A stretch of DNA of 36,697 nt from Betaproteobacteria bacterium. GTDB lineage: Bacteria; Pseudomonadota; Gammaproteobacteria; Burkholderiales; SG8-41. Under the pieces are notes generated by a model, which saw only the letters and a list, made by a program, of their open reading frames with translations, was not told the DNA's origin and did not search any database. The position numbers and the translations under genes are program-made. Location of the stretch: NCBI GenBank assembly GCA_016199545.1, contig JACQGN010000220.1, positions 1 to 36,697 on the forward strand, written 5' to 3'. Position 1 is the stretch's first letter. The number at the start of each line of letters is the position of its first letter. Positions 1-36,697 of this stretch are shown here, one piece after another.

Positions 1-272
1 GAATGACCATTCTTCATCACTTACATCGCTGGGGTAGGGCTTGGGGGATTGGGCGGGATTTTTCATCCCCACTATGTGCCATATCTCCGCTCAAAGTACA
101 AGTCCATAACAGGCTCTAGTAGTGCTGTGGCTGTTCACGGCGATAGTTGGCTGGATCGTGCGCGGGTTTCTCGGAATTCCACGGAGGCAGGATAAACGAC
201 CCGACTGATGCCGACCTGAATGCGAGACCGTCCCCGGTGCAGAATCACCGGGAAATAGGACAAGGACACAAC
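1..272. other. Leading stretch without a recognisable gene
   Basis: No convincing coding region on either strand; the only plus-strand frame from the left edge is a 38-codon ORF (3-116) without a ribosome-binding site. It is less G+C-rich than the core genome further right, consistent with being inside the same acquired element as the genes that follow. Confidence 0.5.
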
Positions 273-557
273 ATGCACAATAACCTGCTTCTCCAGCGTG
301 ATAAGAAGGGTGCCTATGAGCAGCTTCAGCGTGACCTGAAGTGGGACATCACCAAGGCTAATGTTGCTTGGGGTCTAGCCTTCTGGTGTCTGGTCATTGC
401 AGCCATGAAAGGCGTGACGGACGGCTGGCTTTGGCTCGTGGCCGGTGTTGCCTTATTGATGATGTGCTCCCGTTGGTTTCTTGAGGCGAGTAATCGCAAC
501 TATTTAATGCACGTCATTGACTGGCTCGAAGCAACTGGAAATTCCAAAGAGGATTAG
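273..557 (+). CDS. Small membrane protein of unknown function
   Basis: 94 residues. I chose the ATG at 273, preceded by an AGGACAAGG purine stretch, over an upstream in-frame start at 147 that only adds non-conserved-looking sequence. The protein has a charged N-terminal third (about residues 1-30) and two hydrophobic segments, roughly residues 33-50 and 54-73, separated by a short GVTDGW turn. This suggests a two-helix inner-membrane hairpin. The C-terminal tail is polar and acidic. It belongs by position and base composition to the acquired region at the left of the window. I recognise no family. Confidence 0.5.
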   Translation: MHNNLLLQRDKKGAYEQLQRDLKWDITKANVAWGLAFWCLVIAAMKGVTDGWLWLVAGVALLMMCSRWFLEASNRNYLMHVIDWLEATGNSKED

Positions 558-654
558 TTTTACAAGATTGCCAGCCCTACCGCGACGGCGGGAAAACCGG
601 GCGACCCTTACCCGGCCGGGCTGGTTCCTAATTCAAGGGCGTGAAGGGGCGCGC

Positions 655-1518
655 ATGAGCGTCAAGAATCCAAGCGACGAGGAACTTCGGGATATTCTCT
701 TTCGCTTCAACGAAACAAACGTCGGCTGGCCCTATGAGCTGGTTCCGTTTGAACAATCATATCTGACCCCCGAGCAAATTGAATACTTAGTGAGACTCCT
801 GGGCACCACAAGGGCGGGTGATCATGTCAGGCAGGAACTCGCTGAGATTGCAGAGTGCTACTGTCGCGATCTTTGGTTTCAAGAAAAACCCTCTCCCTCC
901 GAGATTAAAAGAAGACTTACACAAATACAAACTTCGGCGCACAAGTTACTCCGGTCATTTCACGCGAGAGACGACAGCTCCCAGCAAGCGAAGGCATTCG
1001 TCCAATCCTACATGCGCCTCGCAACCAGCGAATACGCTCGAAGGATGAAGGAGGAATACCCGGAATTCGCACGTGATACCCCCTGGAATTTCTGGACTGC
1101 TTACAGACTTCCCTCGGCTATCCAATCTGTGGAGCTTGTTGAGCATTGGGCTGAGTCGGCAATAGCGATAGTTGATAGAGAGAGCCGCCCAAAGGGTAGA
1201 GTTGTGAAAACTAAGAAAAACGTGGGCAAGACCGCGGCACGCGCGCTCGTCCGAAGTCTGGCGGGAGTGTGGCGACATGCACATGGCGAATTCCCCGGCG
1301 CTGGCTACTCCACCACGAAACGTGAAGCGGACAGCCCGTTTACCCGCTTTACGCTCAAGTTCATCAAGTTTCTGCGGGCCAATGTGACAGCCGACCGTAG
1401 GCGGCATCTGCCAAATATCGACAATGAGTTGTCCGACCTGACTGCTGACGCGATCCGGGGTCACCTGAGAACTTTCAAAGGCTCTTTTAACAGGTTGAGA
1501 AAAAAGGAACCTCGATAA
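655..1518 (+). CDS. Hypothetical protein of the mobile region
   Basis: 287 residues from the ATG at 655, which has GAAGGGG about 5 bases upstream. The open frame reaches back to 517, but the earlier part overlaps the preceding gene and looks non-coding. The product is soluble and mostly helical, rich in Arg, Glu and Trp (several WxF/WNFW patches), with no signal peptide or membrane segment. The final 40 residues are very basic. G+C content is clearly lower than in genes to the right, a sign of transfer. I do not recognise the family. Confidence 0.55.
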   Translation: MSVKNPSDEELRDILFRFNETNVGWPYELVPFEQSYLTPEQIEYLVRLLGTTRAGDHVRQELAEIAECYCRDLWFQEKPSPSEIKRRLTQIQTSAHKLLRSFHARDDSSQQAKAFVQSYMRLATSEYARRMKEEYPEFARDTPWNFWTAYRLPSAIQSVELVEHWAESAIAIVDRESRPKGRVVKTKKNVGKTAARALVRSLAGVWRHAHGEFPGAGYSTTKREADSPFTRFTLKFIKFLRANVTADRRRHLPNIDNELSDLTADAIRGHLRTFKGSFNRLRKKEPR

Positions 1519-1521
1519 CCC

Positions 1522-1566
1522 TGGATGGTGATGCTAGCTCGATTATTTTCCGTACCCCACCATCCA
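1522..1566. terminator. Inverted repeat after the 655-1518 gene
   Basis: TGGATGGTG (1522-1530) and CACCATCCA (1558-1566) are perfect 9-base complements separated by 27 bases that include ATTATTTTCC. It lies just after the stop codon at 1518 and before the AlpA-like gene. It could end transcription of the first unit or be an operator. There is no U-run after the right arm, so intrinsic termination is uncertain. Confidence 0.35.
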
Positions 1567-1638
1567 AGACACTCCTCCATCGCCATTAGAATTTGAATAC
1601 GGACGCGCGTGGTGCGTGCTGGATTCAAACGGGGTGCG

Positions 1639-1893
1639 ATGGTGTCTGAACTTCAAGATGAAAACCTAGTTGGCGCGCAAGCACCGGATGGCGCGTGGAT
1701 CCAATGCCTCTCGCTCCTCGCCATAGCCCAAGTCTGCCTTCGCGTTGGTCACAAAAAATCCTGGGTCTGGCAGGAGGTCAGAGCCGGTAGATTTCCGCCA
1801 CCCATCCACTGCGGAAAATCGGCGCGTTGGGTTAGCAGCGAAATCGACGCCTGGATACGCGAGCGCATTGCAGAATCGCGTAAGGCCGGGTGA
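1639..1893 (+). CDS. AlpA-family excisionase-like regulator
   Basis: 84 residues from the ATG at 1639; an in-frame start at 1609 is possible. The middle and C-terminal part fits the AlpA/phage MerR-like winged helix-turn-helix: a helix around LLAIAQVCLRVGHKKSWVW, then the wing RAGRFPPPIHCGKSARWV, then the closing helix SSEIDAWIRERI. Such proteins act as transcription activators of integrase/excision genes or as recombination directionality factors in prophages, satellites and integrative elements. The gene stands directly upstream of the replication-type primase gene, the usual order in these elements. No integrase is visible in the window; it may lie to the left of base 1. Confidence 0.85.
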   Translation: MVSELQDENLVGAQAPDGAWIQCLSLLAIAQVCLRVGHKKSWVWQEVRAGRFPPPIHCGKSARWVSSEIDAWIRERIAESRKAG

Positions 1894-1902
1894 GGTGCGA
1901 CG

Positions 1903-2109
1903 ATGACGCGCGTTCCCGGCGCCGTTCAACATGCGCTACGCGAGGCGGCGGATGCTCTCACGGTGCTTGCAGCCGACATGCGAGTGACCGGTGCACGCCC
2001 GCGTCAACGTGCGCTCACAGCTCGCGTGCGCGATGCGATGGATACGGTTAATTGGGTAATCGGCTACGAATCTGCCCAGTGCGACCACGATCAGGGAGTC
2101 GGATCGTGA
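1903..2109 (+). CDS. Small helical protein between alpA and primase
   Basis: 68 residues, beginning 10 bases after the AlpA-like stop codon. Its TGA stop (2107-2109) overlaps the GTG start of the primase gene (2106-2108), so the three genes look co-transcribed and the last two translationally coupled. The sequence is Ala/Arg-rich and predicted helical, with two short amphipathic helices and no membrane segment. I recognise no named family; small ORFs in this position are frequent in AlpA-primase modules. Confidence 0.5.
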   Translation: MTRVPGAVQHALREAADALTVLAADMRVTGARPRQRALTARVRDAMDTVNWVIGYESAQCDHDQGVGS

Positions 2110-4535
2110 ACGTCGAACGCGAACGCATCGAATCCGCCCTGAGTTATGTCCCGGCTGGTGATCGTGATCTTTGGTTGCGGATGGGGATGGCAATCAAGGC
2201 CGAGCTTGGGGAGGACGGATTTCCGCTGTGGGACGAATGGAGCCAGCGCGCCGAGAATTACCGCGAGCGCGACGCGCGGACAGTGTGGAACAGTATCAAC
2301 GGGAGCGGCAAGGTGACGGCCGGCACGCTCTACTACGAAGCGAAGCAACGCGGCTGGAAACCGAGCGGCACGGCGCTGGATCAGGCGGAAGCCCAATTTA
2401 CGGCACATGCGAAGCATGTTGCGGCAGCGGAGCGCGCGGGACAAATCCTCGCGACTGCGTCAGGCGAACCCAAGACACACCCCTATTGGTGCAAGAAAAC
2501 GGTTTCTCTCGGCGCGCGGGTGAAGCGTGGCGCGTGGCCGCAACGCGGCTGGACGGATGCGCTGCTGGTGCCGATCTACCAGCGTGACGGCAAGGTGTGG
2601 GGGATCGAAGCCATCGACGAGGCCGGTGATAAGGACACGCTCAAGGATTGCAGGAAGGGGGGCGGGTTCTACCCCTTCGGCAAGATTCGCGGTGCATCGA
2701 GGGTGTTGATCGGCGAGGGCGTTGCGACCGTGGCGGCCGCATTGACGGGGGACGACGCGCCGGGGCTTGCCGCCCTTACAGCGGGCAATCTCAAGGCCGT
2801 GGCGCAATGGGCGCGTGAAGTTTTAGCACCGGGCGCGGACATCATCATCCTGGCCGACAACGACCCGAAAGCGGACGGATCGAATCCGGGCATGAAGGCT
2901 GCTCTGGATGCAGCGCGGGCTGCGACGGGACGTGTCGCCATTCCAGAGCTTGACGGGCGCGCGTGCGACTTCTGGGACGTATGGGCGGAACGGGGCCACG
3001 ACGCGATACAGCACGCTCTGGCGAACGCACAAGCGCCGGTCAATAGCGAGGCACCGGGCGAATGGCCGCAACCACAGCAGCTACCCGAGGGCTTGCCGGT
3101 TGTCGCGCCGTTTGACTTGGCGCTGTTGCCCGAGACATTACAGCCGTGGGCGCGCGATATTTGCGAGCGTGTGCAGTGTCCAGCGGATTACGTGGGCGTC
3201 ACGATCATGGCGGCGCTGGGTTCCGTCATTGGACGTAAGGCGGGAATCCGGGCGCAGGAACGCACGGACTGGACCGAGTATCCGAATCAATGGGCGCTGT
3301 GTGTCGGGCGTCCTGGCGTGCTCAAGTCCCCGGCAATGGAAGCGGCGCTCTCGCCCTTGAAGCGGCTGGCGGTGCAGGCATCGGAAAAGCATCGAGTGGC
3401 GATAGAGGAACACCAGCAAACGGCACGGCTGGGGAAACTCAAGGCGGAAGCATCGGAGAAAGCGGTGCGCGAGAAGCTGCACAAGAATCCGAAGGCCGAC
3501 GTTTCCGATGATCTGATCGCGGACACAACCGCGGTGCCGATGCTGCGGCGCTATATCGCTAACGACACGTCGGCGGAATCATTGGGCGAGCTGCTGCGCC
3601 AGAACCTTAACGGGTTGCTGGTATTCCGTGATGAACTGGTTTCGTTGTTGAAGGGGCTGGATCGCGAGGAAAACGCGGCGGCGCGTGGTTTCTATCTCAC
3701 TGGCTGGGCCGGGAACAGCGCTTACACCTTCGACCGTATCGGGCGCGGGTTGAATCTGCATATCCCTGCTGTCTGTCTGTCGCTGCTGGGTTCGACTCAG
3801 CCGGGGCGGATCGCGGAGTATCTGCGCGCAGCGGTGAAGGGCGGCGCGGGCGATGATGGACTGATTCAACGCTTCGGGCTGCTGGTATGGCCGGACACCG
3901 GCGGCACCTGGCGCGACGTGGACCGCTGGCCGGATTCGGAAGCACGGCACAAGGCAAACGCCGTCTTTGAGAACCTCGACGGACTCGACGCCGAGGCAAT
4001 CGGCGCGCAACAGGATGACTTCGGCGGCGCGAGGTATGTCCGCTTCGATGATGAAGGGTTGGGACTGTTCCGAGAGTGGCGCGGGGTGTTGGAATCGAAA
4101 CTGCGGACAGGCGATCTACACCCGGCGCTGGAATCGCACCTTGCCAAGTATCGCAAGCTGGTGCCCGGCTTGGCGCTGATCCTGCATCTTGCCAACGGCG
4201 CGACCGGGCCGGTATCGAAGCGGGCGACGCTGCAAGCGCTCGCGTGGGCGGAATACCTTGAAACCCATGCCCGGCGAGCTTATGCCAGCGTGACCAGCCC
4301 CGAGGTTACGGCCGCAAAGGCGATTGTGTATCGACTCCGCCGGGGCGATCTGAATAGGACGTTTTCCAGCCGGGACGTTTGGCGGCCAAATTGGGCGAAC
4401 CTCTCGGACCGGGAAACGGTGCTTGATGCACTTCGGCTGCTGGTGGATTTCGACTGGATCATGGTCACCCGGACCGAGACTGCGGGGCGCACCGCGACCG
4501 TTTACGAGGCTAATCCCAAGGGGCTCAAGGCATGA
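2106..4535 (+). CDS. PriCT-2/Toprim/DUF3987 primase-helicase
   Basis: 809 residues from the GTG at 2106. Residues about 1-75 match the PriCT-2 primase C-terminal helical domain (VPAGDRDLWLRMGMAIK, then WDEWSQRA). Residues about 170-310 form a Toprim-like primase segment, with LIGEGVATVAAAL near 200 and the acidic ILADNDPKADG motif near 248. From about residue 340 onward it matches the DUF3987 ATPase-like region, including a P-loop-like GRPGVLKSP near 400. Proteins of this architecture replicate satellite prophages and integrative elements, priming and unwinding DNA. Its stop overlaps the next start (ATGA, 4532-4535). This is the best evidence that 1-6240 is, or was, a self-replicating mobile element. 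Confidence 0.88.
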   Translation: MNVERERIESALSYVPAGDRDLWLRMGMAIKAELGEDGFPLWDEWSQRAENYRERDARTVWNSINGSGKVTAGTLYYEAKQRGWKPSGTALDQAEAQFTAHAKHVAAAERAGQILATASGEPKTHPYWCKKTVSLGARVKRGAWPQRGWTDALLVPIYQRDGKVWGIEAIDEAGDKDTLKDCRKGGGFYPFGKIRGASRVLIGEGVATVAAALTGDDAPGLAALTAGNLKAVAQWAREVLAPGADIIILADNDPKADGSNPGMKAALDAARAATGRVAIPELDGRACDFWDVWAERGHDAIQHALANAQAPVNSEAPGEWPQPQQLPEGLPVVAPFDLALLPETLQPWARDICERVQCPADYVGVTIMAALGSVIGRKAGIRAQERTDWTEYPNQWALCVGRPGVLKSPAMEAALSPLKRLAVQASEKHRVAIEEHQQTARLGKLKAEASEKAVREKLHKNPKADVSDDLIADTTAVPMLRRYIANDTSAESLGELLRQNLNGLLVFRDELVSLLKGLDREENAAARGFYLTGWAGNSAYTFDRIGRGLNLHIPAVCLSLLGSTQPGRIAEYLRAAVKGGAGDDGLIQRFGLLVWPDTGGTWRDVDRWPDSEARHKANAVFENLDGLDAEAIGAQQDDFGGARYVRFDDEGLGLFREWRGVLESKLRTGDLHPALESHLAKYRKLVPGLALILHLANGATGPVSKRATLQALAWAEYLETHARRAYASVTSPEVTAAKAIVYRLRRGDLNRTFSSRDVWRPNWANLSDRETVLDALRLLVDFDWIMVTRTETAGRTATVYEANPKGLKA

Positions 4536-4915
4536 GCTACCTTGACAGACTGAAGGCCGAAATCTCAGAAAAGGCCATACCCGAGCAACTGCCAAAGCTG
4601 CCAAAAGCCCCTTATGGCAGTTTTGACAGTGCCCCAAGTAGGCACATTTCAGAAACTGAGGCGGCGAACGATTCCCCTGATGTGCTCCCAGATCCGGGTG
4701 CCGAGGCTCGACGGCAGCGGGTGCTGGCAATGCTCGCAGAACACCCGGGCGTGCGTTACGCTGCGATAACGGATGCTCTGGCGGTGCCCGGCAGCGTGAT
4801 GCTAACCCTGGCAATCCGCCATGTTGTGACCGTGGAGCTACTGATACCGGCGGCGAAGTGGGACGGCGTGTTGTTTCTCCATCTGCTGGAACGCCACGGC
4901 GCGACGGTGCATTGA
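4532..4915 (+). CDS. Hypothetical protein following the primase
   Basis: 127 residues, translationally coupled to the primase (ATGA overlap) and to the next gene (its TGA at 4913-4915 shares a base with the ATG at 4915). The N-terminal half is disordered and proline-rich, containing LPKLPKAPYGSFDS. A similar Pro/Gly/Ser motif recurs, from memory, in hypothetical proteins beside primases of betaproteobacterial elements. The C-terminal half (about 65-127) looks like a small winged-helix fold: a helical pair, then short strands ending in a hydrophobic helix. No enzymatic motif is visible. Confidence 0.6.
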   Translation: MSYLDRLKAEISEKAIPEQLPKLPKAPYGSFDSAPSRHISETEAANDSPDVLPDPGAEARRQRVLAMLAEHPGVRYAAITDALAVPGSVMLTLAIRHVVTVELLIPAAKWDGVLFLHLLERHGATVH

Positions 4916-5154
4916 TGGGACAGGATCGCGGTTTTACATTTTTTGGGCGCTGCGAAGCCAAGACAAAACGCGGGACACGCTGCCAGCGCATAGTAGTTTT
5001 TGCGAACGGGCGCTGCGCGGCGCACGGCGGCGATAGCAGCGCATACATGAAGGAACGGGCGCGTTGGATCGCGGAGAAGGCCAAGCGTCGCCGCGCGCGC
5101 TGGAAAAGGCGAATCAAGGACGGACATGGCCGGACGCACTCGGACACGCCGTAA
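4915..5154 (+). CDS. HGG-motif small protein, first copy
   Basis: 79 residues. It carries the spaced pattern C-x-A-x-T-x-x-G-x-x-C ... G-x-C-x-x-H-G-G (GRCEAKTKRGTRC, then GRCAAHGGDSS), which could bind one zinc ion through three Cys and one His. Small proteins with this C...CxxHGG signature are common in phages and integrated elements and have no established role. After the HGG motif the tail is strongly basic (KAKRRRARWKRR), compatible with nucleic-acid binding. It overlaps the next gene, which has a related motif, by 29 bases. Confidence 0.6.
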   Translation: MGQDRGFTFFGRCEAKTKRGTRCQRIVVFANGRCAAHGGDSSAYMKERARWIAEKAKRRRARWKRRIKDGHGRTHSDTP

Positions 5155-5359
5155 TCGCGCCGAGGGCCGAACTTGCGGTGCACATTGCCGAAGCACCGGA
5201 CGACCGTGCAGGCGCACTTTGCTACTGCGTGGAAACAGGTGCCCGAATCACGGCGGATTAAGCACAGGCCCGAAAACACCCGAGGGCCGGGAACGGGCGC
5301 TAAACGCGCTACGCGCGGGCTGGTTGCTTTGGCAGGCGCGGCGGAAGGGCAAGGTATAG
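5126..5359 (+). CDS. HGG-motif small protein, second copy (HGGxSTGPKTPEGR type)
   Basis: 77 residues. It contains the Cys/His pattern CGAHCRSTGRPCR ... NRCPNHGG followed by LSTGPKTPEGRERA, the full form of a motif found in many short phage-related ORFs. The preceding gene has the same Cys/His core but lacks the STGPKTPEGR extension, so the two are tandem paralogues or functional partners. The 29-base overlap is in a different reading frame. A basic N-terminus and basic tail suggest DNA or RNA contact. Function unknown. Confidence 0.65.
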   Translation: MAGRTRTRRNRAEGRTCGAHCRSTGRPCRRTLLLRGNRCPNHGGLSTGPKTPEGRERALNALRAGWLLWQARRKGKV

Positions 5360-5458
5360 TGTCACAACAGCGGGCGCGTACGTGCGTAATGGAGTGCCAA
5401 AGGCGCGTAATGCGTATCAGGCGGCTGTCTTCTGAGATAGCGAATTGAGGAGGTGGGC

Positions 5459-5755
5459 ATGTTTAATGGTGAGGCTTTTCGCCAAGACCTTGAGAAAGCT
5501 GCAACGTACTTTGAATCACATTCCTGGGAGCCCGCACTTGCTTCAAGGGTCAACAAGTGGGCTGATCACGGAGCTGCTCTGATAGATGATCAAAACGCAG
5601 ACCGTGCGACCCGCTATTTGCTTGCAACGATAGGTAGTCTCGCTGATCAAAACGCGATTTGCACACAGATGACAATCGCGGTCTGGGCGCGTCGGCTTTT
5701 GGTGCCGCTTTGGATCGCAGCAACGGCATTATTGTGGATTGCGTTTCGAACGTGA
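5459..5755 (+). CDS. Small C-tail-anchored membrane protein
   Basis: 98 residues. The ATG at 5459 is preceded by a strong AGGAGG ribosome-binding site (5449-5454). The N-terminal 75 residues are soluble and helical; the C-terminal 18 residues (LVPLWIAATALLWIAF) form a single membrane helix ending almost at the stop codon. It sits between a lone copy of the degenerate repeat upstream (near 5364) and the main array downstream. It is probably the last gene of the acquired segment. I do not recognise the family. Confidence 0.5.
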   Translation: MFNGEAFRQDLEKAATYFESHSWEPALASRVNKWADHGAALIDDQNADRATRYLLATIGSLADQNAICTQMTIAVWARRLLVPLWIAATALLWIAFRT

Positions 5756-5829
5756 CTTCTTGGCAGCCTGACCGGTCCGAAATATTCGGCGACCCGATGG
5801 ACAATGCTATCCGCACGGCCATGTAAACC

Positions 5830-6200
5830 TCGCGCGTAGCGTGCGCACGTCATGGAGTGCCAATAGCAGCAGGCACACTCACCGGGGCCGAAGGAAATCT
5901 CGCAGGTGCGCGGGCGCACGTCTCGGGGTGCAGATCGAAGATACCCGCCAGCCGGGCAGGTTAACATCGCGGGTGTGCGCGTACGTCATGGGGTCGCGAC
6001 TCAATCTCGCGGGCGTGCAAGTGTCATGGGCTGCCGCAAGCTAACCTTGACCTCGCGCGCGTGGGGTGGACGTAGCGGGTGCGCAGGCGCGTTGTGGGGT
6101 GCAGGTTGCCATCGCAGGCGCGCAGGCGCGTTACGGGGTGCATCCTCCCATCGTGCGCGCATGTGTGCATCTTGGGGTGCAATCTGGCGACCGGAAGCCG
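5830..6200. repeat. Degenerate tandem array, period about 37 nt
   Basis: At least seven copies of a loose core resembling GYGCGYACGTCATGGGGTGCAA begin near 5831, 5905, 5973, 6012, 6076, 6115 and 6155. The spacings (74, 68, 39, 64, 39, 40) are near multiples of 35-40, with weaker copies near 5867 and 6046. A further copy sits alone near 5364. The stretch 5756-6330 holds no credible gene; ORFs running through it are low-complexity Arg/Gly/Cys translations of the repeat. It marks the right side of the mobile region and could be an iteron-like origin, a recombination zone or simple decay. Confidence 0.6.
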
Positions 6201-6215
6201 GGCACCATTCCGTAT

Positions 6216-6233
6216 GATTTCCGTATGGAAATC
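6216..6233. repeat. Palindrome GATTTCC-GTAT-GGAAATC
   Basis: A perfect 7-base stem with a 4-base loop. The overlapping sequence also contains TTCCGTATG twice as a direct repeat. It stands at the transition from the repeat array to the core genes and faces the end of amrS. It may be an end of the acquired segment or a terminator for the minus-strand amr cluster; no U-run is evident. Confidence 0.4.
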
Positions 6234-6330
6234 CTGCCTTAACTTAACCCGCTGATTTTACGCCGTCTATCTGTGGGCGGAGACGCTTGTCCCTGCCCGA
6301 GCAAGGCAGTCGTGAAACGCGGCCGCGCGG

Positions 6331-7416
6331 TCAAGCCGCGCGGTGAATCGCGACGGGAATGCGGCGGGGGCCGAAGGCGCGCTTGAAGGTTTCGAAGCGG
6401 CCGGCGATCGCGGTGCCGCAATCGGGGCACTTGCCGTCGGGCGTGATGCGATACTCGTCGATGCGGTACCAGTCGCGTATCACGAGCGCGCTCTTGCAGG
6501 CGGGACAATAGGTCGAACCGCCTCTTTCGTCATGGACGTTTCCCGTGTAGACGTAGTGCAGGCCTTCGGCAAGCGCGATCTCGCGCGCCCGGGTGAGCGT
6601 CGCCGGCGGGGTGCGCGGCAGATCAGTCATTTTGTAATCCGGATGAAACGCCGTGAAGTGCAGCGGCACGTCCGGGCCGAGTTCCTTCATGATCCATATA
6701 CACTCGGCGGTGAGCTCCTCGACTGAATCGTTCTTGCCGGGAATCAGCAGTGTCGTGATCTCGAACCAGCAGTCGGTCTCGTGCTTGAGATAGACCAGCG
6801 TTTCCAGCACGGGTTTAAGGCGAGCGCCGCACAGCTTGACGTAGAAGTCGTCGGTGAACGCCTTGAGATCGACGTTGGCCGCGTCCATTTTTGCGTAAAA
6901 CTCGCGCCGCGGCGCGTCGTGGATATAGCCGGCGGTGACGGCGACGGTCTTGATTCCGCGCTCATGGCAGGCGTCGGCCACGTCCATGGCGTACTCGGCG
7001 AAGATCACCGGATCGTTGTAGGTGAACGCGACGCTTGTGGAGGAGCCTGCGGCGGCCGCGCGGGCAATTTCCCCGGGGGATGCCGAGTCGGCAAGCGTAT
7101 CCATCTCCCGCGACTTCGAGATGTCCCAGTTCTGGCAGAACTTGCAGGCAAGGTTGCAACCGGCGGTGCCAAAGGAAAGGACACTCGAGCCGGGATAGAA
7201 ATGGTTGAGCGGTTTCTTTTCGATCGGGTCGATGCAGAATCCCGAGGAGCGCCCGTAGGTGGTGAGCATCATTCCGTCACCCACGCGCTGGCGCACGAAA
7301 CACGCGCCACGCTGGCCTTCATGCAGGCGGCAGTCGCGCGGGCACAGGTCGCACTGCATGCGGCCATCCGGCAGCATGTGCCACCACCGTCCCGGATATT
7401 CGTGCGTTGCACTCAT
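6331..7416 (-). CDS. amrS: AmmeMemoRadiSam system radical SAM enzyme
   Basis: 361 residues. The radical SAM cluster motif is C87-x3-C91-x2-C94 (GCNLACKFCQNW), preceded by an N-terminal Cys-rich segment (C22, C25, C29; CDLCPRDC) and followed by a C-terminal zinc ribbon (YCPAC ... KCPDCG, about residues 300-335). This is the layout of the PflA-like radical SAM member of the AmmeMemoRadiSam system. It is the third gene of an amrB-amrA-amrS cluster read on the minus strand. The reaction and substrate of the system are unknown. The start ATG (7414-7416) lies 88 bases after the amrA stop, the gap being filled by a heptanucleotide repeat. Confidence 0.95.
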   Translation of the reverse strand: MSATHEYPGRWWHMLPDGRMQCDLCPRDCRLHEGQRGACFVRQRVGDGMMLTTYGRSSGFCIDPIEKKPLNHFYPGSSVLSFGTAGCNLACKFCQNWDISKSREMDTLADSASPGEIARAAAAGSSTSVAFTYNDPVIFAEYAMDVADACHERGIKTVAVTAGYIHDAPRREFYAKMDAANVDLKAFTDDFYVKLCGARLKPVLETLVYLKHETDCWFEITTLLIPGKNDSVEELTAECIWIMKELGPDVPLHFTAFHPDYKMTDLPRTPPATLTRAREIALAEGLHYVYTGNVHDERGGSTYCPACKSALVIRDWYRIDEYRITPDGKCPDCGTAIAGRFETFKRAFGPRRIPVAIHRAA

Positions 7417-7417
7417 T

Positions 7418-7506
7418 GGGTCATGGGAAATGAGTGATGGGTGACGGGAAAGTTCCCGTTTATCCGCTCAGGCGTTCCCCTTTTACACATTACCCATTTC
7501 TCATTA
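7418..7506. repeat. Heptanucleotide-period inverted arrays (site 1)
   Basis: The left arm reads TCATGGG-AAATGAG-TGATGGG-TGACGGG. The right arm, on the complementary strand, reads TAATGAG-AAATGGG-TAATGTG-TAAAAGG, so two imperfect 7-nt-period arrays face each other. The right arm includes the amrA stop codon (TAA complement at 7504-7506). Related arrays occur at three other gene borders in the window. Confidence 0.65.
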
Positions 7507-8082
7507 CTCGTTTGTCTCGCGCCACTTGGTCACCACGTAGCGCGCAAGCTTGACTTCGGCATCCCAGAAATCCGGTGGCAGCCCCGCCTTTTGCTTGAGG
7601 TGCCCGAGGAATTCGGCCGGCTCGCGGTAGGTGTCCCACACCTGGGGCAAGAACGTGCTGCGGTGGTGGCCGTATTCGAACACGAGGCCGTCGATGCCCG
7701 AGCGCAATTGCGCGAGCGCGTCGCGTTCATCGCTGAAGCGCATCGGCAGGAGCGGAGACAGCACCGAGACCTCGACCGAAATTGCGGCGTATTCTTCCTT
7801 CGTCAGCGGCTTGAAGCGCGGATCGCTGAACGCCGCAGCGACGGCGTTGTGGCGCACGTCGTCGAGCAGGGTGCGCGCGGCGCGCAGCGTCCCGATGCAC
7901 CCGCGCAGCCGCTCCTGCTGCGTCAAGGTTACGAAGGTCGCTCCGGTGGTGCGCAGCCATTCCGCGTCGGCTGATGCGCGATGTTCGATGCCTACCTTCG
8001 CTGCGATCGCCGCGCGAGCGAGCGGCAGCAGAACCGCGCCGGCGTCGGCGGGCAGCGCAGGGGCGTCCAGCTCAGTGGGCAT
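7504..8082 (-). CDS. amrA: AmmeMemoRadiSam system protein A (AMMECR1 domain)
   Basis: 192 residues from the ATG at 8080-8082, which overlaps the last 11 bases of amrB in another frame; an open frame to 8205 is only the shadow of amrB. It carries the AMMECR1 signature: LRGCIGTLRAARTLLDDVRHNAVAAAFSDPRF, abbreviated here by its ends LRGCIG and FSDPRF, then EVSVLSPL and a C-terminal LPQVW...FL..LK motif. The conserved Cys of RGCIG is intact. AMMECR1 proteins are found from archaea to humans, without an established reaction. The overlap with amrB and proximity of amrS argue for one transcription unit. Confidence 0.95.
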   Translation of the reverse strand: MPTELDAPALPADAGAVLLPLARAAIAAKVGIEHRASADAEWLRTTGATFVTLTQQERLRGCIGTLRAARTLLDDVRHNAVAAAFSDPRFKPLTKEEYAAISVEVSVLSPLLPMRFSDERDALAQLRSGIDGLVFEYGHHRSTFLPQVWDTYREPAEFLGHLKQKAGLPPDFWDAEVKLARYVVTKWRETNE

Positions 8083-8881
8083 TCCCGGCGTCCTCGTAAA
8101 AGGCGAACGACGCGTAGCCCACCACCCGTTTCTTGTCGCCGGCGGTGTCGCCCGAGTTGCGCAGGTCCAGCAATGCGGGCTTGAGTCCACGGCGTTGTGC
8201 CGCAAGCGTGAGGCCGGTCACCGGCGTCGCGCCGCACGCCTGATGGTGGGTGATCGACGTCGAAAGCTTGAGAATCGACTCGCAGGTGCCGCGGTCCGTC
8301 GTCTGCGCCTCGGCGTAGGAGAGGTAATGCGAAAGGTCGGAACTCACCACGAGCAGAGTTTCGGGACCGCCCCACAGGATTTCGAGCACCTCAGCCACTT
8401 GCTCCGCGCGGGCCTGCCCTACGGCAAGGGGGACGAGCGAAAAGCGCGCCAGCACCTTCTGCAGGAACGGAAGGTGCACTTCGAGCGAGTGCTCCAGCGC
8501 GTGCGCTGCGCCGCTGACCGTGATCTGGGGCAGACGATTCAACTCGGCCACTGCATTACTGTCGATATCCACGGCGCCGAGCGGCGTCGCAAAACTTTCA
8601 GTATCGGGCAACGCGAGACCCCGCACGGCGACGCGGTGGGTTGGCCCCAGCAGCACCACCCGCGTAATGCGCTCGCGCGCAGGGCGCAGGGCGGCGTAAA
8701 CGCTGGCCGCGATCGGGCCGGAGTAGATGTACCCGGCATGGGGCGCGATGATCGCCTTGGGTATCCGCGACGTGGGCTCGCCTGCGTTCCCCAGCATGGC
8801 GTCGAGGTTACGCGCGAGGGTCGCCGCATCCGCCGGGTAGAACATCCCGGCGACCGCCGGAGGACGGATACGCTGTTGCAT
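8072..8881 (-). CDS. amrB: AmmeMemoRadiSam system protein B (Memo-like)
   Basis: About 269 residues starting MQQRIRPPAVAGMFYPAD; an ATG at 8893 is the alternative start. It belongs to the Memo family, related to class III extradiol dioxygenase folds: PHAGYIYSGPIAA near residue 45, LLGPTHRVAVRG near 80, HSLEVHLPFLQ near 130 and VSSDLSHYLSY near 180. These His-rich motifs are the presumed metal or active-site positions. It is the first gene of the minus-strand amr cluster and overlaps amrA by 11 bases. Molecular function is not established. A TATAAT on the minus strand (8943-8938) could be its -10, but no good -35 is seen. Confidence 0.94.
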   Translation of the reverse strand: MQQRIRPPAVAGMFYPADAATLARNLDAMLGNAGEPTSRIPKAIIAPHAGYIYSGPIAASVYAALRPARERITRVVLLGPTHRVAVRGLALPDTESFATPLGAVDIDSNAVAELNRLPQITVSGAAHALEHSLEVHLPFLQKVLARFSLVPLAVGQARAEQVAEVLEILWGGPETLLVVSSDLSHYLSYAEAQTTDRGTCESILKLSTSITHHQACGATPVTGLTLAAQRRGLKPALLDLRNSGDTAGDKKRVVGYASFAFYEDAGNAH

Positions 8882-8954
8882 GGTCGGGGGCATGTCCTTA
8901 AATGCAGGCGCGCGCCGCAAATTCAAGCATGCAAACCATTATAGTCCCGCGTCC

Positions 8955-8983
8955 TTGCCCCGCGCGAGTGGCGCCGCGATAAT
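8955..8983 (+). promoter_or_regulatory. Predicted sigma-70 promoter of ispD
   Basis: TTGCCC (8955-8960) and GATAAT (8978-8983) are separated by exactly 17 bases, and the ispD ATG follows 24 bases after the -10. It lies in the divergent region between amrB and ispD. Confidence 0.5.
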
Positions 8984-9007
8984 GACGCGCTTGAAGGTCC
9001 CCACCCC

Positions 9008-9739
9008 ATGCCCAGATTCACCGCGCTGATTCCCGCGGCCGGCGGCGGTTCGCGCATGGGTGACGCCGTGCCCAAGCAATACCTTGATCTCGCAGGGCGT
9101 CCGTTGCTTGCCCATTCGATCGAACGACTGAGCCGGCACCCGCTGATAGGGCAGGTATTTGTGGTGCTGGCCCCGGGCGACGGGCATTTCTCGCGTCACG
9201 ACTGGCGGGCGTTTGCCGGGAAACTGACGCCGCTCTATTGCGGCGGAGAGACGCGCGCGGCGAGCGTTTTCAACGGATTGCTCGCCGCCAACGATGCCAT
9301 CGAGGCGTCGGACTGGGTACTGGTGCACGATGCGGCGAGGCCGTGCCTGGGGCGGCCCGAGCTCGACCGCTTGCTCGAGCAACTCGCGGACGATGAAACC
9401 GGGGGGCTGCTTGCGATACCGGTTGCCGATACCCTCAAGCGCGCCAATCGGGAAGGGCAGGTGCTCGCGACCGAGTCGCGCGAGAACCTGTGGCAGGCGC
9501 AAACGCCCCAGATGTTCCGCTACCGCCTGCTCATCGAGGCGTTGCGGGGGATTCCGCCCGCGGCCGTGACCGACGAAGCATGCGCGATCGAGAATCTCGG
9601 ACTGAAACCACGATTGATCATGGGCAGCGCGCGCAACATCAAGGTGACCTACGCGGAAGACCTCGCGCTCGCCGAGCTGATCCTGGCGAGCATGGAACCG
9701 CAGATAAACGCCGATAGCACCGGGACTGGAAGTGCGTGA
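9008..9739 (+). CDS. ispD: 2-C-methyl-D-erythritol 4-phosphate cytidylyltransferase
   Basis: 243 residues. IspD transfers CMP from CTP to 2-C-methyl-D-erythritol 4-phosphate in the non-mevalonate isoprenoid pathway. The nucleotide-binding N-terminus LIPAAGGGSRMG...VPKQYLDL, the VLVHDAARPCL motif near residue 105, the VADTLKR segment, the QTPQMFRY motif and TDEACAIE near 185 are all intact. The last dozen residues (PQINADSTGTGSA) do not look like IspD: they are encoded by a dispersed intergenic repeat that also supplies the stop codon. The gene is followed by ispF, as is common in proteobacteria. Confidence 0.97.
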   Translation: MPRFTALIPAAGGGSRMGDAVPKQYLDLAGRPLLAHSIERLSRHPLIGQVFVVLAPGDGHFSRHDWRAFAGKLTPLYCGGETRAASVFNGLLAANDAIEASDWVLVHDAARPCLGRPELDRLLEQLADDETGGLLAIPVADTLKRANREGQVLATESRENLWQAQTPQMFRYRLLIEALRGIPPAAVTDEACAIENLGLKPRLIMGSARNIKVTYAEDLALAELILASMEPQINADSTGTGSA

Positions 9740-9856
9740 GCCGTGAACGGTGATCGGACGAACCCAAGGTCGCGAAACATGTCTTGTCGGCTCACGGATC
9801 ACGGTTCACTGTTCACCTGGAAATATCTGCGTTAATCTGCGTTCATCGGCGGCTCA
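9703..9856. repeat. Composite repeat region between ispD and ispF (site 2)
   Basis: Two repeat types are nested. CCGCAGATAAACGCC (near 9701-9716, inside the ispD end) and its inverted relative ATCTGCGTTAATCTGCGTTC (near 9824-9843) form the outer pair. Inside lie facing 7-nt-period arrays: GTGAGCC-GTGAACG-GTGATCG from 9736, and CTCACGG-ATCACGG-TTCACTG-TTCACC near 9792-9817. The ispD TGA stop (9737-9739) falls in the first heptamer. Confidence 0.65.
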
Positions 9857-9869
9857 TGACGGATGTTAG

Positions 9870-10370
9870 ATGAGAATCGGGCAGGGTTTTGACGTTCATG
9901 CGCTCGTCGCGGGGCGCAAACTCATCATCGGCGGGGTCGAAATTCCTCACGACCGCGGCCTGGCAGGCCACTCCGACGCCGATGTGCTGCTGCACGCAGT
10001 CTGCGATGCATTGATCGGCGCGGCTGCCCTTGGCGATATCGGCGCCCATTTTCCGGACACCGACCCGCGCTACCAGGATGCCGACAGCCGCACGCTTCTG
10101 CGCGCGGTGGCGCAGATGCTCGACCGGCAGGGCTGGCGGGTCGTCAATGTCGATTCAACCATCATCGCCGAGGCTCCGAGGATGGCGCCGCATATTTCCC
10201 GGATGCGGGAGAACATCGCCGCGGACCTGGGGCTTTCCGCCGCCGCGGTGAACGTGAAGGCGAAGACCGGCGAGAAGCTGGGCAGTATCGGACGCGGCGA
10301 GGGCGTCGCCGCGCAAGCGGTGGCGCTCGTCACATGGAAGGACGTGAAAACCGCCGCGTGCGCCGATTAG
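9870..10370 (+). CDS. ispF: 2-C-methyl-D-erythritol 2,4-cyclodiphosphate synthase
   Basis: 166 residues, the usual family length. IspF cyclises CDP-methylerythritol phosphate with loss of CMP, the step after IspD and IspE in the MEP pathway. The metal ligands D8 and H10 (GQGFDVHAL) and H42 ([17 protein letters not shown]) are present, as are the FPDTDPRY loop and the C-terminal [16 protein letters not shown] motif that lines the CMP and trimer interface. The start follows the ispD-ispF repeat region; the end overlaps the proposed thpR start by 37 bases in a different frame. Confidence 0.97.
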
Positions 10371-10930
10371 CACCCGGGCCGCCCCGGGCGCGTGGCTCGG
10401 CGCGCCTGTTTTTCGCGCTGTGGCCCGACGATGCGACGCGCGCGGCGCTTGCTGATCTTTCACGCACGGTGCACGAGCAATGCGGCGGAAGGCGGGTGCA
10501 GGAACACAACATTCACCTGACGCTGGTGTTTCTTGGCGATGTCCGGGCCGACCTCGTGCCGGCGCTGCAGCACATGGCGGGCGCGATGCAGGGTCCGCCC
10601 GTCGATCTTGTTCTGAACACCGCGGAATACTGGCGCCACAACCGCGTCGTATGCGCCGGAACGAAACTCTGCCCCTCAGCGCTGCGCGAACTGTGCCTGC
10701 GGCTCGGCGCGGGCGCCCGCGATCTTGGCATTCGTACCGAGGCGCGCGACTACGTTCCCCACATTACCCTGCTGCGCAAGGCGGTGCGCGCGCCGGCGCA
10801 ACGGGACTTCAGCGAGATCGCGTGGCACGCTTCCGAGTTTGTCCTGATTCGGTCGGCGCCGCGCCAAGGCGTGGTGGCCTATGAAACGATCGGCCGCTGG
10901 GCGCTGGCAGCCCCGGAGTGGTCGCCTTGA
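10334..10930 (+). CDS. thpR: RNA 2',3'-cyclic phosphodiesterase (2H family)
   Basis: About 198 residues. The two catalytic HxTx motifs of the 2H phosphoesterase family are present: H61-L-T-L and H143-I-T-L, about 80 residues apart, with the [12 protein letters not shown]-terminal strand typical of ThpR/LigT. The enzyme opens 2',3'-cyclic phosphates to 2'-phosphates. The ATG at 10334 lies within ispF; an in-frame GTG at 10358 is an alternative, because the first 20 residues are basic and not family-like. It is convergent with the envZ-like gene, with only 10 bases between their ends. Confidence 0.9.
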
Positions 10931-10940
10931 CGTGGCGAGG

Positions 10941-12266
10941 TCACCGCGCGGCTTGAGCGCCGGCGCCGAGCGGGAGTTCCACGCGAGCGCGCAGGCCGCC
11001 GCCTTCACGCGGCAACAAGCGCACCTCGCCGCCGTGCATGCTCGCGATTCGGGCGACGATGGCGAGGCCCAGACCGGTTCCCGGCCCGGTGCGGGCGCTT
11101 TCGAGACGAGTGAAAGGCTGCAACATGCGTTCGGCCTGATCGCGCGGGATTCCGGGTCCGCGATCGAGGACCTCGATCGTAGCGACGCCGGCGTCCGCCG
11201 CGGTTCTGACCTCCACGGCCGTGCCGCTGTGGCGCAGCGCATTGTCGATCAGGTTCGCGACGAGACGCTGGATCGCGACCGGTCGCTGCGCGAGCGGGGG
11301 CAGCGGGGAGAGTTGCATCGTGACATTCCGCCCCGAGCGTTCGTAGCGCGCGACCACGCTTCGCACCAATGCATTCAAGTCGCCGTTTGCCACCATGGCT
11401 TCGGCATCGGCCAGCCGGGCGAAATCCAGAAACTGGCTGATTGCGGCATCGATATCTTCGATGTCCTGCACCAAGTCCGACTTGATCTCGGTCGCACCCT
11501 TGTCGTCGAGCATTTCGAGACCCAATCTGATGCGGGAGAGCGGTGTCCTGAGATCGTGCGACACCCCCGCCAGCAGCAGTGCGCGTTCCTCGTCGAGCCG
11601 CTTGAGATCGGAGGCCATCTGGTTAAACGCGCGGGCGACGGTGCAGATTTCGGCAGGGCCCGTTTCCGTTACCGGCGCGGGTATGGTGCCCTGGCCCATT
11701 TGCGCAGCGGCGCGCGTGAGCTCGCGCAGAGGCTGATTGATGCGCGCGACGATCAGGAATGCTCCAGTCAGCGCAAGCACGAGTACCAGGGCGCCGAGTC
11801 CGACCCAGATCAACGGCTCGTTGCGTTCGATGCGCGAACCCGGCAGCAACACCCAGTATTCGTCGCCATCGATCCGGAAGCTCACCCACAGCCCGCGCAC
11901 GCCGTCGCGCGCAAGCGCCATGCGGGTATCGGGGCCCAGCTTCTCGCGCAGATGGGATGCGATGACCTGCAGAAAGGGGCGATCGGGCAGCGGCGCGATG
12001 CGCTCGTCCGGCTCGCCGGCGTAGACCTGGATGCCCTCCTGTTGCGACAGCTCTGCGAGCAGATCGTAGCGTTTCGCGGGTTGAGCCGTGACGAGCGCCG
12101 CGCGCGTGAGGTTGACGATGCTCACGAGCTGCTGCGCGGCCTGGCGCGCCCGCGGCTCGCGCTCGGAGACGCGGAAGATCTGCCACCAGGCGAGGTTCGC
12201 GACAACCAGCACCAGCGCGATGAGCAACACGCTGCGCCACAACAACGTGCGCGGCCATAACCTCAT
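10941..12266 (-). CDS. envZ: EnvZ-type sensor histidine kinase
   Basis: 441 residues. There is a membrane helix at about residues 9-30, a periplasmic region of about 120 residues, a second helix at about 152-173, then HAMP (about 174-225), the HisKA phosphoacceptor helix with H237 (GVSHDLRTPLSR), an N-box LVANLIDNALRHS near 315 and the G boxes DRGPGIP and GTGLGLAIV. It should phosphorylate the OmpR-type regulator encoded just upstream at 12396-13133. Normally these genes nearly touch; here 129 bases with a heptanucleotide array separate them. The periplasmic domain is longer than in minimal EnvZ relatives of beta-proteobacteria would require, but the stimulus cannot be read from sequence. Confidence 0.92.
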   Translation of the reverse strand: MRLWPRTLLWRSVLLIALVLVVANLAWWQIFRVSEREPRARQAAQQLVSIVNLTRAALVTAQPAKRYDLLAELSQQEGIQVYAGEPDERIAPLPDRPFLQVIASHLREKLGPDTRMALARDGVRGLWVSFRIDGDEYWVLLPGSRIERNEPLIWVGLGALVLVLALTGAFLIVARINQPLRELTRAAAQMGQGTIPAPVTETGPAEICTVARAFNQMASDLKRLDEERALLLAGVSHDLRTPLSRIRLGLEMLDDKGATEIKSDLVQDIEDIDAAISQFLDFARLADAEAMVANGDLNALVRSVVARYERSGRNVTMQLSPLPPLAQRPVAIQRLVANLIDNALRHSGTAVEVRTAADAGVATIEVLDRGPGIPRDQAERMLQPFTRLESARTGPGTGLGLAIVARIASMHGGEVRLLPREGGGLRARVELPLGAGAQAAR

Positions 12267-12274
12267 GATAAGGC

Positions 12275-12411
12275 GTGAGCGGTGACCGGTGACCGGTGAC
12301 CGGAGAACGTCAACATCACGAATGTCGTCAAATCACTGGTCACTGGTCACTGGTCACTGGTCACGGGTCACGGGTCACGGGTCACGGGTCACGGGTCACG
12401 GGTCACGGGCC
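12275..12411. repeat. Heptanucleotide arrays between ompR and envZ (site 3)
   Basis: Left arm: GTGAGCG then three perfect GTGACCG units (12275-12302). Right arm: four TCACTGG units followed by seven TCACGGG units (12333-12409), eleven in tandem. The two arms face each other across about 30 bases. The ompR stop codon (complement of TCA, 12396-12398) is inside one unit. Near-identity of the units implies recent expansion or homogenisation. Confidence 0.9.
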
Positions 12412-13133
12412 ACAACCTTGCCGTCGGGAATGAAGACGTAGCCGAACCCCCACATGGTCTGGATAAAGGCCGGCTTGGCGGGGTCCGGCTCGATCAGCTT
12501 GCGCAACCGCGACACCTGGACGTCGATCGAACGGTCGAACGCGCCGAATTCGCGTCCGCGGGCGAGTTCCATGAGCTTGTCCCGGGACAGCGGCACGCGC
12601 GGGTTTTGCGCGAGCACCTTCAGCAGCGCGAACTCGCCGGTCGTCAACGGGACATCCTCGCCGCTGCGCGTAAGACTGCGCGTGGCAAGGTCGAGCCGGA
12701 ACGCGCCGAACTCGACCGCCTGCGCCGTTGCGGCGGGCGCTCCCGGAGGGCTCGGGGCGGGACGGCGCCGCAGCACGGCCTGAATCCTCGCGACCAGTTC
12801 GCGAGGATTGAACGGCTTGGCGAGATAATCGTCGGCGCCAACCTCCAGGCCGACGATGCGATCGACCTCGTCCCCCTTGGCAGTGAGCATGATGACCGGC
12901 ATGTTCTCGTTGTTGCCGCGCAGCCGCCGGCAGATCGAGAGACCATCCTCCCCGGGCAGCATCAAGTCGAGCACCATGAGGTCGTAGCGCTCGCGCGCGA
13001 GCAGCCGGTTCATCTCGGTTGCGTCGGCCACCGCCCGCACGGTGTACCCCTGCTCGGTCAGGTAGCGGTTGAGCAAATCCCGCAATCGCAGGTCGTCGTC
13101 GACGACCAGGATCTTCGTCTTGGATTCAGCCAT
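12396..13133 (-). CDS. ompR: OmpR-type response regulator
   Basis: 245 residues. The receiver domain (1-120) has the acidic pocket VVDDD near 11-15, the phosphoacceptor D56 (MVLDLMLPGEDG) and the conserved switch Lys in MLTAKGDE. The C-terminal winged-helix DNA-binding domain (about 145-240) has LTTGEFALLKVL, SRDKLMELARG, DVQVSRLRKLIE and the closing MWGFGYVF. It pairs with the kinase encoded downstream. The last residues VVARDP and the stop are formed by the heptanucleotide array, so the native C-terminus may have been altered. A tandem GAAACA/GTTACA site upstream (13204-13219) suggests autoregulation. Confidence 0.95.
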   Translation of the reverse strand: MAESKTKILVVDDDLRLRDLLNRYLTEQGYTVRAVADATEMNRLLARERYDLMVLDLMLPGEDGLSICRRLRGNNENMPVIMLTAKGDEVDRIVGLEVGADDYLAKPFNPRELVARIQAVLRRRPAPSPPGAPAATAQAVEFGAFRLDLATRSLTRSGEDVPLTTGEFALLKVLAQNPRVPLSRDKLMELARGREFGAFDRSIDVQVSRLRKLIEPDPAKPAFIQTMWGFGYVFIPDGKVVARDP

Positions 13134-13203
13134 GATTCATCCTAGCGATCGAAGCTCAGGATGCGCTCCGATTTTGTAAGAGTCCGTTTCCTGTGCCTGA
13201 TAT

Positions 13204-13224
13204 GAAACAGATTGTTACACAATC
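13204..13224. promoter_or_regulatory. Candidate response-regulator box upstream of ompR
   Basis: GAAACA (13204-13209), four bases, GTTACA (13214-13219) form a direct repeat with 10-base period, the arrangement bound by OmpR-family dimers. It overlaps a perfect inverted repeat GATTGT-TAC-ACAATC (13210-13224). It lies 71 bases before the ompR start codon and 134 bases before the divergent secreted-protein gene. The same GAAACA-N4-GTTACA pattern recurs at 13758-13773. Confidence 0.55.
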
Positions 13225-13357
13225 ATGCGGTTATGCAATGAGTAATGGTGAGGGTCGCGTTAGTCTAACCAGCAACGGACCGGTGGAGCAGTCAGTGCCG
13301 GTTTGCACAAGATAGACATAAATGATCAGGCAGGGGATTGTTGCAAAGGAGAATGCC

Positions 13358-13642
13358 ATGAAACTTAAACTGCTTGTCAATGCACTGGTTGCCGGCGCGC
13401 TGCTGGCGGTTGCTCCGGTCTGGGCGCACGGCGGCCACGGCTACGGCCATGGGTACGGGCACGGGAAACACTGGGAGAAACAACACCGCTATAACTATCG
13501 CCATCATCGTCGTCACGTGTATCGCGACCGTGTGGTTGTCCGCGAGTACGTGGAAACAGTCCCGGTGTACAGGGACTATCCGGCGCCTGCAGCCGGCGTG
13601 CACATCGTGACGCCGGATCTTTTCATTCCCTGGCCGCGCTAA
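13358..13642 (+). CDS. Small secreted His/Tyr/Arg-rich protein
   Basis: 94 residues from the ATG at 13358, which has AAGGAG at 7 bases; the in-frame ATG at 13322 lacks a ribosome-binding site. Residues 1-23 are a signal peptide ending AVAPVWA. The mature part opens with HGGHGYGHGYGHGKHW, then an Arg/His/Tyr-rich basic stretch, a VVVREYVETVPVY segment and a Pro-rich end. Histidine clusters of this kind can bind divalent metals, but that is inference. It is divergent from ompR and shares the intergenic region holding the candidate regulator box. Confidence 0.7.
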   Translation: MKLKLLVNALVAGALLAVAPVWAHGGHGYGHGYGHGKHWEKQHRYNYRHHRRHVYRDRVVVREYVETVPVYRDYPAPAAGVHIVTPDLFIPWPR

Positions 13643-13748
13643 CCCGGGGGGGCGGGGGCGGCACTGCATGGGCTGCTCTCGCGGATCTGTTGCGATGCGA
13701 CAGGGCGGGAAAAGGTGCTGGAGGCAAGTGTAAAAATGTATTTCACGA

Positions 13749-13805
13749 CGCGCCCGGGAAACACTTGGTTACAGAAAACCGCGCCCGGGTAACACCTTGT
13801 TTACA
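13749..13805 (+). promoter_or_regulatory. Two direct regulatory repeats upstream of 13902
   Basis: CGCGCCCGGG followed by AACAC-type sequence occurs twice (13749-13774 and 13780-13805). Copy 1 contains GAAACA-CTTG-GTTACA (13758-13773), identical outside its spacer to the site upstream of ompR. Copy 2 contains GTAACA-CCTTG-TTTACA (13789-13805). The pair lies about 100-150 bases before the 13902 start codon. It is a plausible operator for the OmpR-type regulator. Confidence 0.55.
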
Positions 13806-13901
13806 GACGCGGACTAGCATGGGTCAACGCTCACCGAAAAAGGCGCGTTGCTCGTGTCAGCAAGGTCTCATTACATACCACACCACGAATCAGGAGGCAG
13901 T

Positions 13902-14723
13902 ATGAACAAGACTATCAGCGGACTCATGTTGGCGTTGTTGACGATGGCGGGGTCGGCCCAGGTCTTTGCGGCCGAGCGCGAGCGCGGCACTGGTGCCCGG
14001 CAGCAGAGCACACAGCGCATGCAGCAAGGGGTGCGTTCCGGCGATGTTGCGCGCGCTCAGACCCGCAGCTTTCAGCGCGGGACGACTGACGTGAGGCGCA
14101 CCGAGCAGCGCTCCCGTTCCGATGGCCAGGTCGCACGCGGAGACGGGCGCAACTTCAACCACGATTTCAACCGCCAGAGCCGCGACGTCCGGCGCGAACG
14201 GCATGACGGCGACCGGCGTTGGGCAGGCCGCGACGACCGGTTCCGTGCGGGACGTGGCCACGACGGACGGTTTGCGAGCAACGACCGGTTCGGTCGCGCA
14301 CAGGGCCAGCACCGCGGTTGGGAGAACAACCGTGGGAACCATTACGGTTGGGACAACAACCGTGGCCGCCACTACGGCTGGGACAACAACCGTGGCCGCC
14401 ACTATGGTTGGGAGAACAACCGTGGCCGCCACTACGGTTGGGGGAACGATCACGGCCGCCCGACCTACGGCGGGGGCCAGTGGATCGACCGCCGCCAGCA
14501 CCAGCAGCAACAGCGCATCGTGCAGGGCCTGCGTTCGGGCGAACTGACCCGGCACGAGGCCAACCGGCTGTTCTCGGAGCAGCGCGACCTGCGCCGGCAG
14601 GAGCGGGTATTCCGGTCGGACGGCGTGCTGACTCCGTGGGAGCGCGGCGAGATGCGGAAAGACCTCAACTCGGCGGGCCGGCACATTTATAATGAGACGC
14701 ACGACGCCCAGAGGCGGTTTTGA
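13902..14723 (+). CDS. Secreted repeat protein with GWxNNRGRHY decapeptides
   Basis: 273 residues; ATG at 13902 with AGGAGG at 5 bases. The signal peptide is about residues 1-24 (cut after VFA). Then comes an Arg/Gln/Asp-rich, disordered region; between about residues 139 and 188 there are four near-perfect decapeptides of the form GW(E/D)NNRG(R/N)HY plus a degenerate fifth. The C-terminal 85 residues form a helical module: QRIVQGLRSGELTRHEANRL, then RSDGVLTPWERGEMRKDL. That end is shared in outline with the next gene (GRLTDEERRDLRRDL), an EF-hand-like 'LTxxE' pattern. It is probably periplasmic or exported; function unknown. Confidence 0.75.
   Translation: MNKTISGLMLALLTMAGSAQVFAAERERGTGARQQSTQRMQQGVRSGDVARAQTRSFQRGTTDVRRTEQRSRSDGQVARGDGRNFNHDFNRQSRDVRRERHDGDRRWAGRDDRFRAGRGHDGRFASNDRFGRAQGQHRGWENNRGNHYGWDNNRGRHYGWDNNRGRHYGWENNRGRHYGWGNDHGRPTYGGGQWIDRRQHQQQQRIVQGLRSGELTRHEANRLFSEQRDLRRQERVFRSDGVLTPWERGEMRKDLNSAGRHIYNETHDAQRRF
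14316..14468 (+). repeat. 30-bp tandem repeat inside the 13902 gene
   Basis: Units begin at 14316, 14346, 14376 and 14406, each opening GGTTGGGA/GGCTGGGA and containing ACAACCGTGG, with a diverged fifth from 14436. The period is a multiple of three, so copy-number change would lengthen or shorten the protein by ten residues without loss of frame. Confidence 0.85.
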
Positions 14724-14745
14724 TCGCGGGAAGGAATGGCGGTAA

Positions 14746-15036
14746 ATGAAGGCGTTCCTCGCAGCCATGATGTTCACCCTTGGACTGGCAGCCCTGCCGG
14801 CCACGGCGGACCATGAACGCGGGGGACGCTTTGGCGTGCGTCCGGAGTTCCGGGCGCAGCAAGGCCCGCCCGGGGAGTTCAGGGGTGACAAGGGCCGCGA
14901 CGTCCGCCGGGAGCGCCAGGTGGATCGCCGGGCGCGCCCCCAGGGGCGGCTCACCGATGAGGAACGCCGCGACCTGCGCCGCGACCTCGACAAAGCCAAC
15001 CGTGAACTCTACCGTCGGCGTTCCGAACGCAGATGA
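14746..15036 (+). CDS. Small secreted basic protein, paralogue of the 13902 C-terminus
   Basis: 96 residues, signal peptide about 1-21 (ALPATA then DHERG). The mature protein is strongly charged and Arg-rich. Its last 30 residues (GRLTDEERRDLRRDLDKANR) match the pattern at the end of the preceding gene product (GVLTPWERGEMRKDLNSAGR), so both share a small helical module. It starts 22 bases after the preceding stop and is followed 24 bases later by the EF-hand gene, suggesting one operon. The role is unknown; expression with a metal- or stress-related envelope cluster is plausible. Confidence 0.65.
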   Translation: MKAFLAAMMFTLGLAALPATADHERGGRFGVRPEFRAQQGPPGEFRGDKGRDVRRERQVDRRARPQGRLTDEERRDLRRDLDKANRELYRRRSERR

Positions 15037-15060
15037 GTTGACCAGGATTTGGAGAAACGC

Positions 15061-15615
15061 ATGAAAAACAAGGCGATATTATTCTTTTCTGCGCTGGCGA
15101 TGCTGGCGTTTCCGGCATGGGCGGCAGAGGGCTTGCCGGGCGTGACCGTGAAATCCGAGGGCGCGCGGCCGCCAAGTGCCGAACGCCAGGCCATGCGGGA
15201 ACGCTGTCGGGCCGATCCTGAAAAGTGCCGTGCCGAAATGCAGGCCCGGCGCGAGCAATGCAGGGCCGACCCGGAAAAATGCCGGGCCGAGCGCCAGGCG
15301 CGGCGCGAAAAATGGTGCGCCGAGAACGCCGAGAGGTGCAAGGAGTTGAGGGCGCGGATGGAACAGCACCGCGAGCAGTGCAAGGCCAACCCCGAGCAGT
15401 GCCGGAAGGAGCGCCAAGCGCGCATGGCAGAGCGCTTCAGAAACGCGGATGCTGACGGAGACGGCGCCCTGTCCCGCGCCGAGGCCGAGAAGGGCATGTG
15501 GTGGATGGTGCGCCACTTCGACACCATCGATGCCAACCGCGACGGGCAGATCACCATGGACGAGGTCATGGCCGCGCGCAAGGCCCGCGGCTCGCGCAAG
15601 GGCAGATCCCTGTAA
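15061..15615 (+). CDS. Secreted Cys-repeat protein with EF-hand pair
   Basis: 184 residues with signal peptide about 1-21 (FPAWA then AEGLPG). Residues about 45-125 hold four consecutive segments of roughly 18-22 residues, each with two cysteines spaced C-x6-C or nearly so (CRADPEKC twice, CAENAERC, CKANPEQC). The C-terminal part carries two EF-hand calcium loops, DADGDGALSRAE and DANRDGQITMDE, with all expected oxygen-ligand positions. It is probably a periplasmic calcium-binding protein whose cysteines form disulfides or bind a metal. The gene follows two other secreted-protein genes and precedes the DUF1800 remnant. Confidence 0.8.
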   Translation: MKNKAILFFSALAMLAFPAWAAEGLPGVTVKSEGARPPSAERQAMRERCRADPEKCRAEMQARREQCRADPEKCRAERQARREKWCAENAERCKELRARMEQHREQCKANPEQCRKERQARMAERFRNADADGDGALSRAEAEKGMWWMVRHFDTIDANRDGQITMDEVMAARKARGSRKGRSL

Positions 15616-15633
15616 GACCCCGGCCCCGGTGCC

Positions 15634-16326
15634 GTGACGCGAACCCTGCTCAGGGGCTTCCCGGTACTGGTGCTATGGGCTGCCGCCTCGACCGCGGTGG
15701 CGGCCGAACCGCTCGGCTTTGACGGCGCGCGCCACCTTCTCAACCGTACCAGTTTTGCGGCCAATGTGGACGACGTCGCCGCGTTCGCGCGGCTCACGCG
15801 CGAACAGGCAGCGCACCGCCTGCTCGCGTGGACCGCAAAGCCGAGGGTGACTCCCCCGCCGGCGTGGGCCGGCGAGCCGTACGAGTCGCCGCACCGCATC
15901 CGCACGCTCTCCGACGAGGAGCGCATGCGCTTTCGCCGCGAGCAGGTGCGCAAAGGCATCGAGCTGCGCGGATGGTGGCTGCAGGAGATGCTGACCACCC
16001 CCTCTCCGCTCAGCGAAAAGATGACTCTGTTCTGGCACAACCACTTCGTGTCGAGCCAGCAGAAGGTGCGCTCGCCGCAGCTCATGTACCGTCAGAACCT
16101 GCTGCTGCGCAGGCATGCGCTCGGCAATTTCGGTGCGTTCCTGCATGCCATCGCCAGGGATCCCGCGATGGTGATCTATCTAAGGCTTCTGGACGGCAAC
16201 GGCAATCTGCCGTTCGCGGTGGATTTTCGTGACCTCTACGCCACCGTGCTGGAACGCTGGTGGGGCGTGCCGTCCGCACCGGTGCTCAATGCCCGCTTTA
16301 CGCCGGTTGACCTCCTCAGATCATAG
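15634..16326 (+). pseudogene. DUF1800 N-terminus fused in frame to DUF1501 C-terminus
   Basis: 230 residues from a GTG start. Residues 1 to about 183 are a typical DUF1800 N-terminus: signal peptide, HLLNRTSFAA, LREQ-type helices, LSEKMTLFWHNHFVSSQ and FLHAIARDPAMVIYL. Full DUF1800 proteins exceed 400 residues and continue with a conserved NENFARE/LFTLG region, absent here. Instead the frame runs straight into LLDGNGNLPFAVDFRDLYAT and VLERWWGVPSAPVL, the hallmark C-terminus of DUF1501 proteins, whose gene normally follows DUF1800. The simplest reading is one deletion of roughly 2 kb or more from inside the first gene to near the end of the second. The product is unlikely to work as either parent. 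Confidence 0.8.
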
Positions 16327-16539
16327 TCGCGCTGCGGCAGCCTGACGTTCATCCCCGCGGTCCGCCCGTCCGGCGGCGTCCCGCCATGGGGTCGGCCGGG
16401 AGGCCTCGTCCCCGTGGACATCTTCCACATCATGAACGTTTTGGCCCGATTCCTCGCGTTGTCGGCCCGGTAACGCTAGAATGTCACCTATAACGTCTTC
16501 CCACGATGCGGAACGGCGAGGACACCGGGAGAAAACTAC

Positions 16540-17670
16540 ATGCTGGCCACGCGGATACGCCAGAAGGACGGAATCTTCTATTTTGCAAGCTATCCCGCTG
16601 CGGAGGTCCTCAACAAGGTCCGATTCATCAGCCGGTATTACAGCGAAGGGGAGGAGATCGCGCCCCAGTCGGTGCCCTACACCGACGAGATCGCCCAGTT
16701 CATCGCGCGCGTCGAGCGCACCGACGAGGCGTTCCAGCGCCAGATTTCACGCGCCAAGATCCGGTCTCTCAAGAATTTCTACGAGATGGCGGTTTCCCAG
16801 CCGCCGATTCCGGGTACGGTGCTGCTCTTTACGCCGGAAACGCTGCGCTTCGCCGTCTCGGATGCCCACGCCGACGTCGGTCATCTCCAGGAACCCGATG
16901 CCAGGTACCTGATCATCGACGGCCAGCATCGCCTCGCGGCATTGCGCTTCTATCTCAAGGAACACCCGCAGGAAGCCGCCGGCATCCATGTCCCGTGCGT
17001 GATCTTCGACGGGCGCAGCGAGGATTTCGCCGCGGAGATGTTCGTCATCATCAATTCCACGCCGACGCGTATCAACAAGAGCCACCTGGTGGACCTCTAC
17101 GAACGCGTGTCGTGGGCCGATCCCGACCGGCGCTTCGCCGCACGCATGGTGGAGGATCTCTATACCGAAGGGGACAGCCCGCTTCGCTATCGCATCAACC
17201 GCCTCGGGGGGCGCAGCCTCAAGGACAAGTGGATCCTGCAGGCCGAACTCTTCAACGAGTTGCACCGCTGGGTGAGCGTCGACTGGAAGAAGATCGCCCG
17301 TGCGCACAACAGCTACCGCGAGGAGGAGCGTTACTACGGCATCACCCGCGACTTCCTCAAGGCCGCGCAGAAGGTCTGGGGGGATGCCTGGGGCCATGAC
17401 GGCTACATGGTCACCAAGCCCGTCACGCTGAAGGCCATGATCCGGGTGTGTGCCGACCTGGCGCGGGAAGACGCCGACCCGGCCGAGGGACGCCTCAAAC
17501 GTTGGGAGGAGCGCCTTGCGCCGTGGGGCGAGCAGATCCGCGGCTTCCGCGTCGAGGGCTTTTACGAGCGCTTTCCCGCCAAGGGGCAGATCGAGCGCGT
17601 GGTGCGCATCCACCGCGATCTCGCGAAGATGGCCGGCATCGACACCCGCACCGCCGGCAAGCGCGAGTAA
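16540..17670 (+). CDS. DGQHR-domain protein
   Basis: 376 residues; ATG at 16540 with GGAG about 9 bases upstream. The defining motif is at residues 127-131 (LIIDGQHRLAAL), followed by CVIFDGRSEDFAAEMFVIINSTPTRINKSHL in outline (FVIINSTPTRIN near 175). This places it in the DGQHR family, which includes DndB-like regulators of DNA phosphorothioation and many orphan proteins related to ParB/Srx-like folds. No dnd, ssp or restriction genes are adjacent, so a specific defence role is not supported. The nearest downstream neighbour is convergent xdhC, with an intergenic repeat between. Confidence 0.85.
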   Translation: MLATRIRQKDGIFYFASYPAAEVLNKVRFISRYYSEGEEIAPQSVPYTDEIAQFIARVERTDEAFQRQISRAKIRSLKNFYEMAVSQPPIPGTVLLFTPETLRFAVSDAHADVGHLQEPDARYLIIDGQHRLAALRFYLKEHPQEAAGIHVPCVIFDGRSEDFAAEMFVIINSTPTRINKSHLVDLYERVSWADPDRRFAARMVEDLYTEGDSPLRYRINRLGGRSLKDKWILQAELFNELHRWVSVDWKKIARAHNSYREEERYYGITRDFLKAAQKVWGDAWGHDGYMVTKPVTLKAMIRVCADLAREDADPAEGRLKRWEERLAPWGEQIRGFRVEGFYERFPAKGQIERVVRIHRDLAKMAGIDTRTAGKRE

Positions 17671-17688
17671 CCACCCGCTGCCATTTTG

Positions 17689-17790
17689 TCATTGCGAGGC
17701 CCGCCGGGCCGTGGCAATCTCGTTGCAGGCAACGTAACTGCGCCCGCCGCGAGATCGCTTCGTCGGCCTTCTCCGACTCGCGACGACTGC
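17689..17790. repeat. Dispersed inverted intergenic repeat (TTGCGAGG family)
   Basis: CATTGCGAGGCCCGCCGGGC ... GGCAATCTCG is answered by CGAGATCGCTTCGTCGGC ... GACTCGCGACG, giving two imperfectly complementary arms around about 35 bases. Single-armed relatives occur near 24862. Such elements are widespread in proteobacterial intergenic DNA. Between convergent genes it could fold and stop transcription from both sides. Confidence 0.65.
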
Positions 17791-17821
17791 AGGTACGGTC
17801 ACAGGTGCTCACCCCGCGTCA

Positions 17822-18901
17822 TTACGCCTTCGCCTCCTCGCGCACCTGCGCGAGCCTTGGTGCGCCGCGCATGGCCTGCGTGATCTCGGCCAGGATCGAG
17901 ACCGCGATCTCGGCCGGTGAAATGGCGCCGATGGGCAATCCGACTGGAGCGTGGATGCGGGCGAGTTCAGCGTCGCTGAAACCCTGATCCTTCAGGCGGC
18001 CGAGCCGTGCGGCGTGCGTCTTGCGGCTGCCCAGCGCGCCGATGTAGAACGCATCCGACCGCAGCGCTGATGCGAGCGCGGGGTCGTCGATCTTGGGATC
18101 GTGGGTGAGCGAAACCAGCGCGCTGCGCCGGTCCAGCCCGAAGGAAGCGAGCGCTGCTTTGGGCCACTGCGACACCATCGTCACGCCCGGAAAGCGGCTC
18201 TCCGCGGCGAACGCGCTGCGCGGATCGATGACGGTGACGTCGTAGCCCGCGGCCACCGCCATCGGGATCAGCGATTGCGCGACGTGCACGGCGCCGACAA
18301 GGGCAAGGCGCCGCGGTTGCGAGAACACCTGCAGAAAATAGCGCCGGCCGTCGCGCTCGACGACGCGGCTGCGCTCGTCAGTGAGCGCGCGTGCGGCGTC
18401 TGCGGCGAGGGTGTCGCGCAGCCCCACATCGCCGGCGTTCTCGCTCTCGGCAAGAAGGGCGCTCCGCCCATCCGCCAGGTCGATGGCGATGAGCGCCGGC
18501 CTGCGCGACGCGCGCACACGACGCAGCGCCGCGAGCAGATCGTCCTGTCCGGCGAGCGACTGGACGAAGATTTCCACTTTGCCGCCGCAGGCGAGTCCGA
18601 CCTCCCACGCCATTTCGTCCGAGACGCCGAATTCGAGCAGCTTCGGCGGCGCGCCCTTGAGGATCGTCCGGGCCTCGGAAATCACTGCCGACTCGACGCA
18701 CCCGCCCGATACCGATCCCACGAATTCGCCCTTCTCATCCGCGGCGAGCTGGCTGCCGACGGGTCGTGGGGAAGACCCCCAGGTGGTCACGACGGTGGCG
18801 AACGCGACCTTGCGACCCCCGGCGCGCCAATGGGCCGCGGTGTCGAGGATAGCGTCGGTGTCGTCGCGCGAAAGCGTGGCAGTGGGTGTCGCTGTCGTCA
18901 T
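17822..18901 (-). CDS. XdhC/CoxI-family protein
   Basis: 359 residues from the ATG at 18899-18901 (GGAG at 8 bases); the frame is open to 18928. Residues about 25-95 are the XdhC-CoxI domain (GRKVAFATVVTTWGSSPRPVG, in outline VTTWGSSPRPVGSQL, then GSVSGGCVE). Residues about 205-345 are the XdhC Rossmann domain (VIDPRSAFAAESRFPG, then SLTHDPKIDDPAL and YIGALGSRKTHAAR). These proteins help insert the sulfurated molybdenum cofactor into xanthine dehydrogenase-type enzymes. No molybdo-hydroxylase subunit gene lies in the window, so its client is elsewhere. Confidence 0.93.
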   Translation of the reverse strand: MTTATPTATLSRDDTDAILDTAAHWRAGGRKVAFATVVTTWGSSPRPVGSQLAADEKGEFVGSVSGGCVESAVISEARTILKGAPPKLLEFGVSDEMAWEVGLACGGKVEIFVQSLAGQDDLLAALRRVRASRRPALIAIDLADGRSALLAESENAGDVGLRDTLAADAARALTDERSRVVERDGRRYFLQVFSQPRRLALVGAVHVAQSLIPMAVAAGYDVTVIDPRSAFAAESRFPGVTMVSQWPKAALASFGLDRRSALVSLTHDPKIDDPALASALRSDAFYIGALGSRKTHAARLGRLKDQGFSDAELARIHAPVGLPIGAISPAEIAVSILAEITQAMRGAPRLAQVREEAKA

Positions 18902-19107
18902 GGCACGTCTCCGGGTGCGGGGCCGCAACGAAACCCGCGGCCGCCTAGCGCTATATATACACGAAAATTCTCAGGTGCGGCCGATAATACTCGATCGAAT
19001 GCACGTTCGCCGCCCAGGAGAAAACCGTGGTGCAGTAAAATCAATATTCATCTGGGTTCCAACTTGCTCCGGGGCGACCCGTTCCAGAGCCCTTCATCGG
19101 AGACGAA

Positions 19108-20565
19108 ATGAAGATCGGGCGCAACGACCTCTGTCCGTGCGGCAGCGGGAAAAAATACAAGCACTGCTGCCTCGCGCGTGGCGGGGAGATCGAGACCTCG
19201 CCATCGGATCTCGCCTGGCGCCGGCTGCGGCGCGCGATCGAGTCCCTGCCGACCGACCTGCTGCGCTTCGCGGACGGCTATTTCGGCCGCGCCGGACTGC
19301 TGGAAGCCTGGGACGAATTCACGCTGTGGAAGGAAGTCCCGTTCGATGCGAAATCGCCGCACATCCCTGTCTTCATGCCCTGGTTCTATTACAACTGGAC
19401 GCCGGATCTTACGGAAACCGGAGTCAACGCCGACGCGCGCAGTGAGCTCAGCGCCGCCCAGGCCTACCTGCGCAGCAAGGGGCGGCGCCTCGAGCCCCTC
19501 GCTCAACGCTACATCGAGGCGTGCGTGGCGGCGCCTTTGAGTTTCTACGACGTCATCACTTGCGAGCCGGGGCGGGGCTTCACACTGCGCGACATCATCA
19601 CGGGAGAAGACTGCCGCGTATCGGAACGCTCGGCCTCCGGCAGCGTGCAGGCGGGAGACATCCTCTTCGCCAAGATCGCGCGGCTGGAGGACCTCACTCT
19701 CATGGAAGCCTGCTCGACGGTCGTCATACCACCCGACCGCAAGGCCCCGATACTGGAGTTGCGCAAGGTGTTCCGGGAGTCCGGCACGCCGCTCACCCCG
19801 GATGCGTTGCGCGAGTACGATCTTGAGTTGATCGAGCTGTACCATGCCCTTGCCGATGCCCTGCTCAAACCGCGGATGCCGGAACTGCGCAACACCGACG
19901 GCGATCCGCTGAGCCCCCACAAGCTGGTGTTCGCAATCGAATCCCCGCGGGCGGCATTCGATGCGCTGAAGGACCTCGCGCTCGATGTCGATGACGCTGA
20001 GCTGCTCGCCGAAGCGAAGCTCGACGGGCAGGGACTGCTGCGCCGTGTGCAGTTTCCATGGAAGAAGCGCGGCAACCCGGTCAACAAGAGCTGGGACAAC
20101 ACCGTGCTCGGCAACCTCGCCATCGACGGCGAGAGGCTCACCATCGAGGTGAATTCCAGGGAGCGCGCGATCCGCATCCGCGAAATCGTCGAAGGCCGTC
20201 CCGCTGCCAGGGCGAAACACCTTGCAACCGAGATTCAGTCCATGGACTCCGCACTGGCCCGTGCGGGGAAGCAACGCGGCGGGAGGAAAGCGCGCGCAGC
20301 GCAGGAGGAACACGAGCGGCTCGCCGCGCTGCCGGAAGTCAAGGCGGCGCTGCAGGAGCACCTGCGCCGCCATTTCGAGAGCTGGGTGGACCAGGAGATT
20401 CCGGCGCTTGGCGGCAGGAGCCCGCGCGATGCGATGAAGGACCCCGACGGACGCGAAATGGTCGAAGCGCTCGTCCTGCAGGCGGAGCGCCATGGCCGCA
20501 ACATGCAGCCGCCCATGGACGAGTCCATCATCCGCGACCTGCGCGCCCGGCTGGGGCTTACATGA
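19108..20565 (+). CDS. Large protein with N-terminal SEC-C zinc motif
   Basis: 485 residues. Residues 3-21 are a SEC-C motif ([18 protein letters not shown]) with C9, C11, C20 and C21 as zinc ligands, the same motif that ends SecA. The remaining 460 residues have no motif I can name: a conserved-looking [10 protein letters not shown] near 90, [13 protein letters not shown] near 150, and a basic helical stretch near 365-400 ([15 protein letters not shown]). SEC-C proteins bind zinc and sometimes ribosomes or SecB, but the motif alone gives no activity. It is divergent from xdhC. Confidence 0.75.
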
Positions 20566-20582
20566 GTTTTCTCTCCCACGAC

Positions 20583-20830
20583 CGGGGGCCAACCCGATCT
20601 CTCCCCTCGATCGGCGAGCCAGCCCGAGTCCCCCCCTCGATCGGCGAGCCAGCCCGAGTCCCCCCTTCGATGGGGGAGCCAACCCGAGTCCCCCCGTTCG
20701 ACGGGGGAGCCAGCCCGAATTCCCTCCCCCTTCGATGGGGGAGCCAACCCGAGTTCCCTCCCCCTTCGATGGGAGGCAACCCGAGTCCCCTCCCCCTTCG
20801 ATGGGGGAGGGTTAGGGTGTGGGTGGAGGT
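20583..20830. repeat. Seven-copy array of a CCCCCTTCGATGGGGG hairpin repeat
   Basis: The unit is about 29-36 bases: CCCCCTTCGATGGGGG followed by AGCCAACCCGAGT. Seven copies run in tandem, the first two with CTCGATCGGCGAG instead of the C/G-run hairpin, and the last flowing into GAGGGTTAGGGTGTGGGTG. Single relatives appear at 30289-30325, 34180-34225 and 21849-21926. This stretch and its tail to 20936 contain no gene. Confidence 0.85.
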
Positions 20831-20936
20831 GGAAGAATGTGACAGTGGTTCGACGTCATTTTGATACAAGCCCCGCCTCCCCACCCTACGTCTGCTCACT
20901 GCCCCCATGATCCGAAAGTGACGCTGCACGCCAGCC

Positions 20937-20942
20937 TATAAT
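20937..20942 (+). promoter_or_regulatory. TATAAT -10 element before the truncated regulator
   Basis: A perfect TATAAT lies 34 bases before the 20976 start codon. The sequence 17 bases upstream (GAAAGT) is a poor -35, so activator help or weak activity is likely. Confidence 0.35.
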
Positions 20943-20975
20943 GAAACCGCATGCTCGCGCGAAAGGAGGGTGAGC

Positions 20976-21251
20976 ATGGATCGTTTCCACCGGTATTACC
21001 GCCTTCACCGCATCCTCTCCGCGCGCCGCTTCCCGGTGCCGCGCACGGTATTGGAGCGCGAACTTGACGGGTGCTCGCGCGCCACGGTCAAGCGCATCAT
21101 CGAGGAACTGCGCAACTGCGGCGCGCCGATCGAATACGTGCGCGAACACAACGGCTATCGCTACACGCCCGGCGCCGCATTCGAACTGCCCGGTAGCGTA
21201 GTTGCGCCCGACACGCCTGCCGGGCTCGCCAAAATCTTGGCTGTGGGTTGA
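20976..21251 (+). pseudogene. Truncated WYL-type transcription regulator (HTH only)
   Basis: 91 residues with a strong AAAGGAGG ribosome-binding site. The N-terminal 65 residues are the winged helix-turn-helix of the WYL/DeoR-like group: RFHRYYRLHRILSARR, LERELDGCSRATVKRIIEELR and the wing PIEYVREHNGYRYTPG. Family members continue after FELPG with a sensor WYL domain of about 200 residues. Here the frame instead ends 21 residues later in unrelated sequence. It could still be translated as a DNA-binding stub, but it most probably results from deletion. Next to it lie an orphan ribbon-helix-helix gene and a broken dehalogenase, so this stretch is decaying. Confidence 0.7.
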
Positions 21252-21286
21252 TGCTCGTTCACGGGATGTAAATGTGTAAGAATTGT

Positions 21287-21301
21287 GTGTACCAGGTACA
21301 C
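21287..21301. promoter_or_regulatory. Palindromic operator candidate GTGTACC-A-GGTACAC
   Basis: A perfect 7-base inverted repeat with a 1-base centre, ending 14 bases before the ribbon-helix-helix start codon. Ribbon-helix-helix antitoxins usually repress their own promoter through such short palindromes. Confidence 0.5.
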
Positions 21302-21315
21302 GTCGGGAGCAGGGT

Positions 21316-21540
21316 ATGGGCCACCGCATTAGCGTAATGATTGACTACTCCGTCTGGCTGGAGTTGCAGAAGATTCCCCAAGGCGAGCGCAGCAGATTGA
21401 TAAGCGAAGCAGTGAGCAGGGAACTGCAGCGCCGCAGCCGCGGCCAGGCTGCGGCCGCGATGGACAGGTTGCGCAACATGCGCCGCAGGGCAGCCGCCAG
21501 TACCGAACAGTTGGTCCGTGCCGACCGGGACGCCCACTGA
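21316..21540 (+). CDS. Orphan ribbon-helix-helix-like protein (antitoxin type)
   Basis: 74 residues; ATG at 21316 with GGGAGC upstream. The N-terminus MGHRISVMIDYSVWLELQKI resembles the strand and first helix of a MetJ/Arc/CopG fold, followed by RSRLISEAVSRELQRR as second helix and a basic tail. Such proteins are typically antitoxins. No toxin gene follows: the sequence downstream on the plus strand is only the antisense of the dehalogenase remnant. A palindrome directly upstream suits self-repression. It may be a solitary regulator left after loss of its partner. Confidence 0.6.
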   Translation: MGHRISVMIDYSVWLELQKIPQGERSRLISEAVSRELQRRSRGQAAAAMDRLRNMRRRAAASTEQLVRADRDAH

Positions 21541-21545
21541 TGAAG

Positions 21546-21843
21546 CTGGGATTCGGGGTCAGGTTTGTAGTGATGAAATGTTTCGGCCGAGAATATGCAG
21601 TTCCACGGCAGGCCCGCGTGCTTCGCCATGTTGACGAGCAGCGCAACTTTGCCGTTCGAAAGCGTCGCGATGATGTAGCGTTTCTTGAGGCGCTTCAATC
21701 CGGTACCTCGCGCGCCAGGCATCGGCGAACTTGTCCGCGTTGACCCGAAATCCCTTGGTGCGGGCGAGCGCCCCCACCTCGCGCATGATGCTGGAGCGAA
21801 AATCGACGCACGTGCCAAAGACGTCGAAGATGAGCGCTTTCAT
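21546..21843 (-). pseudogene. Type II haloacid dehalogenase remnant
   Basis: The minus strand from 21843 encodes MKALIFDVFGTCVDFRSSIM, the N-terminal DxD/DxF nucleophile region of L-2-haloacid dehalogenases, through about residue 47 (ADAWRARY). The next recognisable part, RLKKRYIIATLSNGKVALL then FSAETFHHYKPDPE, lies in another reading frame and joins on directly, so about 50-60 residues of the cap region are missing and the frame is shifted. After KPDPE the C-terminal third is absent, replaced by sequence antisense to the ribbon-helix-helix gene. It is clearly non-functional. Confidence 0.8.
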
Positions 21844-21848
21844 TCACT

Positions 21849-21926
21849 GCCCCCCATCCCAACCTTCCCCCGCAAAGGTGGGAAGGAGTGTTTTGTAGGC
21901 GCTTCCCCCACAAGGGGAGGAAGGAG
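21849..21926. repeat. C/G-rich hairpin repeats between dehalogenase remnant and ridA
   Basis: CCCCCCATCCCAACCTTCCC, followed by GCAAAGG-type hairpin GGGAAGG, then a second CTTCCCCCACAAGGGGAGGAAGG hairpin core. They belong to the same family as 20583-20830 and 34180-34225 and sit downstream of ridA on the minus strand. Confidence 0.6.
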
Positions 21927-21943
21927 ATTTTTTCCAAGCTCTC

Positions 21944-22297
21944 TTACCTGGCGGCGGTCACCATGATTTCCACGCGCGTGTCGGGGGAGCCGAGCCGGGC
22001 TTCGACGCAGGCGCGAGCGGGCTTGTTGTCGGGGTCCACCCAGGCCTTCCACGCCGCATCCATCTGTTCCTTCTCCGCGATGTCGGCAAGCCACACGTTG
22101 GCGGAGAGAATTTTCGTCTTGTCGCTGCCGGCCGCGGCGAGATGCGCGTCGATTTTTCTGAGGATTTCCTCGGTCTGCGCCTTGCATGGCGCCGATTTGT
22201 TGTCGGCAGTGGTGCCGGCGACGAACACGAGGCTGCCGTACTCTACGCAACGCGACAGTACCGCGCCGGGCTGGTGACGTTTGATGGCGGTGCTCAC
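21944..22297 (-). CDS. RidA/YjgF-family protein
   Basis: 117 residues from a GTG at 22295-22297, chosen because AAGGAG precedes it at 7 bases; the frame remains open to 22366 without such a site. It shows the Rid fold pattern: VEYGSLVFVAGTTAD near the N-terminus, the helix QTEEILRKIDAHLAAAGSD, VWLADIAEKEQMDAAW and the C-terminal KPARACVEARLGSPDTRVEI with the conserved Arg (RACVEA) that binds substrate carboxylates. Rid proteins deaminate reactive enamine/imine intermediates. It is divergent from a catabolic cluster and may protect against its intermediates, which is inference. Confidence 0.9.
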   Translation of the reverse strand: MSTAIKRHQPGAVLSRCVEYGSLVFVAGTTADNKSAPCKAQTEEILRKIDAHLAAAGSDKTKILSANVWLADIAEKEQMDAAWKAWVDPDNKPARACVEARLGSPDTRVEIMVTAAR

Positions 22298-22442
22298 GAC
22301 GGGATCTCCTTTTTGTTGAGGGATTGCGCAAGACGGGAGCCTACTCCGCGAATGTGTCGTGCGCAACGCCGCCCTTGCTTTTGCCGCGGGTCCTGGTTAG
22401 CTTGCGCGTACTGCTCCCCGTTCTTTTCGGAATGGAAAACAC

Positions 22443-23645
22443 ATGCCTGGTTCATTGCCGTTGTCCAATCTACGGGTCGTCGAGTTCTGCCATGTCGTCA
22501 TGGGCCCGACCTGTGGCCTGGTGCTCGCCGATCTGGGCGCCGAAGTGATCAAGATCGAACCGCTCGATGGTGATCACACGCGGAAGTTGACGGCCTCGGG
22601 AGCGGGCTTCTTTCCGACCTACAACCGCAACAAGAAAAGCTTCGCGGTCGATCTCAAGTCGGACGCGGGGCGCGGGATCGTGCTCGATCTGATCAAGAGC
22701 GCGGATGTCGTGACCGAGAATTTCCGTCCCGGTGCGATGGACAAACTGGGTTTCGGCTATGAAGCGCTCCAAAAAGTGAAATCCGATCTGATTTATTGCT
22801 CGCTCAAGGGATTTCTCCCCGGGCCGTACGAACATCGCGCCGGGCTCGACGAGACGGCCCAGATGATGGGCGGGCTCGCCTACATGACCGGCGGCAGGGA
22901 GCGCCCATTGCGCGCCGGAGCATCGGTCAACGACGTGATGGGCGGCATGTTCGGGGCGATCGCCATCCTCGCCGCGATACGAGAGCGCGGTGAGACGGGC
23001 CGCGGGCAGTACGTGAAAAGCGCGCTATTTGAAAATTGCGCATTCCTCATGGGGCAGCACATGATGGAGGGATTCATGACCGGGAAGCCCGTGGCGCCGA
23101 TGCCGGACCGCATCCGGGCCTGGGCGGTGTACGACACCTTCCGGACCGCCGACGGCGAGCGGGTGTTCGTCGGCGTCGTGACCGACACGCAATGGAAGAT
23201 CTTCTGCGGGGCGTTCGGGCTGAAGGAACTGCTGGCCGATCCTTCGCTCACCACGAATCCGCGGCGCGTCGAAGCGCGCCCGCGCATCATTCCGGTCGTG
23301 ACGAAGATATTCGGCGCGATGACCAAGCAGCAGGTGCTCGACAAGTGCGAAGAGCTGGGATTGCCCTACGCGCCGATCGCCAAGCCCGAAGACCTGTTCG
23401 ATGACCCGCACCTCAAGGCTTCCGGCGGACTCGCCGAGCTCACTCTGCTCAACGGTATCAAGACCCGCGTTCCGGCACTGCCGATCGAGATGGACGGGAA
23501 ACGCTTCGGCACGCGACTTGACTTGCCCCAGGTCGGCGCGCATACGCGCGAAGTGCTGGAGGGTTTGGGTTATACCGGCGCCGAGATCGGGCGATTGATC
23601 GACCAGGGTGTCGTGCGGGCGTTCGAATCGAGTGGCCTGCGCTGA
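22443..23645 (+). CDS. CaiB/BaiF-family CoA-transferase
   Basis: 400 residues, normal for class III CoA-transferases. Family motifs are LRVVEFCHVVMGPTCG, LADLGAEVIKIEPL, NRNKKSFAVDLKS, ENFRPGAMDKLG and the catalytic region AGLDETAQMMGG with D136 as the predicted nucleophile that carries the CoA thioester. The C-terminal part has the YAPIAKPEDLFDDPHL motif. It would move CoA between carboxylic acids. It leads a same-strand group with D-tartrate dehydratase (18 bases downstream), an AroQ-fold protein and an HpcH/HpaI aldolase, so a hydroxy- or dicarboxylic acid substrate is likely; which one cannot be read from sequence. Confidence 0.93.
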   Translation: MPGSLPLSNLRVVEFCHVVMGPTCGLVLADLGAEVIKIEPLDGDHTRKLTASGAGFFPTYNRNKKSFAVDLKSDAGRGIVLDLIKSADVVTENFRPGAMDKLGFGYEALQKVKSDLIYCSLKGFLPGPYEHRAGLDETAQMMGGLAYMTGGRERPLRAGASVNDVMGGMFGAIAILAAIRERGETGRGQYVKSALFENCAFLMGQHMMEGFMTGKPVAPMPDRIRAWAVYDTFRTADGERVFVGVVTDTQWKIFCGAFGLKELLADPSLTTNPRRVEARPRIIPVVTKIFGAMTKQQVLDKCEELGLPYAPIAKPEDLFDDPHLKASGGLAELTLLNGIKTRVPALPIEMDGKRFGTRLDLPQVGAHTREVLEGLGYTGAEIGRLIDQGVVRAFESSGLR

Positions 23646-23663
23646 TACGGGGAGGCCGGCAGC

Positions 23664-24833
23664 ATGAGCGTTCGCATCATCGACGTGCGCGAGATCACGA
23701 AGCCGATCTCGTCGCCCATCCGCAACGCCTACATCGATTTCACGAAAATGACGACCAGCGTGGTCGCGGTCGTGACCGACGCGGTGCGCGACGGCAAGCG
23801 CGTGGTGGGCTACGGCTTCAACTCGAACGGCCGCTACGGGCAGGGCGGATTGATCCGCGAGCGCTTTGCGCCGCGCCTGCTCGAGGCCGATCCGACGACG
23901 CTTCTCGACGTCACGGGCGAAAACCTTGATCCTGACCGCATCTGGAACACGATGATGATGAACGAGAAGCCGGGCGGGCACGGCGAGCGCTCGGTGGCGG
24001 TGGGCACGATCGACATGGCGGTGTGGGATGCAGTGGCGAAGATCGCGGGCAAGCCCCTGTTCCGGCTGCTCGCGGAACGATATGCAGTCGCAGCCGATCC
24101 GCGGGTTTTCGTCTATGCCGCGGGGGGCTATTACTATCCAGGCAAGGGGTTCGAAGCCTTGCGCGCGGAGATGCGCGGCTACCTCGATCGCGGCTACACC
24201 GTGGTCAAGATGAAAATCGGGGGCGCGGAGATCGCGGAGGATCAGCGGCGCATCGAGGCGGTGCTTGCCGAGATCGACGGGGGGGCGACGTTGGCGGTCG
24301 ACGCCAACGGCCGCTTCGATCTCGCCACTGCGATCGACTACGCCAGGATGCTGCGGCAGTACCCCCTCTACTGGTTCGAGGAGGCGGGCGATCCGCTCGA
24401 CTACGCGCTCCAGGCGGCGGTCGCGGAATTCTATCCGGGGGCGATGGCGACCGGCGAGAATCTCTTCAGCCACCAGGACGCGCGCAACCTGCTGCGCTAT
24501 GCCGGCATGCGTCCGGACCGCGACTGGCTCCAGTTCGACTGCGCGCTGTCATACGGCCTGTGCGAATACCTGCGCATGCTGGAGGTGGTGAAAGCCTCGG
24601 GCTGGTCGCTGCAGCGCTGCATTCCGCATGGCGGGCACCAGATGTCGCTCAACATCGCAGCCGGCCTCCGGCTCGGCGGAAACGAGAACTATCCCGATCT
24701 CTTCCAGCCGTACGGCGGGTTTCCAGACGGGGTCAGGGTCGAGAACGGGCATATCACGATGCCGGAACTGCCTGGCATCGGCTTCGAGGGAAAAGCAGAT
24801 CTCTTCCGCGTGATGCGCGAGCTGGCGCATTAG
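23664..24833 (+). CDS. tarD: D-tartrate dehydratase (enolase superfamily)
   Basis: 389 residues. It belongs to the mandelate racemase/muconate-lactonising group. From memory it closely follows the characterised Bradyrhizobium japonicum D-tartrate dehydratase, including SVRIIDVREITKPISSPIRN and the numbering of catalytic residues: K184 in VVKMKIGG, metal ligands D213 (VDANG), E239 (WFEEAGDP) and E265 (ATGENL), and the general acid H322 (CIPHGGHQ). The reaction dehydrates D-tartrate to oxaloacetate in the cytoplasm. Coupling with a CoA-transferase and an aldolase in one cluster suggests use of tartrate or a related hydroxy acid as carbon source. No transporter or regulator for it is visible nearby. 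Confidence 0.9.
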   Translation: MSVRIIDVREITKPISSPIRNAYIDFTKMTTSVVAVVTDAVRDGKRVVGYGFNSNGRYGQGGLIRERFAPRLLEADPTTLLDVTGENLDPDRIWNTMMMNEKPGGHGERSVAVGTIDMAVWDAVAKIAGKPLFRLLAERYAVAADPRVFVYAAGGYYYPGKGFEALRAEMRGYLDRGYTVVKMKIGGAEIAEDQRRIEAVLAEIDGGATLAVDANGRFDLATAIDYARMLRQYPLYWFEEAGDPLDYALQAAVAEFYPGAMATGENLFSHQDARNLLRYAGMRPDRDWLQFDCALSYGLCEYLRMLEVVKASGWSLQRCIPHGGHQMSLNIAAGLRLGGNENYPDLFQPYGGFPDGVRVENGHITMPELPGIGFEGKADLFRVMRELAH

Positions 24834-24861
24834 CGCCCTGCGGAGAACGCCGAGCGCTGTC

Positions 24862-24897
24862 TTTGCGAGGAGGCGGAAGGCGACGAAGCAACCTCGC
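24862..24897. repeat. Single-arm copy of the TTGCGAGG intergenic repeat
   Basis: TTTGCGAGGAGGCGGAAGGC followed by GACGAAGCAACCTCG matches one arm of the inverted repeat at 17689-17790. It lies between tarD and the AroQ-like gene. Confidence 0.6.
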
Positions 24898-24960
24898 GGC
24901 GGGCGCGCTGCACGGTTGAATGTTACACTTGGGTGATCATCGGTTCCGAGGAGGCAGGAC

Positions 24961-25395
24961 ATGCCGAAAGTACTGATCGTTCACGGCGCGGGCATGAACA
25001 TGCGCGGAAAAGTCCAGACCGAAATCTTCGGTCCGATGACGCTGCCCGAATACGACGAGCACATCCGGAAGTACGCCGGTGAATTGGGTATCGAAGTGGA
25101 CATCTTCCACTCGAATGTCGAAGGCGAGGTGATCAACCGCTTCTACGCCGCGCACGATCGTGGCGCGCACGCCGCGATCATCAATCCCGCCGGATTTACG
25201 AGGGGCTATCCCGCGCTGGCGGCGGCAATCGCGCAGGTGAAGTTTCCCACCATCGAGCTTCACATCTCGAATCCGGCGCGGCGCGGAGGGGTGTCGGAGA
25301 TTGCGCCGGTGTGCCGCGGCGTGATCACCGGTTTTGGGATCTTCGGCTACTACCTGGCCCTGCGCGGCCTGCGGGACATGCTCGCCGCAAAATAG
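24961..25395 (+). CDS. AroQ-fold protein (type II dehydroquinase relative), divergent
   Basis: 144 residues, the size of type II 3-dehydroquinate dehydratases, with the family path visible: VLIVHGAGMNMRG for the usual VLNGPNLNLLG, SNVEGEVINRF for the SNxEGELID motif, INPAGF for INPxAYT, ELHISN for EVHLSN, and CRGVITGFGIFGYYLAL. Several catalytic positions differ: the lid Tyr of the IYG motif is Phe23, the GPN motif is GAG, the T-H-T-S histidine is replaced (FTRGYPAL), and the REEFRHHS loop is shortened to ARRGGVSE. It is therefore unlikely to make dehydroshikimate. Lying between tarD and an aldolase gene, it probably acts on a pathway metabolite. Confidence 0.8.
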   Translation: MPKVLIVHGAGMNMRGKVQTEIFGPMTLPEYDEHIRKYAGELGIEVDIFHSNVEGEVINRFYAAHDRGAHAAIINPAGFTRGYPALAAAIAQVKFPTIELHISNPARRGGVSEIAPVCRGVITGFGIFGYYLALRGLRDMLAAK

Positions 25396-25476
25396 CGCGC
25401 GCCGCGGCCGGCACGAATCGAATGAGCAGGTGTTCAACGGGGCCGACCGCCGAACGATTATTCCACGGAGACCAAT

Positions 25477-26274
25477 ATGGCAGAAGCGGTATCCATTCCC
25501 AATCCCGTCAAGGAATTGCTGAAGGCGGGCAAGGTCGCGCTCGGCATGAACGTGAGGCTGGCGCGCTCGGGCGATATCGCCCGCATCGCGAAAACGTGCG
25601 GCCACGACTTCATCTTCATCGACGCCCAGCACTCGCTTTATAGCGTGGAGACGATCGGCCACATCGCCCAGGCGGCGCTCGGTTGCGGGATTTCCCCGCT
25701 GGTGCGGGTGCGCAGCGTCGATGATCCCGACACGCAGGTGCTGCTGGATAACGGTGTGACCGGAATCGTATTCCCTGACGTGAGCACGGCGGCGGAGGCG
25801 CGCCGGGCGGTGATCCGCGCCAGATTCCCGCCGGTCGGCAAACGGTCGGCGGCCGGCGCCTACACGATCCTCGACTATAGAGCGGTGCCGATGGGGCAGT
25901 TGGTACGGGCGCTCGACGATAACGCGCTGGTGGTGTGCATGATCGAGACCCGCGAGGGCCTCGAAAACGTCGAGGAGATCGCCGCGGTCGAAGGCATCGA
26001 TGTGATCCACGTCGGATCGAACGACCTGCTCACCGGCCTCGGCATGCCGGGCGCATTCGGCAGTCCCGAGCATATCGCCGCGCTGGACCGCGTGATCGCG
26101 GTGACGAAGGCGCACGGCAAGATTCCGGGCGTGGGCGGCGATCGCAACGTGGCGCGCCAGGCAGAATTCATCCGCAAAGGCGCGCGCTTCATCACCACCA
26201 ACAGCGAAATCGCGTTCATCCTCGCTGAAGGCGCGCGCGTGACCGGGGAGCTGCGTCGCGCGCTCGGTTCGTGA
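25477..26274 (+). CDS. HpcH/HpaI-family aldolase
   Basis: 265 residues; ATG at 25477 with GGAG upstream. Class II pyruvate aldolase features are seen: GMNVRLARSGDIARIAKTCG, the FIFIDAQHSLY segment where most members have DxEH, the metal-ligand Glu in CMIETREGLENV, and VGSNDLLTGLGMPG where relatives have GPxDLS with the second metal-ligand Asp. The family cleaves or forms 4-hydroxy-2-oxo acids to pyruvate or oxaloacetate plus an aldehyde. As last gene of the tarD cluster it could handle a C4 or longer hydroxy-oxo acid. The Ser in GSND and Gln in DAQH are departures from the usual motifs. Confidence 0.9.
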   Translation: MAEAVSIPNPVKELLKAGKVALGMNVRLARSGDIARIAKTCGHDFIFIDAQHSLYSVETIGHIAQAALGCGISPLVRVRSVDDPDTQVLLDNGVTGIVFPDVSTAAEARRAVIRARFPPVGKRSAAGAYTILDYRAVPMGQLVRALDDNALVVCMIETREGLENVEEIAAVEGIDVIHVGSNDLLTGLGMPGAFGSPEHIAALDRVIAVTKAHGKIPGVGGDRNVARQAEFIRKGARFITTNSEIAFILAEGARVTGELRRALGS

Positions 26275-26376
26275 CCGGCAGAGACCGCGATGCCGCTTTC
26301 AGAATGCTTCCGGTCGAAAATCCAGCGCGGCTTTACCGTTTCCGAGCCAGGCAAGTGGTGACAACGACTCACCTGA

Positions 26377-26394
26377 CTCGCCCCGCGGGGCGAG
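26377..26394. terminator. Palindrome CTCGCCC-CGCG-GGGCGAG between convergent genes
   Basis: A perfect 7-base G/C stem with a CGCG loop, placed between the ends of the aldolase gene (plus) and the small membrane protein gene (minus). It has no U-tract, so it is at best a hairpin that assists termination in both directions. Confidence 0.4.
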
Positions 26395-26402
26395 CGCCCG
26401 CG

Positions 26403-26723
26403 TCACAGCGAGCCGCGGAGCGCGTAGCGGCCGATGAAGTAGACGCCGGCCGCCATCAGGGCATACAGCACGTAGGTGGGGTACTTCTTGTTGTACCTGC
26501 CGTGCGCGACGCGGTGATCGTACCAGATCGCGCCGATGATGACCGCGACGATGGTCGCCGGGATCATGGCACCCGGATGCAGCAGGTAGAGTTCAAATGC
26601 CTTGTCGAGCGCGGCCGCGCCCCAACCCGCCTGCCGGAACGTGTGATAGAGGAGGCCACCAATGCCGGCGATCACCAGCACGACGATGACGAACGACTCC
26701 AGGAAGTCGCGGATCAGCTTCAA
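26403..26723 (-). CDS. Small three-helix membrane protein
   Basis: 106 residues. The start is a TTG at 26721-26723 supported by GGAGG five bases upstream. There are three hydrophobic helices: about 10-30 (SFVIVVLVIAGIGGLLYHTF), 50-68 (PGAMIPATIVAVIIGAIWY) and 84-101 (TYVLYALMAAGVYFIGRY), separated by short loops with charged residues. No catalytic motif is seen, and I do not recognise the family. It is convergent with the aldolase gene and divergent from tsaB. Confidence 0.65.
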   Translation of the reverse strand: MKLIRDFLESFVIVVLVIAGIGGLLYHTFRQAGWGAAALDKAFELYLLHPGAMIPATIVAVIIGAIWYDHRVAHGRYNKKYPTYVLYALMAAGVYFIGRYALRGSL

Positions 26724-26983
26724 CGATTCCTCCGGTGTACGGCGGCCGAAGCAGGCCGCCTGGGGGAAGCCCTGAAACTATTGTAGCAGCGTACCGTTGT
26801 CACGGGGGCGCCATTGCAGGCTGTCACGGAAGAGTGCCTTGCGGCTGGGCAGGAAGGGAAACCGGGAACGCGAATTATACGCTTGCGGGGGACCGCCGCC
26901 CGCCCGCCGCCGGCATGCCGGGGGTTAAAATGCCGCACTCGTAACACTTCCCACGCCGACGACCGGCCGCGGTTCCTCATCGC

Positions 26984-27658
26984 TTGAACATTCTCGCCCT
27001 CGACACCTCGAGCGAATATTGCTCCGTCGCGCTATGGCGAGACGGGGCTCTGGATGCGCGCGAGGTGCATGCCGGGCAGCGGCACTCCGAGCTCGTTCTG
27101 GCAATGGTCGATGAATTGCTCGGGCGCCATCACATGGATGTGATGACGCTCGACGGCATCGCGTATGGCGCGGGCCCCGGCTCGTTCACCGGGCTGCGCA
27201 TCGCCTGCGGGGTGACGCAGGGGCTCGCGTTTGCCGCGCGGATTCCGGTGGTCGGAATTGAGACGTCGCTCGCGATGGCGGAACGCGCCGCGGCCGATCG
27301 CGTTGTGTGTTGCATCGACGCACGCATGCACGAGATCTACCACGCGGCGTACGAACGGCGTGAAGGCGCCTGGCGCGTCGTGCACGGCCCGAGCGTGGTG
27401 CCGCCGCACGCCGCGCCGCCGCTCCCGGGGAACGCCTGGTTCGCGGCGGGCAACGGATTCGCAGTCTATCGCGAAGATCTGATGTCGCGTTACGCGGGAT
27501 GCCTGGGCGGGCTCGACGCCGACCTGCATCCGCGCGCGCAGGAAGTTGCGCGCCTTGCGCTGCCCGCGTTCGAGGCGGGCCGCGGCGTGGACGCAGCGCT
27601 CGCCGCGCCTCTTTACATCCGCGACAGGGTCGCATTGAAGACGCACGAACAGCGATGA
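26984..27658 (+). CDS. tsaB: tRNA threonylcarbamoyladenosine biosynthesis protein TsaB
   Basis: 224 residues from a TTG at 26984 (reads MNILALDTSSEYCSVAL). TsaB is the non-catalytic ASKHA-fold partner of TsaD in making t6A37 on ANN-decoding tRNAs. Motifs: LALDTSSE, HSELVLAMVDELL, the signature YGAGPGSFTGLRIACGVTQG near residue 70, and CCIDARMHEIY. No canonical ribosome-binding site precedes the TTG. The gene overlaps rimI by four bases (ATGA), and rimI overlaps the glycosylase gene the same way, the standard tsaB-rimI-udg operon of betaproteobacteria. Confidence 0.95.
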   Translation: MNILALDTSSEYCSVALWRDGALDAREVHAGQRHSELVLAMVDELLGRHHMDVMTLDGIAYGAGPGSFTGLRIACGVTQGLAFAARIPVVGIETSLAMAERAAADRVVCCIDARMHEIYHAAYERREGAWRVVHGPSVVPPHAAPPLPGNAWFAAGNGFAVYREDLMSRYAGCLGGLDADLHPRAQEVARLALPAFEAGRGVDAALAAPLYIRDRVALKTHEQR

Positions 27659-28116
27659 GCGCGCAGCTCGAAACCATGCTTCGCTATCGCCGCATGAGCG
27701 AGGCCGATCTCGCCACTGTCATGGCGATCGAGAATGCCGTCTACACGCATCCCTGGACGCGCGGCAACTTCGTCGACTCGCTGAATGCGGGTTATCCCTG
27801 CCGGGTGGCGGAACGTGCCGGCGCGATCGTCGGCTATTGCGTCGTCGCGGTTGCGGCGAGTGAAGCGCACCTGCTCAACCTGACCGTCGCAGGGGCATGG
27901 CAGCGCATGGGGCTCGGCAGTGCGATGCTGCAGTTCGCGATCACCCTCGCGAAGGAGCGGGCTGCGCAAAGGATCTTCCTCGAAGTGCGCGTTTCCAACT
28001 TTGCGGCGCGCGCCCTTTACGCGCGCTCAGGGTTTCGCGAGATCGGCACGCGCCAAGACTATTACGCGGCGCACGGGGGCCGGGAGGACGCACGGGTGCT
28101 GGAGCGCGTGCTATGA
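27655..28116 (+). CDS. rimI: Ribosomal-protein-S18-alanine N-acetyltransferase
   Basis: 153 residues. A GNAT acetyltransferase with the acetyl-CoA-binding stretch LLNLTVAGAWQRMGLGSAML (Q/RxxGxG/A motif) near residue 80-99, preceded by MAIENAVYTHPWTRGNF typical of RimI, and followed by IFLEVRVSNFAARALYARSGF and the YY(A) segment near 135. RimI acetylates the N-terminal alanine of ribosomal protein S18. It starts inside the tsaB stop and its own stop overlaps the next start, so translation of the three genes is coupled. Confidence 0.95.
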   Translation: MSAQLETMLRYRRMSEADLATVMAIENAVYTHPWTRGNFVDSLNAGYPCRVAERAGAIVGYCVVAVAASEAHLLNLTVAGAWQRMGLGSAMLQFAITLAKERAAQRIFLEVRVSNFAARALYARSGFREIGTRQDYYAAHGGREDARVLERVL

Positions 28117-29441
28117 GCAGCCGGCGCGACGAAATGCTGAAGGAGATGGGGCTGTGGCCCCGCTGGCGGCTGCGCCAAGGTGATGCGCCCTTGGGGGGAA
28201 GCGGTAGCGCAGGCGACTCGCCTGCAGCGGCGCCGCTGGCGCAAGGAGTTCACAGTCGCGGTTATCTGCCCCATCTCAAGGCGGAAGGTGGGGTCTATTT
28301 TGTCACGTTTCGCCTCGCAAACTCGTTGCCGGGCGACGTATTGCGTCAACTGGAAACGCTGACTCCCGAACAAAGGTCGTCGCAGATCGACGAGCACCTC
28401 GACGCTGGCTACGGCGAAGCGTGGCTCGCCGTCCCGGAGATCGCAAATGCCCTTAGAAACGCACTGCTGCATTTCGATGGCAGTCGTTATCGCCTCCGGG
28501 CGTGGGTCATCATGCCGAATCACGTCCATCTCCTGATCGAACCGCTGGGCAAGCATTCATTGTCCGAGGTCCTGCAGGGAGTCAAATCGGTCAGCGCACA
28601 TGAAGCAAACAGAATACTGGGGCGAGAAGGGGCGTTCTGGCAACCGGAAAGTTACGATCATCTGGTTCGCGACTCCGGGGACTTCGACCGTTGCCACGAG
28701 TACGTCTTGCAAAACCCGGTGAAGGCCGGACTGGTAAGTGCCGCCCATGAGTATCCGTTTTCCAGCGGATTTCGGGGAGCGAGTTCGATAGCAGCCAAGC
28801 ACGTTCCAGGGCGTGCAGGCGGGGCGCCTGCGCTACGCGACGATCGCCGGGCGCGCATCATGCGGATGGACTGGAGCGAGCTCAAGGCGTGTGTCGCGTC
28901 CTGCGTGGACTGCGAGTTGCATGCCAGGCGCAACAAGACGGTATTCGGCGTCGGCGACGAGCAGGCGAGCTGGCTGTTCGTAGGTGAAGGTCCCGGCGCG
29001 GACGAGGACGCGCAGGGCGAGCCGTTCGTCGGCCAGGCCGGCCGGCTGCTCGACAGCATGCTGGCGGCGATCGAGCTCAAGCGCGGTCACGACGTCTATA
29101 TTGGAAACATCGTCAAATGCCGCCCTCCCGGCAACCGCAACCCGCAACCGCAGGAGGCGCTGGCGTGCGAGCCGTACCTGCAGCGGCAGATCGAGCTCAT
29201 CCAACCCGCGCTGATCGTGGCGCTCGGCAAGGTCGCCGCGGTGAATCTGCTTGGGCGCGAGGCGACGATCGCCAGCCTTCGCGGCAAGGTGCACGAGTAC
29301 CGTGGCACTCCGCTTATCGTGACCTATCACCCCGCGTATCTGTTGCGCAGCCTGCCCGACAAGGCCAAGGCGTGGGCCGATCTGTGCTTTGCCGTGGACA
29401 CCATGCGCGGCTTGAAGGAGCGGGTGACCCCCACAATTTAG
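28113..29441 (+). CDS. Uracil-DNA glycosylase (family 4/5) carrying an in-frame RAYT transposase domain
   Basis: 442 residues. Residues 1-30 (MSSRRDEMLKEMGLWPRWRL...) are the usual start of betaproteobacterial glycosylases encoded after rimI. Residues about 31-242 are a REP-associated tyrosine transposase: GVYFVTFRLANSLPG, the HUH pair H137/H139 in MPNHVHLLIEP, and catalytic Y197 in CHEYVLQNPVKAGL. Residues about 250-435 are the glycosylase: Cys pair CVDCELH, GEGPGADEDAQGEPFVGQAG, KCRPPGNRNPQP, a Cys in ACEPYL (together the four [4Fe-4S] ligands) and HPAYLLRS. The enzyme removes uracil from deaminated DNA. The insert keeps the frame and lies in the flexible linker, so the glycosylase may still work. 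Last gene of tsaB-rimI-udg. Confidence 0.9.
   Translation: MSSRRDEMLKEMGLWPRWRLRQGDAPLGGSGSAGDSPAAAPLAQGVHSRGYLPHLKAEGGVYFVTFRLANSLPGDVLRQLETLTPEQRSSQIDEHLDAGYGEAWLAVPEIANALRNALLHFDGSRYRLRAWVIMPNHVHLLIEPLGKHSLSEVLQGVKSVSAHEANRILGREGAFWQPESYDHLVRDSGDFDRCHEYVLQNPVKAGLVSAAHEYPFSSGFRGASSIAAKHVPGRAGGAPALRDDRRARIMRMDWSELKACVASCVDCELHARRNKTVFGVGDEQASWLFVGEGPGADEDAQGEPFVGQAGRLLDSMLAAIELKRGHDVYIGNIVKCRPPGNRNPQPQEALACEPYLQRQIELIQPALIVALGKVAAVNLLGREATIASLRGKVHEYRGTPLIVTYHPAYLLRSLPDKAKAWADLCFAVDTMRGLKERVTPTI
28204..28225 (+). repeat. Left REP hairpin
   Basis: GTAG head, perfect 7-base stem (28209-28215 with 28219-28225), loop ACT at 28216-28218. Confidence 0.85.
28815..28836 (-). repeat. Right REP hairpin, inverted
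   Basis: Reverse complement of the left copy apart from the 3-base loop; the GTAG head is at 28836-28833 on the minus strand, so both heads point outward. Confidence 0.85.
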
Positions 29442-29454
29442 TGCGAAAATGCGT

Positions 29455-29652
29455 GGCTGACAGGGCGTGACCGACAGGGCGTGACCGACAGGGCGTGACC
29501 GACAGGGCGTGACTGACAGGGCGTGACTGATAGGGCGTGACCGGTGCGGCGCAATCGGCAAGAACGTTGCCAGTCACGCATCTGGAGTTACGATTCATCA
29601 GTCACGAGTCACCAGTCACGAGTCACGAGTCACGATTCATCAGTCACGTAAC
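29455..29652. repeat. Heptanucleotide-period arrays upstream of lemA (site 4)
   Basis: Left arm: a 14-base unit GTGACCGACAGGGC starting at 29467, 29481, 29495, 29509, 29523 and 29537, drifting towards the end. Right arm (29591-29648): 7-base units CAGTCAC/GAGTCAC with two GATTCAT variants. The arms face each other (GTGAC versus GTCAC). They fill almost the whole gap between the glycosylase stop and the lemA start. Confidence 0.9.
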
Positions 29653-29663
29653 GGAGAACGATC

Positions 29664-30275
29664 ATGGGCAGGAGGTTTCCAGCGGTAGTGGCGTTCGCGG
29701 CGACCGCGTTGTTGTCGGGCTGCGGCTACAACACGCTGCAATCGACCGACGAGCAGATCAAGGCGGCTTGGGCCGAGGTGCTCAACCAGTACCAGCGGCG
29801 CACCGATCTCATCCCCAACCTGGTCGAAACGGTCAAGGCGTTTGCTGCGCAGGAACAGCAGGTTTTCCTCGGGGTGACCGAGGCGCGTTCGCGGGTGGGA
29901 TCGATCCAGGCGACCCCGGAACTCATTAACGATCCGCAGGCGTTCGCGCGCTTCCAGCAGGCGCAGGGGGCGCTGTCCTCGGCGCTGTCGCGGCTGCTGC
30001 TGGTGGCCGAGAACTATCCGCAGTTGAAGTCCGACCGGAATTTCCGTGACCTGCAGGCGCAACTTGAAGGCACGGAAAACCGCATCACCGTGGCGCGCAA
30101 CCGCTATATCAAGGCGGTGCAGGCGTACAACGTCGTCGTGCGCCAGTTCCCGAGCAACCTGACGGCGATGCTGTTCGGGTTCAAGGAGAAGCCGCAGTTC
30201 ACGGTCGAGAACGAGAAAGAGATCAGCAAGCCGCCGAAGGTCGATTTCAGCAAGCCCGCACCTGAGGCGAAGTAG
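29664..30275 (+). CDS. lemA: LemA-family lipoprotein-like protein
   Basis: 203 residues. The N-terminus MGRRFPAVVAFAATALLSGCGY ends in a lipobox (LSGC, Cys19), so the protein is probably a lipoprotein. The LemA core follows: YNTLQSTDEQIKAAWAEVLN, QYQRRTDLIPNLVETVKAFA, ARSRVGSIQATPELI, ENYPQLKSDRNFRDLQAQLE and TENRITVARNRYIKAVQAYN. It is a long helical bundle facing the periplasm. The function of LemA is not established. It is followed by a TPM-domain gene, the common lemA-ygcG-type pairing. Confidence 0.95.
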   Translation: MGRRFPAVVAFAATALLSGCGYNTLQSTDEQIKAAWAEVLNQYQRRTDLIPNLVETVKAFAAQEQQVFLGVTEARSRVGSIQATPELINDPQAFARFQQAQGALSSALSRLLLVAENYPQLKSDRNFRDLQAQLEGTENRITVARNRYIKAVQAYNVVVRQFPSNLTAMLFGFKEKPQFTVENEKEISKPPKVDFSKPAPEAK

Positions 30276-30288
30276 TACAGCAAGTGTC

Positions 30289-30325
30289 CCCTCCCCCTTG
30301 AGGGGGGAGGGTTAGGGTGGGGGTG
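30289..30325. repeat. CCCTCCCCC hairpin repeat between lemA and TPM gene
   Basis: CCCTCCCCC-TTGA-GGGGGGAGGG followed by TTAGGGTGGGGGTG, a single copy of the family expanded at 20583-20830. It ends 6 bases before the GTG start at 30331, so it occupies the ribosome-binding region of the TPM gene. Confidence 0.75.
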
Positions 30326-30330
30326 ACAAC

Positions 30331-31287
30331 GTGCAGGCACGAGCGAGCCTTATTTCTCTCACCTCGTCGCAGGTCGGGAAAAACAGGTTTTTCCTGCTCT
30401 TTCCCCTCTTGGCATGTCTGCTGATCGCCAGCGCGCGTGCTGAAGTCGCAATACCGCCGCTCGCATCACGCGTCACCGATCTCACCAACACACTCAATCC
30501 GCAGCAGCGCGACGCCCTCGAACAGAAGCTAGCGGGGTTCGAGTCCGCCAAGGGCAGCCAGATCGCCGTCCTGATCGTCCCGACGACGCAGCCGGAAGCG
30601 ATTGAGCAGTATTCGATCCGCGTCGCCGAGCAGTGGAAGCTCGGGCGTAAGGGAGTGGACGATGGCGCGCTGCTGGTCGTCGCCAAGGACGACCGCAGGA
30701 TGCGGCTCGAAGTCGGACGCGGCCTCGAAGGCGCGGTGCCCGACGCGGTGGCGAAGCGCATCACTGCCGACATCATCGCCCCTTACTTCAAGAAGGGCGA
30801 TTTCGCAGGCGGCATCAGCGCCGGCATCGAGCGCCTGATCAAGGTCGTGGAGGGCGAGCCGCTGCTGGAGCCGGCGGGCAAATCCCAACCCTCAAGCCCC
30901 GACTTGCTGGACTTCGTCTACATCGTCGTCTTCGGTCTGGTCATACTGTTCGTGGTGGACCGCTTGCGAGGCGCCTTGTTCGGCTGGCTCGGTGGCTCCG
31001 CGGTGGCCGGGGGCGCCACCGGCGTCGTCGCTTGGGCGATTACCGGGGCGGCGGAGCTCGGCATCACTCCCGCGTTCATCATCTTCATGCTGGCCCTGTT
31101 TGTCCTAGTACGCCACGCCCCCAGGAGCAACTTTTCCAGCGGATCGTCGTACCGCAGCCGGAAACGATCCTCAGGCGGCGGCTGGTCGTCCGGCGGCAGC
31201 GCGGGAGGCAGTTTCAGCAGCTCGGGCGGCGGCTTCAGTGGCGGCGGTGGCGATTTCGGCGGGGGCGGGGCGTCGAGCAGCTGGTAG
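30331..31287 (+). CDS. TPM-domain membrane protein (YgcG family)
   Basis: 318 residues from a GTG. The signal-like helix is about residues 18-36 (FLLFPLLACLLIASARA), followed by the TPM domain (PPLASRVTDLTNTLNPQQ, KGSQIAVLIVPTTQPE, LEVGRGLEGAVPDAVAKRI, FAGGISAGIERL) to about 175. Two membrane helices are near 192-207 and 225-258, and a Ser/Gly-rich tail has SSSGGGFSGGGGDFGGGG near the end. Such proteins lie beside lemA in many bacteria and are thought to act at the envelope; the reaction, if any, is unknown. The upstream C/G hairpin repeat may affect its translation. Confidence 0.93.
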   Translation: MQARASLISLTSSQVGKNRFFLLFPLLACLLIASARAEVAIPPLASRVTDLTNTLNPQQRDALEQKLAGFESAKGSQIAVLIVPTTQPEAIEQYSIRVAEQWKLGRKGVDDGALLVVAKDDRRMRLEVGRGLEGAVPDAVAKRITADIIAPYFKKGDFAGGISAGIERLIKVVEGEPLLEPAGKSQPSSPDLLDFVYIVVFGLVILFVVDRLRGALFGWLGGSAVAGGATGVVAWAITGAAELGITPAFIIFMLALFVLVRHAPRSNFSSGSSYRSRKRSSGGGWSSGGSAGGSFSSSGGGFSGGGGDFGGGGASSSW

Positions 31288-31348
31288 CTGCAAGCTTCAA
31301 CGCAATGGACGCAAAGGAACGAAGGCAGGCGCAACGGTTGTGAGGACT

Positions 31349-31462
31349 ATGGGTCTCAAGCGCGTCTTCAAGAATCTCACGATCATGGGAGCGCTCGTTT
31401 TCATCATGGGCACGGGATCGGGCCCGCTGAGTCTCTCTGGAAGTCAGGACAAAAAGCAATGA
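31349..31462 (+). pseudogene. Short membrane ORF resembling a DoxX C-terminus
   Basis: 37 residues, MGLKRVFKNLTIMGALVFIM followed by GTGSGPLSLSGSQ. The NLTIMGALVFI...GPLSL pattern resembles the last helix and tail of DoxX-family membrane proteins, which are about 130 residues long, so this is probably all that remains of one. It is flanked by A/G-rich ACGCAAAGG-type repeat fragments (31299-31340) and an inverted relative (31462-31485). It might alternatively be a genuine small membrane protein. Confidence 0.4.
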
Positions 31463-31499
31463 CGCGTCCTTCGTGTCCATGCTTTAGCTGAGTGTCCCC

Positions 31500-32675
31500 A
31501 TGGCCAATAGCACACCGCCGCTCGCGCGGCGCATGGCGGAAATCGCGCCCTTCCGCGTGATGGACATCCTGGCGCGCGCGCGCGAGCTGGAGACGCAGGG
31601 CCGCTCCATCGTCCACATGGAAGTCGGCGAGCCCGATTTCCCGACGCCGAAGCCCATTTGTGAAGCGGGCATTGCCGCGCTCCGGAAGGGCGAGCTCCAT
31701 TACACGCCCGCCCCCGGCCTTTCGGAATTGCGCGAAGCCATCGCTGGGCATTACCGCGTGCGCGATGGCATTGACGTTGCACCCTCGCGCATCGTGGTCA
31801 CCACCGGTTCCTCCGGTGCACTGCTGCTCGCGCTCGGCGCGCTGGTGAATCCCGGCGACCAGGTCCTGCTCGCCGATCCCGGCTACCCTTGCAACCGAAA
31901 TTTCGTGCGCCTGCTGGAAGGCGAGCCGGTCGGCGTCGCGGTCGGACCCGACGGCAACTACCAGCTCACGCCCGAGCTGCTCGAACAGCACTGGGGCAGC
32001 CGCACCGCTGCCGCGATCGTGGCGTCACCTTCGAATCCGACCGGCACCATCGTGCCTTCCGCGCACCTCAAGGCGATGGTGCAGCTTGCGCGGGAGCGCG
32101 GCGGAACGCTGATCGTCGATGAGATCTACCACGGCCTGGTGTACGAGGGGGAGGCCACCAGCGCGCTCACGTTCGCTGACGACGTGTTCGTCGTCAACAG
32201 CTTCTCCAAGTACTTCAACATGACCGGCTGGCGGCTGGGATGGCTGGTCGTGCCCGAGCGCTATCTGCGCGAAGTCGACAAGCTCGCGCAGAATATTTTC
32301 ATCTCGCCGCCGGCGCCGGCGCAGTTCGCGGCGCTCGCCGCCTTCCTCCCGGAAACCCTCGCTATCGCCGAAGCGCACCGCGCGGAGTTCAAAGAGCGGC
32401 GCGACTACCTGGTGCCGGCGCTGCGCGCGCTGGGGTTTGACATCCCGCACACGCCCGACGGCGCATTCTACGTCTACGCCGGCTGCGCTGGACTCACGGC
32501 GGACAGCTTTGCATTCACTCACGATCTGCTGGAGCGGGCGGGCGTCGCGATCGCGCCCGGCATCGACTTCGGCGCCAACCGGCCGCACGAACATGTTCGC
32601 TTCTCGTACACGAAGTCGCTCGACGTGCTCGCGGAGGGCGTGCGCCGCATCGGCGAATTTCTCCGCAGGCGGTAG
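31500..32675 (+). CDS. Pyridoxal-phosphate aminotransferase (class I/II)
   Basis: 391 residues, the usual length for aspartate aminotransferase-like fold type I enzymes. Motifs: MEVGEPDFPTPKPICEA near residue 40, YTPAPGLSELREAI near 72, TTGSSGALLLAL near 101, ADPGYPCNRNF, SPSNPTGTIVP near 180, DEIYHGLVY near 208 and the Schiff-base lysine K237 in NSFSKYFNMTGWRLGW. The C-terminal Arg that binds the substrate carboxylate is in HVRFSYTKS. It transfers amino groups between an amino acid and a 2-oxo acid; the specific amino acid is not clear from sequence. Confidence 0.92.
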   Translation: MANSTPPLARRMAEIAPFRVMDILARARELETQGRSIVHMEVGEPDFPTPKPICEAGIAALRKGELHYTPAPGLSELREAIAGHYRVRDGIDVAPSRIVVTTGSSGALLLALGALVNPGDQVLLADPGYPCNRNFVRLLEGEPVGVAVGPDGNYQLTPELLEQHWGSRTAAAIVASPSNPTGTIVPSAHLKAMVQLARERGGTLIVDEIYHGLVYEGEATSALTFADDVFVVNSFSKYFNMTGWRLGWLVVPERYLREVDKLAQNIFISPPAPAQFAALAAFLPETLAIAEAHRAEFKERRDYLVPALRALGFDIPHTPDGAFYVYAGCAGLTADSFAFTHDLLERAGVAIAPGIDFGANRPHEHVRFSYTKSLDVLAEGVRRIGEFLRRR

Positions 32676-32709
32676 ACCCGGATACCCGTTTGTAGCGCAT
32701 GGTGAGCCG

Positions 32710-33414
32710 ATGACAGAATTGATACCGCCGGGTGACAGCAACGCCGTTGCGGCAGGCGGCAAAATCGTGGTGTTCTCCATTCTCCAGCCGTCCACATGCG
32801 GAGAATGCGGCGCCGAGCTTCCGAAAGGCAGCCTGTTGCGGATGGAGCAGGAGAAAGCGCTCTGCCTTGAGTGCGCTGATCTGGATCATCTGGTGTTTCT
32901 GCCGCGCGGCGATACGGCCCTGACACGCCGCAGCGGGAAGTACTCCACGTTGTCAGCGGTCGTCCTGCGATTCAGTCGCGCCCGCCGCCGCTACGAGCGT
33001 CAGGGCGTGCTCGTGGAAGCGCCCGCGCTCGAGCGCGCCGAAAAGGAATGCCTCGACGACGAAGCGCAACGGCGCGCTGCACGGGAGCGGGCTTCGCACG
33101 CGCGCGAGCGCGTCGATATGCAATATGTCGCCCAGTTCTCCGAGCAGATTCAATCCCGGTACCCGGGCTGTCCACCCCGCGAGGCCGGGGAGATTGCGAG
33201 GCACGCGTGCGAGAAGTACAGCGGGCGTGTCGGACGCTCCGCCCGCGCGAAGCTGTTTGACGCGCCGGCGATCGAATTGGCAGTGCAGGCTCACGTTCGC
33301 CACCGGCACACTGAATACGACGGTCTCCTGGCGCGGGGGTGCGACCGCAGCGAGGCGCGAGCCTCGGTGGCGCGCGCCGTGGCGAAAGTCATGGAGCGGT
33401 GGAGCAGGGAATAA
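32710..33414 (+). CDS. DUF2293-domain protein with N-terminal zinc ribbon
   Basis: 234 residues from the ATG at 32710; an open frame upstream only overlaps the aminotransferase. Residues about 26-56 hold two Cys pairs, CGECGAELPKG and CLECADLDHL, suggesting a zinc ribbon. A helical Arg/Glu-rich middle follows, and the C-terminal 90 residues match DUF2293 (IQSRYPGCPPREAGEIARHA, GRVGRSARAK, AVQAHVRHRHTEYDGLL). The function of the domain is unknown. It lies 34 bases after the aminotransferase stop and may be co-transcribed with it. Confidence 0.8.
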   Translation: MTELIPPGDSNAVAAGGKIVVFSILQPSTCGECGAELPKGSLLRMEQEKALCLECADLDHLVFLPRGDTALTRRSGKYSTLSAVVLRFSRARRRYERQGVLVEAPALERAEKECLDDEAQRRAARERASHARERVDMQYVAQFSEQIQSRYPGCPPREAGEIARHACEKYSGRVGRSARAKLFDAPAIELAVQAHVRHRHTEYDGLLARGCDRSEARASVARAVAKVMERWSRE

Positions 33415-33555
33415 TCTGAACTCGTCGCGGATGAGCCACGTTTCCCGGCGTTTCCCCTCGCCCTCCGGAAGACGAGGCGATGGGAGACGCTTGTATACCC
33501 CGGCATATGGGTTTAGGATTTTCGGCATGCGGCTGGCGGCGCAGCGAACCCCGGG

Positions 33556-33687
33556 ATGCTGGTTGTCGACTGGAGCTCCAAGGGCTGTCGCTGGTGCACT
33601 TGCCGGGAGAGTTCCGTGCCGGGGATGGAGAAAAGGTTCAACGAGTCGGAGGAGTTCAGGAGGATTACAGGAGGTGACGCAGGATGA
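33556..33687 (+). CDS. Candidate small Cys-rich ORF overlapping the osmC-like start
   Basis: 43 codons starting MLVVDWSSKGCRWCTCRESS. Its TGA stop (33685-33687) overlaps the ATG of the OsmC-like gene (33684-33686), the ATGA arrangement used for translational coupling. The VVDWSSKGCRWC stretch is reminiscent of a thioredoxin active-site segment (VDFWxxxCxxC), but the ORF is far too short for a thioredoxin and there is no clear ribosome-binding site. It may be a leader peptide, a remnant, or chance. Confidence 0.3.
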   Translation: MLVVDWSSKGCRWCTCRESSVPGMEKRFNESEEFRRITGGDAG

Positions 33688-34130
33688 CTCAAGGTGAAGT
33701 CCGAAACTATGCCGTCAACGCGCGCTCGACCGACACGCACGGACGAGTGCTTTGCAACGTCCGTAACCATCATTTCGTGATCGACGGCCCGGTGCAGAAC
33801 GGCTGTCCGGGCGAGGAGGTGACTCCCGCCGAACTCTTTCTCAGCGGCATCGCTGCCTGCGGAGTGGAGTTGCTGCAGTCGTTTGCCAGGGCGGACCAGG
33901 TTCCGCTGCGCGGTGTGAGCGTCGAGATCGACGGCACGCTCGATCGCGGCAATCCCGTGCGCAGCGATCTGTCGGTTCTCAACTCCGTCCACCTTCGATT
34001 CAATCTCAGGGGCGTGACGGAAGCGCAGGGTGCGGCACTCATCCAGCGCTTCAAGAACCGCTGACCACTCTACGGCAGCGTCGCAGTTGCGACGCCGGAT
34101 GTCAGAGTGGAAGTAGGCACGGTGGCTTAG
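33684..34130 (+). CDS. OsmC-family protein, candidate selenoprotein (UGA at residue 127)
   Basis: The ATG at 33684 has AGGAGGT 8 bases upstream. Read conventionally the frame ends at TGA 34062-34064 after 126 residues. Reading the TGA as an amino acid continues for 21 more residues, PLYGSVAVATPDVRVEV..., to a TAG at 34128-34130, giving 148 residues, the normal OsmC size. The upstream part has the peroxidatic cysteine C59 (ELFLSGIAACGVELLQ) and the EEVTPAE loop. In OsmC/Ohr proteins the second catalytic Cys starts the motif C-P-(L/V/I)-x, exactly where UGA-P-L-Y-G stands here. So the codon is either Sec or a nonsense mutation of that Cys. The hairpin at 34065-34110 favours Sec. The family reduces organic hydroperoxides. 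Confidence 0.75.
34065..34110 (+). promoter_or_regulatory. SECIS-like hairpin directly after the UGA
   Basis: The outer stem is CCACTCT (34065-34071) with AGAGTGG (34104-34110). The inner stem is GCGTCGC (34078-34084) with GCGACGC (34089-34095). Both are perfect, 7 bases each, with an AGTT apical loop (34085-34088). The loop begins 20 bases after the UGA and has a G in its second position, as expected for bacterial SECIS elements recognised by SelB. The intervening internal loop is asymmetric (6 and 8 bases). Confidence 0.65.
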
Positions 34131-34151
34131 ACGGACGTACGAGCTGGGGCG

Positions 34152-34239
34152 CTTCGGGACTGGCCCCGTACGTTTGCCACTCCATCCCACCCCCATCCCA
34201 ACCCCCCGTCGAGGGGGAAGGGGTGAACAGGTCCCGAAG
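34152..34239. repeat. C/G hairpin repeat framed by 9-base inverted repeats
   Basis: CTTCGGGAC (34152-34160) and GTCCCGAAG (34231-34239) are perfect complements. Between them lies a copy of the dispersed repeat (CCCACCCCCATCCCAACCCC, then CCCCCGTCGAGGGGG). It separates the convergent OsmC-like and TauE-like genes and could act as a two-way terminator. Confidence 0.6.
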
Positions 34240-34244
34240 GGACA

Positions 34245-34979
34245 TTAAGCGACGGCGCGCAGGATGAGGGAGAAGCCGCTCACGGTGAGCAGTGCGCCGA
34301 TGAGCCGGATCACGTGCTCGCGCGCGAGATTGAGGTGCAGGCGGTTGCCGGCGTAAAGGCCCAGCGCCATCACCGGCAGCAGCAGCGCCGACGTGACGAG
34401 CACTTCCACAGTGAACAGCCCCGCAGCGGCGAACAGGGCGATCCGCGCGATGGTGGTGAAGATGAAAATCACCGGCATGGTGGCGCGGATCTGATCCGGT
34501 GTCGCCCCGCGCCCGGTGAGGAAGAATACGTAGATCGGCCCGCCGACGCCGAACGCCGAGGACGCGGTGCCGGCGAACAAACCGAGCGGCGCGGCTGTCC
34601 AACGCGCGAGACGCATCACGGCGCCGCGCTTCGCTGCATAGCTGATGCCAAACAGCATGGCCAGTGTCCCCAGCGCACCGAGCAGCACGTCGGCAGGCAC
34701 ACGCAGCAGGAAGAACACGCCTCCCAGCATGCCGGCGATCATGAAGGGCAGCAGCGGCAGGATCTCCGCCTTGTAGACGCTGGCGCGCAGCTTCACGCCC
34801 ATGCGGACCGAGCTCACGCAGTCCAGGGCCACCACCACCGGGATCACGAACTTCAGCGGCAGGACATGGGCGAGCAGCGGCACCGCAATCAGCGTCGAGC
34901 CGAAGCCCGTGATGGCAAAGATGACATACGCGCCGACGATGATGAGCGGTGCGAATACGACAATTTCGAGGTCAGGCAT
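34245..34979 (-). CDS. TauE/SafE-family permease
   Basis: 244 residues with about eight hydrophobic segments. The N-terminal repeat has FAITGFGSTLIAVPLLAHVL (the GxGG/GFGS-type signature) and the second repeat has TASSAFGVGGPIYVFFL, the paired motif of the sulfite exporter TauE/SafE family (Pfam TauE). VVALDCVSSVRMGVKLR lies between helices 2 and 3. Members export or import sulfonates, sulfite or other organic anions across the inner membrane; the substrate cannot be assigned. The gene is convergent with the OsmC-like gene and divergent from a coiled-coil protein gene. Confidence 0.92.
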   Translation of the reverse strand: MPDLEIVVFAPLIIVGAYVIFAITGFGSTLIAVPLLAHVLPLKFVIPVVVALDCVSSVRMGVKLRASVYKAEILPLLPFMIAGMLGGVFFLLRVPADVLLGALGTLAMLFGISYAAKRGAVMRLARWTAAPLGLFAGTASSAFGVGGPIYVFFLTGRGATPDQIRATMPVIFIFTTIARIALFAAAGLFTVEVLVTSALLLPVMALGLYAGNRLHLNLAREHVIRLIGALLTVSGFSLILRAVA

Positions 34980-35068
34980 GCGGAAACCAGGGTTGTTCTT
35001 GCCGGCCGGGTGCTGCCGCGAGTATACCTGTGGCTATAATCATGCGTTGATCCCTGGAAGCCCTGACC

Positions 35069-35752
35069 ATGGTGGATGCCATTTTCTCGAGATTCATCAA
35101 GGCCGCTGCGGCCGTTGCGCTCGCCGTGCTGTTCACTCTCTCCATTGCGGCGCGGGGGGCGGCGGTGAGCCCGCCTTCTGGTGAAGATGCGCAACAGGCG
35201 GCGCGCGCGAAGCTCAAGACCGGGGAAGCACAACTCGCGGCGAGCCGCGCCCAGCTGAAAAGTGATCACCGGGCGCTCGGCGATGCGCGCAAGACGGGGG
35301 ACAGGCAGAAAGTCCGCGCAGCAACCGAGAAAGTGAGAAACGCCCGCGCGCGGGTCGCCCGCGACCGGCAGCAGCTTCAGCGGTCGCGGGAACACCTGCA
35401 GAAGCTGCAGAACCCCGGCGGCAGGGAGCATGCCCGGGCGGTGCAGGAAAAGGCGAGGGCGGAGCGCGCCAGGAAGAACGCCGAACGCAGCAAGGCGAAG
35501 GCCGCGCGCGAGGCTGCGGCGCGCAAGGCGGACGAAGTCACGCGGAAGCGGCGGGCGGAGGTGGAGCAGAAACGGGCCGGGCGCGAGGCGGGCACAGCCG
35601 AGCGTGAGCGCATGAAAGCCGGGCAGGAACAACGCCGTCGCGAGCAGCAAGAGGCGCGCGAGGAAAGAAGGCGGCAGCAGGAGGCGGCCAAGCGCGACAA
35701 AGAGGAAAAGCGCAAGCAACGTGACGCCGAACGCGCAGCGAGGAAATCGTGA
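35069..35752 (+). CDS. Exported or anchored basic coiled-coil protein
   Basis: 227 residues. A hydrophobic segment at about 10-30 (IKAAAAVALAVLFTLSIAARG) is a signal peptide or anchor. From about 40 to the end the sequence is one long charged helix rich in Arg, Lys, Glu, Ala and Gln with heptad-like spacing, becoming very Arg/Lys-rich towards the end (EERRRQQEAAKRDKEEKRKQ). No catalytic motif is visible. The composition resembles periplasmic scaffolding or TolA-like domains, but similarity from low complexity alone is weak evidence. It precedes the phosphatase gene by 37 bases. Confidence 0.65.
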   Translation: MVDAIFSRFIKAAAAVALAVLFTLSIAARGAAVSPPSGEDAQQAARAKLKTGEAQLAASRAQLKSDHRALGDARKTGDRQKVRAATEKVRNARARVARDRQQLQRSREHLQKLQNPGGREHARAVQEKARAERARKNAERSKAKAAREAAARKADEVTRKRRAEVEQKRAGREAGTAERERMKAGQEQRRREQQEAREERRRQQEAAKRDKEEKRKQRDAERAARKS

Positions 35753-35789
35753 TCGGCGCGATGACCGCTGCGACTGCCGCGAATTGCCC

Positions 35790-36431
35790 ATGACCCGTGT
35801 CATCCTGATCCGCCACGCGGAGACGCCATGGAACCGCGAGCGCCGCATGCAGGGGCACATCGACACCCCGCTGTCGGTGGCCGGGCGTGCTCAGGCGGCG
35901 GCGCTCGGCCTGCGCCTCGCCGATGGCGGCTTCAACGCGCTCTACAGCAGCGATCTCTCCCGGGCACGCGAGACCGCGCGCGCCATCGCGGAGCGCAGCG
36001 GACGCGAGGTCGTTTCGGACGCGCGGTTGCGCGAGCGCTCTTTCGGCATCTTCGAGGGGCTGACCTACGCGGAGATGGCCGAGCGTCATCCGGAGGATTT
36101 CGCGCGCTTTGACGCGCGTGACCCCGATTACGTCATGCCCGGGGGCGAGAGCGCGCGCGCATTCTGGGAGCGCTGCCTCGCATGCCTCGGTGAAATCGGT
36201 GAGCGGCATGCGGGAGCCGAGGTCGTCGTCGTCACTCATGGACTGGTGCTCGATGCGGTCTACCGCGAAGCGCACGGGCTCGGCTACCACGAGCCGCGTC
36301 CCGTCCCCCTGGTGAACGCGAGCATCAATGCGTTTTCCTACGAGGAAGGCATGTGGCGCATGGAATCGTGGGGCGACGTCGGCCACCTCGATCCCGCACT
36401 TGTCACGCGCTACGAAGGACGCGCCAGATGA
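35790..36431 (+). CDS. Histidine phosphatase family protein
   Basis: 213 residues from the ATG at 35790 (MTRVILIRHAETPWNRERR); the frame is open to 35721 but the earlier part is not family-like and overlaps the coiled-coil gene. The catalytic phosphohistidine is H9 in LIRHAETPWN. Other family features are the YSSDLSRARETARAIA segment, the proton-donor Glu in RERSFGIFEGLTYAEM and the second histidine in VVVVTHGLVLDAVYR. Relatives include phosphoglycerate mutase-like and CobC phosphatases. No cobalamin genes are present, so the substrate is unknown. Confidence 0.93.
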   Translation: MTRVILIRHAETPWNRERRMQGHIDTPLSVAGRAQAAALGLRLADGGFNALYSSDLSRARETARAIAERSGREVVSDARLRERSFGIFEGLTYAEMAERHPEDFARFDARDPDYVMPGGESARAFWERCLACLGEIGERHAGAEVVVVTHGLVLDAVYREAHGLGYHEPRPVPLVNASINAFSYEEGMWRMESWGDVGHLDPALVTRYEGRAR

Positions 36432-36440
36432 CGAGACAAT

Positions 36441-36513
36441 GTAGGCTGGGATAAGCGCAGCGTATCCCGACGGTCGCGCGAATTGTCGGGGTTCGCGTTA
36501 CTCACTCCAACCT
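36441..36513. repeat. Imperfect inverted intergenic repeat
   Basis: TGTAGGCTGGGATAAGCGCA ... TATCCCGAC is answered by GTCGGGGTTCGCG ... ACTCCAACCTGCG. Both arms belong to the common family built around 'GGGTTCGCTGCGCT'. It fills the space between the phosphatase and the aminopeptidase-like gene. Confidence 0.6.
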
Positions 36514-36516
36514 GCG

Positions 36517-36697
36517 ATGCATATTAGCCTGAGTAAACGTCTCGTTGCGGCCTGCCTTGTCATGCTGCCATCGGGCTGCGCGAGCATCGGGTACTACCTG
36601 CAGGCGATGGGCGGCCAGTTCGAGGTCTGGCAGCGCGCGAGCGCGATCGACGGGGTGATCGGCGATGCGGGTACCGCCCCCGCGCTCAGAGAAAAGC
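36517..36697 (+). CDS. Predicted aminopeptidase lipoprotein, 5' part only
   Basis: 60 codons to the window edge. The start is the ATG at 36517. The signal sequence is of lipoprotein type, LVAACLVMLPSGCASIGYYL with a lipobox ending at Cys21. The following GYYLQAMGGQFEVWQRASAI resembles the N-terminus of the putative aminopeptidase family (COG4324) found in proteobacteria. The peptidase domain would lie beyond the end of the window, so activity cannot be judged. Confidence 0.75.
   Translation, partial: MHISLSKRLVAACLVMLPSGCASIGYYLQAMGGQFEVWQRASAIDGVIGDAGTAPALREK

Follow-up and report, generated by a model that had tools for sequence, protein, structure and literature searches.

A REP-flanked RAYT transposase in the reading frame of a family-4 uracil-DNA glycosylase gene

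A classification of RAYT transposases was reportedly given by Bertels and colleagues in 2017. In the portions of the literature available, RAYTs are described as stand-alone genes tied to REP populations (PMC6006769; PMC3733652), with REPs lying in frame within genes and REPs lying inside RAYT genes both already known (PMC3733652; PMC6006769). The locus considered here comes from a 36,697-nucleotide stretch of betaproteobacterial DNA, the whole of which is referred to as the window, and raises the question of what a complete REP-flanked RAYT is doing within the open frame of a uracil-DNA glycosylase (UDG) gene. We read the fusion as a REP/RAYT element carried as a translated passenger in protein linkers rather than as a purpose-built repair enzyme.

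Architecture of the fused gene

The fused gene (28113-29441, forward strand) consists of a UDG N-terminus, a REP-RAYT-REP cassette and a UDG catalytic domain, with no internal stop across its 442 codons. It opens with a conserved UDG N-terminal segment of residues 1-22 (28113-28178, forward strand; MSSRRDEMLKEMGLWPRWRLRQ), delimited from the alignment of 17 fusions and the linkers of RAYT-less UDGs, in which AlphaFold predicts a helix at residues 4-11; in relatives a variable linker separates this segment from the catalytic domain. An earlier sequence-only reading had placed the glycosylase start at residues 1-30, and while the N-terminus is indeed present its conserved part covers only about residues 1-22. 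The cassette, both REPs counted, spans 28204-28836 and, in agreement with that reading, comprises 211 codons free of stops and frameshifts. Within it the RAYT core occupies residues 46-223 (28248-28781, forward strand), with H137 and H139 as the HUH histidines and Y197 as the catalytic Tyr. The family-4 UDG catalytic domain follows at about residues 252-424 (28866-29384, forward strand), as identified by TIGR00758, PF03167 and a structural match to 1ui0/1ui1.

Both enzymes were recovered by profile searches, with Pfam placing Y1_Tnp at residues 125-198 and UDG at 278-424, each above its cut-off, and NCBIfam placing REP_Tyr_transpos (NF047646) at 106-217 (94.3 bits against a cut-off of 80) and UDG_fam4 (TIGR00758) at 264-424 (194.8 bits against 125.3). 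The UDG part has the family-4 profile, the HPAY motif and all four cysteines (264, 267, 336 and 352), which we take to be the Fe-S ligands of family-4 UDG. The RAYT part shows the Y1-fold signature of an HUH motif plus one catalytic Tyr, together with inverted GTAG REP flanks that are also present elsewhere in the genome; it has no start and stop of its own, lying inside the UDG frame. The claims that a whole REP/RAYT cassette sits in frame in the UDG gene and that neither catalytic site is disrupted, the four cysteines included, are therefore upheld at the level of the sequence. The AlphaFold model, for which the 17 aligned fusions served as input, was modest (mean pLDDT 68, pTM 0.45), predicting two folded domains with linkers at 13-58 and 223-242 below pLDDT 50, as were two short UDG stretches at 295-307 and 338-341. 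Foldseek with the predicted model matched the UDG structures 1ui0/1ui1 and the RAYT (TnpA-REP) structure 4er8, and phmmer returned the same two protein kinds (UDG, and RAYT including 4er8). The genome of the window also encodes two other UDG-superfamily genes, such that the fused UDG may not be the sole source of activity. Just 3′ of the gene, tandem repeats resembling gggcgtgaccgaca and gagtcac lie at 29455-29655 of the window.

The left REP (28204-28225, forward strand) is a GTAGC hairpin with a 7-bp stem, translated as GSAGDSPA, and the right REP (28815-28836, reverse strand) is its inverted counterpart, translated as AGGAPAL. Over 23 nt, the arms at 28204-28226 and 28814-28836 show 91% complementarity, and the two 22-mers differ solely in the 3-base loop (ACT/CCC) with the GTAG feet pointing outward, exactly as first described. 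Allowing at most one mismatch, a genome-wide count found 7 copies in the window's own genome and 3-195 copies in 10 of 13 relatives tested, with none in the other three; a backwards control pattern had no match in any of the 14 genomes. A hairpin scan of the 17 fusions located the left hairpin in 15 and the right hairpin in all 17. Judged by eye, the stem type was the same at both ends in 14 of the 15 genes having a left hairpin (G471 differing), although it varied between lineages, and this shared stem type suggests that the REPs at both ends may be renewed together. As RNA, the single REP hairpins folded little better than shuffled sequence (z -1.64 and -0.45), with 16 and 64 of 200 shuffles, respectively, folding at least as well.

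Occurrence, descent and constraint of the fusion

Seventeen genomes carry the fusion complete and with its frame open, one carries it frameshifted and four have it truncated at a contig end, all within three families of a single order. Complete copies were found in six of the 74 genomes of family f1 (G000, G001, G016, G025, G084 and G078; cut copies were possibly missed), in three of f50 (G205, G388 and G274) and in eight of f44 (G385, G471, G469, G476, G270, G160, G473 and G200). In genus g92, six of eight genomes have the fusion, complete in G205, G388 and G274, contig-cut in G303 and G414 and frameshifted after the RAYT in G360, with an empty site in G242 and no match in G332. The RAYT and UDG of G360 (L227/L251) lie in different frames, reflecting either natural breakage of the fusion or a sequence error. 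In genus g71, 10 of 23 genomes have the fusion, two of them contig-cut (G475 and G472), with an empty site in 12 and no match in G474. By coordinates, the stop reported in G469 falls before the UDG start and that in G160 is the gene's own end. In an evenly drawn sample of 399 genomes from the order, the fusion was matched at E 1e-118 in eight (G000, the rest belonging to f50 and f44) and the RAYT at E 1e-15 in 18, the best 11 of which (at least 46% identity to the window's RAYT) lie within UDG by reading; the other seven, at 34-42% identity, were not counted as UDG-embedded. One of these seven (L237, in G352; 40% identity) belongs to a 1173-aa open frame and may be an embedded copy. A record titled as a Chitinophaga pinensis MAG (L098) holds the fused UDG of G084, a genome of f1, and its title is probably wrong.

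The window's genome assembly is a draft in 349 contigs with a completeness of 78.7%. Given complete fusions of Y1_Tnp and UDG in a further 16 genomes, a chimeric contig is very improbable, and the open frames in 17 genomes rule out an assembly artefact or a sequencing error, including one that would have merged a UDG gene with a RAYT beside it. The occurrence of the fusion in three families, with RAYT identities among fusions down to 48%, is grounds for rejecting a recent insertion, and the description of the cassette as newly inserted is not supported.

In the UDG tree (94 rows, 20 of them fused, with SH-aLRT as the only support) the frameshifted G360 and contig-cut G472 were counted as fused, and L203 (G005), L079 (G003) and L214 (G034) were left out for having no full UDG frame. 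The fused label required nine changes on this tree, at least four of them forced by starred branches, as against 18.5 in shuffles. In the RAYT tree (97 rows, with L141 and L144 labelled as alone though each forms the C-terminal tail of another protein) the 21 UDG-embedded RAYTs fell on one side of a branch with a support of 87, not starred. In a careful 25-row RAYT tree the UDG-embedded label needed two changes and a single clade was not rejected by the AU test (p 0.425), in keeping with one or two possible origins. The RAYTs of f50 form one clade, while the AU test rejected a single clade for the nine f44 RAYTs (p 0.0076) because the RAYT of G385 groups with f1 RAYTs, its UDG lying within f44. 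Simple vertical descent is rejected on these grounds, and the conflict calls for one or more transfers or for more than one entry into this linker, with some uncertainty due to the long branch of G385.

The insertion point lies in a part of the protein that is highly variable. Where measured in RAYT-less UDGs, 48-103 residues separate the N-terminal motif from the first Fe-S Cys, and by reading, four RAYT-less genes (G017, G028, G076 and G077) carry in-frame REP peptides in this linker. The fusion of G078 has the same left REP array as its RAYT-less sisters G076 and G077, in which the array runs in frame into sequence 3′ of the last right REP of G078; in a third sister, G080, the array is missing. 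The RAYT block is therefore absent in frame from G076 and G077, which furnish the empty site sought in relatives with REPs left behind, a configuration compatible with gain or loss alike. In G004, the REPs and the first RAYT codons (5′ end) are kept and the RAYT core is gone. SHESR-like peptides, resembling the repeats 3′ of the window gene, occur in the UDG linkers of some RAYT-less relatives, and it seems that the linker collects several kinds of repeat. By reading, the orthologous UDGs L070 (G006, 1204-3471) and L079 (G003) hold an apparent intein, containing homing-endonuclease-like sequence and located at the Cys of VKCRPPGN. The UDGs of g71 (L220, L222 and L253-L272) nearly all have KSRPP at the position of KCRPP in the window, with the Cys retained in G470, such that Ser replaces a presumed Fe-S ligand Cys whether the RAYT is present or absent.

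H137, H139 and Y197 are invariant across the 17 aligned fusions, bearing out the earlier statement that they are intact. In all 22 UDG-embedded RAYTs the HUH and Tyr motifs are preserved, with the variant NHAH in G016. Estimated by NG86 from pairs that partly share genomes and in which some dS values are near saturation, dN/dS was 0.039-0.146 for the RAYT in nine of ten pairs and 0.063-0.178 for UDG in its nine pairs. The exception was the window's own pair, G000/G001, with a RAYT dN/dS of 0.95 and three synonymous and nine nonsynonymous changes in the RAYT as against nine and three in UDG (Fisher p 0.039), suggesting that constraint on the RAYT may just have been lost there. The RAYT dS was at least that of UDG in six of nine pairs, for which recent exchange of the RAYT alone need not be invoked, and was lower in G000/G001, G205/G388 and G205/G360. 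A scan from 12 codons before to 6 codons after the RAYT start (16 copies given, of which G303 had no such part) found no ATG, GTG or TTG in nine of 15 copies and a candidate start codon in six. The window belongs with the former; its V46, the residue preceding the RAYT's first His, is encoded by GTT. Given the nine copies with no start codon in this region, the RAYT is probably produced solely within the glycosylase chain.

RAYT lineages associate with particular host genes

Named genomes were scanned with the RAYT part, and the best 80 loci among the matches listed were followed up; this sample, picked by similarity to the embedded RAYT, gives no measure of the share among all RAYTs. Four of the 80 had no HUH frame by the pattern used. 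Of the best 80, 41 were selected because the RAYT lies within a long open frame and were run through Pfam; 28 of these had a host domain 3′ of the RAYT in the same open frame; with L098, the same protein as that of G084, 29 of the best 80 lie in frame in conserved genes. Ten of these also have a host domain before the RAYT, namely in Sua5 (L101, L103 and L107), MetH (L102, L106 and L124), PriA (L129), a DinG-like helicase (L117), a tRNA nucleotidyltransferase (L161) and an MmeI-type enzyme (L152). Among them, L124 belongs to a named strain, Rubritalea profundi SAORIC-165, and its MetH carries an embedded RAYT of another kind, a further point against an assembly artefact. A host domain after the RAYT only was found in Eco57I-type (restriction) methylases, the SNF2 helicase L109 and HypF (L157), and before the RAYT only in L115. 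Two loci run off their contigs (L128 and L143), and in a D-Tyr-tRNA deacylase and a CinA (L141, L144) the RAYT forms an in-frame C-terminal tail. No host domain was found by Pfam in the other eight of the 41. Outside the best 80, a DUF1156 protein in G026 holds another embedded RAYT, again with HUH and Tyr motif intact.

Across 32 embedded loci, in which the HUH was a precondition of the pattern and partly of the scan, the Tyr motif lies 64-69 residues after the HUH in all 32 and WQ is present in 14. The host-gene groups needed five changes in all on the RAYT tree as against 40.8 in shuffles, showing that RAYT lineages associate with particular host genes; seven methylase copies located after the DPAxGSGA motif form one branch with a support of 88. 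Record titles among the matches listed, which may err, name Verrucomicrobiota, Planctomycetota, Acidobacteria and Ignavibacteria as well as Omnitrophota, Caldisericota and Bacteroidales.

Competing explanations and known systems

The observations are best accounted for by a REPtron that occupies a permissive linker, is translated together with the host enzyme and has an active RAYT maintained by selection, an explanation that, argued from sequence comparison, we hold to be probably correct. A complete REP-flanked RAYT would have entered the UDG gene once or a few times, long ago, at a disordered tether joining the N-terminal helix to the family-4 UDG catalytic domain, and would be translated as an internal domain of a single polypeptide. 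Because the tether tolerates the insert the glycosylase should stay active, and this tolerance may also rest on redundancy with the two other UDG-superfamily genes. The RAYT domain would retain its single-stranded DNA nuclease site, the probable substrate being REP hairpins, with the host frame supplying expression to an element that has neither promoter nor start codon of its own. Since a stop or frameshift in the element would harm the host gene, mainly in-frame changes or loss would be tolerated. A broader proposal, on which we are evenly divided, is that REP-flanked RAYT lineages persist for long periods inside conserved enzymes of several phyla, translated as internal domains whose catalytic sites are intact. 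Each lineage would be faithful to one host gene and position, in the manner of an intein that never splices, and could reach the same linker repeatedly.

The alternative that the fusion is a domesticated repair protein, in which the HUH domain handles single-stranded or hairpin DNA beside uracil removal to the benefit of the host, draws on the spread of UDG-embedded RAYTs across three families, the purifying selection in nine of ten RAYT pairs, the grouping of these RAYTs in their tree (support 87) and the frequent location of intragenic REPs in repair genes in the available part of PMC3733652. It is nevertheless unlikely, as complete fusions occur in just six of 74 f1 genomes, the UDG tree requires nine label changes and similar RAYTs lie in frame in the non-repair genes encoding Sua5, MetH, tRNA nucleotidyltransferase and HypF. 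The domesticated fusion envisaged by the sequence-only reading is thus possible, but the similar RAYTs in non-repair genes and the few complete fusions in f1 give it no special favor, even if the fusion is more frequent in g71 and g92. Somewhat less probable again is that the RAYT is inert filler, functionless and open merely because it lies inside a needed gene; the dN/dS of 0.95 in G000/G001 and the loss of the RAYT core in G004 are what such filler would show, whereas the dN/dS of 0.04-0.15 in nine of ten pairs and the catalytic motifs in 22 of 22 UDG copies are not.

Removal of the insert before or after translation, by an intron, an intein or ribosome bypass, would yield a mature glycosylase free of it, and the inverted REPs could conceivably bring the insert ends together in RNA. 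This is very improbable, with the frame open in 17 genomes and linker lengths differing among species. Rfam gave no match to E 1 over 27900-29700, leaving assignment to a group I intron or IStron without support, and no Hint or other splicing domain was among the Pfam and NCBIfam matches, so that an intein is unsupported likewise.

If whole RAYTs do persist in the frames of enzymes, as a co-translated REPtron would, they would represent a transposase route to avoiding loss without splicing, a natural record of protein linkers accepting a foreign domain, and an origin for chimeric proteins, which surveys may discard as fusions or annotation errors. Whether RAYTs stay for the spread of REPs or for host benefit becomes testable, as each embedded copy is locked into its host frame and can be set against empty genes in sister genomes. 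The first reading knew of no described protein of this type, and in keeping with this the literature searched, which included few subscription papers and no supplements, yielded no account of complete RAYTs embedded in the frame of host genes; a term search of PMC2817692 and the parts of PMC8266576 examined contained no fusion of a RAYT with a host gene.

Several known systems resemble parts of this arrangement, each compared here through the portions of the cited source available. Inteins and IStrons (PMC4227781) are likewise mobile elements within coding genes but splice at the protein or RNA level, no splicing part having been found here. Rickettsia palindromic elements (reviewed in PMC10969869) are mobile palindromes entering genes in frame, as here, but are of about 150 bp with no transposase within. 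The ShiLan insertion in a phage methylase (PMC11855218) similarly keeps the host frame open, has no intein or intron parts and hides a mobility enzyme; that enzyme, an HNH, is encoded in another frame from its own GTG, whereas the transposase of the window is in the host frame. Intragenic GTAG/CGTC REPs are also palindromes translated in frame, many of them in DNA-repair genes and possibly forming flexible linkers (PMC3733652), but those described there are single REPs, dimers and clusters of at most 82 amino acids, as opposed to the whole transposase found here. REPtron/RAYT (TnpA-REP) subclasses 2.4 and 2.7 (PMC6006769) share the HUH, single Tyr and WQ motif and the inverted GTAG REPs at both ends, and, compared by motifs alone, the NHVH, WQ and YVLQNP of the window resemble subclass 2.7 in the table of that paper. 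In that source REPtrons are treated as stand-alone, whereas the RAYT of the window has no gene of its own and is carried in the frame of a glycosylase.
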